Of a stretch of 64,000 nt of DNA, positions 1 to 64,000 are shown in pieces; position 1 is the stretch's first letter; each line of letters begins with the position of its first letter. Source of the DNA: Terriglobia bacterium. GTDB lineage: Bacteria; Acidobacteriota; Terriglobia; Terriglobales; Acidobacteriaceae. The notes under the pieces were generated by a model. The model searched no databases. It saw only the letters and a list, made by a program, of their open reading frames with translations, and was not told the origin of the DNA. The position numbers and the translations under genes are program-made. Where the stretch lies: assembly GCA_021324365.1 (NCBI GenBank), contig JAJPJE010000061.1, forward strand, positions 1 through 64,000. Reading direction: 5' to 3'.

Positions 1-79
1 CTCGGACGGACTTGAAGCTACAATCCCATAGTTTTGATCGGAGACCGATAAACACTTCAGGGGAAACTATGAGGAAACT

Positions 80-201
80 ATGAGGAAACTAATCACGATT
101 CTTCTGCTTTTGGTAGGGATCTGCGTTGCAGCAGATCAGCAAAAGACGCGAGTGTATTTGGAACCAATGAATGGTTTTGAGAATTATCTTGCCGCCGGAG
201 A
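80..201 (+). pseudogene. N-terminal half of a secreted protein gene split by inversion
   Basis: Reads an export signal (MRKLITILLLLVGICVAA) followed by RVYLEPMNGFENYLAA, then drifts into unrelated sequence after about position 200. The missing second half (ALQKKSVPVIIVTSKEK...) lies on the opposite strand at 653-357. Joining codon GCC at about 196-198 to GCT at 653-651 restores one frame (ENYLAA-ALQKKSVP). From memory, small exported Acidobacteria proteins have this order, but the function is unknown. The start used is the second ATG of a near-duplicated ATGAGGAAACT at 69-88. Confidence 0.6.
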
Positions 202-356
202 TGAAGCTCCGTCCTTAGCTCCCACTCGTTGCTTCGCACGAGTGCGGCACGCGCAGGAACAAAAAACCGTCCAGCTAAACCACAAGCTCTTGCCGGTGCC
301 CGGCCCTTTGCTCGTTTTGCAAAGGACCGGAACTCACGGCGCATTTTTTGGTCTGT

Positions 357-653
357 TTATTCTGTGGTTACACGGTGCTTTTCCAAATACTCTTTCAGAT
401 GTTTGGCGCACGCTTCTGCAGCGGTCTGCTGGCCATGGAGGGTATTCTTTTTGTCCACAGCGTATGCGAACACCTGTTCGTCATTGTGGACGTTCACCAC
501 GCGAATACTGGCTTGATCATCGCTGTGAATTTGTCCAAACATGATCATCTTCGCTACCCCGGCCTTTTTTTCCTCAGCGGTGCCGGTTATCACGAGGTCG
601 GCTTTCTCTTTGGACGTCACGATGATCACCGGAACGGATTTCTTCTGCAAAGC
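357..653 (-). pseudogene. C-terminal half of the inversion-split secreted protein gene
   Basis: Continuous minus-strand frame from ALQKKSVPVIIVTSKEK through LVITGTAEEKKAG, IHSDDQASIRVVNVHNDEQVFAYAV, NTLHGQQTAAEACAKHL, to a normal stop. It has no export signal or convincing start of its own; the only nearby start-like codon is TTG at 650. The composition looks like a real mixed alpha/beta domain rather than a chance frame. It is the expected continuation of the fragment at 80-201. It may still be expressed from a chance start, but it would no longer be exported. Confidence 0.6.
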
Positions 654-658
654 GCTTT

Positions 659-871
659 CGGCCAGCCTTCATTGACGCGCACAACTACAGTTTCTCCGCT
701 CGGGTAATAACGATAGCTGCTCCATTTCCACAACTCCGGGCTCGTGACCAGTCCTCGCAGCACCGGATTACGGTGCATATACCGAAGCTTCTCGATCCGC
801 TTCTTGTCAGTCCACACGTTGAAGTCGTAGAAACGGTGTTGCCAGAAATGCGCAAGGTCAGGTCCTAGCTC
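659..871 (-). pseudogene. C-terminal fragment of a REP-associated tyrosine transposase (RAYT)
   Basis: The stretch LAHFWQHRFYDFNVWT, then KRIEKLRYMHRNPVLRGLV, then WKWSSYRYYPSGE and VNEGWP is the signature C-terminal end of Y1/HUH transposases of the RAYT group (Transposase_17 family). The N-terminal two thirds, with the HUH metal site and catalytic tyrosine, are absent, so it cannot be active. Its last residues run directly into the displaced gene half at 653, so this is the outer breakpoint of the inversion. RAYTs normally act on REP palindromes; REP-like copies occur at 23588-23656 and 35584-35645. Confidence 0.7.
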
Positions 872-977
872 ACCACGCCACCCGGCAAGCATTTCTTGTC
901 TAGCTGAAAATCTACTAGTTACGACATCGCACGTGTCTCGTTTACTTTTCGTCTGAAATTCTCTCAGGAGATCAACC

Positions 978-1471
978 TTGAAAAATACGATAGCAGCCGC
1001 GTGCTTCCTATTGCTGGGATTCATGACCTTTCAACCGGCAGCGGATTCGCAGGACACTCCAAAGAGTAACGTGACCGCCGAGCAGGTAAACGACCAGTAC
1101 ATTCTGCTCAGGCGGCCGGACATTCGCTCAAAGCGCAAGCAACTCGTGGCAGTGAACTTGCTGATACTAAGGCAACCAAGTTCTGGCCCTTGTACGACAT
1201 GTAACCAAGGCTCAAAAATCTACGATGTCGTTATGCTTTGACCAAAGAGTACGCACAGAACCATACCAATCTGACTGATGCGCAAGCAGACAGCCTGATG
1301 AAGCGTTGAATTGCTACGCAGCAATCGAATCGCGACTCGACTGAAATGGATTCCGGAGTTTGAAAAAGTCATTTCCGCGAAAAGACAACGACATTTTTCC
1401 AGATAGACAACTGAACGGCAATGCTGGTCGATCTGCAGGTAACTTCACAGATCCCGCTGGTCGAGCAGTAA
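978..1471 (+). pseudogene. Decayed secreted-protein gene with several frameshifts
   Basis: Starts at TTG 978 after AGGAG at 966-970 and encodes a signal peptide (KNTIAAACFLLLGFMTF) then VTAEQVNDQYILLRRPDIRSKRKQ. The reading then jumps frame: ADTKATKFWPLYDM stops at 1203, LTKEYAQNHTNLTDAQADSLMKR stops at 1309, RLKWIPEFEKVISAK follows in another frame, and the end reads LVDLQVTSQIPLVEQ before TAA 1471. All pieces are collinear, so this is one small exported protein (about 155 residues, function unknown) with at least three indels. As I recall, the family is common in Acidobacteria. Confidence 0.65.
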
Positions 1472-1506
1472 AGGCCGTCGCTTAATCCGCCGGAGAGACG
1501 TTGGTG

Positions 1507-1770
1507 CTACAAATCCTGTTCAGTTACGTTGAGCTGAGCGTCCTTTGACAAATAGCTCTTGCGGCGGAACCAGTCTTCCATTGCCAATCGAAGCTTTTCG
1601 AGTGGCACATTTCGGCCGATTTCCATCTCGCCGTCAGCGATGGGAAGAGTGTCGTCGAAGATGGAGTCGTTGGTGAAATTTCGCATGGAGAAGCTATCGA
1701 GCCACTTCAATGGACAAGGATGCTTCTCGATACCTTCCGTAAATTCGACGCGGATTTTGCGGGCGAACAC
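1507..1770 (-). CDS. Hypothetical protein, possibly a remnant
   Basis: An 87-residue frame from GTG 1770 with charged composition and no transmembrane segment. I recognise no domain. It includes KIRVEFTEGIEKHPCPLKWLDSFSMRNF and GEMEIGRNVPLEKLRLAMEDWFRRK. It sits next to decayed genes and may be the end of a larger lost gene or an unrecognised small protein. No clear ribosome binding site precedes the GTG. Confidence 0.35.
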   Translation of the reverse strand: MFARKIRVEFTEGIEKHPCPLKWLDSFSMRNFTNDSIFDDTLPIADGEMEIGRNVPLEKLRLAMEDWFRRKSYLSKDAQLNVTEQDL

Positions 1771-1822
1771 GAAACCATTTCATCACAAATGACACGGAGG
1801 ACGCAGAAGAATTAAGGGACGG

Positions 1823-2185
1823 CTATCGTGCCGCGGCCAGCGCTTGCTGGTGCTCGTGCTCCACGGCGTCGAGGTGATCGAGCGCTTCTTTGACAGTGAG
1901 CGAATACATCTCGCGACCGCCATCTTCGCCTGATTCGATGGCCCACTTCAGGTAGTGACCGGCAATCTCAACGGCTAAAGGATCGCTGATCACTTTGCCT
2001 GTACGCTTGTTGTATTCAACCCAGGCAGGGTGGGGCAGCGCAATCCAGACCGGTCGGCCGTTGGCGAGAAACTTGATGTCAACCGCGTCGGCATGACGAG
2101 TGGCAATGGCGACGATGAGCGCCTGGTAAATGCAGTGGACCTCTTCTCCGGTCCAGCGGTCGTGAACGCGAAAGTCTCCGTACAT
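1823..2185 (-). CDS. Conserved hypothetical protein
   Basis: Encodes about 120 residues starting MYGDFRVHDRWTGEEVHCIYQALIVAIATRHADAVDIKF and ending in a charged helix (KEALDHLDAVEHEHQQALAA). No signal peptide or membrane segment, so a cytosolic protein. I placed the start at ATG 2185; the frame stays open to a TTG at 2227, which would add 14 residues. The protein-like composition and its position divergent from pgeF support a real gene. No known domain recognised. Confidence 0.6.
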   Translation of the reverse strand: MYGDFRVHDRWTGEEVHCIYQALIVAIATRHADAVDIKFLANGRPVWIALPHPAWVEYNKRTGKVISDPLAVEIAGHYLKWAIESGEDGGREMYSLTVKEALDHLDAVEHEHQQALAAAR

Positions 2186-2244
2186 AAGAGAATTAAGACT
2201 ATAACGGAGAGCGAGCAGATCACGCAAACGATTGCATGATCGCC

Positions 2245-2336
2245 GATTCAGAGTTTGTGCGATTGAGTCATTGAAGAAGCGACCGGGCTTTCTAGTGCCA
2301 CAATGACTCGATGGCTGAGTGACTCAATTCTGAATC
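2245..2336. repeat. Imperfect inverted-repeat element upstream of pgeF
   Basis: Outer arms GATTCAGA (2245-2252) and TCTGAATC (2329-2336) are exact inverses. Inner arms GAGTCATTG (2265-2273) and CAATGACTC (2301-2309) are exact inverses too. A further TGACTCAAT at 2320-2328 is the inverse of ATTGAGTCA at 2262-2270. The 92-bp element fills most of the gap between the divergent genes and could fold into a long hairpin. It may be a small MITE-like repeat or a two-sided operator. Confidence 0.5.
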
Positions 2337-2364
2337 AGGAAGGCAGCTTGCTAGAATCAAAGTT

Positions 2365-3270
2365 ATGGGTCGCGTCGCCGTCAAAACCAGATCCAACCGC
2401 AGGAAAACGGCTGCCGATGGCCTCACGGTTTTGAAAGCAGCGTCACTCACTGAACTGGAATGGGTGATACACGGGTTCAGCACGCGCACGGGCGGAGTTT
2501 CCAAAGCCTATGGCGGAAACAGCCTCAATCTCGGCGTAACCGAGCAGGACACAGCCGAGGCAGTTGAGCGCAATCGAGAAATCTTCTTAAAACGACTGGG
2601 CGCCGCAAATGGGCGTAAGCTGTGGCCGACCGCACCTATGCACCAGATTCACTCGGCTGTCATCCACCGCGTCGACGCTGTTGCGGAAAAGACCTTGCAG
2701 GGAGACGGACTGATTACCAATGTTTCCGGACTTCTACTGACAGTTCGCACCGCGGATTGCGTTCCAGTTCTGCTAGCGGATGGGAAGAAACGTGTCATCG
2801 GCGCATTCCACGCCGGCTGGCGAGGAACGCTGGCGCGAATCGTGGAGAAAGGCGTGGGCGAAATGCGGCGACAGTTTGGCAGCGACCCAGGGGATATGGT
2901 CGCAGCGATTGGGCCTTGCATTCACGCGTGCTGTTACGAGGTCAGCGACGATTTCCGCGAGAAATTCCGCACGCAGTTTGCATATGCGGACGATCTCTTC
3001 GAGGAGGTCTTCGATTCCAACTCCTTGCATTTGAAGTATCCGCTGCTCTTCCTGAATCAGAGGGCTCCGGGGCATGGGGACGCCGCCAGCAAATTGCACC
3101 TGAATCTGGTGGAAGCAAATCGTCGCCAGTTGCTGGACAGTGGCCTGGCGGAGAAGAACATTTGGATGTCGGAGCTTTGCACCTCGTGCCGAACTGATGT
3201 GCTCTTCTCGCATCGTGCAGAGTTCGGACAGACCGGGCGGATGCTGGCAGCGATCGGAATCAGAGGGTAA
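2365..3270 (+). CDS. pgeF: Peptidoglycan editing factor / YfiH-type purine nucleoside phosphorylase
   Basis: A 301-residue cytosolic protein of the DUF152/YfiH family (older label: multicopper polyphenol oxidase). Family members hydrolyse wrongly built UDP-MurNAc-L-serine or act on adenosine/inosine; which applies here cannot be seen. The metal-site residues are visible: His96 in MHQIHS, Cys132 in TADCVPV and His149 in FHAGWRG. IGPCIHACCYEV and ELCTSCRTDVLFSHRAEFGQTGRMLAAIG complete the pattern. The N-terminus is about 25 basic residues longer than usual; ATG 2365 lacks a good ribosome site, so a later start is possible. Stands alone, divergent from the gene at 1823-2185. Confidence 0.88.
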   Translation: MGRVAVKTRSNRRKTAADGLTVLKAASLTELEWVIHGFSTRTGGVSKAYGGNSLNLGVTEQDTAEAVERNREIFLKRLGAANGRKLWPTAPMHQIHSAVIHRVDAVAEKTLQGDGLITNVSGLLLTVRTADCVPVLLADGKKRVIGAFHAGWRGTLARIVEKGVGEMRRQFGSDPGDMVAAIGPCIHACCYEVSDDFREKFRTQFAYADDLFEEVFDSNSLHLKYPLLFLNQRAPGHGDAASKLHLNLVEANRRQLLDSGLAEKNIWMSELCTSCRTDVLFSHRAEFGQTGRMLAAIGIRG

Positions 3271-3286
3271 TAGCAAAATCAGTTCG

Positions 3287-3307
3287 CAGGCCAGGCACGC
3301 TGGCCTG
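3287..3307. terminator. Hairpin between convergent pgeF and HU gene
   Basis: CAGGCCAG-GCACG-CTGGCCTG is a perfect 8-bp stem with a 5-base loop, followed on the plus strand by AAAA. It lies 17 bp past the pgeF stop and 26 bp past the stop of the facing HU gene, so it can serve both. Confidence 0.65.
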
Positions 3308-3332
3308 AAAACCGCAAACCGATCTCTACAAA

Positions 3333-3662
3333 TCAGGCTGGAGACGTGCCGCTCGCAGGAGGAGCGGAAGCGGAGCCCTCCGAAGCGACAGAGTTTACGA
3401 CGTCCTTTAACTCCTTGCTGGGCTTGAAGAAAGGGATTTTCTTGGCGGGAACGTCGACGCGATCGCCGGTTTTTGGATTGCGCCCGACGCGCGGCTTGCG
3501 CTGGCGAGTGCGGAAACTGCCGAAGCCGCGGATCTCGATTTTGTCTCCCGTGCGCAACGAGCGAACGATGCTGTCGAAAATGGTTTCGACAATAATTTCG
3601 CTGTCCTTGCGCGTCAGCTCTGCGAGCCGGGAAACTTCTTCAATCAAATCCGCCTTGGTCAT
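3333..3662 (-). CDS. HU/IHF family DNA-binding protein
   Basis: A 109-residue histone-like protein that bends and compacts DNA as a dimer. MTKADLIEEVSRLAELTRKDSEIIVETIFDSI forms the helical dimer body. KIEIRGFGSFRTRQRKPRVGRNPKTGDRVDVPAKKIPFFKPSKELKD is the beta-arm region with the diagnostic GRNPKTG turn. The last about 15 residues (SASAPPASGTSPA) are an Ala/Pro/Ser tail not found in short HU. Closest in style to IHF-beta-like proteins; I cannot decide between HU and IHF. Monocistronic; convergent with pgeF. Confidence 0.92.
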   Translation of the reverse strand: MTKADLIEEVSRLAELTRKDSEIIVETIFDSIVRSLRTGDKIEIRGFGSFRTRQRKPRVGRNPKTGDRVDVPAKKIPFFKPSKELKDVVNSVASEGSASAPPASGTSPA

Positions 3663-3852
3663 AACGCCTCGCTAGTAGATCGTCCGTCCACGGCGAACGA
3701 CCTAAGTCTCAAGTTTGCAAGTATTTATACAGCATAGCAGTGCTGCTGGACAAATACATTCTTGCTGTGCCCAAGGATCTGCCGCGGAAAATGACCAATT
3801 GGGGCGCAGATTGAAGCTGCACATGGCAGGAGTTTTTGTGACGTAGCAGGCA

Positions 3853-4788
3853 CTAGGCAGCTTGTGTCTCCTCTCCCGGGGCGGCGTGCCTGTTCGTTTG
3901 AGAAGCGACTGAAGGTCCTTGGCGGCATCAACGGTAACAGACATGGTGCTGCTGCCAATCTGGATGTCGCCCTGTTGTTGAAGACGCTCGAAAACTCTCC
4001 AATAAATGAACGAACTAGCCTTCCGTCTTTGCTTCGGATCGACCACGTAGCGCATGGTGAGGTCGAGATAGTTAGAGGTAACCTTCATGTAGACTTGGGG
4101 CTTCAAATCGGTCTCCGGCGCACCAGGAAATAGTGCCGCATGCGTTCAAGCTGCTGTTGAGCCCCTTCGAGAAACTCCTGAGTGTGTTGGCCGCCGACAC
4201 CGGACAGAATCTCGGTCGCGGCCTTCAGATTGCTCTCGTAAGTGATGGGAAGTTTCACCTCGTCCCAGATGTAATCGAAATCGCGGGTATAGTTCATCAC
4301 CGCAACGCCGAAGATGGTGGCGTTGGCAAATTGAATCATGCGGCCGCTGTACTGATCGCCGCCGATCCAGTTTCCAATCTCCATCATTTGTGTATAGAAA
4401 AAACCGACGCTGATTACGTCGCCAGACATTTCGCTAATCTGGATTCGGTCGCCGACGGTGTAGATTCGTCCAGCGAAAATCGCAATCCGCCCCGCAACGG
4501 AAAGCAATGGTTCGCGCAGAGCGACAGCAAGTCCGGCGCCAATCAGTCCAAGAAAGGTGCCTGTATGCTGAAGTTTGCGCGCCCAGAGGATGACACCGTA
4601 ATCACAAAGCCAACGAGGACGAACGTGTTCAGCGCCTGCCGCAGCCGGAACCGGTTCTGGTCACTCGTATGCAGCGCGTCAATGCTCTTGCCGCCGAGAG
4701 TGACGGAGAGCCAGGCAGCTACGAACGCAAAAATCGTTCCCAGGATTGCGATGTGGTACTGCGAGGTCCACAGCCACGAAATGTGCAT
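3853..4788 (-). pseudogene. mscS: Broken small-conductance mechanosensitive channel (MscS family)
   Basis: Three collinear pieces of an MscS channel lie in different frames. Residues from ATG 4788 give two membrane segments (YHIAILGTIFAFVAAWLSVTL; ALNTFVLVGFVIT). About 4590 the frame slips to WARKLQHTGTFLGLIGAGLAVALREPLLSVAGR, the pore helix, and then the beta domain (YTVGDRIQISEMSGDVISVGFF, NATIFGVAVMNYTRDFDYIWDEVKLPI). About 4115 it slips again to PETDLKPQVYMKVTSNYLDLTMRY. A third slip near the end probably restores a stop at 3853-3855. At least two single-base indels inactivate the gene unless they are assembly errors. Confidence 0.8.
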
Positions 4789-4874
4789 CCTTCTAGAATG
4801 TGCACGCGTACGGAGGGGTTGAGGCTTGCAGAACGACTACAGGAGCGAAGCTGCTGCTGGTGTGAGAAGCTGAC

Positions 4875-5198
4875 TCAGGGTTCCGCCAGAAATTCGTAGC
4901 GTTCGATGACCGCGGCGATGCCAACACGTCCCGGAGATTGCGGCTCTACACGCACCACGCGTCCTTTGCAATGCACTTTGATGCTTTCCGTCAGAGTGAT
5001 TTCGGGCGGCAAAGTGAGGGTAAATTCAATGGGGGTGCCTTCCGCAAGAGGACTGTCGACATAGAACGAGATGCCTCGCGCACTCACGTCGCGCGTTTGC
5101 GCTTCTTTTTCGCCGCCATCGGGAAACTTCACGGTGAGTGGAAGCCGCAAGGCGAACCGCCGCGTTGCCCGCTGTTCCTGCTGAGGCTCGATACCCAT
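4875..5198 (-). CDS. PilZ domain protein
   Basis: A 107-residue single-domain protein. The RATRRFALRLPLTV segment carries the basic RxxxR-type motif and DVSARGISF the (D/N)xSxxG motif that together bind cyclic di-GMP in PilZ domains, followed by a beta barrel (GTPIEFTLTLPPEI, CKGRVVRVEP, GRVGIAAVIERYEF). A likely cytosolic c-di-GMP receptor acting through an unknown partner. Stands alone between the broken mscS and trpG. Confidence 0.85.
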   Translation of the reverse strand: MGIEPQQEQRATRRFALRLPLTVKFPDGGEKEAQTRDVSARGISFYVDSPLAEGTPIEFTLTLPPEITLTESIKVHCKGRVVRVEPQSPGRVGIAAVIERYEFLAEP

Positions 5199-5368
5199 TT
5201 GATCTCCGTCGGAAGAGCCACTTAGGATTGCGCGAACATGACAGTGCTGTCAACAGGTTAACTGCGCAAAGGTAAAACGGAGCCTTATCGTAACTTATTG
5301 GTTAACAGAGGCAGACCGCGGTCTGCGCGTGCAGTGGAGATGGTTGGGAGTGCGGGACTGGCAAGCGG

Positions 5369-5944
5369 CTAAAGCGAAAGAAAGTTCTTCAGCATCTTGC
5401 GACCTTCGTTTGTGAGGACGCTTTCGGGATGAAACTGTACACCCTCCACGGGCTCGCTCTTGTGGCGCAGTCCCATGATGACGCGTGTTCCATCGGCATC
5501 ATGCGTCCAAGCGCTGACTTCGAGCTGTTTGGGCAGCGTCTTCTCGGCCACAATCAGAGAATGATATCGAGTGGCCCACATCGGCGAGCGGACGTCCCGA
5601 AATATCGTACGACCATCATGTTCGACCTTGCTCACCTTGCCATGCATCAAGGTTCTCGCACGTACTACGTCTCCGCCGAACGCCGCTCCGAGCGCCTGGT
5701 GTCCGAGACACACGCCGAGAACCGGAACCTTACCGGTGAAATGTTTGATCAGGTCGATGCTGATACCGGCGTCCTGCGGCGTGCATGGTCCGGGGGACAC
5801 GAGAATTCGTTCCGGATGCATGTCCTCGAGTTCCTTGACGGTGATCTGGTCATTGCGGCGGACGACCACCTCCTGACCCAATTCGCCGAGATATTGGACC
5901 AGGTTGTAGGTAAATGAATCGTAGTTGTCTAAAACAAAAATCAT
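5369..5944 (-). CDS. trpG: Anthranilate synthase glutamine amidotransferase subunit
   Basis: Supplies ammonia from glutamine to TrpE for anthranilate formation, the first step of tryptophan synthesis. A class I amidotransferase: [23 protein letters not shown] at the start, the [10 protein letters not shown] oxyanion loop, nucleophile Cys in VLGVCLGHQ, and the His-Glu pair in [11 protein letters not shown]. From ATG 5944 the length is 191 residues, matching TrpG/PabA; a frame extension to 5980 adds 12 unlikely residues. Such proteins may serve both folate and tryptophan pathways. Follows trpE on the same strand, with a broken gene in between. Confidence 0.93.
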
Positions 5945-5980
5945 AGAACCCGTTTCACGTTTCAACGAATTGGAGTGCAT

Positions 5981-6351
5981 TCAGCGTCCAGCATTATTTT
6001 TCGACATCGAGCCTAGTAGTCCATTTAGCATCGAACCGACCGCGGCGCACTGCTGAGAAATGCTCCCTGGAGTTGCGAGGTCCAGATAACTGAGACGACT
6101 TGCCAGAACCAACTGTGTTTCCAATTTGAGCAACGAACCTCGCGTATTTCCCATATTGTCTAAATGCGCCTTTGCTGGTTCTGCCCTGCCCCTCAGCAAT
6201 GTTGCTCGGGATCGAAACCGCCGCGCGACGAAGTTGGCTGGTAAGCCCCATAAATCTCCTCGCGGGGAAAGCCTTCAGTTAAGCGATAGATAGTTTCTGC
6301 CAGATCCATGGTGTTCTGCCATACTCGGAGGTCTTTGTAACTGCTCGACAT
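5981..6351 (-). pseudogene. Broken four-helix-bundle protein (23S rRNA IVP / S23 family) inside the trp operon
   Basis: From ATG 6351 the frame reads [35 protein letters not shown], slips at a GGGG run near 6246, continues [31 protein letters not shown], slips again near 6150, and ends [21 protein letters not shown]... to a stop at 5981. These are the hallmarks of the S23/four-helix-bundle family ([25 protein letters not shown]). Two frameshifts inactivate it. Members occur as intervening-sequence genes in 23S rRNA or free in chromosomes; here it sits between trpE and trpG. Confidence 0.82.
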
Positions 6352-6474
6352 AGATGGTTTCTAGTGATGCCACCGTGGATTTCACCCCCCACGACACTGA
6401 TGTTACCTTTCGGCGCAAACATTTCTAAAGATTTTGCGTTCTTCGTGAAACGCGAAACAGGAAACGGAAACGGC

Positions 6475-7950
6475 TTACAACCCGCTGCGTGCTGCTTCCA
6501 CGGCCCTGAGCACTGCACCCGCCTTGTTCTGGCATTCTTCATACTCTTTTTCGGGATCCGAGTCGGCGACGATACCGGCGCCCGCCTGCAGATAGGCTTT
6601 CTTGCCGTCCATCAATAACGTCCGTATTGCGATACAGGAGTCGATATTGCCGGCGAAATCTGCGTAAAAAATCGAGCCGCCATACGTGCCGCGACGCAGT
6701 GGTTCCAATTCTTCGATGATTTCCATGGCGCGTACCTTAGGGGCGCCGGTCAATGTGCCCGCCGGGAAGCAGGCGGCGAATGCGTCCAATGCGTCGAGGT
6801 CTTCTCTTAGCTCTCCTTCGATGGCGGAAACGATGTGCATTACGTGCGAATAGCGCTCAACGAACATCAGGTCGCGAACTTTCACGCTACCGTATTCGCT
6901 CACGCGACCCACGTCATTACGTCCGAGATCCACCAGCATTACGTGCTCTGCGAGTTCTTTTTCGTCGGCGCGCAATTCCTGCTCGATCTGCCGATCTTCG
7001 ACTTCGTCGCGGCCGCGCGGACGCGTGCCGGCAATAGGGCGATATTCGATCTTCCGCCCTGTAACGCGAACCAGCATCTCGGGAGACGAGCCCAGTACCT
7101 TGTTTTTCCCGAAACTCAAAAAATACATGTAAGGCGAAGGATTCACTGTGCGCAGTGCGCGGTAGATGGTGAATGGGTTCGCCTTGGGCTCGAAGTCCAT
7201 GCGTTGCGAGAGGACGACCTGGAAGATATCTCCGGCTGCGATATATTCCTTCCCGTCTCGCACAGCTTTCATGTACTGCTTCCTGCTGATATGCGTCTTG
7301 ATCTTCAGTTTGCCATCGTGGCGTTTGGCCTTCATCTGTAAAGGTTTCAGGCCCGACTTCAGGAGCCTTTCGATCCTCTCGATGTCCCGAACGGCGCGAG
7401 CGTAGGCTTGTTTTGGCTTCTCGCGCGAGACATCCGCGGAGGCGATGATGTGGATCTGGTGGCGCACGTGATCAAAGGCAAGTACGCGGTCGAAGAACAT
7501 CAGAGCGCAGTCGGGAACGTTCAGGTCGTCCTTGGCGGTTTCAGGCAGGCGCTCAAACTGGCGCACCATATCATAGGCAAAAAAGCCGACCGCGCCAGCC
7601 GTAAAGGGTGGAAGTCCGGCAATGTGTGCGGGTTTGTGCTCACCCAGCAGTTCACGAATGATCGAGATCGGTTCGGATTGGCGCCGTTCTGTTTTCTTAC
7701 CGCGGATGATTTCAACTGTGCCGCCGCGCGCAATAATCCGTAAATATGGCCGCGCACCCAGGAAGGTGTAGCGTCCTATCTTCTCGCCACCTTCCACTGA
7801 TTCGAGCAGGAAAGAATAGGGCTCGTCGGCGGCGAACATCAAGAAGGCAGACACGGGTGTAAGCAGATCGGCGCTGATCGACTTGGAAATGGGGACAAGT
7901 GTGGCAGTGCGCGCCAGGCGCTCGAATTCCTTGAAATCTGGGAGGAGCAT
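6475..7950 (-). CDS. trpE: Anthranilate synthase component I
   Basis: Converts chorismate and ammonia to anthranilate in tryptophan synthesis. The N-terminal domain includes SFLLESVEGGEKIGRYTFLG, the LLES motif being the tryptophan feedback site. The chorismate-binding domain carries AGDIFQVVLSQR, LGSSPEMLVRV, PIAGTRPRG, DLGRNDVGRV, FPAGTLTGAPKVRAMEII and QAGAGIVADSDPEKEYEEC. I chose ATG 7950 (MLLPDFKEFERLA, 491 residues) as TrpE proteins begin near LP-F-EF; a TTG at 7995 would add 15 residues. First gene of trpE-trpG; no attenuator leader peptide was seen upstream. Confidence 0.95.
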   Translation of the reverse strand: MLLPDFKEFERLARTATLVPISKSISADLLTPVSAFLMFAADEPYSFLLESVEGGEKIGRYTFLGARPYLRIIARGGTVEIIRGKKTERRQSEPISIIRELLGEHKPAHIAGLPPFTAGAVGFFAYDMVRQFERLPETAKDDLNVPDCALMFFDRVLAFDHVRHQIHIIASADVSREKPKQAYARAVRDIERIERLLKSGLKPLQMKAKRHDGKLKIKTHISRKQYMKAVRDGKEYIAAGDIFQVVLSQRMDFEPKANPFTIYRALRTVNPSPYMYFLSFGKNKVLGSSPEMLVRVTGRKIEYRPIAGTRPRGRDEVEDRQIEQELRADEKELAEHVMLVDLGRNDVGRVSEYGSVKVRDLMFVERYSHVMHIVSAIEGELREDLDALDAFAACFPAGTLTGAPKVRAMEIIEELEPLRRGTYGGSIFYADFAGNIDSCIAIRTLLMDGKKAYLQAGAGIVADSDPEKEYEECQNKAGAVLRAVEAARSGL

Positions 7951-8035
7951 GGAGAGTTCCGCAAAATACTGATTATAGCTGCCCAGTGCGTTCAAGGACT
8001 GTACCTGACTTCCCTTCTACGCTCGAAGCGCCTGT

Positions 8036-8078
8036 TGCCGAATAATTTCGAGTTTTGCCGAATCGGCATTCTGCCGAA
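8036..8078. promoter_or_regulatory. TGCCGAA repeats in the divergent trpE/8096 promoter region
   Basis: TGCCGAA occurs at 8036, 8056 and 8072. The middle copy forms the near-palindrome TGCCGAATCGGCA (8056-8068). They lie in the roughly 145-bp gap between trpE and the membrane protein gene, where both promoters must be. A regulator site is possible, but its owner is unknown. Confidence 0.35.
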
Positions 8079-8095
8079 CTACAATTCGCACGAGC

Positions 8096-8749
8096 ATGAA
8101 AAGCCTCATCAAGGCCGCTGTAGTGGCACTCGTGATTGGAATCGTCGCGCTTCTCAGTGTTCAACTCGCCATTGCAATGCGCGTGACGTGGCAAACGCGG
8201 GGTCGCGTTGGGATTACGCTCGTACACCTGTTTGGATCATCCATGACATTGACAGTCCTCAGCCCTGCTGTCGTTGCAAGCTTTGTGTACTGTTTCTTTC
8301 GATTTCACCGCGGCCGTCGTCTACCTGTATTTATCTTGGCGTCGCTTTTCAGCTTCGGCATGGTCGGCGGCACGGCATTTGCCGTTCTCTTCTTATTCGT
8401 TCGCGATCCGCAGCCCTCTGCCGCCCCACTGTTACCAGTGCTTTTTTTCTTCAGTTCATGCTTTGCCGTCGTCGGATTTTATGGCGGGATTGTAGGTGGT
8501 AGCTGGCTTGACCTGCGTTCACGGCAAATCCATTCGACCCGGCGACTCCTGCTGGAATCCGCGGGTACGGGGATTGCGTTCGGGCTTGCATTCGCTTGCC
8601 TTGTGCTGTTAAGTCCAAGCTACCGTGCAGGTTCCGAACGGTCTTTTCATGGACTCTCGTTGTTTTTACTACTCTTTCTGTTTGGGGGATTTGGATGTGC
8701 CATTTCGTTAATATTTGCCGCGGCATTTCGGAAACGGTTGGTGCAGTAA
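8096..8749 (+). CDS. Hypothetical multi-pass membrane protein
   Basis: A 217-residue protein with about six hydrophobic segments: residues 5-28, 47-67, 77-100, 111-134, 150-172 and 186-210. Loops are short and basic (FHRGRR, DLRSRQIHSTRR), with C-terminal FRKRLVQ. I recognise no family motif or catalytic residue. Divergent from trpE, apparently monocistronic. Gene reality rests on the continuous membrane-protein pattern and correct ATG; function unknown. Confidence 0.6.
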   Translation: MKSLIKAAVVALVIGIVALLSVQLAIAMRVTWQTRGRVGITLVHLFGSSMTLTVLSPAVVASFVYCFFRFHRGRRLPVFILASLFSFGMVGGTAFAVLFLFVRDPQPSAAPLLPVLFFFSSCFAVVGFYGGIVGGSWLDLRSRQIHSTRRLLLESAGTGIAFGLAFACLVLLSPSYRAGSERSFHGLSLFLLLFLFGGFGCAISLIFAAAFRKRLVQ

Positions 8750-8926
8750 TGAGCTTGCTGCAAGCGTCACGTGCAGCCGACGGGCCTGTGCCCACACGGA
8801 CACGAAAGGGTGGAAAACTTTAGTAACCAGTTCATCGTACTGCCGGGGGACGAATTACCCCCTGGACTGACATATACTTCCGCAAATCACGGAATTTGTG
8901 CAAATTAGAGGAGCCTGGAGGAGGAT

Positions 8927-8949
8927 CCGGCTTAACGAGTTTGAGCCGG
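8927..8949 (+). promoter_or_regulatory. Leader hairpin just upstream of the MBL hydrolase gene
   Basis: CCGGCT-(11-base loop)-AGCCGG followed by TTTCTATC ends 19 bp before ATG 8969. A purine-rich GGAGGAGG lies at 8917-8924 just before it, oddly distant from the start codon. A second dyad, GGGGG-acgaatta-CCCCC, lies at about 8847-8864. This could be an attenuator or a translation-control hairpin. Confidence 0.4.
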
Positions 8950-8968
8950 TTTCTATCCAGCAAGTCCG

Positions 8969-9793
8969 ATGCATGTGAAATTCTGGGGAGTGCGCGGGTC
9001 AACGCCTACTCCTCAACGCGAGAACTTACGGTACGGTGGCAACACCTCGTGTGTCGAGGTGCGCATCAACGGTAGTCTGTTTATTTTGGACTGCGGTACC
9101 GGATTTCGCATTCTCGGCAAACATCTTTCCGAACTCTCGCACGCCAATCATCAGCCCGTTGAAGCGCACGTATTCATCTCGCACTTTCACTGGGATCATA
9201 TACAAGGCATTCCCTTTTTCCGTCCGCTTTACGAAAACCACGGAAACACCTTCTATTTCCATTCCTCGAGCCGCAATCGCAGTCTGCAAAACGCGATTGA
9301 AGGCCAGATGTCCGATCCCTATTTCCCCGTCGACATGAGCGAGATGGCCGCACGCCGGCAATTCTTCGGAATCGAAGAAGGCCGCATGGAGTTCGACAAT
9401 TGCACGATCGAGACGATGTGGCTGCACCATCCGCAGGGATGCCTGGGGTTCCGCATCACCACTCCGGAGGGCGTGCTCGTCTATGCAACGGACAACGAAC
9501 CCGGACACGACCTGTTCGACAAGAATGTGCGCAAGCTCGCCGAAGGCGCTGATGTGCTGATTTATGACGCACAGTATCTACCTGAGGAATATCAAGCGAG
9601 CCGCATCGGATGGGGACACAGCCATTGGCGGGAAGCTGTTAGCGTCGCCATGGAAAGCGGTGCGAAAGAGCTTGTGCTGTTCCATCATGATCCCGACCAC
9701 ACAGACGCGTGCATCGATTCCATCGTGAAGCATGCTGCCGAATATTTTCCAAAGGTCCGCGCCGCCTACGAAGGGCTCGAAGTGCAGCTCTGA
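8969..9793 (+). CDS. Metallo-beta-lactamase-fold hydrolase
   Basis: A 274-residue cytosolic MBL-fold protein. MHVKFWGVRGSTPTP and GGNTSCVEV start the fold, and HFHWDHIQGIPFF is the HxHxDH zinc motif. Further ligands are the Asp in YATDNEPG and the His residues in GWGHSHWREA and LFHHDPDHTD. The pattern resembles phosphodiesterase/RNase Z-like hydrolases (PhnP or cAMP-phosphodiesterase class II style), but the substrate cannot be assigned. Hairpins lie before it (8927-8949) and after it (9800-9813). Confidence 0.85.
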   Translation: MHVKFWGVRGSTPTPQRENLRYGGNTSCVEVRINGSLFILDCGTGFRILGKHLSELSHANHQPVEAHVFISHFHWDHIQGIPFFRPLYENHGNTFYFHSSSRNRSLQNAIEGQMSDPYFPVDMSEMAARRQFFGIEEGRMEFDNCTIETMWLHHPQGCLGFRITTPEGVLVYATDNEPGHDLFDKNVRKLAEGADVLIYDAQYLPEEYQASRIGWGHSHWREAVSVAMESGAKELVLFHHDPDHTDACIDSIVKHAAEYFPKVRAAYEGLEVQL

Positions 9794-9799
9794 CGTTAT

Positions 9800-9813
9800 C
9801 CGCACGGGTGCGG
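9800..9813 (+). terminator. Short GC hairpin after the MBL hydrolase gene
   Basis: CCGCAC-GG-GTGCGG, a 6-bp stem with a two-base loop, 6 bp after the stop codon. It has no U-run, so termination is plausible but unproven. Confidence 0.35.
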
Positions 9814-9927
9814 CCTTACCGTTAGAGACAACAAAATTCAGCTAATCTGCATCCAACCTACGCAAAACCTGCGACAATCCCGGCTTTGCTGAAATGCGCA
9901 GGAGAATGCAGAATCAAGTCTGCGAAT

Positions 9928-12042
9928 ATGCTTCGACCAGCCAAGGGGTATTTGACGGCAATCGGTTTGGTGGCGCTAGCTCTGATCATCAGCTTGGCCC
10001 TGCGCCCCGTGGCATTCGTACCGCTCATTATCTTTTTTTGGGCAGTAGCGTTTACAGCGTGGTTCGATGGAGTCGGGCCTGCAATCCTTGCCATGGCTCT
10101 ATCGTGTGCTCTGGCCGATTACTTTTTCTTCCTCCACGTCTCTCACAACTCCTGGCTAGTAGTCCTGGTGCGCAGTGTAGTTTTTCTGCTGGCTTCAGGA
10201 CTGGTAACCGGTCTCGCCGCGAGGCAGCGTCGGCATTCTGCAAAATTAGAAGCCATTCTCGACGGTATGTCGGATGCATTCCTGATTTACGATCGGCACT
10301 GGGTTTGCATCCGGGCCAATCGCCGCGCGCGCGAGCTTCTGAGCCGCGATCCTCGAGGCACTGTTCTGTGGGACGCGGCGCCTGAAACTAAGAACACGGT
10401 GGTGTGGGACAGCTTACATCGAGTGATGCAGGAAAGGGTCGCGCTGAGTTATGAACATTATTACGCTCCACTGAAAGCATGGCTTCAAGCTGATTGTTTC
10501 CCGACTGAAGAAGGCGTTTCTGTCTTTCTGCGCGATGTCACAGAACGCAAGCACGCAGAAGAATCACTGCGCTCAAGCGAAACGCGCTACCGATTTCTTG
10601 CGGAATCAATGTCGCAATACGTCTGGACGACTGACCAAAGCGGGAAAATTGACTACGTAAACAGGCACTTCCTGGAATTCACCGGCCTGAGTTTTGACGA
10701 AATTCGTAACGGGAAAACGCAAGAGCTGCTCCATCCCGAGGACAGAGCGCGTGTAGTGGCAATTGTGACCGAAAGTATGCGTATGGGTAAGCCATACGAA
10801 TTCGAGCACCGCACGCTGCGCAAGTTGGATGGCACCTACCGCTGGTTCCTGACGCGTTGCGAGCCGTTTCGAGATGAGGAAGGCACGCTAAAGTGGTTGG
10901 GCACCGGCCTTGATATTACTGAACGCAAGAAGGCCGCGGACGTGATTGAGGAAAATCGCCAGCAGATGCGCATGGTCCTCGATGCAGCGAAAGTGGGCGC
11001 CTGGGTATGGGACTTAAAAACCGACGAAGTTACGGATCTTGGAAACACCAGCGAGATTCTTGGGATTTCCGACCTCAATCATTTCCAGGTGTTTGCGAAT
11101 ATCATTCATCCCGAGGATCTAGAGCACGTGAAGCAGAGCATTGCCTCTGCAATTGAGACAGGACGCTACGACGCTGAGCACCGAATTGTCCGTCCAGACG
11201 GGGAGATACGTTGGTTGCGCGCGCTCGGTTCGGTACTCAGCGACGAAGACGAGAAACCCGCACAGATGGCTGGCGTAAGCTTCGATGTAACCGAGAAGAA
11301 ACGTATTGAACAGGCATTGCTGAAGTCAGAAAAGCTGGCGGCAGTTGGCCGGCTGGCGGCGTCGGTTTCGCACGAGATTAACAATCCACTGGAAGCGGTG
11401 ACCAACTTGCTGTTCCTCATAGAGCGCGAACAGAATGTCGATCGCCTTCACGAGTACATCAAGGTCGCTCAACAGGAACTGTCGCGCGTCACCGAGATCG
11501 CCAAGCAGACACTTCGATTCCACCGACAGCCCTCGCATCGTTCCACGGCCAGCGCGGGCGAATTGGCGGATTCGGTGCTCATGCTCTTCCGCGGCCGCAT
11601 CGCACAGGCAGCCCTGCAGATTCAGACGGAATACGCGCCGAACGACATCTTCCTGTGTTACGCAAGCGAGGTCCGCCAGGTACTTACCAACCTTCTGAGC
11701 AACGCAGTGGACGCCAGCGCCCGCGGAGGCCGGATTCGCGTTCGCACGAAGGTTGTAACCTCTAGCCGTTTAGGCAAATGCGTGCAGGTGTCGGTCGCGG
11801 ACACTGGTCGGGGGATGAACCCGGCGACGCAGAAGCAGATTTACGAGCCGTTTTTTACTACGAAAGAGACGACTGGAACCGGGCTTGGATTGTGGGTATC
11901 GCTTGAAATTACTCGCAAACATCGCGGCACAATTCGGGTTCGGAGTTGCGATGATCCGCAGCGACATGGAACAGTCTTCGTGTTGCTGTTTCCCATTGAA
12001 AACGGAGCTGCCGCCTCGGCTTCGTCGAGCGCCGCCGACTGA
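9928..12042 (+). CDS. Multi-PAS sensor histidine kinase with DUF4118 membrane domain
   Basis: About 704 residues. Order: four hydrophobic helices of KdpD-like DUF4118 type (about residues 5-105), a degenerate PAS (SDAFLIYDRHWVCIRANRRARELL), two clear PAS/PAC units (VWTTDQSGKIDYVNRHFLEFTG...DITERK; VGAWVWDLKTDEVTDLGNTSEILG...DVTEKK), a HisKA helix with phospho-acceptor His in SVSHEINNPLEAV, and an HATPase domain (QVLTNLLSNAVDA N-box, ADTGRGM, GTGLGLWVSLEI). No receiver domain and no adjacent response regulator, so an orphan kinase with an unknown partner. The frame is open from 9886; ATG 9928 gives the usual short N-terminus. Confidence 0.9.
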   Translation: MLRPAKGYLTAIGLVALALIISLALRPVAFVPLIIFFWAVAFTAWFDGVGPAILAMALSCALADYFFFLHVSHNSWLVVLVRSVVFLLASGLVTGLAARQRRHSAKLEAILDGMSDAFLIYDRHWVCIRANRRARELLSRDPRGTVLWDAAPETKNTVVWDSLHRVMQERVALSYEHYYAPLKAWLQADCFPTEEGVSVFLRDVTERKHAEESLRSSETRYRFLAESMSQYVWTTDQSGKIDYVNRHFLEFTGLSFDEIRNGKTQELLHPEDRARVVAIVTESMRMGKPYEFEHRTLRKLDGTYRWFLTRCEPFRDEEGTLKWLGTGLDITERKKAADVIEENRQQMRMVLDAAKVGAWVWDLKTDEVTDLGNTSEILGISDLNHFQVFANIIHPEDLEHVKQSIASAIETGRYDAEHRIVRPDGEIRWLRALGSVLSDEDEKPAQMAGVSFDVTEKKRIEQALLKSEKLAAVGRLAASVSHEINNPLEAVTNLLFLIEREQNVDRLHEYIKVAQQELSRVTEIAKQTLRFHRQPSHRSTASAGELADSVLMLFRGRIAQAALQIQTEYAPNDIFLCYASEVRQVLTNLLSNAVDASARGGRIRVRTKVVTSSRLGKCVQVSVADTGRGMNPATQKQIYEPFFTTKETTGTGLGLWVSLEITRKHRGTIRVRSCDDPQRHGTVFVLLFPIENGAAASASSSAAD

Positions 12043-12060
12043 GGCTCGCGGATTGAAAGC

Positions 12061-13365
12061 TCACCGCAGCGCGTACAGGTTGCCGTCGGTGCTGCCGACA
12101 TACACAACGCCGTTTTCGACCACCGGCGACGACAGAATCGCTCCCACGCTCATCAGGTGGTAATAGCCGACAAGAACGTCGTCGTAAAACGGGCTGGGGA
12201 AGGCTGCTTCATAGTTGGGCGAACCATCGGCTTTGGTGTACTTCGGACCATTTTGTTTCGATGCTGCAGTCTGGAACGTCCACACTTCGCGCTCCTTGCT
12301 GAGATCAATCGCGAAAAGCTTGCCCTCATCAGAACCGATGTAGAGCATGTTGCCAGCAATTGCCGGAGAAGAAAACATCGGCCACTTCTTCGAACTGAAT
12401 AGCGGAATCCCGGTTCCAGTCTTTGCGTCGAGAGCGTAGAGCATCCCGGAATCGGACGTGGAAAAATATAACTTGCCGTCCCGAACCGCTGGCGAACCGA
12501 TTACCCAGGAGCCTTTGTTGTTGAACACCCACTTCTTCTGTCCAGTGACTGCATCGAGCGCATAGAGGTTCGAGTCGCGACACCCGAAATAGACAATGCC
12601 ATTGGCAACTGCGGCTGATGATTGAATACCAACCTGGTTGTGAATCTCCGGATCTTCGCCGGTCTTAAATCGCCAGAGTTCTTTACCAGTAACAGCATCA
12701 AGTGCATAGAAAAAGCTGTCCCAACTGCCGATGTAGAGTATGCCATTGGCAATGGCTGGCGATGCGTGCACCACATCGCCGGTCTGGAATTTCCACTTCA
12801 GTTCGCCCGAATTGGCATCAAGCGCATAGAGATTGCCGTCACCACTGCCGAAATACACCCTGCCGTTCCATACCAGGGGCGAGGAGAGGTAGCAGTCATA
12901 TGGATCTGGCATCGCTTCTCCGGCCGGCAACGCCCCGTGTAGATGCTTGCCGACAAAGCGGCGTTCGCCCGCAGTGTCGAATCTCCATTTTTGTCGGCCA
13001 GTGGCAGCCTCGACTGCATAGAAGCTTCCGTCGAAACTGCCGAAGTAAACCATGCCGTTGGCCAGAGCGGGCGATGATGCGATGCGACTCTTGGTTTGAA
13101 ACTTCCATTTGAGAGCACCGGTGACTCGACTGACAGCGTAGAAATTAGCGTCGAAACTCCCGAAGTACACCGTGTCTTTTTCGATTGCCGGGGAAGAGAC
13201 TACCTGGCCGTGTGTCTGAAATTTCCATTGCACCTGTTTGAATTGCAGGAGAGGCTGCGTTTCATAAACACCAGTATGCTGCGGATTATTGCGAAACATT
13301 GGCACGTCCTGCGCCAAGCCAGCGCCAGCAAGCAGGAGAATGATGACGAAGCGAAAGTATTTCAT
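12061..13365 (-). CDS. Secreted PQQ-type beta-propeller repeat protein
   Basis: A 434-residue exported protein. Signal peptide MKYFRFVIILLLAGAGLAQ, then FRNNPQHTGVY and about eight repeats of the pattern VSSPAIxxDTVYFGSFDANFYAVDAxTGxxKWKFQT. These repeats build a BamB/quinoprotein-type propeller. No Cys pair, haem motif or dehydrogenase active-site residues are visible, so it is probably a structural or binding protein rather than an alcohol dehydrogenase. Convergent with the kinase gene, the stops only 18 bp apart. Confidence 0.88.
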   Translation of the reverse strand: MKYFRFVIILLLAGAGLAQDVPMFRNNPQHTGVYETQPLLQFKQVQWKFQTHGQVVSSPAIEKDTVYFGSFDANFYAVSRVTGALKWKFQTKSRIASSPALANGMVYFGSFDGSFYAVEAATGRQKWRFDTAGERRFVGKHLHGALPAGEAMPDPYDCYLSSPLVWNGRVYFGSGDGNLYALDANSGELKWKFQTGDVVHASPAIANGILYIGSWDSFFYALDAVTGKELWRFKTGEDPEIHNQVGIQSSAAVANGIVYFGCRDSNLYALDAVTGQKKWVFNNKGSWVIGSPAVRDGKLYFSTSDSGMLYALDAKTGTGIPLFSSKKWPMFSSPAIAGNMLYIGSDEGKLFAIDLSKEREVWTFQTAASKQNGPKYTKADGSPNYEAAFPSPFYDDVLVGYYHLMSVGAILSSPVVENGVVYVGSTDGNLYALR

Positions 13366-13597
13366 TGTCTTACGATAGACGACCTCGGGCGCCGCTGGTC
13401 ACGTTTTTGCCGCTGTAGATGCGCAGTTTGGACGATCTCTCCCGAAATGGACTTGAGCGGCCAATTGCACCATTTTGCGCTGTGCTAGAGTCCGATTCAT
13501 CGCCTCAGAGCGTCGTTCTGTCGGATATTCAGGCCCCTCGTCACAGAAAGCGTGCCTCTCGATCTTCTATATTTCACAGTGTCAGCGGGAGGCAGCC

Positions 13598-14410
13598 ATG
13601 ATTAGCATTCGCACTGCAGTTCAGATCCTGGGAACGGTTCCCTTTCTGCTGACGAGCATGATGGCACAAACCTGGTCACTTCCCAAGGACACAACGGTGA
13701 AAGATAACGGGCCACGAACCTACCGCTTCACTGTCGACTACAACGTGGCGAATACCCGAGGCGAAGTCGTTCGCCGGCAGCGGTTGACCGGCGAATACAC
13801 ACGAGGCCTGCCAGGCGGCGATGTGGTCTGGAACAATGTGACCGACGCCGCTGTAAATAGTCCGACCGATCCCTTTCCTGCGGCCGACAAGCAAACCTAC
13901 ATGGAAGGATTTCGCTATCACCACGATGCCGGGGACATGCTGAAGCCGGAGTTTTTCAGGCAATTCCCTCCTACAGCGACAATGGAAAAGAACCTGGTCT
14001 GGGATACGGCAATGTTTGAAGTCTTCGGACAGGAGCACTTCGCTCACCTGAAGCTCAACCAGCCGTACCAGTTCGCCTACAACGAAGAAATGAAGTTGCC
14101 GGGCCTGGGAAGTTTTACCAACCACGATGTCACTCTCGTGTGGGTCGGCAATTCACAGAAAAATGGAAAACAGTGTGCCGTCATCGAGTATCGTGCTTTC
14201 TTCAATCCGCTTGATATCAACGGTGCGGGAATAGTGCTGAAGGGCCGCAGCAATTACTGGGGAATGATCTGGGTATCGCTGGCTACGAAGCAAATTGAAT
14301 ACGCAACTCTTTATGAAGATGTGCTGGGCGAGCTGACTCTGCCGGACAAGCCGATGCAGGTCACAGATGTTTTTCGCATCGGGACCTTCGAACCGGTGAG
14401 AGGAAAGTAA
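13598..14410 (+). CDS. Secreted protein of unknown function, first gene of a LytS/LytTR operon
   Basis: 270 residues from ATG 13598, which has GGGAGG at 13587-13592. N-terminal signal peptide (VQILGTVPFLLTSMMAQ). The mature part (TYRFTVDYNVANTRGEVVRRQRLTGEYTRGLPGGDVVWNNVT... YWGMIWVSLATKQIEYATLYEDVLGEL) looks like a beta-rich soluble domain; I recognise no family. It is followed after 13 bp by a LytS-type kinase and then a LytTR regulator, so it may be a sensor partner or target of that pair. Confidence 0.75.
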   Translation: MISIRTAVQILGTVPFLLTSMMAQTWSLPKDTTVKDNGPRTYRFTVDYNVANTRGEVVRRQRLTGEYTRGLPGGDVVWNNVTDAAVNSPTDPFPAADKQTYMEGFRYHHDAGDMLKPEFFRQFPPTATMEKNLVWDTAMFEVFGQEHFAHLKLNQPYQFAYNEEMKLPGLGSFTNHDVTLVWVGNSQKNGKQCAVIEYRAFFNPLDINGAGIVLKGRSNYWGMIWVSLATKQIEYATLYEDVLGELTLPDKPMQVTDVFRIGTFEPVRGK

Positions 14411-14423
14411 GAGGACACTGTTC

Positions 14424-15482
14424 GTGGCGCGCGTAGAGCGAAGGTGGAAGTTCTCGCTGGCTGTCATCAATCTCACGGTTGCGCTGGTGGTGATGTTCGT
14501 GGCGACCCTGAATCGCGTCTCCAGCGGGAAAGAACTGTTAAATATGCTGGTGTACGCGATGATTTTCGCGAACTCGGCCGGCATTCCTGCTGTTGCGCTT
14601 CTTCCTCCGCTGGTGGACAGGCTACTACAGCGCAGATGGCCGATATTGCCGCTGCTGATCATAAGCTTTGTCGTGTTTACTCTGGCTGGATGCTTTCTCG
14701 CACAGAATCTGATCGTTTTGCTCCATCACGGTTCACGAAAGACTTTCTGGCAGGAGTACTTGAACAACGCGCGCTTCGCAGTGCTGTTTGCCGTCGTGTT
14801 CGGGCTCGGAGGTTTTTTTTATGGTTCTCTCCGAGAACGCCTGCAAAAGGTGGAGCAGAAACTTCACGAAAAAGAAATGGTGGAAGAGCGTACCCGGAAA
14901 TTGGAAGCGGAAGCGCGGCTTCGCTGGCTGGAGTCGCGCGTACATCCTCATTTTCTGTTTAACACGCTGAACACGATCAGTTCTCTTATCCCTGCTGATC
15001 CTGCACGCGCGGAAGAGATTGTTGGAAGACTTGCATCGCTGCTGCGGGCTTCACTCGATGGCACCAACCAGCCACTCATTCCATTCCAGCAGGAACTCTC
15101 GATTGTGCAAAGCTATCTGGAGATCGAAAAGGCGCGGCTTGGCACGAAGCTGGCTGCTAATACAGCCATTCCGCCGGAACTAGCCGAGATCAAAGTCCCG
15201 CCGCTAGCGATTCAATCGCTGGTGGAAAACGCGGTGAAGTATGGGATCGCACCCCAGAAATCGGGCGGCAGCGTGGAAGTAACCGCGTTTGCGCGAAATG
15301 GCGATCTTCATCTCGAGGTGGCGGATAGCGGTCCGGGATTCGATCTGGCTGCCGTCCCGGCCGGCCACGGTCTCGACAACTTGGTAAGCCGGCTCGATGC
15401 ATTGTTCGGCTGCCGCGCGCGTTTGAACGTCACAAGGCGCGGCGAGCGCTGCGTGGTAGAAATGGTATTGCCAAGCTCATGA
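14424..15482 (+). CDS. LytS/YehU-type membrane sensor histidine kinase
   Basis: 352 residues from GTG 14424. Four hydrophobic segments (about residues 11-27, 37-60, 72-95 and 117-135), then a coiled linker (RERLQKVEQKLHEKEMVEERTRKLEAEA), the His_kinase domain with phospho-acceptor His in ESRVHPHFLFNTLNTISSL, and a HATPase lobe (PPLAIQSLVENAVKYGI; VADSGPGFD; GHGLDNLVSRLDALFG). The PHFLFNTLN motif defines the LytS/AgrC-like class. It overlaps the following response regulator gene by 4 bp (ATGA), so the two are translationally coupled. Confidence 0.93.
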   Translation: MARVERRWKFSLAVINLTVALVVMFVATLNRVSSGKELLNMLVYAMIFANSAGIPAVALLPPLVDRLLQRRWPILPLLIISFVVFTLAGCFLAQNLIVLLHHGSRKTFWQEYLNNARFAVLFAVVFGLGGFFYGSLRERLQKVEQKLHEKEMVEERTRKLEAEARLRWLESRVHPHFLFNTLNTISSLIPADPARAEEIVGRLASLLRASLDGTNQPLIPFQQELSIVQSYLEIEKARLGTKLAANTAIPPELAEIKVPPLAIQSLVENAVKYGIAPQKSGGSVEVTAFARNGDLHLEVADSGPGFDLAAVPAGHGLDNLVSRLDALFGCRARLNVTRRGERCVVEMVLPSS

Positions 15483-16243
15483 AGTCACGCGCCTATCTCC
15501 TCGACGATGAACCACTTGCGCTGGAACGGTTGCGCAGACTCTTAGCGCGATTTGATGACGTCGAAGTCTTGGGCAGCGCGACCGAACCAGAGGAAGCGAT
15601 CTCGGCGCTGGCAGCCGATTCGGTCGATCTGCTGTTTCTCGATATCCAGATGCCACGCCTCAACGGATTTGAAGTGCTCTCACGCTTGCCGGTCCAGCCG
15701 CTGATTATTTTCACCACTGCTTACGACGAGTACGCGCTGAAAGCCTTTGAAGTAAATTCGGTCGACTACCTGCTGAAACCGATAGATCCGGAACAATTGC
15801 GGCGTGCATTGAACAAAGTGGCCCGGCTGCGCACCAGCGGGACAGGGCAGGACCTGGAGTTGCTGGTCAAGTCTTTGGCAGAATCGCTGCAGAAAAAACA
15901 ACCGGAGTATCTGGAGCGAATTGCGTCACGGCTCGGCGAACGCCTTCGGTTCATCGATCTGGCGGACATTACGCATTTCTACGCAGAGGACAAGCTCACT
16001 TATGCTGCAGCTGAAGGCAAGAGCTATTGTGTCGACTTTGCAATTGCCGATTTGGAGCTGAAACTGGATCCGAACAAGTTTCTTCGGATTCATCGCAGCA
16101 CGATAGTGAATGTCTCCTGGATCAAAGAGGTGGCGGCTCTTCCCGGTGGTGGATTGAACGTACGGTTGCGCGACCAAGAAGGAACAGACCTAACGGTCGC
16201 ACGAGACAGGGCGAGGGATTTCAAAGCAAAGCTGGGCTGCTGA
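15479..16243 (+). CDS. LytTR-family response regulator
   Basis: 254 residues. The receiver domain has acidic pocket DDE (LLDDEPLA), phospho-acceptor Asp in LLFLDIQMPRLNG, Thr in IFTTAYDEYA and Lys in DYLLKPID. The C-terminal LytTR DNA-binding domain carries FIDLADITHFYAEDKLTYAAAEGKSYCVDFAIADLELKLDPNKFLRIHRSTIVNVSWIKEV. Such regulators bind direct repeats upstream of targets. It forms one operon with 13598-14410 and the LytS kinase. A hairpin (16252-16284) follows the stop. Confidence 0.94.
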   Translation: MKSRAYLLDDEPLALERLRRLLARFDDVEVLGSATEPEEAISALAADSVDLLFLDIQMPRLNGFEVLSRLPVQPLIIFTTAYDEYALKAFEVNSVDYLLKPIDPEQLRRALNKVARLRTSGTGQDLELLVKSLAESLQKKQPEYLERIASRLGERLRFIDLADITHFYAEDKLTYAAAEGKSYCVDFAIADLELKLDPNKFLRIHRSTIVNVSWIKEVAALPGGGLNVRLRDQEGTDLTVARDRARDFKAKLGC

Positions 16244-16251
16244 ATGAAGCG

Positions 16252-16284
16252 ATGCCCCACCCACATTCGCTCGGGGCGGGGCAT
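16252..16284. terminator. GC-rich hairpin between convergent genes
   Basis: ATGCCCCaCCC pairs with GGGgGGGGCAT-type sequence ending at 16284, giving an 11-bp stem with one mismatch. It separates the LytTR operon from the facing Hcp-like gene and is probably bidirectional. Confidence 0.6.
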
Positions 16285-16296
16285 TGTAATTTCAGG

Positions 16297-16836
16297 CTAG
16301 AAAGCCCGGTTAGTGGTAGTGTCCCAGCAGAACTTCGTTCCACTTTGCGTATCCGAAACACAAATCCTCCCGAAAGTGAACGAAAGTTGCTCGCTGGGAA
16401 CTTCACTGGACTGATCCCCACCCAGTTGATAGGCGGTCACATCGACTTCCGACAATGTTAGAGTAAAGACGTCGTCCTTGGCAGTGTCCTGCTGGACTAG
16501 CGTCAGCGTGCTGAAATGCTTTCCGGAAAGCACAGCTCCAAATAATGCCGGACTGCAACTGTCCGCACGTTTCATAATCGTAAGCGGAGCAACGGTCGCC
16601 TTTCCCGCGCCGACACCCTTCCCGTTCCCAACCGTGCTCGTATTCGTCGCACCGAAGGACCAGGAGAGTGCTGGAAACGCTCCCGTTCCTGCCGGAGTAT
16701 TGCAATTCAACCCGTTCAGCGTCACCGCAATGGTCGAGTGTTGCGGTTCACCCTTCTCGCGCGGGGCGTTCCCTTGCGCAAATGCCGAGACAGCAACAAA
16801 CAGCAACGTCACTCCAAGCAAAAGAACTCTTTTCAC
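16297..16836 (-). CDS. Hcp-fold (T6SS tube-like) protein with a Sec signal peptide
   Basis: 179 residues from GTG 16836, fixed by AAGGAGGG 5 bases upstream. Signal peptide VKRVLLLGVTLLFVAVSAFAQ. The mature part follows the Hcp (DUF796) layout: IAVTLNGL, FPALSWSFGA, PLTIMKRADSCSPALFGAVLSGKHFSTLTLVQQD, VFTLTLSEVDVTAYQLGGD and SEQLSFTFGRICV. It holds four cysteines, suiting disulfides outside the cytoplasm. Normal Hcp has no signal peptide, and no other type VI gene is present, so it is probably a repurposed exported Hcp-like protein. Confidence 0.78.
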   Translation of the reverse strand: MKRVLLLGVTLLFVAVSAFAQGNAPREKGEPQHSTIAVTLNGLNCNTPAGTGAFPALSWSFGATNTSTVGNGKGVGAGKATVAPLTIMKRADSCSPALFGAVLSGKHFSTLTLVQQDTAKDDVFTLTLSEVDVTAYQLGGDQSSEVPSEQLSFTFGRICVSDTQSGTKFCWDTTTNRAF

Positions 16837-17110
16837 GATACCCTCCTTGGCTCGTTGAGTCGCATGCGTGAGACTGCTCATGGCAGCACACTGCGCGTGC
16901 GTGAATTCTGAATTTAAGTCAAGACCCCAAAAGCCGGCGGTGCGGTTGGGGAAGAGGTCACCAGCCTTGTTGCCAGAAGATTATCCCGGAGATGCTGAAA
17001 GGTGAAGTAACAATGAAAGAAACGGCAGTACTAGCCGGAAACGCGTGTTGATACGTACTTCGGTCACGCGCACCCCAGGTTACCTCAAACAGCACGGAGT
17101 GGCCAAGTGA

Positions 17111-20100
17111 CTACTGTATAGCGAGAGACCTTGGCGACAGGTTCCATCCTCTCAACGTCACGTGGGCCGGCCCTTTTGCAGCCGCAGCGGGGTATTCGAT
17201 GTCGATGTCCTTCGACTCGCCCGGGAGCAGTGACACGTAGTTGTCGCCGTAGTACGCGGGAAGGATGCGCGATCCATCGCTGTTAAGCAGCGTGAGCTTG
17301 TTCTCCAGGGCCACATCAGTGCCGGTATTCTTTAGCTGAACTCGTATGTGCACAGTCTGATCTACGCGACTTGAAGTAGCAGTTGCGGCGAGCGTTGCTG
17401 CGCGTAGATGGTTCAATTGCCGGTAATGCGAGCTCGTGCCGGCGAGCCAGTACAGGTTGTCCGAAATGAGCTGGCCGCTGCTGTTTCGCAATTCCAGCTT
17501 AATGATGACTACTCCAGCCTGCAGATACGGCGCCAGGTCTAGATGGAACACGTGGGCCACAGCATCGGCAGGCAGGTCCCTCTTTTCTTCCTGATGCAGC
17601 AGGGCTTTATTGTCCAAGGAATATACGTTGGCAGCGACGGTCAGGCCTGACTGAGCCTGTGTTGTGGTGTTCACTACATCGACGTTGTTGTTCGAGAGAT
17701 CGAGCTGAACGTGCAGCGGCTCGCATGCCTTCTTCGTGCCATAGAACGACGCCTGCGTATCGTAATCCGAGCTATAGATCTCCCACATGTTGCTCGGCCA
17801 GGCTGGATGGGTCATCCACAACAGCCTTCCGCTGTTGGGAGCCCAGAGGTGCGCATTCATGCCTTCGAAGATGGCACGGTGCTGAACGTAGTTGAGCATC
17901 TGCGCCTTGCGTTCGAAGTCTTCGAGGCCGGTGGCCGCGCCGAATTCGGATTGAATCTGTTGCATGAAAGGCATCACGTCGCCGTTGCCGCTCTGATGCC
18001 AGTCGTGGTAGGCCCAGTCATCGCTGATCGGCCACTGGTCGGGCTCGGGAATCCACGCCTTGAATGACTCCAGCGTGGACATGGAAGGCGTACCGGTCTC
18101 TACGGAAAAGCCGTGATTCAATACCGTGTAATAAAGCTCCGGATCCATATAGCGGTAAGGACCGCTGTTCTGCAAATTTACCTGGTTTGAACTGGGAGAG
18201 TAGTAGCGGGTGCCGTCGAGCTCGCGCGTGAGCTTTGCCAGCCCCTCGTTGATGACCGGCTGTGGCACGCCTTCGTTGCGGCCGCACCAGATCACGATAG
18301 AGGGATGATTGCGAAAGCGGAGAATCGTATCGCGAGCATTCTCCAGGAAGAGCGCCGGATCTTCTGCTTCCACATTGTAATTCTCTGTCGCTTCCCAGAA
18401 ATCATTCCAGACGAGCATTCCGTATTCGTCAGCCAGGTCGTAGAAGGTTTCTTCGGTATTCTGCCCCTCCCAGTTGCGGATGATGTTCAGGTTGGCATCA
18501 TGGTGAAGCCGGAAGTACGGCTCCAATTTCTCGCGCGAGACACGCTTGCGTGAGTCGTCCATACCCCAATTGCCGCCGCGACAGGCGATTTTCACGCCAT
18601 TGACTTTGATTATCAGATAAGGCGCGGCATCTGGGTCGCTGCCGGGTTTTAAAGCTGGCGATGATTCTCCTTTCGCCATCAGCGAAGCCGCCCAGGATTT
18701 GAAGTACTGCTTATATTCATCGGGAATTCCAGGCGGTATTGGATCCCTCGATGGCATCTCGCGCATGCCAGCATGAGTGACGTTCACGACCTGCTGGTCC
18801 AGAGCGCGCGCCGTAGTCGGGGAGAAATCTACGCGGCGGAGATGGCCGAATTTGTCGAACAGGCTCAACTCGTAGGTAATCTCGCGAATCCCGAAGCGCA
18901 CACTCCTGGTGTCTGATTCGTGCCCGTTCTCTGCAAACGAAAGATTCAGAGTGTAGAGCTCCTGCTTGCCGTAGCCATTGGGCCACCACAGGCGCGGGTG
19001 CTGGACGGTGAGTTGCGAGAACTCGGCTGAAGTGAGCTTCACGGTGCTGCCATGTGGAGCGACTGTCACATTCTTCGTGACGATGGTCTTATCGAAGGAT
19101 GCGGTCAGCGTTCCGATGACCGGCGTGTCACCCGTGTTGTCAAACGGGATAGTGATTTCTACATCGGCTTTACTGGTATCAGGCAGCGGCAGGGAGGTGA
19201 CGATCTGGGGATCGCCAATCTTCACTGTGCCGGTCGCGGTCAAGGTTACAGGTTGCCAAAGACCGCTGTCGCGATCACGAACCGCAGGTACCCAGTCCCA
19301 CCCTTCGGTCGCGATGAAGGTGGGGCCGTCCAGACACATGATGCCGCCATTCTCGCCCGGTCCGCCCTTCACCGACTGCTCGTTTGGAATTCCAGGGTGC
19401 GGAGGGGGAGAGATGCGCACTGCGAGCACGTTGATTTCGCCGGATTTCAGAACCTTGCTAACGTCGAATACGCCGCGAATGAATGCGCCAGTGATCGTTC
19501 CCAGTTCCTGGCCGTTGAGCCAGATATCAGCTTTGTAGTTGATGCCTTCGAAAGTGAGCGTGAGGTGTTGGCCGCTGCCGAATTTCGGAGCTCTGAATTC
19601 ACTGCGGTACCAGTAGTCCTGCTTGTTCAGGCTTTCGGGGATGGCAAGATTATTCAGCCCGTAATCGGGATCCGGGTAGACTCCACGATCGATCATGGTG
19701 GTGAGCACCGTGCCGGGAACCGTAGCGATCATCCAGTCTCGCGTGCTGAACGACGGTTTGCTGATTTCGGCGCCATCCGCCATGACTTTCGGCGCTTCCG
19801 TGAGGGTCCAGCCATTGACGGTCCAGTTGTGGGGGGACGTTTCTTGCAACGCGGGTAAAGACGGTGGCCTAACTGCGACGGGCTTGGAGAACGGTGCTTT
19901 GCTGCGTGGAAAAGTATCGGGATCCTGTGGTGCACGGTATCCCGCCTGGCCACGGGTTTGCACCGGCCACGGCTTCGATCCGTCCTCGAAAACGAGCAGC
20001 GAAAAGTCCTCGGGCTTTTCGTAGATTTGTTTGATCTCATCAGCGCTGAGCATTCGGCGCAAAATGATCAGGCCGGCGATCCTGCCGCCGAAGTGCTGCC

Positions 20101-20713
20101 ATGTTATCCCGGGAGATACCGGCGGAGCGCCCATCGATGCTTGTGCCGAGCGTGGCATCAGCGCGAGGAGAGAGGGTGGAACGGCGATCGGCATGGGCAG
20201 CATAGGAGGAGCCATTGTCAGAACCGGGCTCACGCTGCCAAGTTCGAGCTTGCCAGCCGCTATCTGCGATGCGTCCGCATAGAGATGGAATTCGCTGCCA
20301 TCGAAGGTTGCAGCCACGAGATGCCACTGGCCTGCCACAAGCGACGCGGGCCCGCCAAGGTTGTTGTCGTTTCCCATCCACAAAGAGAGCTTGCGGCCAT
20401 CGTAGGCAAGGAAGCGCGGATATTCCTCCGTAGGCTCGCCCATTCCCACCAGCAGCGTCATCTGCGTAATTGGTTCATCGCTCTGTACCCAAGCGTAAAG
20501 AGACCATGGCGAATCGGCGCGCAGCACCGTGTCATCTTTCATGAGCTGCTTGGAAAGGCCATCGCCGTCGGCGAGGAATGCCGCATTGTAGGGGCCGTAA
20601 AACGGCGGGTTGTTGGTCGCCGGGGTCTGCGCTTCTACCGTGATGTTGAGGAATACTACTAAAGAAAAGAAGAGAACAATGACGAGCCGCACAGCAGATG
20701 CCTGCTGGATCAT
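17111..20713 (-). CDS. GH2 exo-beta-D-glucosaminidase-like enzyme with N-terminal LamG-type domain
   Basis: 1200 residues; ATG 20713 preceded by AAGGAG. Signal peptide about 1-28. Residues 40-240 form a concanavalin-like LamG domain (WSLYAWVQSDEPITQMTLLVG; WHLVAATFDGSEFHLYADA). GH2 modules follow: sugar-binding domain about 295-490 (DWMIATVPGTVLTTMIDRG; YWYRSEF), Ig-like domain to about 610, TIM barrel about 690-990 with acid/base Glu814 in IVIWCGRNEG and likely nucleophile Glu872 in FSVETGTPSMST, then an Ig-like tail. Best match is the CsxA exo-chitosanase group, although GH2 mannosidases are similar. Secreted or periplasmic; monocistronic. Confidence 0.85.
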   Translation of the reverse strand: MIQQASAVRLVIVLFFSLVVFLNITVEAQTPATNNPPFYGPYNAAFLADGDGLSKQLMKDDTVLRADSPWSLYAWVQSDEPITQMTLLVGMGEPTEEYPRFLAYDGRKLSLWMGNDNNLGGPASLVAGQWHLVAATFDGSEFHLYADASQIAAGKLELGSVSPVLTMAPPMLPMPIAVPPSLLALMPRSAQASMGAPPVSPGITWQHFGGRIAGLIILRRMLSADEIKQIYEKPEDFSLLVFEDGSKPWPVQTRGQAGYRAPQDPDTFPRSKAPFSKPVAVRPPSLPALQETSPHNWTVNGWTLTEAPKVMADGAEISKPSFSTRDWMIATVPGTVLTTMIDRGVYPDPDYGLNNLAIPESLNKQDYWYRSEFRAPKFGSGQHLTLTFEGINYKADIWLNGQELGTITGAFIRGVFDVSKVLKSGEINVLAVRISPPPHPGIPNEQSVKGGPGENGGIMCLDGPTFIATEGWDWVPAVRDRDSGLWQPVTLTATGTVKIGDPQIVTSLPLPDTSKADVEITIPFDNTGDTPVIGTLTASFDKTIVTKNVTVAPHGSTVKLTSAEFSQLTVQHPRLWWPNGYGKQELYTLNLSFAENGHESDTRSVRFGIREITYELSLFDKFGHLRRVDFSPTTARALDQQVVNVTHAGMREMPSRDPIPPGIPDEYKQYFKSWAASLMAKGESSPALKPGSDPDAAPYLIIKVNGVKIACRGGNWGMDDSRKRVSREKLEPYFRLHHDANLNIIRNWEGQNTEETFYDLADEYGMLVWNDFWEATENYNVEAEDPALFLENARDTILRFRNHPSIVIWCGRNEGVPQPVINEGLAKLTRELDGTRYYSPSSNQVNLQNSGPYRYMDPELYYTVLNHGFSVETGTPSMSTLESFKAWIPEPDQWPISDDWAYHDWHQSGNGDVMPFMQQIQSEFGAATGLEDFERKAQMLNYVQHRAIFEGMNAHLWAPNSGRLLWMTHPAWPSNMWEIYSSDYDTQASFYGTKKACEPLHVQLDLSNNNVDVVNTTTQAQSGLTVAANVYSLDNKALLHQEEKRDLPADAVAHVFHLDLAPYLQAGVVIIKLELRNSSGQLISDNLYWLAGTSSHYRQLNHLRAATLAATATSSRVDQTVHIRVQLKNTGTDVALENKLTLLNSDGSRILPAYYGDNYVSLLPGESKDIDIEYPAAAAKGPAHVTLRGWNLSPRSLAIQ

Positions 20714-20845
20714 GAAACTCCTTGGAATCCGAAGTTGCCTTTTGCCGAGCCCTCCGGCTTTCGCGCAAACATGATACAGGGTGAGAGACGCAATGCTACT
20801 TCGAATTGACGACCGGGGGTCTCTCTTGTGCAGAGCGAAATCCCA

Positions 20846-22138
20846 TTACTGCACGGCGACCGTCACAACCGCGGTAGTTCGGCCGTACTGATTGGTCGCG
20901 CACAGCGTGTAGGTTGTGGTGGAGTTGGGTACGACGGGCACACTGTTTCCGCGCACTGCACCGACTTGCGGCGAAATGATCAGATAGGAAGCGTTGGAAA
21001 CTGACCAGTTTAGTATCACTTGCGTGCCTGCTCTCACTGTTGTTGATGAAGCGGAAAAGGTGCTGATAGTGGGAGCTGAGCCTTGAGGAACATTCGACGC
21101 CGTGTAGACGGGGTTCATCTGCACCACTTCAAAGTCGCCTGCGGTGACACTGCCGAGATTGTGAAGATCGTTATTATCCCAACGCGAGTCGGGTGCCCCG
21201 CTGATGTACATCGAACTGCCGTTGTCGGCCATAATGATCCCATATTTCTTCATAGCATTGAGGATCACCTGGTTCGTCGCGGAAAACCCAGAGACATCAA
21301 AACCGGCTTTCAGACGCATGCGCATGCCCATGGGAGCGGCGTTCACGTTGCTGGTAGTCGCCGCCCAGTGCGAAGCTGGAGGCACGAATGCGGCACGGCT
21401 ATTCTGCAGGGTGAAACGGATGGCGTGCTCAATCTGCCCGGCAGCTACTTCGTCATAACGTACAAGGCCAGGGAAAATTGGTAATCCGGCCGCGTCGGCG
21501 GAAGTCCATGTCCACGGGCGCTGCTCGTTGCTCAGCAGATCCCAAGCGGCGGCTGAACCGGTGGTCCAAGTGCCGTCGCCGTTCGGATAAGAGCTGTAAA
21601 GCTCGTACAGAAAACAATTAGCAGTATCAAGGACAAGGACATGGCGGTCGCCAGTTCCAGGATTAGGATAGCCTTCGATAAGCGCGTTGGACGGAATCGG
21701 CATCGGTCCCGGGTCGCTCTCGTCGGAATACTGCGCCGTGATATTTACGCCAGCTTGAGTGCCATCCACCACCTGGTACGGGATGCCCATATACGATCCG
21801 TTGTAGGTACCGGAGCCAAAATCCGGATGCAGCCCAACTGACGATCCAATGTAACTAATGATGGCTGCCGAATTCGGATCGACTGGCATTTGCGAAATGT
21901 CAGTATTCCACGGACTGTCCGACGCAAACGGCCGAAAGCCATTCAGATTCGATAATTGCCCTGTGCTCATCACAGAGCACGCAGTTTGGCTTGGTGCTGA
22001 AGGCGGGACCGCAGGTGTCGTCGGAGTTGGCGAAGTACCTGGCGGCGCAGTGGAGTTGCTGCTCGTCGATGCACCTCCGCCACCACACGCAGCGAGTGCA
22101 GCAAGGAAGATGAAGAGGATGGCAGGGTGTCGGCTCAT
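20846..22138 (-). CDS. Lipoprotein with an unassigned central domain and C-terminal Ig-like domain
   Basis: 430 residues; ATG 22138 with GAGG 6 bases upstream. Lipobox LAALAAC at residues 13-19, then a Gly/Ser/Thr/Pro linker (about 19-52). The central domain (FRPFASDSPWNTDISQMPVDPNSAAII... HVLVLDTANCFLYELYSS... AAWDLLSNEQRPWTWTSADAAGLPIFPGLVRYDEVAAGQIEHAIRFT) resembles secreted proteins seen in actinobacteria and acidobacteria, but I cannot name it. The last 75 residues (STTVRAGTQVILNWSVSNASYLIISPQVG... TTTYTLCATNQYGRTTAVVTV) are an Ig-like fold. Attached to a membrane facing outward; role unknown. Confidence 0.7.
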   Translation of the reverse strand: MSRHPAILFIFLAALAACGGGGASTSSNSTAPPGTSPTPTTPAVPPSAPSQTACSVMSTGQLSNLNGFRPFASDSPWNTDISQMPVDPNSAAIISYIGSSVGLHPDFGSGTYNGSYMGIPYQVVDGTQAGVNITAQYSDESDPGPMPIPSNALIEGYPNPGTGDRHVLVLDTANCFLYELYSSYPNGDGTWTTGSAAAWDLLSNEQRPWTWTSADAAGLPIFPGLVRYDEVAAGQIEHAIRFTLQNSRAAFVPPASHWAATTSNVNAAPMGMRMRLKAGFDVSGFSATNQVILNAMKKYGIIMADNGSSMYISGAPDSRWDNNDLHNLGSVTAGDFEVVQMNPVYTASNVPQGSAPTISTFSASSTTVRAGTQVILNWSVSNASYLIISPQVGAVRGNSVPVVPNSTTTYTLCATNQYGRTTAVVTVAVQ

Positions 22139-22240
22139 TGCATACCTCGCCAGCCTCCATCATCTCTACTGTGGCCATTACGAACAAACACCGGTGGGAC
22201 ACAGGCTAGAGTGGAATCCGGGCATGTACCGCAATAGGAT

Positions 22241-22927
22241 CTACTGTTGCTTTCTCGTCGCTCGGGCAGCGTCGGCAACCGAGCCGCCCCGGGGTTCTGA
22301 CAGGACCACGTCCTGTGGAGTCAGCTCGGCATAGAAACTTACTTTGTTATCGAGCACCATTACGTTGCGCTGCCATCCCAAATAGTCCTGCTGCCGCACC
22401 GATAAAAGATAGTTACCCTTCGGCACCGCGATTCGACATGGAGTATGTCCGACGAGTTTATTGTCCAGATAGATCTCGGCGCCGTCCACATTCGAAGTGA
22501 CCTGCAGTAAGACCTGATCATCTTTCGCCGGAATAGCTGTCGGCGTGGTCCCGTCAGCGTTCGCTTGCGTACTCTGGACCTCGGAACCAGTCCCCTGCTT
22601 TATCACTCGCATGCGAAACTCACGTCCACTCTCATCACGAACGATGATGTCGTCGTGGTCGAAGACATATTTAGCAGTGGAGTCGACGGTGAATTTGGGA
22701 GGCTTCTCGCGAGGGCTGTCCCGCTGCAGGACGTAGGTAATGCTTCCGCCGTTCAGCACTAGGCGGCAGGTGAGCCGCGTCTGCCTGCCCTCTCCCGAAC
22801 TGGATTGAACAGACCACTCGCGGGAGTCGAAGCTAACGACTTTGGCCGTCTGCCACCCGGACCCGTTTTGCGCCTCTGCGGCAAGAATCCAACTAAAAAG
22901 AAGAACGATTATGAACCAGTGCTTCAT
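22241..22927 (-). CDS. Secreted PEGA-domain protein
   Basis: 228 residues from ATG 22927 (GAGG 5 bases upstream). Signal peptide MKHWFIIVLLFSWILAAEA. A beta-rich first part (about 25-125) is followed by a PEGA repeat: VLLQVTSNVDGAEIYLDNKLVGHTPCRIAVPKGNYLLSVRQQDYLGWQRNVMV. PEGA domains are small surface or periplasmic beta units that probably bind cell-wall or surface structures. It sits 102 bp upstream of the lipoprotein gene on the same strand; the two may be co-transcribed. Confidence 0.78.
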   Translation of the reverse strand: MKHWFIIVLLFSWILAAEAQNGSGWQTAKVVSFDSREWSVQSSSGEGRQTRLTCRLVLNGGSITYVLQRDSPREKPPKFTVDSTAKYVFDHDDIIVRDESGREFRMRVIKQGTGSEVQSTQANADGTTPTAIPAKDDQVLLQVTSNVDGAEIYLDNKLVGHTPCRIAVPKGNYLLSVRQQDYLGWQRNVMVLDNKVSFYAELTPQDVVLSEPRGGSVADAARATRKQQ

Positions 22928-23068
22928 CTGCGCCTCGCGCAACGAGGCTTAAATTTTATGGCCTGCTCTGATTGGAAGCTGCTGGAGAAGTTACCTGAAT
23001 GGTGACGTTAGTAACACGAGTGTTTCTTCAAAATGGGAAAGCTTTGAAGACGATTGCCGAAAACACCA

Positions 23069-23102
23069 CGCCCCGAGCACACTGAGCGATGTGCGCGGGG
23101 CG
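23069..23102 (-). terminator. Strong hairpin ending the rpsP-rplS operon
   Basis: A 12-bp stem (CGCCCCG-GCAC paired with GTGC-CGGGGCG, one internal A/G mismatch) around a 10-base loop, 25 bp after the rplS stop on the minus strand, followed by a T-rich stretch (GGTGTTTTC). Confidence 0.7.
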
Positions 23103-23126
23103 AAGAATAATGGGACCGCTTGCAGG

Positions 23127-23495
23127 CTACTGAACGGCGGCGGTGCGGGTATCGAGTTCTTTGAGGCGAGCAGCTTTGCCGCGCAGCCCTCGAAGGTAAT
23201 AGAGCTTCGCCCTTCGCACCTTCGCAGAACGAACTACTTCCACACGATCGACCACCTTGGAGTGGACGGGGAAAATACGCTCGACCCCCTGGCCGAAGCT
23301 TATCTTGCGTACGGTAAAACTGGGCTGAAGGCCGGCGCTCTTCTTGATCACGATGCCTTCGAAAGCCTGCAAGCGTTCTTTGTCACCTTCCTTGATCTTG
23401 ACGTGCACGCGGACGGTATCGCCCGGCTTGAAGCTCGGCACATCGGTACGCTGCGCTTTTGCAAGCAATTTCTGGATAATCGGCGATGTCGACAT
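23127..23495 (-). CDS. rplS: 50S ribosomal protein L19
   Basis: 122 residues, normal size. Signature [29 protein letters not shown], then [55 protein letters not shown]19 sits at the 30S-50S interface. Last gene of the rpsP-khpA-rimM-trmD-rplS operon, 80 bp after trmD, with a terminator hairpin beyond its stop. Confidence 0.98.
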
Positions 23496-23575
23496 ATTCG
23501 TTTCCTTCCAATCTGATTTGTGCGGGGACTTACACCCGCGCGGCGCACTTTGTGCTGCGCCCTAACAACTTCATT

Positions 23576-24466
23576 TCACTCTGCCGCTTTGAAGGGGCGC
23601 GGCTCCAGCCGCGCCGTTCCTCGCTTGACATATCCAGGGGCTTTAGCCCCTGAGGTTTCCTTCTGCTCGCGCTGCATCTGCGCCAGCAACTTCCTGTCTT
23701 CCGCACTCAACTCGCCTCGCTCCAGCAGGTCGGGCCGATTGTGCAACGTCTTTGCGAGCGCCTTCTGCCTGCGCCAGCGGCGAATCTGTTCATGGTTGCC
23801 GGAAACAACTTCCTCAGGCACCGCCATCCCGCGATACTCTGCCGGACGCGTGTAATGCGGATAATCCAGCAATCCGCCGGAGCTGCATGTCGAGTTCGGC
23901 AGCCCCGGATCGAGTTCCGCCACGGCCGACGTAAACGACTCCTGCTTGGACGATGCCTCGTTGCCCAACGCTCCCGGAACCAGTCGCGTGACCGCATCCA
24001 CGATCAATGCCGCTCCCAGTTCGCCGCCGCTCAGCACGAAGTTCCCTACGGAAACTTCACGGTCCGCGAGATGCTCAGCCACCCGCTCATCTACGCCTTC
24101 ATAACGCCCGCAGATCAAGACAACTTGATCGAGCGACGCCAGTTCGGCCGCGATCGACTGGTCAAACATGCGGCCCTGCGGTGAAAGCAGGATCACCGTT
24201 TCTTTCGCCTCGCCACTGACGCGATGCTCGCGTTGCGCGACTCCAAGCGATTCCACGCATTCAAAGATCGGTTCCGGCTTGAGCACCATGCCCTCGCCGC
24301 CGCCAAATGGGCGGTCATCCACGGTGCGGTGCTTGTCTCTCGTAAACGACCGCAGGTCGTGAATACCAACGTTGACAATACCCGATTCTCGTGCCCGCCG
24401 CACGATCCCGTAATCCAGCGGCCCACGGAAAAAATCCGGAAAGATCGTCAGAATCTCGAACTTCAT
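23576..24466 (-). CDS. trmD: tRNA (guanine-N1)-methyltransferase with a repeat-derived C-terminal tail
   Basis: Methylates G37 of tRNAs with SAM, preventing +1 frameshifts. MKFEILTIFPDFFRGPLDYGIVRRA, DDRPFGGGEGMVLKPEP, the trefoil-knot SAM site (VVLICGRYEGVDERV; SVGNFVLSGGELGAALIVDAVTRLVPG) and the catalytic-loop segment LPNSTCSSGGLLDYPHYTRPAEYRG are all present. At 296 residues it is about 40-50 longer than most. The last about 24 residues (GAKAPGYVKRGTARLEPRPFKAAE) are encoded by a REP-like element with two palindromes (23588-23656), so the normal end was probably near QREQKE. Confidence 0.97.
   Translation of the reverse strand: MKFEILTIFPDFFRGPLDYGIVRRARESGIVNVGIHDLRSFTRDKHRTVDDRPFGGGEGMVLKPEPIFECVESLGVAQREHRVSGEAKETVILLSPQGRMFDQSIAAELASLDQVVLICGRYEGVDERVAEHLADREVSVGNFVLSGGELGAALIVDAVTRLVPGALGNEASSKQESFTSAVAELDPGLPNSTCSSGGLLDYPHYTRPAEYRGMAVPEEVVSGNHEQIRRWRRQKALAKTLHNRPDLLERGELSAEDRKLLAQMQREQKETSGAKAPGYVKRGTARLEPRPFKAAE
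23588..23656 (-). repeat. REP-like double-palindrome element forming the end of trmD
   Basis: Two perfect hairpins: GGCGCGGCT-CC-AGCCGCGCC (23596-23615) and AGGGGCT-TT-AGCCCCT (23636-23651), 20 bases apart. A degenerate copy in the other orientation, with both palindromes and the ATATGT spacer recognisable, lies at 35584-35645. This is the architecture of REP/BIME elements mobilised by RAYT transposases; a RAYT remnant lies at 659-871. Confidence 0.7.
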
Positions 24467-24534
24467 TTTGTAACGCCAGCATCTCGCCGGCTGTCCTGAG
24501 CGCGTCTCGCGCGTAGCTCATTACGGACCAGCGA

Positions 24535-25131
24535 CTATCGACCGCTCTTCTTCTCTTCGTCCGTCAGAGGCGCGTTGATCTCGAGCATCCCCTCGGGCAG
24601 CAACAGTTCAATCCGCCTGCGCTCAACATCAACGTGCTTCACGTATTCCGTCGCGTACGGAATCAAAATCTCGTTGCGGCCTTCGCCAATTACCAGCAGC
24701 GCCGCTTCGCCGGCTCCAAACTGCACGTCATGCAGTGGACCTAACTCCCGCTCGCCTTCCGTGCCCGCGACGCTCGCAAGCACCATGCAGCCCACGAGAT
24801 CGGAAATATAATTCGCGCCCTCTTCCAGTTCAGCGCGCTCACTGGCCGGAATCTGTATCTCACTGCTAATGAGTGCTTCCGCGTCGCTGATCGAATCCAC
24901 TCCCACGAACTTCAGAACGACGCGTCCCTTATGCGGCCAAAAGCCTTCCAATTCCAATTGCCGCCGCTCACCACGCTCATTCAGCGCGAACAGTCGATGT
25001 CGCTCGTCGAATCGCTCGGGAAAATCCGTTAGCAAATCCGCCGCGACCTCGCCGTGCCGTCCTTGCGTCTTCGCCACCCGCGCGAGAGTGACGAAACCGC
25101 CAGATTCACTCGGGCTTGCCGGCGGATTCAA
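24535..25131 (-). CDS. rimM: 16S rRNA processing protein RimM
   Basis: 198 residues, usual for RimM, which helps 30S head assembly by binding S19. The N-terminal barrel reads VTLARVAKTQGRHGEVAADLLTDFPERF and GFWPHKGRVVLKFVGVDSISDAEAL. The PRC-barrel end reads YISDLVGCMVL, ELGPLHDVQFGAGEAALLVIG, EILIPYATEYVKHVDVERRRIELLLPEGML. The start appears to be TTG 25131, 5 bp after the khpA stop, with only AGGA close by. Operon gene between khpA and trmD. Confidence 0.95.
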   Translation of the reverse strand: MNPPASPSESGGFVTLARVAKTQGRHGEVAADLLTDFPERFDERHRLFALNERGERRQLELEGFWPHKGRVVLKFVGVDSISDAEALISSEIQIPASERAELEEGANYISDLVGCMVLASVAGTEGERELGPLHDVQFGAGEAALLVIGEGRNEILIPYATEYVKHVDVERRRIELLLPEGMLEINAPLTDEEKKSGR

Positions 25132-25136
25132 GTCCT

Positions 25137-25403
25137 TTACTCAATGACTTCGAGTGTATAGCGATGGTCCAGCTTCTCACTCACTGCTGCGACCAGGGCG
25201 CGCATCGCGCGCACGGTTCGCCCCGAGCGGCCGATGATCTTGCCCACGCTCTGCGGAGACACGCGCAACTCTAGCACCGTCTCGCCATCCTCCTCGAAGC
25301 TCTCCACCGAGACTTCTTCCGGATCGCTGACCAGCGCCTTTGCAATCTGCTCGACCAACGCCTTCGGATCAGCCTTGGCAGCAATCGCCGAGGGTTCGCT
25401 CAT
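25137..25403 (-). CDS. khpA: KH-domain RNA-binding protein KhpA
   Basis: 88 residues from ATG 25403 with AAGGAG 9 bases upstream; the longer open frame to 25466 is not used. A single type II KH domain with the GKIIGRSGRTVRAMRALV loop (GxxG) that grips single-stranded RNA. KhpA proteins work with KhpB in cell-size and sRNA control. The position between rpsP and rimM is the conserved location for this gene. Confidence 0.94.
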   Translation of the reverse strand: MSEPSAIAAKADPKALVEQIAKALVSDPEEVSVESFEEDGETVLELRVSPQSVGKIIGRSGRTVRAMRALVAAVSEKLDHRYTLEVIE

Positions 25404-25491
25404 CTGTGCGTCTCCTTGTTCTTCGTCCCCAATCCTTCGCCAACCGAAGGCGACCGTGTAGGCCACTCAGGGCACGAGTAGTGATCAGCGA

Positions 25492-25743
25492 TTACGCCGC
25501 AGTGGTCGCTGCCGGAGTCTTCTCGAGCAACTTCTTGACGCGATCGGATACCTGCGCACCCTTGCTGACCCAGTAGTCGATGCGATCGCGGACGAGGTTG
25601 ATGGTTCCGGGCGTGGTACGCGGATTGTACTGGCCTACCACTTCCAGGGCACGGCCATTGCGGGCACGTTCTTTTTCAATCACGACCACACGATAGTAGG
25701 GTTGCTTGCGCGCACCAACGCGCGCCAGTCGAATCATCAGCAC
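25492..25743 (-). CDS. rpsP: 30S ribosomal protein S16
   Basis: 83 residues. MIRLARVGARKQPYYRVVVIEKERARNGRALEVVGQYNPRTTP and DRIDYWVSKGAQVSDRVKKLL are diagnostic. I used GTG 25743 because AAGGA lies 10 bases upstream and S16 proteins begin two residues before IRLAR; ATG 25737 is the alternative. First gene of the operon. S16 is needed for 30S assembly. Confidence 0.97.
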   Translation of the reverse strand: MLMIRLARVGARKQPYYRVVVIEKERARNGRALEVVGQYNPRTTPGTINLVRDRIDYWVSKGAQVSDRVKKLLEKTPAATTAA

Positions 25744-25861
25744 GTTAACTGATTCCTTTTCTGTGAGTTGTACGGCGGTTCGAACGACAAGCCCAAACCA
25801 CGCTCGGATGAAATCTCATGCCCGTGACTATGGGCCGATCAGAACAATCCGGCACACACCA

Positions 25862-25875
25862 AAGCCCTCGGGCTT
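25862..25875. promoter_or_regulatory. Hairpin in the leader region of the rpsP operon
   Basis: AAGCCC-TC-GGGCTT is a perfect 6-bp stem 119 bp upstream of rpsP in the 285-bp gap shared with the divergent methyltransferase-like gene. It may be a leader structure of the ribosomal operon or a leftover repeat arm. No confident -35/-10 pair was identified nearby. Confidence 0.3.
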
Positions 25876-26028
25876 CAGGGTGCAAACCGTTATTATCGCG
25901 TAAGTTGCCGGGTTTGGGCAAGGGTCATATGCCCGACCACACAGAGCCCCCACCGGCCCACGCTTATCACTGAAAGACAACTTGGATTTGCGGTACGCTG
26001 CGCGCCTTACGTAGCTCCTGGAGAGTTT

Positions 26029-26751
26029 ATGTCGGAAATGGCGCAAACAGACATAGTACGGCGAGCCTCAGCTAGTCGCATTGCCAACCTGCTGAAGGGC
26101 CTCGGACAGATGGTCCTCTGGATTGTCTTGCTCTTTGTTTCTGCCGGCACGATTCGCTCGACGCGCGGCTGGATTTGTGCCGGTGTCTATTTCATCACAA
26201 TGACGATCACCGGGATGTTGGTACACCACTTCAATCACGATCTGATGCAAGCACGGTCGAAATTCGCACGGGCCGACACTGCATCTTTCGACAAACTCTT
26301 TCTCATCCTCTTCGTCCCACTTACTTTCGTTCAGGTCATCGTGGCAGGACTGGATGCGGTTCGCTTCGGCTGGTCTCATATGCCGCTCTGGACTGTTTAT
26401 CCGGGAATCTTGATCTATCTCTTCGGAATCGCGCTCGTCGCCTGGACACTGTCCGTAAACCCGCACGCGGAACAGTCAGTTCGCATTCAATCCGATCGCG
26501 GTCATGCGGTTGTCACTTGTCGGCCGTACCGCTTCGTCCGGCATCCGATGTATGTCGGGTCCATGCTGATGTACCCGGCCACCGCGCTCATGCTCGGCTC
26601 GCGATGGGCCCTGGTAATCGCAGCACTCATGATCATTCTCCTGATCATTCGCACTTCGCTCGAAGACAAAATGCTACGCAACAAGCTTGCGGGGTACGAC
26701 AAATTCGCCTCAGAAACGACCAGGTGCCGCCTGGTACCCGGTATCTGGTGA
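26029..26751 (+). CDS. Isoprenylcysteine/phospholipid methyltransferase-type membrane protein
   Basis: 240 residues from ATG 26029 (GGAGAG just upstream). Five to six membrane helices: about 23-42, 49-67, 88-113, 122-145 and 182-210. The C-terminal half has the ICMT/PEMT signature VVTCRPYRFVRHPMYVGSMLMY (the RHPxYxG SAM-binding turn) followed by EDKMLRNKLAGYDKFASETTRCRLVPGIW. Family members methylate small or lipid substrates, but many bacterial copies are uncharacterised. Divergent from rpsP; 95 bp before another membrane protein gene. Confidence 0.78.
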   Translation: MSEMAQTDIVRRASASRIANLLKGLGQMVLWIVLLFVSAGTIRSTRGWICAGVYFITMTITGMLVHHFNHDLMQARSKFARADTASFDKLFLILFVPLTFVQVIVAGLDAVRFGWSHMPLWTVYPGILIYLFGIALVAWTLSVNPHAEQSVRIQSDRGHAVVTCRPYRFVRHPMYVGSMLMYPATALMLGSRWALVIAALMIILLIIRTSLEDKMLRNKLAGYDKFASETTRCRLVPGIW

Positions 26752-26846
26752 TGCGGGAGGACTGTTCTCTCACATTTACGCAACCGCTTCCAGATACTCT
26801 CTGCTACAATCCGTCCACCCATTCCAACCTCCCCATTTGAGGTCCT

Positions 26847-27563
26847 ATGCAGACCAGGCAAGCGCGTTTTGGGGGCCAATATTTCTATCTCGGCATGTCG
26901 CTGGTGATCACGGCCATCGTGATCTACGGCTTCAGCCACACCGTTAACGGCAATCTCTTTCACCCAGTGCATCCGAGCCTTGCGCGACCATGGATTCTCT
27001 GGCTTCACGGATCGCTGTTCTTCGGCTGGCTACTCTTCTTTATTCTTCAATCAATATTGGTGCGCACGCACAATGTGCGCGTCCATCGCACGCTAGGCTG
27101 GTTTGGAGTGGCTATGGGCATTGCCATCGTGATTGTCGGAACCGGCACCGCAATCACGATGACGCGCTACAACATCCTTCACCAGCGTTTCAGCGATGCG
27201 ACGCAGTTCCTCGCCATTCCATTAAGCGACATGGCAATCTTCGCCATCTTGTTCTCGCTGGCAATCTATTGGCGAAAGAAGCCCGAGTATCATCGCCGTC
27301 TGATGTTGATCACCTGCTGCTGCCTGACGGATGCCGGTTTTGGGCGGTTTCCGTTTTCCGCGTTCTCGGACCACTGGTTCTATGCGGGAGTGGATTTCCT
27401 GCTCGTGATGGCCATCGCGCGAGATCTTCTGGTGACCCGCACAGTGCATCCTGTATATCGATACGCGGTTCCGGCACTCGTTGCCGTGCAAATCATCACC
27501 ATGTACGCATACCTGGCTGCCCCGCCGCGCTGGATGGAGATGGCAAACGCGATTCTGCGCTAA
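26847..27563 (+). CDS. Hypothetical multi-pass membrane protein
   Basis: 238 residues from ATG 26847 with GAGG upstream. About seven hydrophobic segments. Conserved-looking polar features are HPVHPSLARPWILWLHGSLFFGWL, NVRVHRTLGWFGVAMG, KKPEYHRRLMLITCC and VRTHN. These His/Arg-rich helix ends resemble DUF2306-like or haem-associated membrane proteins, but I cannot assign a family securely. Same direction as the methyltransferase-like gene, possibly one transcript. Confidence 0.65.
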   Translation: MQTRQARFGGQYFYLGMSLVITAIVIYGFSHTVNGNLFHPVHPSLARPWILWLHGSLFFGWLLFFILQSILVRTHNVRVHRTLGWFGVAMGIAIVIVGTGTAITMTRYNILHQRFSDATQFLAIPLSDMAIFAILFSLAIYWRKKPEYHRRLMLITCCCLTDAGFGRFPFSAFSDHWFYAGVDFLLVMAIARDLLVTRTVHPVYRYAVPALVAVQIITMYAYLAAPPRWMEMANAILR

Positions 27564-27606
27564 ATTGCGCTAGAGTAAGCTCGCGTTGAGGCTTCAGTTC
27601 TGAGTT

Positions 27607-27975
27607 TTACTTCAGATCGCGGTTGACCGTATCCGGCGAGAACGCCGGCACGCAGACAGCGATGTATTCAGCGCCTCCTTTCTTCGGCGTGGAATAGCGC
27701 ACCCATTCGCCGGGATGGGAGATGATCGCCTGCCCAGCCGCGACGTCAACTGCGCCCTCTTTGTGTTCGACGTGCAAAACGCCCTTTAACACGATAGTGA
27801 ACTCTTTGAACTTCGGTGTTTGTCCAGGCTCACTCCAGCCTTCCGGGCTTTTCATGTGAGCGACGCTCACGGCCGTGGTTCCGGTGTTGACATGGCCAAC
27901 GTATTCGTCGATTACCTTTGGCAGATTGCCGCTCGCCTGGATGCGGGTTGGCGCAGTGATGAGAGTCGGTGCCAT
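27607..27975 (-). CDS. Small cupin-fold protein
   Basis: About 122 residues; ATG 27975 has GAGG 8 bases upstream (a GTG three codons earlier is possible). Single cupin: FKEFTIVLKGVLHVEHKEGAVDVAAGQAIISHPGEWVRYSTPKKGGAEYIAVCVPAF. The canonical metal ligands are only partly present (Glu in FKEFT, His in HVEHK and SHPGE), so metal binding is uncertain. Could be a sugar or small-molecule binding or isomerising protein. Monocistronic. Confidence 0.75.
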   Translation of the reverse strand: MAPTLITAPTRIQASGNLPKVIDEYVGHVNTGTTAVSVAHMKSPEGWSEPGQTPKFKEFTIVLKGVLHVEHKEGAVDVAAGQAIISHPGEWVRYSTPKKGGAEYIAVCVPAFSPDTVNRDLK

Positions 27976-28118
27976 CTCGGCCACCTCGTTCAGATCAGAT
28001 TCACATTACGTGCGCCATCATGATAAGCCGAGCCGTGGACGGCGTCATTGCACAAAGGAGAACCACTGCCGTGTCCAGTTGCCACAAGCCCTTGGGGACC
28101 ATCCGTGCTGTCGGCGCT

Positions 28119-31100
28119 TTATTCAGCGGAAGTCACGAGTTCCGGCGACATCAACTCAACGACACAACCGCTCGTCTTGCATGAAACAGTGCCACGGCGC
28201 ACCAGCTTCGTCGGGGTATCGTCGGGAAAAAGTACACCGTATTTTTCACTAGAAAGCCTTTTTGCCGCCTCACGAACCTTATCGTCACCGCTGAGGACCT
28301 TAACAGCATCCACCTTCGGGCCAGGTGAAAAGACGAGCGCAATGTTTCCCTGCATCTTATCGGGTCCAAGAGCGCCTACATTGATGTCGGTAATCGACGC
28401 CAGTTCCGTCGTGGCCTGCTTCAGCGCCTCTTCTTCCTTCTTTTTGTTCTTGAGCAACGCATCGAGATGCTCGCGCGCCTCAGGGTAAGAGTGCTGCGTA
28501 ACCACTGCCATTGCATAAAGCTGCGCCGCCTTGTCGGACCGCCCAGTCTTCTCGTAAATCTGGCCGAGGTGATCTCCACATTCGCCGTAGTGGTTGAGTT
28601 GCCAGGCGGCGTCGACATATTTTTCCGCGAGTTGCATGTTTCCTTTCGCGAAGTGAACCCAGCCTAACGTATCCCAATACGAACTAATCTCTGAGACTCG
28701 GCCATAGTCTTCGATCTTCAGGTGATCCGGATCGATGTTGCGTAGCTGAGCGGCGATCTCAGCCACGGCGGATTCCGCGTACTGCTGCGCGCGATCCAGT
28801 TGCACCTTGTGGCGCGCCAGTTCGTAAGCCACATTGTTCCAGACTTCGGGAGTGTTGCTTAGCTCGACCGCCTTGTCGAAAGCAGCCATACCTTTATCGT
28901 TTTGACCAAGTTCCAGGTACACGCGGCCCAACTGCGTGAGCAGTCCGCCATTGCGTGGCTGCAGCGACACGGACTTCTCCAACTCCGGAAGAGCTTCCGC
29001 AAACTTGCGTTGCTCCATCAAAGCATTGGCCAAAGCCGCGTGCGCATTCGGATCAAGGGGATTCACATCCAATTGCTTCTGGAATGCGGCAGCCGCTTCC
29101 GGCCATTTGCGATCCATGGCGTAAGCGAATCCGATACCACCGTTGGCGTAGGAATCATACGGATTAAGATCGAGCTGCTTTTTGAAAGCCGCGATCGCAT
29201 CGGCATTACGCTGCAGGCCCATATAGGCTGCGCCGAGGCCGTTCCAGGCATATTTGTTTTTCGGATCGACCTGAGTAGCTCGCTGAAACGCTTCCAGGGC
29301 AGCCTGATTGTTGTGGTTCTGAAGCGCGGCTTGACCTGCGGCAACAAGATCATCAGCCTTCAAGTCCTGCGGCAGCTTCGGGCCATTGATGTTGTTGGTG
29401 TCGAGCGCAATTAGCTGCTCTTGGTCGGAGTCGACCACTCGCCGGAAGGCCATGTAGTCGTCGACTCGCGCGCGTGCAATCTCTCGAATCCGCAGATCGA
29501 CTCGACGTTCTGCCGTAATGACGTTTTTGTCGGCGTTATAGGAGACTGCGTAATCGCCGTAATCGCGTTTGACAGACGTCGGCAGGGGTAGGCTGATCTT
29601 GTATTTTGCCGGGATTTCGAGCTTGATCTTGAAATCTCCAGTAAATGGGGCGCCCTGCAGGAGCACCGGATCTTCCACCGCTTCCTCGCTATCATCATCG
29701 TCGCTGACCGCCGGAATCGACAGCCGCGGGACCGGCACCTTGAATGTCGGATTGTTGCTCGACCAAGCCATGTAGTTCTGAACGGTAAGCGTGAAGCTGA
29801 CTTCAAACGGCTTGCTCGTATCGGAGGGCTTGTCGGCAACCAGGTCAGACACATCTCCGTGGAGCCCGCCAAATTCGCTCATCATGTCTTTCCAGCGTGT
29901 CTCCGGAGTGTTACGAAATGCCGAGCGGAAGAGCAACTCGGAATCGCCACGAGCGGTGTAGTGGACCTTCTCAACCAGCGTGCCTACATCGTTGATCTTC
30001 GCATCGATGTCGGCGAACTGCTGGTTCGGCACCGGAGCATTGGCCGGTGTTTCGATAATCTGCGGCTTGCCCTTGAGGGAAACCCATAACGCTTTCTTGC
30101 CGCGGATCTGGTAGCTCAGCAATCCGAAGGGCGCAACCTCAGGGGTGGTGTCGAGCCACAATTTCATGGTCTTTGGCTCGACATAACTGATGACGTGATC
30201 GAATTGCGACGGAGACGGAACCTCTTCGTCCAGCTTGCGCCACGAATTGATCAGTACAGGGTCGGCTTCGATTCCGATGGAGGCGAGCATTGCTTCGAGT
30301 AATGTGTGCTTGTCTTTGCAGTCACCGTACTTATTGGCAAAGATTTCGCTGGCAGTGTGTGGCTGGTATCGGCCCACACCGAATGAAAGACTCACATAAC
30401 GATATTCCGGGGCAACGTAGTTATAGATGGCCCGGATTTTCTCTTCGTCGGTCTTCTTGTCTTTGGTGAGTTCGAGCGCCTTAGCACGGATTTCAGGGGT
30501 GGGCTGCGCACGATCTTTCTGCAGTGCCGCATACCACTCGCCTACTTCCTGCCAGTTTTTAAAAGTAGTCAACTGGATGGCGGGTGTGTACAGATCGCGC
30601 TCTTTGTATTTCTTGATTCGCTCTTTTTTCAACTCCTCGGCAGTCTTATGCACGAGGTTCGAACTGGTCCATGTATAGATGGTGCGATCGCCTTCATCCC
30701 GCACCTGCTGAATCTTGTATTCCGGCGTAGTCTTCAGCTCGATCGAGCGCCCCCTGGGAACATCGAGTTCTAGTTCCTCGTTCAAGATGATGTTGTCGTG
30801 ATCGAAGTCATACTCAAACCAGAACTGGTTGGGAGCGAGCGCCTTCACCACCTTGGTGATCATCTTGTATTCGAGGGTGTCGCCGGGCATCAGCGAAGGA
30901 ACTGTAATATGCTTCTGGCGATAATCGGTATACATCGGCGCCTGACGTAGAACCGGTGCGGTCATGTCCTGCACGTTATCGAGAGGAGCGGTGATCACCG
31001 ACTTGTCGGGCTTGATGACACGGACATAGGGAATGTCAACCTGCTCATTATCCTCGCTGTAGCCGACAACCAGTTGTCCCCACTGTTGCACGCCAAGCGC

Positions 31101-31334
31101 GCTGTTCACCAGAACGCGCATCTCCATCTCGCGGTAGCCCGTACCGTCGTTGTCGAAGCGCACGTGCGACTTCAATTCCTGGATCACGAATGGCTCCTGA
31201 GAATAGTCGGGCGCAGGCGCGGCAGGTTTCGTTTCAGCTTTCGGCGCGGGCGGAAACGGGATTGCCGTTGGAGCTTGAGCAAAAGTGGATGTGGCTACGA
31301 GGATGAGAACTGCGAGTATCGAAAATCTTTTCAT
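28119..31334 (-). CDS. Secreted DUF3857-transglutaminase-TPR protein
   Basis: 1071 residues from ATG 31334 (MKRFSILAVLILVATSTFAQ signal peptide); the upstream open frame to 31544 has no protein character. Domain order: Pro/Ala linker, DUF3857 (about 40-220), transglutaminase-like core about 310-420 with Cys in NKYGDCKDKHTLLEAMLA, His in QFDHVISYVE and Asp in KLWLDTTPEVAPFG, a beta-rich DUF3858-like segment, then TPR repeats about 650-900 (NKYAWNGLGAAYMGLQRNADAIAAFKKQLDLNPYD and following). Exported, probably periplasmic. The triad looks intact, but the substrate is unknown. A typical Bacteroidetes/Acidobacteria architecture. Confidence 0.88.
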   Translation of the reverse strand: MKRFSILAVLILVATSTFAQAPTAIPFPPAPKAETKPAAPAPDYSQEPFVIQELKSHVRFDNDGTGYREMEMRVLVNSALGVQQWGQLVVGYSEDNEQVDIPYVRVIKPDKSVITAPLDNVQDMTAPVLRQAPMYTDYRQKHITVPSLMPGDTLEYKMITKVVKALAPNQFWFEYDFDHDNIILNEELELDVPRGRSIELKTTPEYKIQQVRDEGDRTIYTWTSSNLVHKTAEELKKERIKKYKERDLYTPAIQLTTFKNWQEVGEWYAALQKDRAQPTPEIRAKALELTKDKKTDEEKIRAIYNYVAPEYRYVSLSFGVGRYQPHTASEIFANKYGDCKDKHTLLEAMLASIGIEADPVLINSWRKLDEEVPSPSQFDHVISYVEPKTMKLWLDTTPEVAPFGLLSYQIRGKKALWVSLKGKPQIIETPANAPVPNQQFADIDAKINDVGTLVEKVHYTARGDSELLFRSAFRNTPETRWKDMMSEFGGLHGDVSDLVADKPSDTSKPFEVSFTLTVQNYMAWSSNNPTFKVPVPRLSIPAVSDDDDSEEAVEDPVLLQGAPFTGDFKIKLEIPAKYKISLPLPTSVKRDYGDYAVSYNADKNVITAERRVDLRIREIARARVDDYMAFRRVVDSDQEQLIALDTNNINGPKLPQDLKADDLVAAGQAALQNHNNQAALEAFQRATQVDPKNKYAWNGLGAAYMGLQRNADAIAAFKKQLDLNPYDSYANGGIGFAYAMDRKWPEAAAAFQKQLDVNPLDPNAHAALANALMEQRKFAEALPELEKSVSLQPRNGGLLTQLGRVYLELGQNDKGMAAFDKAVELSNTPEVWNNVAYELARHKVQLDRAQQYAESAVAEIAAQLRNIDPDHLKIEDYGRVSEISSYWDTLGWVHFAKGNMQLAEKYVDAAWQLNHYGECGDHLGQIYEKTGRSDKAAQLYAMAVVTQHSYPEAREHLDALLKNKKKEEEALKQATTELASITDINVGALGPDKMQGNIALVFSPGPKVDAVKVLSGDDKVREAAKRLSSEKYGVLFPDDTPTKLVRRGTVSCKTSGCVVELMSPELVTSAE

Positions 31335-31601
31335 AAGCAGGAAGGCGCCTGAACTTCTGATCTCAGAACGAGGTTTCAGGACAGACTTGCTTCTATCATT
31401 CTGACGCAAGCTGGCCGACTTGGAAAGCGAACCGACGGTGACTGGCGGGCAGCGACTATAGCGTTCCAGCGGCTCCGGGTATTTCAAGGCCCAAAGAGGG
31501 GTTGAGCTTCGGTCACAGCCGGCAGTGAGCGCCGCTTTCGACAACCGTCGAGCTACTTTGCTACGATGCCCCGCTGATTCTTCAGCTGCCTTTTTAACAT
31601 C

Positions 31602-32765
31602 GTGAAAACCATATTCTTAGCGTCCAAGCTCTTTACTCCCACAGAATCTGTTGAGAAGGCGATCGTCATTGTTGAGGACGGCCGCATTGTGGAAGTCACG
31701 TCGCGCGACCAGTCGGAAGTAACTATCACGGGCAAGGTCGTCGACCTGGGCGACAAGATCCTGGTGCCCGGGTTCCTGGACATCCACATTCACGGAAACG
31801 GTGGACACGACATCATGGAAGCCACACCCGACGCCCTGGCTGCGGTCGAGCGTTCGCTCGCGAAACACGGTGTCACGAGTTACTTGCCCACCACGGTGAC
31901 TGCCGCCGTGGACCGTACCGTGGATTCACTCCAGAAACTCGCGGACGCCATTGAGGGCACGCATCCATCGTGGGATAGGAGCGATCGCGCGGTTCCACTC
32001 GGACTACACCTTGAGGGGCCATTCATAAGTCATGCCAAGAAAGGCGTCCATCCGCCGGAGTACATACAAGAGCCTTCGATCGAGCTATTCGAAAAATTTT
32101 GGAACGCGGCACGCGGACACGTGAAGGTGATGACCGTTGCGCCGGAAACGAAGAATGCGCCTGCAATGATCGCCGACGCCACGGAGAAGGGCGTCTGCGT
32201 TAGTCTGGGCCACTCGAACGCGACCTGCGAAGAAACTGAAGCCGGGATCAAAGCCGGCGGACGCCACGCGACGCATACTTTTAATGCCATGCGGACGCTC
32301 GATCATCACGAGCCCGGCATTCTAGGCACCACGCTTTCCAACTCACGGATGACGGCCGAGATCATCGCCGATGGCATTCACGTGCATCCGGACATGGTGC
32401 GACTGTTCGTTCGCGCCAAAGGTCTGGACCACGCAGTGCTGATTACGGACGGCATCAGCGCCACCGGAATGGGCGATGGCCGTTTCATGCTGGGCAGCTT
32501 TGAAGTGGAAGTCAAAGGGGAGCGCGCGGAAGCGAACGGAGTGCTGGCGGGCAGCGTGCTGACCTTAGACCGAGCAGTGCGGAACGTGATGAAGTTTGCC
32601 GGATGCAAACTGCAGGAAGCTGTACGCCTGGCCACCCTGAATCCTGCCCGGGTGATTGGCGTGAGCGACCGCAAGGGCAAAATCGCTCCCGGCGCGGATG
32701 CGGACTTCGCGGTGCTTACATCGTCCGGTGAGGTGGTACGCACGATTCTCGCGGGGCGCGTGTAA
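31602..32765 (+). CDS. nagA: N-acetylglucosamine-6-phosphate deacetylase
   Basis: 387 residues from GTG 31602. Removes the acetyl group from GlcNAc-6-P in amino-sugar catabolism. Amidohydrolase motifs: VPGFLDIHIHGNGGHDIMEA (HxH), LGLHLEGPFIS, VSLGHSNAT, THTFNAM, IIADGIHVHPD and the catalytic Asp in LITDGISATGMGDG. Followed by the SIS-domain gene at 32965, which would give a GlcNAc-6-P to fructose-6-P route in two adjacent steps. Confidence 0.95.
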   Translation: MKTIFLASKLFTPTESVEKAIVIVEDGRIVEVTSRDQSEVTITGKVVDLGDKILVPGFLDIHIHGNGGHDIMEATPDALAAVERSLAKHGVTSYLPTTVTAAVDRTVDSLQKLADAIEGTHPSWDRSDRAVPLGLHLEGPFISHAKKGVHPPEYIQEPSIELFEKFWNAARGHVKVMTVAPETKNAPAMIADATEKGVCVSLGHSNATCEETEAGIKAGGRHATHTFNAMRTLDHHEPGILGTTLSNSRMTAEIIADGIHVHPDMVRLFVRAKGLDHAVLITDGISATGMGDGRFMLGSFEVEVKGERAEANGVLAGSVLTLDRAVRNVMKFAGCKLQEAVRLATLNPARVIGVSDRKGKIAPGADADFAVLTSSGEVVRTILAGRV

Positions 32766-32964
32766 CTGAACTGTACTTCCGTCTTTACGTCAAGCGAAGG
32801 CAGTACGGTGGGGCACCCTCGGTTCGAAGCCGGGCAAACTGCTGCATCGCACTCTCTCGTCCGCGAAGCTCTGACGTATCGCATGGGGTCGTGCGGATAA
32901 ACTTGACCTGCACCCATCTTTTCCGATATCCAAGTGCTATATAGTTGTTGCATTGGAGTCCTTC

Positions 32965-34095
32965 ATGCGCGACAAAGGCCGCTTTCCGCACTTCATGATC
33001 AAGGAGATCTTCGAGCAGCCGCAGGCGGTGCGGGACACGATTACGGACAATTTGTCGCCGAAAACAGGCCGGGTGGAACTGGCGGTTACGAGGAGAATCC
33101 CGCGCGACGCGTCGTCCACGTTCAAAAAGATAACGATCGCCGCGTCGGGAACCAGTCGGCATGCAGGAATTGCGGGCAGCTACATGATCGAGGAATTGTC
33201 GGGCATTCCGGTAGACGTCGAATACGCGAGTGAGTTTGAGTACGGCAATCCGATCACTGGGCCGGAATATCTGACGATCGTAATTACGCAGTCGGGCGAG
33301 ACTGCCGACACTTTGGGAGCGCAAAGGCTCGCGCAAACGCGGGGATCGCGTGTGCTGGCAATCACGAATGTGCTGGATTCGACAATCGCGCGCGAAGCCG
33401 ACGCGGTGATCCACACGCAGGCGGGGCCGGAGATCAGTATCGCTTCGACGAAAGCGTTCGGTGCCCAGTTGGTCGCACTCTATTTGCTGGCGGTCTATTT
33501 GGGGGAGACTCGCGGGACGCTGTCCGACGAGAAGGTTTCGCAAGTCGTGAAAGAGCTGCTTGCTCTTCCCGACAGGATTGAAAAAGTGCTGGCCCAGAAT
33601 GATCTCTGCGAGCAACTGGCGAAGAGATACTACAAGATGGATGATTTTCTCTACATCGGGCGCAACGTGCATTATCCGATCGCTCTAGATGGCGCCCTGA
33701 AATTGAAAGAGACGTCATACATCCATGCGGAAGGGTATCCAGCGGGAGAAATCAAGCACGGGCCGTATGCGTTGATCGACGAGCAGGTCCCCGTAGTCGG
33801 CATCGCCACACGGGACCTCAGCGACCCGCAATCGGTGCTTCGCGCCGAGCGAACCATCAATAATCTGCGTGAGGTGAAAGAGACCGGCGGGCGCGTGATC
33901 GCGGTGGCTACCGAAGGCGACAGCGAAGTGGCAGATGTTGCGCATCACGTGATTACGGTGCCGAAAGCTCCGGAACTGCTCTCGCCAATTCTCGAGATTG
34001 TTCCGTTGCAGATGCTCGCGTATCACATCGCCGTGCACCGCGGAGTAGATGTCGACCGGCCGCGGAACCTGGTGAAGTCGGTCACGATGGAATAG
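32965..34095 (+). CDS. GlmS-like SIS protein without glutaminase domain; probable glucosamine-6-phosphate deaminase
   Basis: 376 residues. ATG 32965 has TTGGAG 6 bases upstream. The two SIS domains match the isomerase half of GlmS: FPHFMIKEIFEQPQAVRDTI, ASGTSRHAGIAGSYMIEELSGIPVDVEYASEFEYG, ITQSGETADTLGAQRLA, KAFGAQLVALYLLA, GRNVHYPIALDGALKLKETSYIHAEGYPAGEIKHGPYALID and a final NLVKSVTME. The N-terminal Cys-glutaminase is missing, so it cannot take ammonia from glutamine. Next to nagA it most likely runs in the deaminating direction (NagB-II type), making fructose-6-P and ammonia. Confidence 0.82.
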   Translation: MRDKGRFPHFMIKEIFEQPQAVRDTITDNLSPKTGRVELAVTRRIPRDASSTFKKITIAASGTSRHAGIAGSYMIEELSGIPVDVEYASEFEYGNPITGPEYLTIVITQSGETADTLGAQRLAQTRGSRVLAITNVLDSTIAREADAVIHTQAGPEISIASTKAFGAQLVALYLLAVYLGETRGTLSDEKVSQVVKELLALPDRIEKVLAQNDLCEQLAKRYYKMDDFLYIGRNVHYPIALDGALKLKETSYIHAEGYPAGEIKHGPYALIDEQVPVVGIATRDLSDPQSVLRAERTINNLREVKETGGRVIAVATEGDSEVADVAHHVITVPKAPELLSPILEIVPLQMLAYHIAVHRGVDVDRPRNLVKSVTME

Positions 34096-34139
34096 TTTCA
34101 GTCAAAACAATGCTGTTGCAGCAATCAGGTTGGGCACCC

Positions 34140-34175
34140 CATCCCCGTAGCATCACGGGGATGTGGATTTTTATT
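34140..34175 (+). terminator. Rho-independent terminator after the nagA-SIS operon
   Basis: A perfect 9-bp stem CATCCCCGT-AGCATC-ACGGGGATG followed by TGGATTTTTATT, starting 45 bp after the SIS gene stop. It also separates the operon from the aldo/keto reductase gene starting at 34229. Confidence 0.8.
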
Positions 34176-34228
34176 CGTGTGCGATTTCGCTGAAGCCTCT
34201 CCTCCTGCCGCCGCATCCTATCGCCATC

Positions 34229-35215
<987 letters not shown>

Positions 35216-35703
35216 GAGGGTAAGGAGTGCCTCCCCAGCCGGATTCGCACGGTTAACATTACCCTCGGCTTACCCGTGGGCTATTGAATTTCTGCCCTGC
35301 GGCTCAAAACTGAGGGGCCGAGCCTAGTTCCTGTGGCAAGACAGTGATGTTGGCCAAGACTTCGCGCTCCGAACTGCCCATCGTCCGCTCTCACCTGCGC
35401 TCTTGCGCGGCTCCAAAAGTAAAGACTGTGCCGCGCGCGAAAGTGTTCAAGTTTGTTTTGCGAGAGTAGCAGAAAAGCTGTAGGCCGTAGTCAATCGTCA
35501 GTGATTAGTGCTTCGATGTTAAGGATTAGTGCTGGTGGAGGCTATCCGGTAATGGGAGGAATTCTCAAACCGCAACTTTCGCTGCGGGGCAAAAGCCTGG
35601 CATATGTTCTTCCGAACGGCGCGGCTGAAGCCTCGCCCTTTCAAATCACATTTATGAAACCCGTTCTACTGACTTTCTGACTACTCGCTACTGGCTATTG
35701 GTT
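35216..35703. other. 488-bp gap with no gene, holding a REP-like repeat
   Basis: No convincing coding frame is seen between the aldo/keto reductase and the MFS gene. The only recognisable item is the degenerate REP-like element at 35584-35645. The segment near 35480-35550 is low-complexity intergenic-type sequence (GTGATTAGTGCTTCG, GGATTAGTGCTGG). Confidence 0.6.
35584..35645 (+). repeat. Degenerate copy of the REP-like element
   Basis: GGGGCAAAAGCCTGG, ATATGTTC, AACGGCGCGGCTGAAGCC and TCGCCCTTTCAAA follow the same order as the element at 23588-23656 read on the minus strand. Both palindromes have lost several matches here (AGCCGCGCC has become AGCCTCGCC), so this is an older copy. Confidence 0.6.
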
Positions 35704-37284
35704 TTAATGCATTCCCGCGCCAGGGCCGGCCTTGTGGCGCGGGGCTCGCATCAGCAGGATCAGCGGCATCACGGCCAGGAACATAAAGCCCAGAAGCCGG
35801 AAGGAGTGCAAGAACGCGAGGATGGACGCCTGCTGCTGGACCATGCCGTAAATAGCCCCGTAGGCTTGCTTTGTCGCGGTGGCGAAGTCCATGCCTTTGG
35901 ACATGAACATGGCACGCGCGCCCTGGAAGATGGTTTGTGCGGCGGGATTGTACGGATTGGTGTTCTTTCCCAGTACGTTGATATTGACCTGTGTCTGGCG
36001 TGCGACGATGGTGGTTACCGCAGCAATTCCGACACTGCCACCAATGTTGCGCATCAGGTTGAACAAGCTCGTGGCATTCCCCATCTGCTCTTTGGGAATA
36101 GGATCGTGCGTTATGGTCGTGAGTGGCACGAACAGAAATCCCAGCGAGGTTCCCTGTACGAATTGCGGCCAGAAGATGTCCCAGTATCCGGCGTTCAAGT
36201 TGATCTTGCCCAGCCACCACATGGAAAATGCCGCCACCGAAAAGCCGATCCCCAGCAACTTACGCGGTTCGACTTTCGACATCAGCACGCCCACCAACGG
36301 CATGGCGATGAACGAGCCGAGTCCGCGCGGCAGCATAGCGAGGCCAGCATTGAGCGCCGGGTATCCCAGAAGGGTTTGCAGAAGAATCGGAATCAGAACG
36401 GTGCTTCCGTACAAGACAAAACCGAGCACCGTCATTAGGAAGACACCGCTAGCGTAGGTACGGTTCTTAAAAACGCGCAAGTTCACGATGGGATGGTTAT
36501 CGAGCAGTTCGTTGAGAACGAACCAGCTTAATCCGATGATCGTGATCACCAGGAGAATCGAGATGAAGTGCGAGGCGAGCCAGTCGTCTTCCTGCCCTTT
36601 ATCGAGCATGATCTGCAGCGCCCCGATCCCAACTGCCAAGAGGCCTATCCCCCAGTAATCGATGCTCTGCGCCTTGCGGGAAATATAAGCTGGATCGAAG
36701 ATGAACAGCGACGACATGATCAGGCCGACAATACCGACCGGCAGATTGATATAAAAGACCCAGCGCCAGCTATAACTGTCGGTGATCCAGCCTCCCAGTA
36801 CTGGACCCAGCATTGGAGCGACAACGATACCAAGTCCCCAGAATGCCATGGCTTTGCCGCGCCCTTCCGGCGGAAACGCTTCGAGCATAATGGCCTGCGA
36901 AAGAGGCTGCAGTCCGCCACCGCAAGCGCCCTGAATGATGCGGAAGAAAATCAGGAATGGAAGGCTGGGTGCAAGCCCGCAGAAAAATGACGCGATCGTG
37001 AAACCCGCGATCGAGGTCATGAGGATGCGCTTACGGCCAAAGTGATTGGCCAGCCATCCGGTCATGGGAAGGACGATCGCATTCGCCACCAGGTAAGAAG
37101 TCAGTACCCACGTCGACTCGTCAACGCTGGCGGAAAGGTTGCCGGCAATGTGTGGCAACGAGACATTGACCACCGTGGTGTCGAGCACTTCCATGAAGGT
37201 GCCCAACATTACCGAGATGGCGATGATCCACGGATTGATGACTGGGATGTTCCGGTCAGTTATCGCAGCAGAATTGCTACTCAC
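35704..37284 (-). CDS. DHA2-family (EmrB/QacA) multidrug efflux MFS transporter
   Basis: 526 residues with about 14 membrane helices. Motif C-like region and MFS motif A are visible: FMEVLDTTVVNVSLPHIAGNL (motif D1 of DHA2), STWVLTSYLVANAIVLPMTGWLANHFGRKR (motif A), RIIQGACGGGLQPLSQAI and GLGIVVAPMLGPVLGGWI. A proton-driven drug exporter of the inner membrane. Third gene of a TolC-HlyD-MFS operon, 19 bp after the adaptor, so the parts would form an EmrAB-TolC-like tripartite pump. Confidence 0.93.
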   Translation of the reverse strand: MSSNSAAITDRNIPVINPWIIAISVMLGTFMEVLDTTVVNVSLPHIAGNLSASVDESTWVLTSYLVANAIVLPMTGWLANHFGRKRILMTSIAGFTIASFFCGLAPSLPFLIFFRIIQGACGGGLQPLSQAIMLEAFPPEGRGKAMAFWGLGIVVAPMLGPVLGGWITDSYSWRWVFYINLPVGIVGLIMSSLFIFDPAYISRKAQSIDYWGIGLLAVGIGALQIMLDKGQEDDWLASHFISILLVITIIGLSWFVLNELLDNHPIVNLRVFKNRTYASGVFLMTVLGFVLYGSTVLIPILLQTLLGYPALNAGLAMLPRGLGSFIAMPLVGVLMSKVEPRKLLGIGFSVAAFSMWWLGKINLNAGYWDIFWPQFVQGTSLGFLFVPLTTITHDPIPKEQMGNATSLFNLMRNIGGSVGIAAVTTIVARQTQVNINVLGKNTNPYNPAAQTIFQGARAMFMSKGMDFATATKQAYGAIYGMVQQQASILAFLHSFRLLGFMFLAVMPLILLMRAPRHKAGPGAGMH

Positions 37285-37303
37285 CCTGCGGGCTCTCCCA
37301 TAG

Positions 37304-38551
37304 CTACTTGGTAATGACTGTCGGTTCTACCGACATTCCCGGTCGCAGCCGGTGTCCGGGATCTTCTCCCTTATCCAAATTAATGCGCACGGGAACGCGC
37401 TGGACTACTTTCACGTAGTTGCCGGTCGCGTTCTCCGGAGGCAACAGGCTGAAGCGCGCACCGGTTGCGCCTCCAAAACTGGCAACGTAGCCTTTGTAGT
37501 CATGATCGAAGGCATCGACGTGAATGGTGGCGTGCTGGCCGACCTTCATGTCTTTGAGCTGTGTTTCTTTGAAGTTCGCCGTCACCCACAGGTCTTCAAG
37601 GTCAACGAGGGAGAATAGGGGCTGTCCGGCGGCGATGACTGATCCCGGCTCGACACTGCGTTTGCTGACGACACCATCAAAGGGCGCGTGAATCGTTGTG
37701 TATTCCAGATTAAGTTTTGCCTGATCCACAGCGGCCTGCCGCGTCTTTACTGCAGCCTCGGCAGCTCCGGCGCGCGCGCGGAATTGCGCTACCTGCTGCG
37801 GCGCGATTTGAGCTGCTCGAACGTTAGCCTGGGCTTGGACGACGTGGCTTTCTGCGGTGGCGACGGCGGAGCGGGCAGCATCCAGAGTGGCCCGCGCGGC
37901 CTGCTCTGCAGCTACAGCCGCATCATACTGTTGCTTCGAAATTTCGTCCTTGTCGACGAGTTGCTGATAGCGCTTCAGGTCCTGAGAGGTCTTCACATAA
38001 TTAGCGTCAGCTTCGGCGACCTGCGCCTGCGCAGCGGAAACTTCGTGCTGAGCCGCATTCAACGCCGCATGCGACACATCGATGTTGCTGGTCGAGGTTG
38101 TGCTGGTGATTGGAACGCCAGTTTGCGCGGCGCGGGCAGTAGCAATTGCATCGGCAAGGTCGGCTTCGGCTTTCTCCAGCATTACCTGGTAGTCCTTCGG
38201 ATCGAGTTGGACGAGAATCTGGCCGCGCTTCACAACCATGTTGTCGTCAACGTAGACCTCGATGGCAGTTCCAGGCACGCGCGACGAAATTGGTCCGATG
38301 TGGCCGTCGATCTGCGCGTCATCCGTGGACTCACGTGCCGAATAGTAGCTCCAAATGTAAATCCCGAAGGCAATCCCAATGATCAGTAAGAAGATGAGGG
38401 CCCATTTGGCACGAGGGTGCTGCCGGAAATATCCGCGGGCCTTAGCGGATTTCGACCGGTCTTCGACTTCTTCCGGCCAAGGCTCGCGAGGCGCTTCGGT
38501 CTCGTGGTTCATGACTGCTTGTTTTGGCTCGTCTTCGCGCACGTCCGCCAC
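37304..38551 (-). CDS. EmrA/HlyD-type membrane fusion protein
   Basis: 415 residues. A cytosolic lead rich in acidic residues, one membrane anchor (about 49-70, WALIFLLIIGIAFGIYIWSYY), then a lipoyl/barrel-sandwich half (DGHIGPISSRVPGTAIEVYVDDNMVVKRGQILVQLDPKDY), a long alanine-rich coiled hairpin (about 125-255) and the returning half (YTTIHAPFDGVVSKRSVEPGSVI). Bridges the MFS pump to TolC. GTG start at 38551 shares one base with the TolC stop, so translation is coupled. Confidence 0.93.
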   Translation of the reverse strand: MADVREDEPKQAVMNHETEAPREPWPEEVEDRSKSAKARGYFRQHPRAKWALIFLLIIGIAFGIYIWSYYSARESTDDAQIDGHIGPISSRVPGTAIEVYVDDNMVVKRGQILVQLDPKDYQVMLEKAEADLADAIATARAAQTGVPITSTTSTSNIDVSHAALNAAQHEVSAAQAQVAEADANYVKTSQDLKRYQQLVDKDEISKQQYDAAVAAEQAARATLDAARSAVATAESHVVQAQANVRAAQIAPQQVAQFRARAGAAEAAVKTRQAAVDQAKLNLEYTTIHAPFDGVVSKRSVEPGSVIAAGQPLFSLVDLEDLWVTANFKETQLKDMKVGQHATIHVDAFDHDYKGYVASFGGATGARFSLLPPENATGNYVKVVQRVPVRINLDKGEDPGHRLRPGMSVEPTVITK

Positions 38552-40065
38552 TAGGGTTTACCTCCCAAGAATTCCTTTGTAGCCCGTTCTGCAACGCCCA
38601 GCGATCGAGCCAAAGCAAGTTTGGCGAGATTGAACTGGAGCGTGCTGTTAATTAGAACCTCATTGGCGCTGGCTACCGATTCCTGCGCCTGGATGACTTC
38701 AATATTGTTGGTCACACCGGCCCGAAAACGATCCTGGCCCTGAGCAAGGGTTTGCTGTGCCAGGTTCAGAGTACTGCGCGCGACGTCCACCTGGTCGGCG
38801 GCAGCTTTCAAGTCGAGAAATGCGGCGCGAACTTCATATTCGATGCGACCGCGAAGGTCTTCAGCTTCGGCCTGGCGCTGCTTGAGCGCGATCTCCGACT
38901 GTTGAATGTCGCTGCGAATCCTGCCGCCGGAGAAAATGGGCACCTGTACCGAACCTGCCGCGGTAAACGTTCCATGCGACTGATCGGGATAGTTGCCTAT
39001 CACCCCGTAGTTGCCGTCGAACCGAAGAATCGGCCAGCGCTCCTGATGCGCGGACCTTGTGCGAAGTTCCGCTGCACGCACCGCAGAGAGCGCACTGGCG
39101 TAGTCAGGACGATTGTGCAGAGCCTCGTCTATCGCCGCTTCCAAAGTCAAGGGCGGAGCGGGTGTGTAGGGAATTTCCTGAGCCAGCGTGAACTCCTGCC
39201 CGGTCGGCATTCCGATGGTGCGCGCCAGTTGCAGCTTCTGCTTGTCCAGTTCGTTGCGGGCGGCTACCAGGCGCTGCTGATCGGACTGCAATTCCACTTG
39301 CGAGCGCAAAACATCGATGGAAGGGGCAACTCCCGCTTTGTTTTGATCGGTGGCAAGCTGAAAGAGGCTCTGGGCCGTATCCAGTTGTGCCTGGATGGCA
39401 GCGACCCGAGCCTGCGCGGAAAGCGATTGCACATAGGCGACACCTACCGCCACCACCACAAGTTCTCGCGCGTTTTTGTAGCTCGAGATTGCTCCCCGGG
39501 TATTCTCCGTACTGGCGCGCAGGCTGTTCAGGGCGCCAATGTCGATAATGGGGGCCGAGAGGTTTGCGCGCGCGTCGAAAACATTGAACGGGCCAATAAT
39601 CGACGGCACACCTGGAAATGCATGCGGAGGAAATCCGAGCGCTGCCAAGTTAATTTGTTCCTGTGTATCGCTGACGCCTGCCGCGAGATTCGGCAACAAG
39701 CGACTGAGCGCCTGCAAGCGTACAGCGCGAGCCGAGGCACTTCCCTGCTCGCTCTCAAACAGCCCGAGGTTGTACTTAAGACCGTGATCAAGGGCGTCGA
39801 GTAGCGTTAGAGGAATACTGCCTGGGACGACTTTGCCCTGGGGGATACTACCCTGAAATGGATTCTGCGATCCAAGCGCCGGCAATGTCGTCGTCACTTG
39901 CATTGCGCCAGCGGCCGCGGATGGTGAAGCCGGAGTTGCCGTAGAGATCGACTCCTGCGCGATCCCCATTTCGGCAAGCAGGATCAGGCAAATTGCAGCC
40001 GCAAGAATGCTCTGCAGCCCACAGCTTGATTTCCGGGACCCATTACACCGAAGAATGCGAGTCAC
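38551..40065 (-). CDS. TolC-family outer-membrane efflux protein
   Basis: 504 residues, first gene of the efflux operon. An N-terminal hydrophobic signal (residues 13-35) is followed by two OEP repeats: LLDALDHGLKYNLGLFESEQG... ELVVVAVGVAYVQSLSAQARVAAIQAQLDTAQSLFQLATDQNKAGVAPSIDVLRSQVELQSDQQRL and LEAAIDEALHNRPDYASALSAVRAAELRTRSA... FRAGVTNNIEVIQAQESVASANEVLINSTLQFNLAKLALARSLG. These form the beta-barrel and periplasmic alpha-tunnel. A possible operator lies about 190 bp upstream (40255-40270). Confidence 0.93.
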   Translation of the reverse strand: MTRILRCNGSRKSSCGLQSILAAAICLILLAEMGIAQESISTATPASPSAAAGAMQVTTTLPALGSQNPFQGSIPQGKVVPGSIPLTLLDALDHGLKYNLGLFESEQGSASARAVRLQALSRLLPNLAAGVSDTQEQINLAALGFPPHAFPGVPSIIGPFNVFDARANLSAPIIDIGALNSLRASTENTRGAISSYKNARELVVVAVGVAYVQSLSAQARVAAIQAQLDTAQSLFQLATDQNKAGVAPSIDVLRSQVELQSDQQRLVAARNELDKQKLQLARTIGMPTGQEFTLAQEIPYTPAPPLTLEAAIDEALHNRPDYASALSAVRAAELRTRSAHQERWPILRFDGNYGVIGNYPDQSHGTFTAAGSVQVPIFSGGRIRSDIQQSEIALKQRQAEAEDLRGRIEYEVRAAFLDLKAAADQVDVARSTLNLAQQTLAQGQDRFRAGVTNNIEVIQAQESVASANEVLINSTLQFNLAKLALARSLGVAERATKEFLGGKP

Positions 40066-40378
40066 TTTCTATCCTCATCACTGCGCAACTGAAGCGGCTG
40101 CCCAGGTAAACTGAATTGCCAGCAAACAGACTTCCCTATCAGAGCAACTATGAGGCTGGAACGATGCTTCCGGCGAATGACTTGCGGAATCCAGCTTGAA
40201 ATCCGTAATGGCGCGCGTGGATAGACCTTGCCCACCCAGCACACGACGTTAGATGTAAGTGAATACTTACTTGGACGCGGAAAATTTTGCAAGGACTCAG
40301 CGCACGGAGTCGCATGATGGCAAGCTGCTTATCGGGATATGCCGTACTCCTGGTTGCGGCGTTTAGCATGGAAACAGG
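40066..40378. other. Upstream region of the drug-efflux operon, no gene seen
   Basis: 313 bp between the divergent tolC-type gene and the DUF309 gene with no protein-like frame. It holds the perfect dyad at 40255-40270. Promoters for both directions must lie here, but no strong -35/-10 pair was identified. Confidence 0.5.
40255..40270. promoter_or_regulatory. Palindromic operator candidate upstream of the efflux operon
   Basis: GTAAGT-GAAT-ACTTAC is an exact 6+4+6 dyad. The pattern (AAGTnnnnACTT) resembles TetR-family operators that commonly control drug pumps. No TetR gene lies nearby, so the regulator would be encoded elsewhere. Confidence 0.5.
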
Positions 40379-40912
40379 ATGAGCGGCCCATTCGAAACCG
40401 CAGGACTGTGTTCTCTATGCGAACACGCCCGAACCATTATTTCAGACCGTGGTTCTATGTTCTTGCTTTGCCGGCTCTCGTCTTCTTGTCCTGAATTTCC
40501 AAAGTATCCCAGGCTGCCGGTCAAGACTTGCAGCGGATACCAAAACAAAGGTGGGAACCTTAATTGGGCCGAAGGGGCGCTTGCCGAAGGCTTGTGTTGT
40601 TATCAAAATCGCAAATTCTTTGCAGCGCACGAACACTGGGAGTCTGTGTGGCTGAAACTGGCCGAACCTGAAAAATCATTCTTGCAGGCGCTGATCCAGA
40701 TGAGTGCTGCGTTCTATCATTATCAACGTGGGAATCCTAAGGGAGCCACCTCACTGTTGCGGCGAGCGCTCGGCACAATGGAGCATTCTGGGCTATCGTT
40801 CGCAGGAATCGATACAAACAGGCTCTCTAACGACATCCGAAGGTGGATAGACGTCCTGGACTCGGGTCAATCGCCAACCGAGATTTCCTTCCCGCAGATT
40901 CGAATTGGTTAG
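40379..40912 (+). CDS. Fusion of a small Cys-rich domain with a DUF309 domain
   Basis: 177 residues. The first about 57 (CSLCEHARTIISDRGSMFLLCRLSSSCPEFPKYPRLPVKTCSGYQ) resemble stand-alone Acidobacteria proteins with four or more cysteines (CxxC...C...C), probably a small metal-binding unit. The rest (EGALAEGLCCYQNRKFFAAHEHWESVWLKLAEPEKSFLQALIQMSAAFYHYQRGNPKGATSLLRRALGTME) is DUF309, with the FxxHExxE/W motif and helical repeats. The two halves share one frame without a break. Function unknown for both; cytosolic. Confidence 0.75.
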   Translation: MSGPFETAGLCSLCEHARTIISDRGSMFLLCRLSSSCPEFPKYPRLPVKTCSGYQNKGGNLNWAEGALAEGLCCYQNRKFFAAHEHWESVWLKLAEPEKSFLQALIQMSAAFYHYQRGNPKGATSLLRRALGTMEHSGLSFAGIDTNRLSNDIRRWIDVLDSGQSPTEISFPQIRIG

Positions 40913-40922
40913 TAGACCCGTC

Positions 40923-41999
40923 TCACTTGCTCGACTTCTTCGCGGCAGCGGTGGATTCGCGAGTGATCAGTTCGGGGTAGATGAGTATCTCTTCCGGGTA
41001 TTTTTTTCCGGATGTGATGCTCTCCAGCAGGGTGGTGGCAGCTAACTCGCCCATGTAGTGGAGCGGCTGGCGGATCGTGGTCAGTCGCGGAACACTGAAA
41101 GTCGCCGGAAGAATATCATCGAAGCCGGTGACAGAAATATCGCGGGGGACGCGAAGGCCGGCGTCATTGACAGCTCGCATCGCGCCGATGGCGGAAACAT
41201 CATTAAAAGCAACCAGTGCCGTGAACTCACGATTGCTATCGAGGAGTTTCTTCGCACACTCGTAACCGCTGTCGGACATGGACGCGCGATTGTCATCACT
41301 CGATCCGAGCTGAATGGTCAGCTCAGGGCGAATTTTTACGCCGATTTCCGTGGCAACACGGCAGATGTTCTCCCATCGATCTTGAGTATCGCCATTGCCT
41401 TCAGGGCCTTTGAAGAACGCAATGCGCTTATGGCCTAACTGCGTAAGATGGCTGAGAATCATGGTCGCGGCTCGGCCGTTATCGATGACAATACGGGTAA
41501 CGCCGGGGGCATTGGTGATGTCCGAAATTGCGACTACCGGGACCGGAAGAGAGCGCCTTAAAGGCGTGTTAATGAAGATGAGACCTTCGACGGCACGGTC
41601 GAGCAGAGTGTTCGGCGAGTTCTCGATCAGGTCAGGAGCGCCGCGATGACTTACGACGAAGAAGAAGTAGCCGCCGCGGGCCAATCGCGATTCGATGCCA
41701 CTGACCAGCGAGGCAGAATACTCGTCTCCAATATCAGGAACAAGAACGGCCACGCTGTAAGTTCGCTTGGTGTGGAGGTAGCGAGCAAAGACATTAGGCC
41801 GATACCCGAATTTTTCCACTGCCTCCCAAATGCGGTCTTTCGTTGCCTGGGTAATGGTGGACGCCATTGGCGAGCCACTGATAACCACAGATACGGTCGT
41901 AGTAGACAGGCCAAGATGTTTGGCCAGCATCTTCAGGGTGGGACGACTGGGAAGATCGTTCTTCACCGATTCGGTTTCCGGTCGCTTGCTTCGCTTCAT
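40923..41999 (-). CDS. LacI-family transcriptional regulator, probable repressor of the divergent ara operon
   Basis: 358 residues. N-terminal LacI helix-turn-helix: [23 protein letters not shown]...[27 protein letters not shown] (hinge helix). The periplasmic-binding-protein-like sensor domain (about 80-345) includes [70 protein letters not shown] and [21 protein letters not shown]. Transcribed away from araD. Two LacI-type palindromes lie between the genes (42049-42062 and 42101-42114). Likely senses arabinose or a derivative, by context only. Confidence 0.9.
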
Positions 42000-42048
42000 T
42001 GCCTACAAAGTACGGCATTGAAGCCTTCACGTCGAGAAGATGTTGGCA

Positions 42049-42062
42049 GTAAGCGTTTCCAG
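42049..42062. promoter_or_regulatory. LacI-type operator 1 upstream of araD
   Basis: GTAAGCGTTTCCAG; the inverse reads TGGAAACGCTTAC, close to the LacI/GalR consensus with central CG at 42054-42055. It ends just before the TTGACA -35 at 42066, and is 53 bp from operator 2, centre to centre. Confidence 0.55.
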
Positions 42063-42065
42063 AAA

Positions 42066-42095
42066 TTGACAAACCGGGTCGGCAGCATCTATTTT
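42066..42095 (+). promoter_or_regulatory. Sigma-70-type promoter of the ara operon
   Basis: TTGACA (42066-42071), 18-bp spacer, TATTTT (42090-42095). A start of transcription near 42102 would fall inside operator 2 and leave a leader of about 40 bases before araD. Confidence 0.6.
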
Positions 42096-42100
42096 GCCGG

Positions 42101-42114
42101 AAGAAACGTTTAAG
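42101..42114. promoter_or_regulatory. LacI-type operator 2 at the ara transcription start
   Basis: AAGAAACGTTTAAG with the perfect core AAACGTTT and central CG at 42107-42108, immediately downstream of the -10. Occupancy would block RNA polymerase. Together with operator 1 it brackets the promoter. Confidence 0.6.
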
Positions 42115-42141
42115 CAGATTTTTATTGTATTCCGGAGGCTC

Positions 42142-42840
42142 ATGCGGCTGCAGCGTCTGCGCGAAGAGGTTCTGGAGGCCAATCTCGAACTGGTGCGCCG
42201 GGGCCTCGTTCTATACACATTCGGCAACGCCAGCGGCATCAGCCGTGAAGAAGGGCTCATTGTTATCAAGCCAAGTGGCGTCCCGTACGAGAAAATGACG
42301 CCCGGTGACCTGGTCATCACAGACCGCGAGGGCAAAGTGCTTGAAGGAAATCTGCGGCCGTCGTCGGATTTGCCTACTCACGTGGTGTTATACAAAGCCT
42401 TCCCGGAGATGGGTGGCGTATGCCACACGCACTCCCGTTACGCCACAGCGTGGGCGCAAGCTTGTAAAGCCATCCCCTGCTTCGGTACGACGCACGCCGA
42501 CTACTTTCACGGATCAGTTCCGGTCACCGATCCACTCGGCCGCGGTGATATTCAGGGCGATTATGAAGCGAATACGGGAACAGCAATCGTTCGTGCTTTC
42601 CAAAAGATTGACTATCAAGCCGTTCCGGCAGCTTTAGTAGCGAATCATGGACCATTCGCCTGGGGGAAAACAGCCGGTGATGCGGCGCATAATGCAGTTA
42701 TCCTGGAAGAGATCGCGCACACGGCCTACTTGACACTGCAGATTAACGCGGACTCGCTAGCCATCGGACGCGATCTACACGATCGGCACTACCTGAGAAA
42801 ACATGGAAAACAGGCGTACTACGGGCAGCCCAACAAGTAA
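42142..42840 (+). CDS. araD: L-ribulose-5-phosphate 4-epimerase
   Basis: Converts L-ribulose-5-P to D-xylulose-5-P. From ATG 42142 (GGAGG 3 bases upstream) it is 232 residues, as in E. coli AraD; an upstream TTG at 42094 lies inside the promoter. Class II aldolase fold: LREEVLEANLELVRRGLVLYTFGNASG, IKPSGVPYEKMTPGDLVI, RPSSDLPTHVVLYKAFPEMGGVCHTHSRYATAWAQ (Zn His-His), FGTTHADYFHGSVPVTDPL and PAALVANHGPFAWG. First gene of araD-araA-araB. Confidence 0.94.
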   Translation: MRLQRLREEVLEANLELVRRGLVLYTFGNASGISREEGLIVIKPSGVPYEKMTPGDLVITDREGKVLEGNLRPSSDLPTHVVLYKAFPEMGGVCHTHSRYATAWAQACKAIPCFGTTHADYFHGSVPVTDPLGRGDIQGDYEANTGTAIVRAFQKIDYQAVPAALVANHGPFAWGKTAGDAAHNAVILEEIAHTAYLTLQINADSLAIGRDLHDRHYLRKHGKQAYYGQPNK

Positions 42841-42872
42841 ATGCTTTCTAATTTGCAGCTTTGGACGCACTC

Positions 42873-44288
42873 ATGACTAAACAGAAGATGACTATGGGCT
42901 TGATTGTCGGAAACCGCGGGTTCTTCCCCGACCATCTGGCCAAAACTGGACGCGAAGAGATGTTGCGCGTTCTCGAAAGCGCCGGCGTGGACGTTGTGTC
43001 TCTCACCCCGGACCAGAGTAAGTATGGAGCGGTGGAGACGCGCGAGGAATCGCGCCGGTGTGCCGAATTGTTCAAGAAGAATCGCGAGCGAATCGATGGA
43101 GTCATCGTCACTCTACCGAACTTCGGCGAAGAACGGGCGATTGCCGATACGCTGCGGTTGGCCGATCTGCGAGTGCCGGTCCTCATTCAAGCGACTCCCG
43201 ATGAACCGGCGAAGATGTCGATTGCGGCGCGACGAGACAGTTTCTGCGGCAAGATGTCGGCGTGCAACAACCTGAAGCAGTACGGAATTCCTTACTCCAT
43301 CACGACGCTTCACACAGAGAGCCCGGATTCGCCGGAGTTTGCTCGCGATCTGGAGTGGTTTTCCGCCGTGTGCCGGGTGGTTAAGGGCTTCCGCAATTTG
43401 CGGGTTGGTGCGATTGGCGCGCGCCCGGCAGCGTTCAATACGGTGCGCTATAGCGAAAAAATTCTGGAGGCAAACGGCATCTCAATTGAGACGCTGGACC
43501 TCTCCGAAGTGCTCGGACGCATTGCCCGCATGAAAGACAACGATGACGTTGCGCAGGCGAAGCTGGCCGCCATCAAGCAATATGCCGATTCCAGCAATGT
43601 GCCTGCTCCTGCTCTGCTGAAGATGGCGAAACTGGGCGCTGTTATCGATCAATGGATGGCGGCAACGGAAGTTGGCATCAGCGCCGTGCAGTGCTGGACG
43701 TCGCTGGAGGAGAACCTCGGTGTAGTCCCGTGCACGGTAATGAGCATGATGAGCAACGAACTGCTCTCCAGCGCCTGCGAAGTGGATATCTGCGGGGTGC
43801 TGGGCATGCATGCTTTGAGACTGGCTTCCGGTACGCCGTCGGCGCTCCTGGACTGGAACAATAACTACGGTTCCGATCCGAACAAGGCTGTGTGCTTCCA
43901 CTGCTCCAATCTTCCGAAGCATTTCTTCCGTGAAGTGAAGATGGATTACCAGGCCATCATTGCGGGAACGGTTGGCAAAGAAAATACATTTGGAACCTGC
44001 GTAGGCGTGGTAAAGCCAGGAAAAATGAGCTACGCGCGTTTCTCTACCGACGATACCAGCGGCAAGGTTCGCGGTTATGTGGGAGAAGGCGCGTTTACCG
44101 ATGATCCGCTGAACACCTTCGGCGGAGCCGGCGTGGTGGAGATCCCACACATGCAGAAGTTGCTGCATTACATCTGCGAGAACGGATTCGAACACCACGT
44201 CGCGGCGAATCTCTCGACGGTTTCGTCGGCGGTTCATGAAGCGGCGATTCGCTATCTCGGCTGGAACATGTACTGGCACCAGAACTAA
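42873..44288 (+). CDS. L-fucose/L-arabinose isomerase-family protein, probable arabinose isomerase of the operon
   Basis: 471 residues from ATG 42873 (TTG 42861 also possible). Belongs to the FucI/AraA-like superfamily (COG2407 type), not to classical AraA of about 500 residues. Features: GLIVGNRGFFPDHLAKTGREEMLRVLE, GVIVTLPNFGEERAIADTLR, DSFCGKMSACNNLKQYGIPYS, VGAIGARPAAFNTVRYSEKILE, ACEVDICGVLGMHALRLASG and YVGEGAFTDDPLNTFGGAGVVEIPHMQKLLHYICENGFEHHVA. By its place between AraD and AraB it should isomerise L-arabinose to L-ribulose; L-fucose or D-arabinose activity is also possible. Confidence 0.83.
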   Translation: MTKQKMTMGLIVGNRGFFPDHLAKTGREEMLRVLESAGVDVVSLTPDQSKYGAVETREESRRCAELFKKNRERIDGVIVTLPNFGEERAIADTLRLADLRVPVLIQATPDEPAKMSIAARRDSFCGKMSACNNLKQYGIPYSITTLHTESPDSPEFARDLEWFSAVCRVVKGFRNLRVGAIGARPAAFNTVRYSEKILEANGISIETLDLSEVLGRIARMKDNDDVAQAKLAAIKQYADSSNVPAPALLKMAKLGAVIDQWMAATEVGISAVQCWTSLEENLGVVPCTVMSMMSNELLSSACEVDICGVLGMHALRLASGTPSALLDWNNNYGSDPNKAVCFHCSNLPKHFFREVKMDYQAIIAGTVGKENTFGTCVGVVKPGKMSYARFSTDDTSGKVRGYVGEGAFTDDPLNTFGGAGVVEIPHMQKLLHYICENGFEHHVAANLSTVSSAVHEAAIRYLGWNMYWHQN

Positions 44289-44300
44289 ACGGAGCAGAAT

Positions 44301-45887
44301 GTGGCGATTGTTGCCGGTGTGGATTTTGGAACCCTGAGCGTGCGCGTGTCGCTCGTCGACAGCGAACGCGGATTGCTCGATTCGGGAATTGCCGAGTATC
44401 CTCTGCACAGAAAACGCGAAGACCCGGAATACGCGACCCAATCGCATGAAGACCACATGCGCGCTCTCGCCGAGGCATGCCGCAGCGTTCTGAAGAAGAC
44501 TGGCGTTGCGGGCGATCAGGTAGCGGCAATTGCGATCGATACCACAGGCTCTTCTGTAATTCCGGTGGACGACAAGCTCGCACCGCTCGATGAATACTAT
44601 TTGTGGTGTGATCATCGCGCAAAGGGCGAAGCCGCGGAGATCACCGAGACCGCCCATCGCGAGGGACTGGAAGCGATCAACTGGTGTGGCGGTGTGTACT
44701 CCAGCGAATGGGGATTCTCAAAGCTCCTTCACTGGCTTCGTCACAATCCGGAAAAGCGCGAACGATTCGCCTCTGCCTTCGAACATTGCGACATGGCAGC
44801 AGCTACGCTGTGCGGGATCACCGATCCACGTAAGGTTAAGCGCAGCACCTGTGCAATGGGGCATAAGTGGTTATGGAACCGAAATCTCGGAGGCCTGCCG
44901 CCCGAGGAGTTTCTGGTCAAAGTAGACCCCCTGTTACGCGGCGTGCGGACGAAGCTCGAGGGCGAGTTCTGCACGTCAGAACAGATCGCCGGAACACTCT
45001 CGCCTTATTGGGCCGAACGGCTTGGATTGCGCGCAGGCATTCCCGTTCCTGTCGGTGCTTTTGACGCCCACTGGGATGCCATCGGCGCCGGGTGCCGCAC
45101 AAATGACATGGTGAATGTGGTCGGCACCTCGACCTGCATCATCGGGATCACTCCATCTGTGCAACTCGTACCCGGCGTATGTGGCGTAGTCGAAGGCAGT
45201 GTTCATCCGCACCGGACTGGAATCGAAGCTGGGCTGTCGGCGGTCGGTGACATTTTCAATGCCATAGCCGCTCGTGCAGGAACCGATGTAAAAGCGCTCA
45301 GCCAGGGATTGGAGCATTATCGGGCCGGCCAGACTGGACTCCTTCGGCTCACTTGGGACAACGGCGATCGCACGGTGCTGGTGAACCCAAACGTGCGCGG
45401 GATTACCCTCGGATGGAATCTGCAGACCACTGCGCAAGATGAGTTGTTCGCCGCAATCGAAGGAACGGCTCTGCATACGCGCGTGATCCTCGATCGCATG
45501 GCAGAACACGGCGTCACCATCAAGCGGATCATCAATGCCGGCGGCATCCCTCAACGAAACGAAGTTCTGAACCAGGTTTATGCAAACGTGCTCGAGCGGC
45601 CAGTACTGGTTCCCAGCAAGAGCGTAGTGAGCCTGGGTTCGGCCATCTTCGCCTTTCTGGCGGCGGGCGTTTTTAAGACGATTGAGGAAGCACAGGACAA
45701 GATCTGCCCCCCGTACCGGACGTATGAGCCAGAACCGAGCGCCCAGGCGGTCTACCGTCAGACGTATCCTCTTTTCAAGAAGCTCTATTTTGCGCTTGGG
45801 GAAAGCGGCAATGGCAATCTTTCTGACGTCTTGCCGACTTTAATCAGCGTATCTGAGTGCGCAGTGCACAGCTCCCACGCTAACTAG
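44301..45887 (+). CDS. araB: Ribulokinase
   Basis: 528 residues from GTG 44301, 12 bp after the isomerase. FGGY carbohydrate kinase that phosphorylates L-ribulose. N-terminal AIVAGVDFGTLSVRVSLVDSERG (phosphate 1), IAIDTTGSSVIPVDDKLAPLDEYYLWCDHRA (AraB-type TGSS), TCAMGHKWLWNRNLGGLPPEEFL, PVPVGAFDAHWDAIGAG (catalytic Asp), MVNVVGTSTCIIG and IKRIINAGGIPQRNEVLNQVYANVLERPV. Slightly shorter than E. coli AraB (566). Last gene of the operon. Confidence 0.94.
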   Translation: MAIVAGVDFGTLSVRVSLVDSERGLLDSGIAEYPLHRKREDPEYATQSHEDHMRALAEACRSVLKKTGVAGDQVAAIAIDTTGSSVIPVDDKLAPLDEYYLWCDHRAKGEAAEITETAHREGLEAINWCGGVYSSEWGFSKLLHWLRHNPEKRERFASAFEHCDMAAATLCGITDPRKVKRSTCAMGHKWLWNRNLGGLPPEEFLVKVDPLLRGVRTKLEGEFCTSEQIAGTLSPYWAERLGLRAGIPVPVGAFDAHWDAIGAGCRTNDMVNVVGTSTCIIGITPSVQLVPGVCGVVEGSVHPHRTGIEAGLSAVGDIFNAIAARAGTDVKALSQGLEHYRAGQTGLLRLTWDNGDRTVLVNPNVRGITLGWNLQTTAQDELFAAIEGTALHTRVILDRMAEHGVTIKRIINAGGIPQRNEVLNQVYANVLERPVLVPSKSVVSLGSAIFAFLAAGVFKTIEEAQDKICPPYRTYEPEPSAQAVYRQTYPLFKKLYFALGESGNGNLSDVLPTLISVSECAVHSSHAN

Positions 45888-46027
45888 CCTCTGCCGTACA
45901 GTCTTCATCTCCAGTTCGTTTGCCTTGGCGATTCGTATATCGCTGGTGACGCGCGACGCAATCAGGTGTGACGGCAACCGACGTATCTGACCTCATTCTC
46001 GTTACAATTTTCAGGCGAGCGCTGCGA

Positions 46028-46771
46028 ATGCATCCTGGAATCCAACCACGAGACGTTGAATCCTCGAAAAACACGAGACAAAGTATCGCGACGAAGTCGC
46101 GGCTGGTTGCGGCTCTCGCATTCATCGCGATACTCGGGGCGGGGATCGTGTACTTGTGGCACTCGGGATTGCTAGCACGAATCGCCGATCGCCGCCAATT
46201 GATTGATTCTCTGCGTAGCGCCGGACCCGAAGGACCCTTGCTGTGTATTGGCGTGCAGTTCGTGCAGGTGGTTATCTTCATTATCCCCGGCGAAATTACG
46301 CAATTGGCCGCTGGATATGTTTTTGGAGTCTGGAAGGGATTTCTTTACTCGGTAATCGGAATCATCCTCGGCTCCGGGTTCAACTTCTATTTTGCAAGAA
46401 TCGTCGGACGTCCCGTCATCGAGAAACTGGTCTCTCGTTCCACGATGGAGAGAGTTGACGCCTTGCTCGGCGGAGCGAAGGGAAAGTCAGCATTATTCAT
46501 TCTGTTCCTGATTCCCGGCACTCCAAAAGACGCGCTTTGCTACGGCGCTGGATTTTCGAATTTGGGCCTGGTTGAATTCTGCCTGATTTCAGGGTTGGGA
46601 CGCTGCCCTGCGTTGTTGGCAAGCATCATGCTGGGGGCGCAGGCATCCAACCGGAACTATCCCGCGATGATCGCTACAGCCGGTGCGCTCGTCCTCGTAA
46701 TCGGCGCGTACTACCTTTACGAGAGCCATGTATCACGAAAAAAGATGCTGCAGAAGGCTCGCAAACAATAA
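46028..46771 (+). CDS. VTT-domain (TVP38/DedA-like) membrane protein
   Basis: About 247 residues from ATG 46028; the frame is open from 45968. One anchor helix near residues 25-45, then the VTT/SNARE-associated domain: GPLLCIGVQFVQVVIFIIPGEITQLAAGYVFGVWKGFLYSVIGIILGSGFNFYFARIVGRPVIEKLVS and LFILFLIPGTPKDALCYGAGFSNLGLVEFCLISGLGRCPALLAS. Conserved helix-breaking P-G-E and F-x-R-PG-like elements fit DedA-type lipid scramblases/flippases. Function in this organism unknown. Confidence 0.85.
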   Translation: MHPGIQPRDVESSKNTRQSIATKSRLVAALAFIAILGAGIVYLWHSGLLARIADRRQLIDSLRSAGPEGPLLCIGVQFVQVVIFIIPGEITQLAAGYVFGVWKGFLYSVIGIILGSGFNFYFARIVGRPVIEKLVSRSTMERVDALLGGAKGKSALFILFLIPGTPKDALCYGAGFSNLGLVEFCLISGLGRCPALLASIMLGAQASNRNYPAMIATAGALVLVIGAYYLYESHVSRKKMLQKARKQ

Positions 46772-46845
46772 ACCGCACGCCTCGGTAGGTCCTCGGCCTC
46801 CTCCATTCTCAAGCACTCAATGCCCGTAGCTCTTACGCATTTTTT

Positions 46846-47220
46846 ATGGACTCCTTACTGAAACTTTACATAACCATCTTTCTAATTAAGTGGAAGACAA
46901 TGGCCGTTGCTGTCCAGTTCGCACCGTTCTCCGACATCACGGCTATGATGGTCATCTGTTTGTTGGCAGTAGCCTTCATGGTTCGATTTCTTATCGCTCT
47001 CCTCGCCGAAACTGGTAGGCCGAAGGTGCGGATGGTCCGAGTGGGTCCGCACGGCATGCTGCGGAAGGTTCAGCCAATCCCGATTCGCAAAACCGTGCTG
47101 TCGCGAAAAGTTGCGAGTCCAGGGAAGAGAATCCAGCCGGTTCTGGCGCCCGAAATAGCTGAACGTGAAGATATCTCAGACCCGGCCATAGGTTTCGATA
47201 TCAAGCGCTCCAAAGTGTGA
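46846..47220 (+). CDS. Small single-pass membrane protein, unknown
   Basis: 124 residues (or 106 from ATG 46900). One strong membrane helix, SDITAMMVICLLAVAFMVRFLIALLAE, followed by a basic cytosolic tail (RPKVRMVRVGPHGMLRKVQPIPIRKTVLSRK) and an acidic end. No family recognised. It runs straight into the long open frame of the MocR-type gene, whose likely start (47319) lies 98 bp further on. Confidence 0.5.
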   Translation: MDSLLKLYITIFLIKWKTMAVAVQFAPFSDITAMMVICLLAVAFMVRFLIALLAETGRPKVRMVRVGPHGMLRKVQPIPIRKTVLSRKVASPGKRIQPVLAPEIAEREDISDPAIGFDIKRSKV

Positions 47221-47318
47221 TCGGCAACAGCACGGCAAGCACGCGAAAAACTGCCGGAGTGGAAGTAGCGACTGGCAACTTGACGCTGTTTCTATATAGC
47301 CACTATTCTGCGACTGAT

Positions 47319-48800
47319 ATGCGCAAAGTGCCCTCCGGAATCGCGCCCATTATCTCACTTGACCGAAATGCCCCCCAAACACTACAGAAGCAGATCTATG
47401 ACGGGTATCGTTCGGCGATCGTAGAGCGGCGTTTGCGCTCGGGTCAGCGTGTCGCTTCTTCGCGCGTGCTGGCTGGTGAGCTTGGAGTCTCACGAATCCC
47501 GGTGCTGAACGCATACGCGCAACTGCTGGCAGAAGGTTACTTCGAGAGCCGTGTTGGTTCGGGAACCGTGGTGGCGCGATCTCTCCCTGATCAGTTCGGA
47601 TTTCCGCGGGAGCGTAAACAGCGGATAACCAGGCCTGAACCGAAAGCGCGGAACACTTCCCGCAGGTTTAATGGACTGCCGAAAGTTGCCCTTGAACCGT
47701 GGTCAAGACAGAAGGGCGCATTCGGAGTTGGTCAGATTGCGTTCGATGCCTTTCCGTTCGCGTTATGGTCGCGCCTCACGGTGCGCCATGCAAGGCGAGT
47801 TGGCCCTACATCTCTGCACTACGGTGACGCAATGGGCTCGCGGGAGCTTCGCGAGGCGATCAGTTCTTACTTGGCGGTGGCGCGTGGCGTGCGATGCGAT
47901 CCCAGCCAGGTGATGATTGTCAGTGGCTCCCAGCACGCGCTTGAGCTATCTGCTCGCGTCATACTGGACCGCGGCAGCAAGGTGTGGATGGAAGAACCAG
48001 GGTACCCCCTTGCGCGCCATGTATTTGCTCTGGCTGGTTGCCGCCTGATACCGGTTCCCGTCGACCGCCAGGGGCTTGATGTCGCCGCCGGTATGCGGGA
48101 TTGCCGTGAGGCCAGGGCCGCGTTCGTCACCCCGTCACATCAGTATCCACTCGGCGTGACGATGACGGCGTCAAGACGGTTTGAGCTATTGAACTGGGCA
48201 CAAGAGGCGGGTTCGTGGATTATCGAAGACGATTACGACAGCGAATATCGATATGAGAGCAAGCCCGTCGCCTCTCTGCAGGGCCTCGACTCCAATTTCC
48301 GTGTCATTTATGTCGGAACTTTTAGTAAGGTGCTGTTCCCTTCCTTGCGACTAGGTTACGTGGTGATTCCACCCGATCTGATTGCGGAGTTCCTCACTGT
48401 TCGACGCTCGTTTGACCTTGGCTCCCCAACTTTCCTGCAGTCGGTGCTCGCAGACTTTATACGGGAAGGTCATTTCTCGCGACACATCCGGCGAATGCGC
48501 ACGCTCTATTCAGAACGTCGGAATGTGCTCGTCGCGAGCCTGCAGGAGGAGTTTGGTTCCTCTGTGGATGTTTTGGGGTCGGAGGCGGGAATGCACCTGG
48601 TGGTCACGTTCAAAGGAAAGATCAATGACAAGCGTTTGTCGGAACAGGCTGCATCGCAGCGGTTGTGGTTATGGCCGCTGTCACCATGTTATCTGGGGCA
48701 AGGCGCCCGTGCGGGCTTTATCCTGGGATTTGCGAGCACTCCCGCGGAAGAAATCCCCGCCTCGGTACGCCGACTGAAAAAGCTATTACGCGTGAATTGA
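47319..48800 (+). CDS. MocR/PdxR-type transcriptional regulator (GntR helix-turn-helix plus aminotransferase domain)
   Basis: 493 residues from ATG 47319; a GTG at 47217 would add 34 poorly conserved residues. Winged helix at about 10-80 (LQKQIYDGYRSAIVERRLRSGQRVASSRVLAGELGVSRIPVLNAYAQLLAEGYFESRVGSGTVV). A class I aminotransferase-like domain follows, with the PLP-binding elements VSGSQHALELSARVILDRG, EEPGYPLARHVF, VTPSHQYPLGVTM, IEDDYDSEYRYE and the Schiff-base Lys in VGTFSKVLFPSLRLGY. Usually a PLP- or amino-acid-responsive activator; its target is not evident here. Confidence 0.92.
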   Translation: MRKVPSGIAPIISLDRNAPQTLQKQIYDGYRSAIVERRLRSGQRVASSRVLAGELGVSRIPVLNAYAQLLAEGYFESRVGSGTVVARSLPDQFGFPRERKQRITRPEPKARNTSRRFNGLPKVALEPWSRQKGAFGVGQIAFDAFPFALWSRLTVRHARRVGPTSLHYGDAMGSRELREAISSYLAVARGVRCDPSQVMIVSGSQHALELSARVILDRGSKVWMEEPGYPLARHVFALAGCRLIPVPVDRQGLDVAAGMRDCREARAAFVTPSHQYPLGVTMTASRRFELLNWAQEAGSWIIEDDYDSEYRYESKPVASLQGLDSNFRVIYVGTFSKVLFPSLRLGYVVIPPDLIAEFLTVRRSFDLGSPTFLQSVLADFIREGHFSRHIRRMRTLYSERRNVLVASLQEEFGSSVDVLGSEAGMHLVVTFKGKINDKRLSEQAASQRLWLWPLSPCYLGQGARAGFILGFASTPAEEIPASVRRLKKLLRVN

Positions 48801-48842
48801 CGTCTCTGGTGGAAGAACTCTTGGAGGTGCGGTGGAAATCAT

Positions 48843-50033
48843 TCAGGCTCGGCAAGAGTGGCTATGATTTTTCGAAATTCTTCTGACGATCCACGCCGTT
48901 CGTCCTGTCGCACCTTTGCGGTTCGTTGCACTCGACTGCAGCGTTACAACTGCCTCCGCATGCGAGGGCTCATTACCTCTTTTTTCTCCGATGGACTCAG
49001 CCAGAGAGGAAGAAGCAGGCAATCCGGCCGCGAGCATCAGCGCGGCGCCAGCGAAAGCAAAATGAATGGCCAGGTAATTGAGTCCATCCGCGATATCCGC
49101 AGCTTTGGAAATCGTCAGTGGGAGATAGACGACAAGCGTCAGGGTTAGAAACGTCAGTCCAAGAACTACCGACGCCAGACGTGCTCTTTTCGGAAGAAGC
49201 AGACCCACAGCGCAGCCGAGAAAGATGGTGCCAACCAGGTAAGCCCAGAAGGCATGTCCCGGTATCCAAGAAGGCATCGTAACGAAAAATGCCACATTTT
49301 CCTGCGGGATCCCGGGCGCAAACATCGGATGAATGAAATGACTTACCGCGAATGCTGACATCACGCCGGCAACGATGAACCGAGCCGCTGATACCACCTT
49401 TGGGCGAATTGAGCGTGTGACAGACGAGAACACGCCCTCGGAACTTTGTGCTGTTGACCAGGAATCTGAAGCAGCAAACGCAAGTATGGAGGCGCTCAGC
49501 AGGGTATCCCTGAGAAGAATCGTCAGCCGGGTCGAATCGAATGGGTGCCCCGCGAGGACAGGGATATGAATCGTCAGAACGAAAATAAAGATCATGCTCC
49601 CCAACAACGATGCGGCCAGGCGCTGCTTGACGCCGGTTACGAGGCTTAGGGCGGCAGCGAGCAATGCGAATCCGACAAAATAAGCCCAGAACAATTTGCC
49701 GGGCATCCAGGAGGGCACAATCATCGCGACAAATTTGGCCGCTGTGAGATGATCGGCACCGAAAATCGCCATGGCTATCGCAACAAACACCGGACCGAAT
49801 TGCACAATACGATCCAATCTCTTTACCCGTTGCGATCCCTTCTTTACTTTCACGGCGAGTCCGACGTCTAGGATCGCCATGCCGGCAAAGTAGGGCCAAA
49901 ACACCGAGCCTGGCATCAAAAATACAGCCAAGGCCAACGATAGGCAGAAGAAACTGAAACAGAAGCTGGCCATCGGATTCCCTGTTTGCGTGTGAGCCCG
50001 CGCCGCATACCCATCATCGCGACGATTCGGCAT
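48843..50033 (-). CDS. Duplicated DoxX-like multi-pass membrane protein
   Basis: About 396 residues from ATG 50033, or 376 from ATG 49973. About ten membrane helices. Two halves are related: GADHLTAAKFVAMIVPSWMPGKLFWAYFVGFALLAAALSL and VSHFIHPMFAPGIPQENVAFFVTMPSWIPGHAFWAYLVGTIFLGCAVGL, each followed by a similar VxLxLxxxxLTLxxHIPV-type helix. The duplicated (V/M)PSW(M/I)PGxxFWAY motif is DoxX/DoxD-like. The basic C-terminal tail has no clear role. Convergent with the MocR-type gene, the stops only 42 bp apart. Confidence 0.72.
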   Translation of the reverse strand: MPNRRDDGYAARAHTQTGNPMASFCFSFFCLSLALAVFLMPGSVFWPYFAGMAILDVGLAVKVKKGSQRVKRLDRIVQFGPVFVAIAMAIFGADHLTAAKFVAMIVPSWMPGKLFWAYFVGFALLAAALSLVTGVKQRLAASLLGSMIFIFVLTIHIPVLAGHPFDSTRLTILLRDTLLSASILAFAASDSWSTAQSSEGVFSSVTRSIRPKVVSAARFIVAGVMSAFAVSHFIHPMFAPGIPQENVAFFVTMPSWIPGHAFWAYLVGTIFLGCAVGLLLPKRARLASVVLGLTFLTLTLVVYLPLTISKAADIADGLNYLAIHFAFAGAALMLAAGLPASSSLAESIGEKRGNEPSHAEAVVTLQSSATNRKGATGRTAWIVRRISKNHSHSCRA

Positions 50034-50125
50034 AACGCACTCTGTATAAACTATTGCTGATTGGCTCTTAAGCAATAGCCACTTCGTGCATTTCTTATAT
50101 GGCCATTTTAGGGCTGAACGATCGG

Positions 50126-53100
50126 CTAATCGACATGCTCACCCTCTTCAAAGCTGCCGTGGTCGTGAGGTAGAACGTCTCGTTCACGGGCGAACCAGAC
50201 GTACAACGTTGGCAGGAGGAAGATACTAAGGGCCAGGGCGGCAATCAGTCCGCCAACGATCACAATCGCAAAAGGACGTTGCGAGTCGGAGCCGATGGCG
50301 TGCGACACCGCAGCCGGCAGCAGTCCCAGGGTCGCCACCAGCATGGTCATCATGATCGGCCGCAACCGGAGCACCGCCCCTTCCACGGCGGCATCTTCGA
50401 TCGAATAGCGACGTGCGCGCAGCTGATTGATGTATTCCAACATGATCACGCCCGTCTGCACGCAAACCCCGAACAGTGCCAGAAAACCCACACCCGACGA
50501 AACACTGAAATTGGTTCCTGTCATGAGGAGCGCGAGCAATCCGCCGATGGGAGCAACCACGATCGTTACTATGATGAGCGCCGACCACTTGATCGACTTA
50601 AACATGGTGTACAGAATGATGAAGATGATCAGGATCGTAATCGGGAGCACAATCAACAATCGCGCATTGGCGCGTTTCTGGCTCGCGTACTCGCCTTCCC
50701 ACTCGATGCGGTATCCCTGAGGAAGTTTGACCTGCTCATTCACTTTCCTCATCGCTTCTTCAACGGTGCTTCCTAGATCACGTCCGCGCACGCTGTACTT
50801 GATGGCAATATACCGGCGATTCCCTTCGCGATAGATTTCGGATCCTCCGTCGACTACGTCGATTTTGCATAGCTGTGCGAGAGAGACACGCTCGCCGGAA
50901 GGCGCGAGCAGGCGAATATTCTCGATCGCCTGTTTAGTGTCGCGATACTGAGGAAGATAGCGCACAACCAGGTCGTAGCGTGCTTCCCCCTGCAGCACCT
51001 GGCTGACAGCATTTCCGCCAACCGCAGTTTGGATCGCATCTTGTATGTCAGAAACGTTGATCTGGTAACGAGCAGCCTGGGCGCGATCAACGGTGATGTT
51101 CAGATTCGGCTGTCCGAGCACGCGAAAGACGCCAAGATCCTCGACGCCGCGAACGCCGTTCATGATGCCGACGATCTGGTCGGCTTTTTCTTCCAGGATT
51201 TTCAGATCATCACCGTAAATCTTCGTTGCCAGGGCGCCCTTCACACCGCTAACCGCCTCTTCCATGTTGTCTTCGATCGGCTGTGAAAATCCCCAGACTA
51301 CGCCGGGGATCTTCTCCAGTTCGCGATCCATGGCCGCAATGAGCTCATCTTTGTTTTGGTGGAAAATAGGCCGCCACTGCTCTTTCGGTTTCAGATCGAC
51401 AAAGTATTCCGTGTTGAAAAAGCCTGTCGTGTCGGTACCATCGTCCGGCCGTCCCACCTGGCTGGTGCACTGTGGAACTTCTGGAAATGAACACAGAACG
51501 ATTCGCGCCTGGTTCGCCACACGGATGCCTTCGGCCGGACCAGTGCTCGGTGCAAGCGTGCCACGTACCCAGAGAGCCCCTTCGTCCAGATGCGGCAGAA
51601 ACTCCGATCCAATCACACCACTGAACGTGAGGAAAGCAGCCAAAGCGACTCCCGTACCCGCAACCCCCACTACCACCAAGCGGTGTCGAATGGCCCAACG
51701 GAGCGAAACCCGATAGCGATCAATGAGAAACTCCATTGCGGGATTGCGCCATTCGTGTGCTCCTTTTGCGAACGCGAAGCTCGCCAGCACCGGAGCCAGC
51801 ACGATGGAGAAGATCAGCGCTCCCAGAAGCGCGAACGCAACCGTCCACGCCATAGGATGGAAGAGGCGGCCCTCCACACGTTCTAACGTGAAGATCGGGA
51901 GATAGGCAGTAATGATGATGGCGATGGCGTAGAAAACCGGCCGCTGCACCTCGTGCGAGGCATCGCTGATACGCTCTGCAATCGTTTTCTGATCACCGTT
52001 GCCATGATGGAGATGGCGGACGATGTTTTCGATCATTACCACCGCGCCATCGACGACCATACCGAAGTCCAGTGCGCCGAGGGATAACAGGTTTGCCGGA
52101 ATCTTATTCAAGTCAAGACAGATGGAGGCAAACAGCAGCGAAAACGGAATCGTAGCGGCAACAATGAGGGCACCGCGAACATTGCCAAGAAATAGGAATA
52201 GCACAATCGATACGAGGATCATGCCTTCTGTCAGATTGTGCAGTACGGTATGCGAGGTGAAGTGGACCAGATCGCTGCGGTCGATGAACGGGACAATCTT
52301 TACGCCTGCCGGCAAGATGTACTTGTTCATCTCGTCAACTTTCGCGTGAAGCGCCCTCAAGGTGTCGTCCGCAGGCGCACCTTTCCGTAGCAAAACGATT
52401 CCGGAAACGACATCGTCATTGTCGACGATACTGCCATCCTGAAGGTGCGTCGCTCGTGCAAACTGGCCTAGCCGGATTTTCGGCCCCTGCGCAACAACAG
52501 CAATATCTTTCACACGTACGGGCGTTCCATTCTTACTGAGGACGACCGTCTGCTCTATGTCGTGAACGTGATCCACAAGGCCGACTTCACGGACATTGAT
52601 CTGCTGCAATCCTGCTTGAATGAAACTTCCACCCGCATTTGTATTGTTATTGGCCAACTGCTGCTCTATCTGAGACAGGCTGAGGCCATAAGCAACGAGC
52701 TTGTTGGGATCGACACGAACCTGATATTCACGCGTCGGGCCACCAAAACTAGCAACATCCACAACGTTGGGGACCTGCTTCAGGTTCTTTTCTACGACCC
52801 AATCCTCAAGGGATTTCAGCTCCATCGGATCGTAAGCCGGATTCGTGCTGTGCAGCGTGAAGAAATAGATTTGACCGACGGGACTCCAGTCGGTGCCCAT
52901 CTGTGGTGTGACGCCGGGCGGTAACGTTACCTGGTTCAGGCGCTCGAGCACGCGTTCACGGTTCCACGCATCGTCGGAGTCGTCTTCGAATATCAGCTTC
53001 AGATCGGAGAGGCCAAACAGCGAGAACGAACGCAGATGAACTACTTGAGGAATACCATTCATGGCATTCTCCAGTGGGATAGTCACCTGCTGCTCAATCT

Positions 53101-53278
53101 GCTCGGCAGAGATCCCGGGCCACTGAGTAATAACCTCGACGTAGTTGTCGGCGACGTCGGGATAAGCCTCGATCGGCAGCCGTATGAACGACACGATGCC
53201 CCAGGCAAACAGGAGCAGCCCCAGGGCTAGCACCATCAGGCGGTTCGTGAGCGCAAAATCGACGACTCTCCGGATCAC
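50126..53278 (-). CDS. CusA/CzcA-family heavy-metal RND efflux pump
   Basis: 1050 residues from GTG 53278. Twelve-helix RND proton antiporter. N-terminal MIRRVVDFALTNRLMVLALGLLLFAWGIVSFIRLPIEAYPDVADNYVEVITQWPGISAEQIEQQVTIPLE is diagnostic of the CzcA/CusA group. The helix-4 proton relay LGALDFGMVVDGAVVMIENIVRHL carries the conserved Asp and Glu residues, and ISDASHEVQRPVFYAIAIIITAYLPIF follows. The metal (Co/Zn/Cd versus Cu/Ag) cannot be read from the sequence with confidence. Third gene of a C-B-A operon, 4 bp after the adaptor. Confidence 0.93.
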   Translation of the reverse strand: MIRRVVDFALTNRLMVLALGLLLFAWGIVSFIRLPIEAYPDVADNYVEVITQWPGISAEQIEQQVTIPLENAMNGIPQVVHLRSFSLFGLSDLKLIFEDDSDDAWNRERVLERLNQVTLPPGVTPQMGTDWSPVGQIYFFTLHSTNPAYDPMELKSLEDWVVEKNLKQVPNVVDVASFGGPTREYQVRVDPNKLVAYGLSLSQIEQQLANNNTNAGGSFIQAGLQQINVREVGLVDHVHDIEQTVVLSKNGTPVRVKDIAVVAQGPKIRLGQFARATHLQDGSIVDNDDVVSGIVLLRKGAPADDTLRALHAKVDEMNKYILPAGVKIVPFIDRSDLVHFTSHTVLHNLTEGMILVSIVLFLFLGNVRGALIVAATIPFSLLFASICLDLNKIPANLLSLGALDFGMVVDGAVVMIENIVRHLHHGNGDQKTIAERISDASHEVQRPVFYAIAIIITAYLPIFTLERVEGRLFHPMAWTVAFALLGALIFSIVLAPVLASFAFAKGAHEWRNPAMEFLIDRYRVSLRWAIRHRLVVVGVAGTGVALAAFLTFSGVIGSEFLPHLDEGALWVRGTLAPSTGPAEGIRVANQARIVLCSFPEVPQCTSQVGRPDDGTDTTGFFNTEYFVDLKPKEQWRPIFHQNKDELIAAMDRELEKIPGVVWGFSQPIEDNMEEAVSGVKGALATKIYGDDLKILEEKADQIVGIMNGVRGVEDLGVFRVLGQPNLNITVDRAQAARYQINVSDIQDAIQTAVGGNAVSQVLQGEARYDLVVRYLPQYRDTKQAIENIRLLAPSGERVSLAQLCKIDVVDGGSEIYREGNRRYIAIKYSVRGRDLGSTVEEAMRKVNEQVKLPQGYRIEWEGEYASQKRANARLLIVLPITILIIFIILYTMFKSIKWSALIIVTIVVAPIGGLLALLMTGTNFSVSSGVGFLALFGVCVQTGVIMLEYINQLRARRYSIEDAAVEGAVLRLRPIMMTMLVATLGLLPAAVSHAIGSDSQRPFAIVIVGGLIAALALSIFLLPTLYVWFARERDVLPHDHGSFEEGEHVD

Positions 53279-53282
53279 GTAT

Positions 53283-54434
53283 CTATTGCTCCACCGTGTT
53301 CTGCATGGGCAGAGCGTTCGAGACGACCTGATCCCCTGGCTTCACACCTGAGACTATTTCCTGCATACCGTTCGGCAGCATGTTGCCTGTGACCACTTCC
53401 AACCGTTTGAAGTGCCCCGATGCGATGGGTGCGTACACCCAATCGCGATCATGCAAATGCAGAATTGCAGCAGCGGGAACCGCCGCATGGGTCTCGGCTT
53501 GGCGGCCATAGAACGTTGCCGTAACGAACATCCCGATCCGCATCAGCCCAGGATTTGGAACTTCGATGCGGACCTTCGCTGTATGTATACTCGGATCGAG
53601 AATCGGCAATATGTTATCGATCCGCCCTTTGAACACCTGCTCGGGATAGGCGGCAAGGTGAATGTCGGCGTATTCTCCGACGTGTACAGCATCCAGATCG
53701 TTTTCATAGACGTCGCAGACGATCCAGACATAAGAAAGATCGGAGATGGTAAACGGGTTCGCACCCGAAAGCCCCTGTACGCCGGACGAATTGGTTACCT
53801 GCTGCTCGGTAATGACGCCGGAGATTGGAGCCACCACATTGACGATGGGCGTCGGGTGACTCTTGTCCATACCGAGTAGATGCAGTTGTTCTAATGCCGC
53901 GTTCAAGTCGACCTTCGCATCTTTTTCGGTCGTCTCGGTTGCTTCAAGCTGGCTCTTCGCTACTGCTCCTTTGCTATACAGAAGCTGAGTGCGATCCAGT
54001 TGAATCTGTGCCAGCCGTTCATCATTTTCCGCCTTCAGATATGTCTGGTACGCGCCCGATGCATCATTGCTCTGCACTCTGAGCAAGAGCTGCCCTTTCT
54101 TGACCACATCGCCGAGACGTGCGTGAATCTCGACGACTCTTCCGGACGCCAAAGAGACGACGGGCACTGCCCGCGAGATATCAGGCTGGACGACACCGGT
54201 AACATTCAGCGCAGGAACAGCCTTGTACTCCCTGGCGACTGCTAACGGGAATTGATCGGGGTGTTCTACCTTAAAATCATTCGAGTCCAACTCGGCGCGC
54301 ACCTTTGCCTGAGGCGGCGCTTCGGCCTTGGGATCGGCCTTGCCTTCGCTGCACGACACGAGGAACAAAATCGTCACGGGCGCGGCGAATGCCGCGAACA
54401 CCGCCGAAACGAAAAAGGTGTTTTTTATCTTCAT
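53283..54434 (-). CDS. RND periplasmic adaptor lipoprotein (CzcB/CusB type)
   Basis: 383 residues. Signal with lipobox-like LFLVSC (Cys about residue 28), then an acidic linker. Barrel-sandwich halves VSLASGRVVEIHARLGDVVKKGQLLLRV and NVVAPISGVITEQQV flank a helical hairpin (AYQTYLKAENDERLAQIQLDRTQLLYSKGAVAKSQLEATETTEKDAKVDLNAALEQL). Beta-barrel and membrane-proximal domains (VWIVCDVYENDLDAVHVGEYADIHLAAYPEQVFKGRIDNI) follow. Its ATG overlaps the preceding outer-membrane gene stop by 4 bp. Confidence 0.92.
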   Translation of the reverse strand: MKIKNTFFVSAVFAAFAAPVTILFLVSCSEGKADPKAEAPPQAKVRAELDSNDFKVEHPDQFPLAVAREYKAVPALNVTGVVQPDISRAVPVVSLASGRVVEIHARLGDVVKKGQLLLRVQSNDASGAYQTYLKAENDERLAQIQLDRTQLLYSKGAVAKSQLEATETTEKDAKVDLNAALEQLHLLGMDKSHPTPIVNVVAPISGVITEQQVTNSSGVQGLSGANPFTISDLSYVWIVCDVYENDLDAVHVGEYADIHLAAYPEQVFKGRIDNILPILDPSIHTAKVRIEVPNPGLMRIGMFVTATFYGRQAETHAAVPAAAILHLHDRDWVYAPIASGHFKRLEVVTGNMLPNGMQEIVSGVKPGDQVVSNALPMQNTVEQ

Positions 54435-55744
54435 GGGATCACTTCCCTGCCAACTGCCATATTGAGCTGTGCTGCTGCCGTGAGATAGGCGCCTACGAGA
54501 TTCACATAGCTCAACTGCACGCTGCGATAATCGCTTTCAGCACTAAGCAGATCGAGCAACGACGCTCCGCCATGCTGGTAAGAAAAGAAAATGGTGTCGT
54601 GAACGCGGGTCGCCAGTTGCAGATACTTCTGCTTGTATGGCAGAAGCAGCTGCAGATTGCTGGAAACGGCAGCGTAGCTGGAATCGACATCGCTGAGGAC
54701 CGCAGCTTCGGTTGCGTCGCGCAATTTCTCGTTACGGGTAATGTCGAGTTGCGTACGCAACTTCTCGCCCTGGTTGCGATCGAAAATGCGCACCGGTATG
54801 CCAACGCTAAACCCGAGTGTGTTGATGCCAAACGGATTGTTGTTAGAAGAATTGTGGGTGTACCACGCGCTGAGGGTCGGATCGGTGGATCCATTCGCCA
54901 CCGCCAGCTTGTGATCGGATTGAGCCTTTTGCACCGCCTCAACTGCGGCCTTCAGATCCGGCCTGGTATCCATGGCAATGTTGCGGAACTCCTCACGCGG
55001 CGCAAGCTGTTCGTTGAAGTCATAGGTCCCGGTTACATCGAACTGGTCGACCGGTGTGCGATCATTCAGAAGCGTACGGAGTTGGATCTTTGCCGTTCGG
55101 AGATTGACTTCCGCGGTCTGCACATCCGACTGGTACTGCACGCGCTGCAGTTCCAGGCGATCGAGATCGATTTGCGCGATGTCACCGGCCTGAAAACGGT
55201 CTCTGCTGATCTGCAACACATGGTCCCAATAAGCTAGGTTATCTTTTGCCAGCTGCAGCACAGCTTTCGCCTGCAAGGTGGAAACGAACGCGCTGCGCAA
55301 GTTGAACAGCATGGTTCGCTCCATGTCGGCGTGGGTGGATTCGGCAATCAGCGTAGCGTTTTTCGCCGACTCGAGTCGCAATGGCCGTTTACGGCGTCTT
55401 TCAACCAGATAACTGATCCCGGGGGACTCGAAAGTACCTGCAAATGGCTTCCAGACGCCCTGGTCCCGCGCGATTTGCGTTCCGTCCACCGTGAAGCTGA
55501 ATTGCGGATTAGGACGAAGATAGGCCGTGATCTCGTTTGCCTTCGACTCGTCGACGTTCAACTGATCCGCAAGAAGGGTCGGGTTGGAAGCTTCGAACTT
55601 GTCACGAAGTTGCTGCCACGTATACACCTGCTGCGCCGCGGCACTGGGAACCCCTACGCACGCCGCCAAAGCGGCGGCAACGATAAACAGCGCCATCCGA
55701 ACCGGCAATGGCAGAACTTCTCTGGATGAGTACCTTGCGTTCAT
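54431..55744 (-). CDS. TolC-family outer-membrane component (CzcC type)
   Basis: 437 residues with signal peptide (about 12-38). OEP helices: YTWQQLRDKFEASNPTLLADQLNVDESKANEITAYLRPNPQFSFTVDG, then NLRSAFVSTLQAKAVLQLAKDNLAYWDHVLQISRDRFQAGDIAQIDLDRLELQRVQYQSDVQTAEVNLRTAKIQLRTLL, and the second repeat ending YQHGGASLLDLLSAESDYRSVQLSYVNLVGAYLTAAAQLNMAVG. First gene of the metal-efflux operon, together forming a CzcCBA-like tripartite exporter. Confidence 0.92.
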   Translation of the reverse strand: MNARYSSREVLPLPVRMALFIVAAALAACVGVPSAAAQQVYTWQQLRDKFEASNPTLLADQLNVDESKANEITAYLRPNPQFSFTVDGTQIARDQGVWKPFAGTFESPGISYLVERRRKRPLRLESAKNATLIAESTHADMERTMLFNLRSAFVSTLQAKAVLQLAKDNLAYWDHVLQISRDRFQAGDIAQIDLDRLELQRVQYQSDVQTAEVNLRTAKIQLRTLLNDRTPVDQFDVTGTYDFNEQLAPREEFRNIAMDTRPDLKAAVEAVQKAQSDHKLAVANGSTDPTLSAWYTHNSSNNNPFGINTLGFSVGIPVRIFDRNQGEKLRTQLDITRNEKLRDATEAAVLSDVDSSYAAVSSNLQLLLPYKQKYLQLATRVHDTIFFSYQHGGASLLDLLSAESDYRSVQLSYVNLVGAYLTAAAQLNMAVGREVIP

Positions 55745-56378
55745 TTCTTATCGATCAGGTGATTTATCCGGCAGTCTCTGACGGCAATTTGCCTGTCGCG
55801 TCAGCAGGCGGGCATGAAAAGCATGTAAACATTCCGTTCGATGGATTGATTCAAATCTATGCTCGCGATAAATACCGCCAAGTCTTGTTGTAATGCCGCA
55901 AGTTGTCCCAGTCGCGACAAAGTATTCATGTACTCGCTTTCAGGCAATGCAGGGTAAAACCGACAGAATGAAGCAGTCGCACCCAATTGCTTGAGAGCCG
56001 AAACGAAAAGTACCTTCAACTATATTGGCTACACTGCTCACTCGTTTTCTATCTTCCAGACCAGCAGTGGAAATCTTTTGATGGAGGAATAACCTATCTT
56101 TTGGCTAAGACCCGAAGAGCCCTTTGTGGCATGCGGCGATGCACTGGCGCGGTTCTTAAACCGATCGAGTTTCGAAAATCCGGAAAATGCCGCTCCAGGC
56201 GCGGGGTTCGGTTAATATCCCATCCCCGCCAAGAGGGCCGCTAACGCAAATTGCGGACACTTCTTTAAAATTAAGGTACAGACCGGTTTCGGGAGCTACT
56301 TTGGACCTATCTTTTGGACAGAACACGGCCCGATCGCGAGAAGGAGTGCGACACTACTGCAACCGCTTTCGCAGCTTT
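55745..56378. other. 634-bp gap without a supported gene
   Basis: Between the divergent metal-efflux operon and the kinase gene. A 72-codon minus-strand frame (56019-55801, starting MKVLFVSALKQLG) exists but lacks a ribosome site and recognisable features, so I do not call it. Both promoters should be here. A GCCTG...CAGGC dyad (55791-55809) lies about 50 bp upstream of the czcC-like ATG. The sequence is more AT-rich than the flanks around 55840-56110. Confidence 0.5.
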
Positions 56379-57815
56379 ATGCCGGACCTGATGTCCATCT
56401 ACGCCCCGAAGAACCGCATGCGCATGCTGCTGCTCGCGGGTGCGTTCATCGCCTTGGTTGCGGTGATCGACTGGGTAACAAAGCCGTACCTTTCCCTCGG
56501 TTTCCTTTATCTGTTCCCGATGATCATCGTCGGCGGTTTTCTGACGCGGCCTCAGATAGTGGGTGTTGCGCTGGTATGCTCCGCGTTGCAGGAGAGCTTC
56601 AGCAATCTTCCACCATCGGAAGCCATTACGCGTCTTTTCATGGCGTCGATCGGTTTCATCGGGACGGGCCTCTTCGTCTCAGAGATTATCCGCAAACGGC
56701 AGATTGCGCTGGAACATGTTGAGGAGGTTGAAAGCCAGATTAAGCTGCGGCAGGAAGCTGAGGAACAACTGCGTATCCTGGTGGAAAGCAGTCCCGCGGC
56801 GATTGTGACTATCGATGCTTCGGGGCAGATCCTGCTCGCAAACGAAGCCGCACAACAATTGCTCGCTCCGGGCGCGAAGACGGTCGTGAGCCTCGATATC
56901 TCAGAGTTCCTTCCCGCCCTGCAGGGGGTGGTTCAAGCGCAACATCCAAGGCACTTCCGAACCGCTTTGCAATGCCGCGGAAGACGTGCCAACGGCGAAG
57001 TGTTTCTTGCGGCAGCCTGGTTCTCCACGTACCAGACGATGCTCGGTCCGCGGCTGGCCGCCATCATTGTGGATTTATCGGAAGACTTGCGCGATCGCGA
57101 GGATCTTAGTCTCGATTACCTGCTGAAGAATGCGCGCATTCTTATGTCCGCGGTGTCACACGAGATTCGAAACTTGTGCGGGGCTGTGATGGTGGTCAGC
57201 AAAAACCTGGCAAAGCTGCCAGCTTTGCAGAACAACGAGGATTTCGCCGCGCTGGGGACGCTCATAGCAGGTCTTGAGAAACTGTCTTCAATGGAACTGC
57301 AACCTGCTGGGGCCGAGCAACTTAGGACGTTGGAGATATCGTCGGTATTGGACGAATTGCGTATTCTCATTGAGCCCGCCTATCAGGACGACGGGATTCG
57401 AACGAATTGGCATGTGGAGAATGATCTTCCACTCGTCTTCGGGGAGCGGTATGGGCTGCAGCAAGTGTTTCTGAATGTCACTCGTAACAGCCAGAGAGCT
57501 ATGCAAACCGTTCAGGAAAAGGTGCTGACCATCAGCACCCAAGTTGAGCCCGACCGAGTCGTGATACGTTTCGAGGATTCGGGAACCGGAATTCGTTCTG
57601 CCGAAAATCTGTTCCGTCCTTTTCAACGAGACGCAAAAGCAGCAGGTCTTGGACTCTACGTTTCTAGGGCAATCCTGAGGAGCTATCGCGGAGACATTTC
57701 TTTCGAACCGCGAGAGCGTGGTTGCTGCTTTGCGGTAACCCTCGCTCGAGTGCCAAGTGACGACGAACTACATGAGCGGAGCGCTGCCGGTGAACATACG
57801 ACTCCTGCTCATTGA
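56379..57815 (+). CDS. PAS-containing sensor histidine kinase
   Basis: About 478 residues from ATG 56379; the open frame from 56187 is probably leader. An MASE-like region with four hydrophobic helices (about 16-30, 34-50, 55-72 and 82-100) is followed by a coiled coil (QIALEHVEEVESQIKLRQEAEEQLRIL) and a PAS domain (ESSPAAIVTIDASGQILLANEAAQQLL). The HisKA-like helix has the acceptor His in SAVSHEIRNLCGAVMVV, and the HATPase has GLQQVFLNVTRNSQRAM (N-box), EDSGTGI and GLGLYVSRAILRSYRGD. Overlaps the next regulator gene by about 44-59 bp. Confidence 0.9.
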   Translation: MPDLMSIYAPKNRMRMLLLAGAFIALVAVIDWVTKPYLSLGFLYLFPMIIVGGFLTRPQIVGVALVCSALQESFSNLPPSEAITRLFMASIGFIGTGLFVSEIIRKRQIALEHVEEVESQIKLRQEAEEQLRILVESSPAAIVTIDASGQILLANEAAQQLLAPGAKTVVSLDISEFLPALQGVVQAQHPRHFRTALQCRGRRANGEVFLAAAWFSTYQTMLGPRLAAIIVDLSEDLRDREDLSLDYLLKNARILMSAVSHEIRNLCGAVMVVSKNLAKLPALQNNEDFAALGTLIAGLEKLSSMELQPAGAEQLRTLEISSVLDELRILIEPAYQDDGIRTNWHVENDLPLVFGERYGLQQVFLNVTRNSQRAMQTVQEKVLTISTQVEPDRVVIRFEDSGTGIRSAENLFRPFQRDAKAAGLGLYVSRAILRSYRGDISFEPRERGCCFAVTLARVPSDDELHERSAAGEHTTPAH

Positions 57816-58422
57816 CGATCACACTCTATTCCGTGAGGGCGTGGTTCGACTCCTGCACTCGGAACCCGACTTCGAGGTCGTTGGCAATGTCGGTACGATT
57901 GACGAAGCGCTGCAGGCGCTGCGCTCGTATGAGATCGACATTGTTCTACTCGACTGGGATCTGGGCGAGGAAAATGGCAAGCAATTCATGGATCGCGCGC
58001 ACGCCGCTGGCTTTCAAGGCAAGGTTCTGCTGGTGACCGGCGGAGTCAGCTATGCGCAAGCAGCCGAACTCCTGAAGGCTGGCGTTGCCGGAGTATTCAT
58101 GAAGCACAATTCTCCGGTGTTGCTAGTTCAGGGCCTTCGTGAGGTCGCCGCCGGGAAAGTATGGTTTGAACAGGATTTCATTCAGAAAGCGATGCGGAGC
58201 GCGCGCACCGCGGAGAGTCATAATCGGAAATTTACTGAGCGGGAGCGCCAGGTTCTGTCGCTGGTGTTCGAAGGACTCGCCAATAAGGAAATCGCGGACA
58301 AGCTGAACATTTCCGAAAGTTCCGTTAAAGCTGCCCTGCAACAGCTCTTTTCCAAAACCGGCGTGAGAACAAGAAGCCAGTTGGTCCGCATTGCGCTCGA
58401 ACAATATCGCGACCAGATATGA
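57772..58422 (+). CDS. NarL/LuxR-type response regulator
   Basis: 216 residues from ATG 57772 (a GTG at 57757 adds 5). Receiver domain: LLLIDDHTLFREGVVRLLHSEPDFEVVG, acceptor Asp in DIVLLDWDLGEENG, VTGGVSYAQAAELLKAGVAGVFMKHNS. LuxR helix-turn-helix: FTERERQVLSLVFEGLANKEIADKLNISESSVKAALQQLFSKTGVRTRSQLVRIAL. Its start lies inside the kinase gene, so the pair is translationally coupled. Targets unknown; the metal-efflux operon next door is a candidate by position only. Confidence 0.92.
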   Translation: MSGALPVNIRLLLIDDHTLFREGVVRLLHSEPDFEVVGNVGTIDEALQALRSYEIDIVLLDWDLGEENGKQFMDRAHAAGFQGKVLLVTGGVSYAQAAELLKAGVAGVFMKHNSPVLLVQGLREVAAGKVWFEQDFIQKAMRSARTAESHNRKFTERERQVLSLVFEGLANKEIADKLNISESSVKAALQQLFSKTGVRTRSQLVRIALEQYRDQI

Positions 58423-58438
58423 CCCTGGGACGTTTACA

Positions 58439-60814
58439 TCATTCGTAGCGATGAAAGTGACCAGGACTTGTCTTTAACCGTTGATCGAGCACCAGGGCCT
58501 GGCCTGGCATGATCTCGGCTTCAGTCGACGCACCTGCATACGTAATCCGATATTTCTTTGTGACAGCCGATTGCAGCTTAATCTCAGTAAGGCGTCCGCC
58601 CTCCCAAACGATGTCGACTTTGGCTCCGCCACGCACGCGCACTCCTTTCAGGCTGCCGCTGGGCCATTGCCGCGGGAGCGCAGGCAGCACCAGGATTTCA
58701 TCGGGAGTACTCTGGATCAGCATCTCCGTAATCGCGGCAGGACCACCCAGGTTTCCGTCAATCTGAAAAGGCGGGCAGAGATCGAACATGTTGGGCAACG
58801 TGCTGGTGTTTATCAAAATCTTGAGGTTGTTATATGCGTGCTCAGGATTTTGAAGACGCGCCCAGAGCGCAATCCTCCATACAGTGGACCAGCCGGTACC
58901 ACCATCCCCCCGCAGTTCGAGGCTTTTCTTTGCGGCGGCGGCGAGTTCGGGAGTGCGCTCAAGGCTGATGTCATGTCCCGGATAGAGTGAGTACAGGTGC
59001 GACACATGCCTGTGATTTGGTTCGACTTCGGTGTAGTCCTGAATCCATTCTTGCAGTTGCCCGCGCTTGCCGACCTGCAGTGGAGGCAAGCGTTGCTCAG
59101 TGCGAGCCAATTCCGAGCGGAAATCAGCGTCGATTCCAAGGATTTCGGCAGCGTCTCTGCAGTTCTGGAAGAGCTCGCGAATAAGCTCGATATCCATTGT
59201 GGGCGCGTAGGTCAGATTATGTTTCCCGCCATTCAGGAGGTATTGATTTTCCGGAGAAGTTGAAGGATTGGTGACTGAGCGACCGCCAACCGGCGTTCCG
59301 GTAGGTGCCGTTACGAGAAAGCCGAGTACAAATTGTGCAGCTTCCTTCATCGCGGGATACGCTTGTTGCCGTAGGAACTGCTGATCTCCGCTGAAGCTGT
59401 AGTGGTCCCACATCTGGTTGGCCAGCCATACGCCTCCCATCGGCCAGATACCCCATGGGCCATCAACCGGCGTAGTAGCACGCCAGATATCCGTATTGTG
59501 GTGCAAGACCCATCCGTTGCTGTGGTAATACACGCGAGCTGTTTCGGCACCGGTCACGCGCAGATCGCGAATTAAATCCCAGAGGGGTTCTTCGGTTTCC
59601 CAAAGGTTTCCGGCGTCCGCTTGCCAGTAATTCATTTCCAGGTTGATGTTTGTCGTCCATTTACTGCTCCAGGCGGGACGCAGGTCCTCATTCCAAATTC
59701 CCTGAAGGTTAGCGGGCTGACCGCCCGGACGGGAGGAAGAGATCAGCAGATAGCGCCCGAATTCATAGTAGAGGGCGAGCAGGCTGGGATCATCGTTCGC
59801 GGCAAAACTCTTGATGCGCAGATCTGTGCTCTCAGTGGAACGATTTTCGCCAAGGTTGAGCTGCACCCGCGAGAACAGCCGGTTGAAATCCTCGACATGC
59901 CTCAGCCGCAAATCGTCATACGAGTGCCTCGAGGCTCGTTGCAGGTATTCTCTTGCAGTGGCAAAAGCATCGCCACTGATGTCGTGATAATCCCTGAAGC
60001 TGGTTGCGTTACTGAAAAGGATGGTAACAGAATTTGCGCCGCTGATTTCCAGATGTCCGTCCTCGGCACGAACGGAACCGCCATCCGGCAACACCTTCAG
60101 CACCGCCGCGAAACGCATCCCAGGCTGATTCCACGAGCCCGTCCAGGAAAACGGCGGATTCTTGCGCGGTTGAATCTGGCCGGTCAACAGTAAGCTGTCC
60201 TTTCCGGCGCTTTCAACTTTGGTTCCCTCCTGCGGAGAATCCATGCCGAGCGTGAAGGTGATCTGCCCGTGCTGGCTCGCCGTCACCCGCATCACGAGTA
60301 CCTGGTCGGGGTACGATATGAATGCTTCGCGCTGAAAAGTTACAGCGCCCGCTTTGTATTTTGTTTCGGCGATTGCGTCGTCCAGTCGGAGTTCGCGATG
60401 GTAGCCCGTGACTTCGCGGTGTTCCAAGAAATGCAATCGCAGATCGCAAAAAGGCTGATAGGGCATGAGCAGCTTTGGTTTGCCCATCATGCTTTCTGAA
60501 ACCTTCTCAGCCTCATCGATCTTGCCTTCAAAGATCAGTCGCCGGATCTCATCAAGGTGAGCATAGGCATCGGCGTTTGTATAGTCATGCGGACCGCCTC
60601 CCCACAACGTGTCCTCATTGATCTGCAGGCGTTCATCTTCGGTTCCGCCGAAAACCATTGCACCGATACGTCCGTTCCCCAGTGGGAGAGCCTCCGTCCA
60701 TTTCGTCGCGGGTTTGTCGTAGGTGAGTTTGAGATCGGAGCCGGAGGCGCCACTAGCCGCGTTCAATGCAGTTCCAGCAATCAGAATGACGATGAAACTC
60801 ACCCGCGAAGGCAT
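58439..60814 (-). CDS. GH95 alpha-L-fucosidase-type glycoside hydrolase
   Basis: 791 residues from ATG 60814 with signal peptide (MPSRVSFIVILIAGTALNAASG). N-terminal GH95 beta domain: LKLTYDKPATKWTEALPLGNGRIGAMVFGG...RLQINEDTLWGGGPHDY. The (alpha/alpha)6 barrel carries NINLEMNYWQADAGNLWETEEPLWDLI (Asn pair), PTMDIELIRELFQNCRDAAEILG, HRHVSHLYSLYPGHDIS, GWSTVWRIALWARL and PPFQIDGNLGGPAAITEMLIQS with the catalytic Asp. GH95 enzymes remove terminal fucose (or galactose) from xyloglucan and other glycans by inversion. Last gene of the carbohydrate operon. Confidence 0.9.
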   Translation of the reverse strand: MPSRVSFIVILIAGTALNAASGASGSDLKLTYDKPATKWTEALPLGNGRIGAMVFGGTEDERLQINEDTLWGGGPHDYTNADAYAHLDEIRRLIFEGKIDEAEKVSESMMGKPKLLMPYQPFCDLRLHFLEHREVTGYHRELRLDDAIAETKYKAGAVTFQREAFISYPDQVLVMRVTASQHGQITFTLGMDSPQEGTKVESAGKDSLLLTGQIQPRKNPPFSWTGSWNQPGMRFAAVLKVLPDGGSVRAEDGHLEISGANSVTILFSNATSFRDYHDISGDAFATAREYLQRASRHSYDDLRLRHVEDFNRLFSRVQLNLGENRSTESTDLRIKSFAANDDPSLLALYYEFGRYLLISSSRPGGQPANLQGIWNEDLRPAWSSKWTTNINLEMNYWQADAGNLWETEEPLWDLIRDLRVTGAETARVYYHSNGWVLHHNTDIWRATTPVDGPWGIWPMGGVWLANQMWDHYSFSGDQQFLRQQAYPAMKEAAQFVLGFLVTAPTGTPVGGRSVTNPSTSPENQYLLNGGKHNLTYAPTMDIELIRELFQNCRDAAEILGIDADFRSELARTEQRLPPLQVGKRGQLQEWIQDYTEVEPNHRHVSHLYSLYPGHDISLERTPELAAAAKKSLELRGDGGTGWSTVWRIALWARLQNPEHAYNNLKILINTSTLPNMFDLCPPFQIDGNLGGPAAITEMLIQSTPDEILVLPALPRQWPSGSLKGVRVRGGAKVDIVWEGGRLTEIKLQSAVTKKYRITYAGASTEAEIMPGQALVLDQRLKTSPGHFHRYE

Positions 60815-60886
60815 TTGTCGATGCAGCAATGTTCTCCTCCCAAATGGTCGCGCAGGGCTGGCTTGCGGCACGCTTCAGAGTCGAAT

Positions 60887-62947
60887 CTATTGAAGCGGAA
60901 ATGAATAAATGCTGACACTGAACGGTGGGACCGACATTGAGTCCGGCACTGTTGTCAGGTCCTGTTCCTGCACTTCAACTCCTGGCTTCTGTCCTACCGT
61001 GATGGTCGCGTCAACACTCGCGGGCGCCATACGCCAGAGGTGCCCCTGGTTGGAGAGAGTAGTGCCCGCGATCGCGAGCTTCAGATTCTGCTCAGAATCC
61101 GATGGATTGAGCACTGCGAACGTCAAGCTCCTGCGATCGTCGCTCAAAGCTGCGCTTACATCCAGCGGATAGGTATCGCTACCGGGATTAACAGCGGGCT
61201 GATCTCCTCCAGCAGGGTAAATCGGCTTGGGCTGAGGCGAATTTCCAGATACTTGCACCGGAATCGTGCCGAAATGATCGCGATACATCTTGAACAGCAG
61301 TCCCGTCGGATTCAGAACCGCATCTGTCCGATTCTCGCTCATCATAGCCGTTGCGAATGTAAACGCGCCCAGTTGGTACAGGTCGGAATGACGAAACATC
61401 TCATGAAACGCCCACGCGTATGCCGGAACAACTTTGTACGAATTCGGTGGAGCACCGATATAGGCCCATTCATCCAGACTGATAGGCACCGGCTTTGCTC
61501 TGAGCGCCGGAATTCGTTTCAGATATTCCTGATAATGCTCGTACTTCACACGAACCTGGGTGGCGGGTGCGCGCTCCCATTCAATCAGCGGTTGGTTTTC
61601 AATCTTGACCTTCTTGCCCTGTGCAATATCAAAGCGCTGATTGCTGGTGGAATAGAAATGCTCACTGATCAGATCCATGTTGTTGAGACAATGGGCAAGG
61701 AGATTGCCGCTCCAGTCGCCTGCAGAAAGGTAGTCCGGTACGATCTGCCCATTGAGGCGCTTTGCCTGTAGCGAGCCGGTCATCGCATCAGGCATCGCTC
61801 CGGCAGCGATGAGCTTGATGCTGGGATCGACCTTCCTCATTGCCGTCGCGAACATATCGTGTTTCAGTTCCCACTGTGCGACGGGCATGAAGCCCAGCTG
61901 CCATTCGCCCCAGGGTTCATTGCCAACGCCCCAGAACTTCACGTGGTAAGGCTCCAGATGACCATTCGCAGCACGCCATTTCCCCATCGGCGTGGTTGCT
62001 GCACCATTCACATATTCGACAAGTTGGGCGGCGGACCACTCATCGCCGAAACCTCCATTCACCGTGATATAAGGCTCGACATCGAGCAGGCGGCAGAGCG
62101 TTAGGAATTCGTCCGTCCCTACGTCGTTAGGCTGAACCGCATGCCAAACGGGATCCATGATCGGTGGACGCTTGTCTGGATCGCCAACTGCATTTCGCCA
62201 TTCATATCCAGAAACGAAGTTGCCTCCGGGAAAACGATAGACCCCCGAATGCAGCTGCTTCAGTGCAGCGATTACTTCTGCGCGAAAGCCATATACATTG
62301 TCGCCGGGCATCAACGAAACAGCGCCCACATGAAATGAACCATTGCCAGTGCTCACGATTTCCAGACGCCCATCGTCAGTGTCAGCTTTCGGTTGGAAAT
62401 CCAGGTAAACCTTTCGATAGACAGGACCAACTTTCGTTACGATAGCGGTCTGACGGTCGGTCGCGCCGGTACCCCAGACGAGGCTGACCTTCACTGTGGT
62501 TCCAGGTGTGCCCGCCAGAACGATGCGGCCCTTGTATGACTTTCCTTTCCGCAGCGCCAACCCAGACTGCTGGATTCCATGCGCTTCAGTAGCACTCAGC
62601 TTGATGATCGGCGTGTGATCCCCGACGTATGGATGGTCGGTGTCCATCACTACAAACTCGTCGGCGCCGATCGGCATCCAGTGACGAACAGTCATGCGTC
62701 TCCAACTGGGGCCGCTAGGCTCCGCCGGTGGGTGCGAAGTGATCGGAAAATAGAACTTCCGGTCATCAAGCATTTCAGCCCAGATGTTGTTATTAACGAT
62801 GCCGCCGATGTGCTCCAGGAATTGGCCGTAGATATACTTCGAGATGGGAGCGCCTGTTTTGGATGCGTCAATCGTTGCGCGAACAGGCTGAGATTGGGCT
62901 GTAGCAAATGATGAGAAGAACAATACCGCCAATACGACCTGCATCAT
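60887..62947 (-). CDS. GH51 alpha-L-arabinofuranosidase
   Basis: 686 residues from ATG 62947 (ATG 62944 also possible). Signal peptide MMQVVLAVLFFSSFATAQ. ISKYIYGQFLEHIGGIVNNNIWAEMLDDRKFYFPI is typical of GH51, a carbohydrate-binding insertion follows (about 80-215), and the barrel has FPGGNFVSGYEWRNAVGDPDKRP, acid/base Glu in FWGVGNEPWGEWQ (about residue 344) and nucleophile Glu in ISLDEWAYIG (about 493). The C-terminal beta sandwich ends the protein. Releases arabinose from arabinoxylan, arabinan or xyloglucan outside the cytoplasm. The arabinose route at 42-46 kb would use the product. Confidence 0.93.
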   Translation of the reverse strand: MMQVVLAVLFFSSFATAQSQPVRATIDASKTGAPISKYIYGQFLEHIGGIVNNNIWAEMLDDRKFYFPITSHPPAEPSGPSWRRMTVRHWMPIGADEFVVMDTDHPYVGDHTPIIKLSATEAHGIQQSGLALRKGKSYKGRIVLAGTPGTTVKVSLVWGTGATDRQTAIVTKVGPVYRKVYLDFQPKADTDDGRLEIVSTGNGSFHVGAVSLMPGDNVYGFRAEVIAALKQLHSGVYRFPGGNFVSGYEWRNAVGDPDKRPPIMDPVWHAVQPNDVGTDEFLTLCRLLDVEPYITVNGGFGDEWSAAQLVEYVNGAATTPMGKWRAANGHLEPYHVKFWGVGNEPWGEWQLGFMPVAQWELKHDMFATAMRKVDPSIKLIAAGAMPDAMTGSLQAKRLNGQIVPDYLSAGDWSGNLLAHCLNNMDLISEHFYSTSNQRFDIAQGKKVKIENQPLIEWERAPATQVRVKYEHYQEYLKRIPALRAKPVPISLDEWAYIGAPPNSYKVVPAYAWAFHEMFRHSDLYQLGAFTFATAMMSENRTDAVLNPTGLLFKMYRDHFGTIPVQVSGNSPQPKPIYPAGGDQPAVNPGSDTYPLDVSAALSDDRRSLTFAVLNPSDSEQNLKLAIAGTTLSNQGHLWRMAPASVDATITVGQKPGVEVQEQDLTTVPDSMSVPPFSVSIYSFPLQ

Positions 62948-63020
62948 GACAGCGGAATTCTTCGCTTTTTCACGCAAGGTAAGATCGCCTCCTGTTTCCA
63001 ATTACTACGTTAATCTCTCA

Positions 63021-64000
63021 CTAGTACGGCCGGTGTGCTTGTGTAATTCCGGGCCAGTTATCTGTCCGAAAGGGGCCCGCGGGCAATCCCGCACCATTGA
63101 AAAGAGTCGCCGGTGGATTCGACTGCCATGCGTACCGGACCTGTTTCGGATTTGGTGCTGATGGTGACGATACCACGACCATATTGTGTTCAATGCGGGC
63201 ACCAGCCCAATACCATTTCCGGTCGTCACCTGCGATCTGAAAGGCTCCCACCTTCGGTCCTTTCATCACCAATCCGCCCTTCGTATGGGCAAAACGCAAC
63301 TGGATAGCGCCAGGAACTCGCTTCACGGAGACAAGCGTTGGGCCGGAATACACTACCCGCTTGCGATAATGTTTTGCTAACGCGCACAGTGCAAGCCGTT
63401 CGCCGACGGGTTGTTTATCCTTCGGGTGGAGATTGTCGGGATCGCCGGTATCGATTGTCACTGCAAGGCACGACTTAGCGACGCTCGCAGCGGTTAGCGC
63501 CTGCGATTCGCGCGTTTCTGCCCATGCATCATCGACCGGCTTGTCACTTCGATGACCGAACGCTGGCAAGCTAACGATGTAGAAAGGAAACTCACCTTGC
63601 CCGAACAGCTCTCGCCAATCCGCAATCATCACGGGAAGAAGACGCCTGTATTGATATCCGCGTTCTGAATTCTGCTCGCCCTGGTACCAGATGGTTCCGG
63701 TGATCGAAAGCGGTGCGAGCGGCGCCAGCATGCCTTCGTACAGCACGGTTGGCATCACAGGCCAATTCTCGTAAGCAATCGGCAATGGATGCGGCGGGCG
63801 CGCATCAACACTGAGCAGCCCCTTCCACTTGCCTGCGAGGGGGATGCTGGTCTTATCTCCTAGCACCAGGCGTAATTCTTCCGGCTTGGCAAGAAAGCCG
63901 CCGTCCGGCTTCGTCTTCAGAACGCGGATCGCAATGACATTCTTGCCGGGCTTCAGAACCCCGTCCCGGATGAAGTACATGCGCGGATTCTCGACCCAGG
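63021..64000 (-). CDS. Sialate O-acetylesterase-like carbohydrate esterase, C-terminal part (cut by window end)
   Basis: The frame is open to the window edge (reading WVENPRMYFIRDGVLKPGKNVIAIRVLKTK), so the start lies beyond 64000. The visible about 325 residues include a beta-sandwich insert and the SGNH-type esterase part: LSITGTIWYQGEQNSERGYQYRRLLPVMIADWRELFGQGEFPFYIVSLPAF, AWAETRESQALTA and VTIDTGDPDNLHPKDKQPVGERLALCALAKHYRK (the catalytic Asp-xx-His block). The GQGE nucleophile block is expected upstream. Acts on acetylated plant polysaccharides in such clusters. First visible gene of the operon with GH51 and GH95. Confidence 0.87.
   Translation of the reverse strand, partial: WVENPRMYFIRDGVLKPGKNVIAIRVLKTKPDGGFLAKPEELRLVLGDKTSIPLAGKWKGLLSVDARPPHPLPIAYENWPVMPTVLYEGMLAPLAPLSITGTIWYQGEQNSERGYQYRRLLPVMIADWRELFGQGEFPFYIVSLPAFGHRSDKPVDDAWAETRESQALTAASVAKSCLAVTIDTGDPDNLHPKDKQPVGERLALCALAKHYRKRVVYSGPTLVSVKRVPGAIQLRFAHTKGGLVMKGPKVGAFQIAGDDRKWYWAGARIEHNMVVVSSPSAPNPKQVRYAWQSNPPATLFNGAGLPAGPFRTDNWPGITQAHRPY

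Follow-up and report, generated by a model that had tools for sequence, protein, structure and literature searches.

A segment of about 457 bp near the start of the 64,000-nucleotide stretch of Terriglobia bacterium DNA examined here (hereafter the window) appears to have been turned around in place, cutting two convergent genes at once. One of these, which we call gene A, has the look of a secreted-protein gene, and the other is the remnant of a RAYT transposase gene. Both are made continuous by one and the same flip of positions 197-653. We assign a probability of roughly 0.87 to this balanced inversion as the joint explanation of all the features below, inferences included, whereas the inversion taken by itself is a little more secure. 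The features on which the argument turns are as follows.

80-196, plus strand: N-terminal half of gene A, with the start codon, a start that resembles a signal peptide by eye, and codons 1-39 (ending in FENYLAA)
196-197, no strand: left join, a CG dinucleotide common to both joins
198-218, plus strand: putative displaced RAYT end, the last six codons (EMKLRP) and the stop TAG, in the RAYT frame after the flip
221-255 (core 223-244), plus strand: REP-like palindrome with a GCGGCACGC tag, lying after the RAYT stop once flipped
300-330, minus strand: second hairpin, with arms at 300-311 and 319-330 that are 92% complementary, head-to-head with the first
357-653, minus strand: C-terminal half of gene A, codons 40-137 and the stop (ALQKKSVPVIIV..RVTTE)
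653-654, no strand: right join, with the CG common to the left join
655-865, minus strand: RAYT remnant, the C-terminal region (..RFYDFNVW..LRYMHRNPV..VRVNEGWPK), with the HUH part missing

As the window now reads, gene A exists as two halves of one gene on opposite strands, neither of them interrupted within. The plus-strand half (80-196) translates as MRKLITILLLLVGICVAADQQKTRVYLEPMNGFENYLAA, of which FENYLAA is encoded by positions 176-196, and the other half runs from 653 to 357 on the minus strand. When positions 197-653 are flipped in silico, the two fall into one frame of 137 codons plus a stop. An earlier reading of the window, made from the sequence only, had proposed that a local flip joins these halves in frame, and it had placed the C-terminal half precisely where we find it. 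The N-terminal half is likewise present on the plus strand from position 80, although it ends at 196 and not near 201. An 11-base tandem unit (GGAAACTATGA) occupies positions 61-94, reaching just over the gene A start codon.

An open frame alone is weak evidence for such a join, because many flips would produce one. We tried 1,225 flips, one end falling in 180-214 and the other in 635-669; gene A stayed open as far as its own stop in 364, and in 150 of those the RAYT frame also reached its MKLRP stop. The telling evidence is instead the gapless fit of the rejoined protein to its homologues. Residues 33-47, which span the join, align gaplessly in all 19 distinct homologous stretches, a count that excludes loci from the window itself, merges repeats of one stretch and leaves out L017, which gave no match at the threshold. 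The local inversion suggested by the sequence-only reading thus gains the support of homologues that run straight across the rejoined junction.

In a search of 100 genomes with this protein, 16 yielded a match at E <= 0.001, the genome of origin included (15 of the 99 relatives), and the distribution of gene A among relatives is patchy. A scan of named genomes returned two relatives, the better being a Candidatus Acidiferrales bacterium MAG. Its homologue (L022) is the best we have, with 67% identity over residues 25-131, and in the join region its sequence is FENYLAAALEKKDVP, opposite FENYLAAALQKKSVP in the rejoined gene. At codon positions 1, 2 and 3 the two genes differ 1, 0 and 12 times in the N-terminal half (15 codons) and 31, 19 and 59 times in the C-terminal half (92 codons), and this third-position bias in both halves suggests that constraint at the protein level persisted until recently. 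No second copy of gene A was found in its own genome, which is 95% complete (4.44 Mb in 125 contigs). Three relatives (G030, G050 and G048) each carry two tandem, diverged copies (loci L018, L019 and L020).

What the gene A protein might do is suggested only faintly by its matches. Searches of Pfam and NCBIfam returned no match over cut-off, and we rejected a type VII secretion protein, which is the top NCBIfam line yet scores 16.7 bits against a cut-off of 778. A structure model of the L022 homologue, built from an alignment of three, is of middling confidence (mean pLDDT 69.7) and has no PDB match at E <= 0.001. The top matches short of that threshold are TraT (0.0052) and the Neisseria protein 3bf2 (0.0063), followed at 0.07-0.14 by LptE, CsgE and a DUF4136 protein, with many tRNA synthetases in between. 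These fold matches of the model are a weak lead only.

The second witness to the inversion is the RAYT remnant, whose truncated end lies where the sequence-only reading had put it. The remnant corresponds to the final third of the RAYT profile (NF047646 positions 102-146, E 3.3e-9), and at 36.8 bits it is below the family cut-off of 80. Its upstream limit is uncertain, with strong matches stopping at about 850-865 and weaker ones reaching 913-973. The HUH motif H[VILMF]H[LVIF][LV] is absent from all frames of window positions 601-2200, and when the whole RAYT frames of relatives are compared with positions 1-3000, the matches start at residue 57 or later. As the window stands, the RAYT frame runs through VNEGWPK and then into the C-terminal half of gene A, where it continues as ALCRRNPFR to a stop. 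After the flip, the body on the minus strand regains the tail AEMKLRP and a stop, so that the frame runs ..VNEGWPKAEMKLRP to its end. The RAYT end is therefore cut by the same inversion as gene A, and its missing tail and stop are those at 198-218.

The tails of relatives bear on this assignment. The flipped tail NEGWPKAEMKLRP resembles NEWGPAELKIRTAA of L082, NEWGPAKLKIREQAA of L094 and NEWEVLKMKIRPPAA of L077, although RAYT tails are variable and many relatives end otherwise, for example in NVGWGEISFRDRVA. Against a RAYT profile built from 49 of 56 relatives (seven were excluded because the frame stayed open or stopped early or very late), the remnant scores 126.4 bits with the flipped tail, 123.7 with the present tail and 120.6 with none, the relatives having been gathered with a query that bore the flipped tail, which slightly biases the comparison in its favour. 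The window yields 39,279 control tails; in a sample of 20,000 of these, the score of the flipped tail is equalled or exceeded by 25 and that of the present tail by 3,796.

The sequence between the gene A halves had been described in the sequence-only reading as eroded. We set aside that description in favour of another: positions 198-356 are best read as the RAYT tail, a head-to-head pair of REP-like hairpins and a spacer to the gene A stop. Of 46 relatives, 28 carry a GNGGCACNC tag no more than about 120 nt from their RAYT stop (it is missing there in the other 18, and three further loci were too short to count), compared with none of 87 control windows taken further on. In the flipped window the tag lies behind the palindrome CACTCGTTGCTTCGCACGAGTG, 28 nt away when counted from the first nucleotide of the RAYT stop, whereas in the unflipped window no such tag is found near the RAYT stop. 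Stem length does not discriminate: in both orientations the perfect stems that follow the stop reach 7 at most. The palindrome core has four copies in the genome at three or fewer mismatches, the one in the window included, and a reversed control has zero. The second hairpin appears to face the other way; the GGGCACC in it looks REP-like by eye but fails the strict tag pattern. Single-strand folding of positions 198-360 beats shuffled sequence modestly (z -2.03, with 3 of 200 shuffles as good). RAYT genes are described as flanked by two inverted REPs (PMC2817692); the flipped RAYT remnant has its REP-like palindrome on the 3' side, after the stop.

The joins themselves are close to base-exact. 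Flips of 196-654, 197-653 and 198-652 give the identical sequence, and the two joins share CG only. No bases appear to have been lost or gained, since the three flips are equivalent and gene A keeps the length of its homologues over the join; the evidence is less firm for the RAYT remnant, tails varying in length. In agreement with the sequence-only reading, no long inverted repeats mark the ends: exact inverted matches in the 40 bases around the joins reach 7 nt at most (5.8 on average in shuffles), and the longest one lies away from the joins themselves. A direct 7-mer, CCGCTTT, which contains the CG, is present at both reconstructed ancestral ends, and at least 7 bases are shared by 7 of 903 random CG pairs. 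By our own reading, both ends also show C^CGC, which we take to be the recognition sequence of AciI, and a cut there would leave CG overhangs. A restriction-type cut would fit, but this observation is post hoc and has to be set against the same chance level, and we do not retain it. Both breakpoints fall within coding sequence, one about 25 bases from the first hairpin and the other about 320 from the second.

Taken together, these observations suggest a simple history. On the ancestral plus strand, gene A would have run through its 137 codons to a stop, followed by the head-to-head REP-like hairpins and then by the 3' end of the RAYT remnant on the minus strand. This order is deduced from the flip rather than seen in any relative; the gene A loci that were fetched, mostly with only about 1.5 kb of flank, contain no RAYT match. 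The genus of the window is not among the genomes listed in the searches for relatives, and 96 of the 398 in one survey fall outside those listed. The inversion would have parted gene A codons 1-39 from codons 40-137 without loss or gain of a base and, at its other end, the last six RAYT codons and stop from the RAYT body. The whole gene A protein would presumably no longer be made. Because both halves are still without stops and frameshifts, the event was probably fairly recent.

Two routes to such a rearrangement seem about equally plausible, each falling somewhat short of an even chance. Two double-strand breaks might have been joined by Ku/LigD end joining with the CG as overlap, or a replication fork stalled by the hairpins might have switched template twice. 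The genome has two Ku matches and one match to the LigD polymerase domain, all over cut-off, so end joining is available to this bacterium; whether it acted in this event is a separate matter.

Among the alternatives, the likeliest, improbable as we consider it, is an artefact in which the end of the contig was assembled or amplified with a piece reversed, both genes being joined in the cells. The window begins at base 1 of contig C74, which places the left join only about 196 bases from the end, and by our reading a further two genes no more than 5 kb away appear frameshifted, which could point to poor sequence near the end. However, a graph misassembly requires an inverted repeat roughly as long as the k-mer, whereas the longest near the joins (within 40 bases) measures 7 nt. 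A lossless inversion has two joins and both can be seen here, while a foldback chimera would normally leave a single one. Gene A lines up with its homologues through the join region without insertions or deletions. An origin of the halves from two tandem paralogues, each partly deleted, would draw on the tandem gene A copies of the three relatives named above, but we give it the smallest chance of all. Halves that meet at adjacent residues with neither gap nor overlap would be an unexpected outcome of two independent deletions, as would a RAYT remnant that the same flip mends, and no other copy of gene A is found in the 95% complete genome.

The remaining alternatives concern the cause or the fate of an inversion rather than its existence. 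The sequence-only reading had leaned towards a transposase-linked rearrangement, for which we found no positive evidence. A RAYT protein acting in trans might have cut near the REPs, after which the segment was rejoined in reverse; the two head-to-head hairpins inside the flipped segment and two RAYT matches over the family cut-off in the genome would allow it. Against this, the breakpoints lie in coding sequence and off the hairpins, RAYTs are thought to cut single strands, and the RAYT at this locus is a fragment that lacks the HUH motif and is itself cut, so that we regard this cause as very improbable. Slimmer still is the chance of a reversible switch by which a site-specific recombinase turns gene A on and off, a possibility that the sequence-only reading had also judged the less likely. 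The halves are both intact, and the self-complementary CG within CCGCTTT at both ancestral ends is something that a recombinase with a CG core could join either way, yet the 7-mers are direct rather than inverted and their sharing is subject to the chance level given above. Invertons are described as having flanking inverted repeats of 10-40 nt (PMC11892184), which are absent here, and we rejected a switch of that design. A switch would, in addition, turn on and off a RAYT remnant that lacks the HUH part, which makes little sense. A very weak test, the search of viral_contigs for exact left-join patterns in either orientation, gave 0 and 0 matches. To a live two-gene switch that dispenses with inverted repeats, in which an enzyme would cut CCGCTTT and rejoin it either way so that gene A and the RAYT tail are alternately joined and broken, we accord an even smaller probability. 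We therefore return to the simple balanced inversion: the case looks ordinary in kind, and more like a rearrangement of fairly recent date than like a genetic switch.

Several other features of the region and genome were observed along the way. Positions 978-1480 on the plus strand hold a second frame resembling that of a secreted protein (MKNTIAAACFLLLGFMTFQPAADSQ..), which by eye continues through frameshifts and a stop and is likely a pseudogene; its first 87 residues have matches in none of 40 relatives. A gene for an MscS-type channel at 3702-4788 on the minus strand, with a PF00924 match in 4103-4507, is apparently split over three frames (4788-4543, 4507-4103 and 4106-3702), either as a pseudogene or through indel errors in sequence close to the end of the contig. 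On contigs C34 and C3 of genome G000, RAYT matches are likewise found in roughly the first 620 bases, and their nearness to these ends suggests that RAYT genes or REP repeats may break the assembly.

Even an ordinary event of this kind has practical value. This small bacterial inversion is a clean example, nearly base-exact and free of repeats, with two cut genes as independent witnesses; events of this type can easily be mistaken for erosion or for a pair of small, unrelated genes. It also illustrates how the tail of a RAYT remnant can be lost with no transposition taking place. Were such inversions to cluster at convergent junctions of gene, REP and RAYT, it would be appropriate to ask whether REP hairpins provoke them. 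Among the papers listed by literature searches, no title or opening of an abstract described a bacterial inversion of this sort, which is not to say that the literature has none.

The closest comparison is with microinversions, which resemble the present case in being lossless, in spanning a few hundred bases, in showing hardly any homology where the ends were joined and in inactivating a gene. Unlike in those, two convergent genes have here been cut at once, and both serve as independent witnesses to the breakpoints. Intragenic invertons, the phase-variable DNA inversions reportedly described by Chanin et al. in Nature in 2024 (cited in PMC11868660), likewise have an inversion end inside coding sequence, but here there are no flanking inverted repeats, the other end lies in a transposase remnant and nothing points to the presence of both orientations. 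Finally, the arrangement recalls RAYT genes with their REPs or BIMEs in its C-terminal RAYT region, in the REP-like palindrome that follows the stop once flipped and in its two head-to-head hairpins, and departs from them in that the HUH part is missing, the remnant falls well under its family cut-off and the tail is detached from the body.
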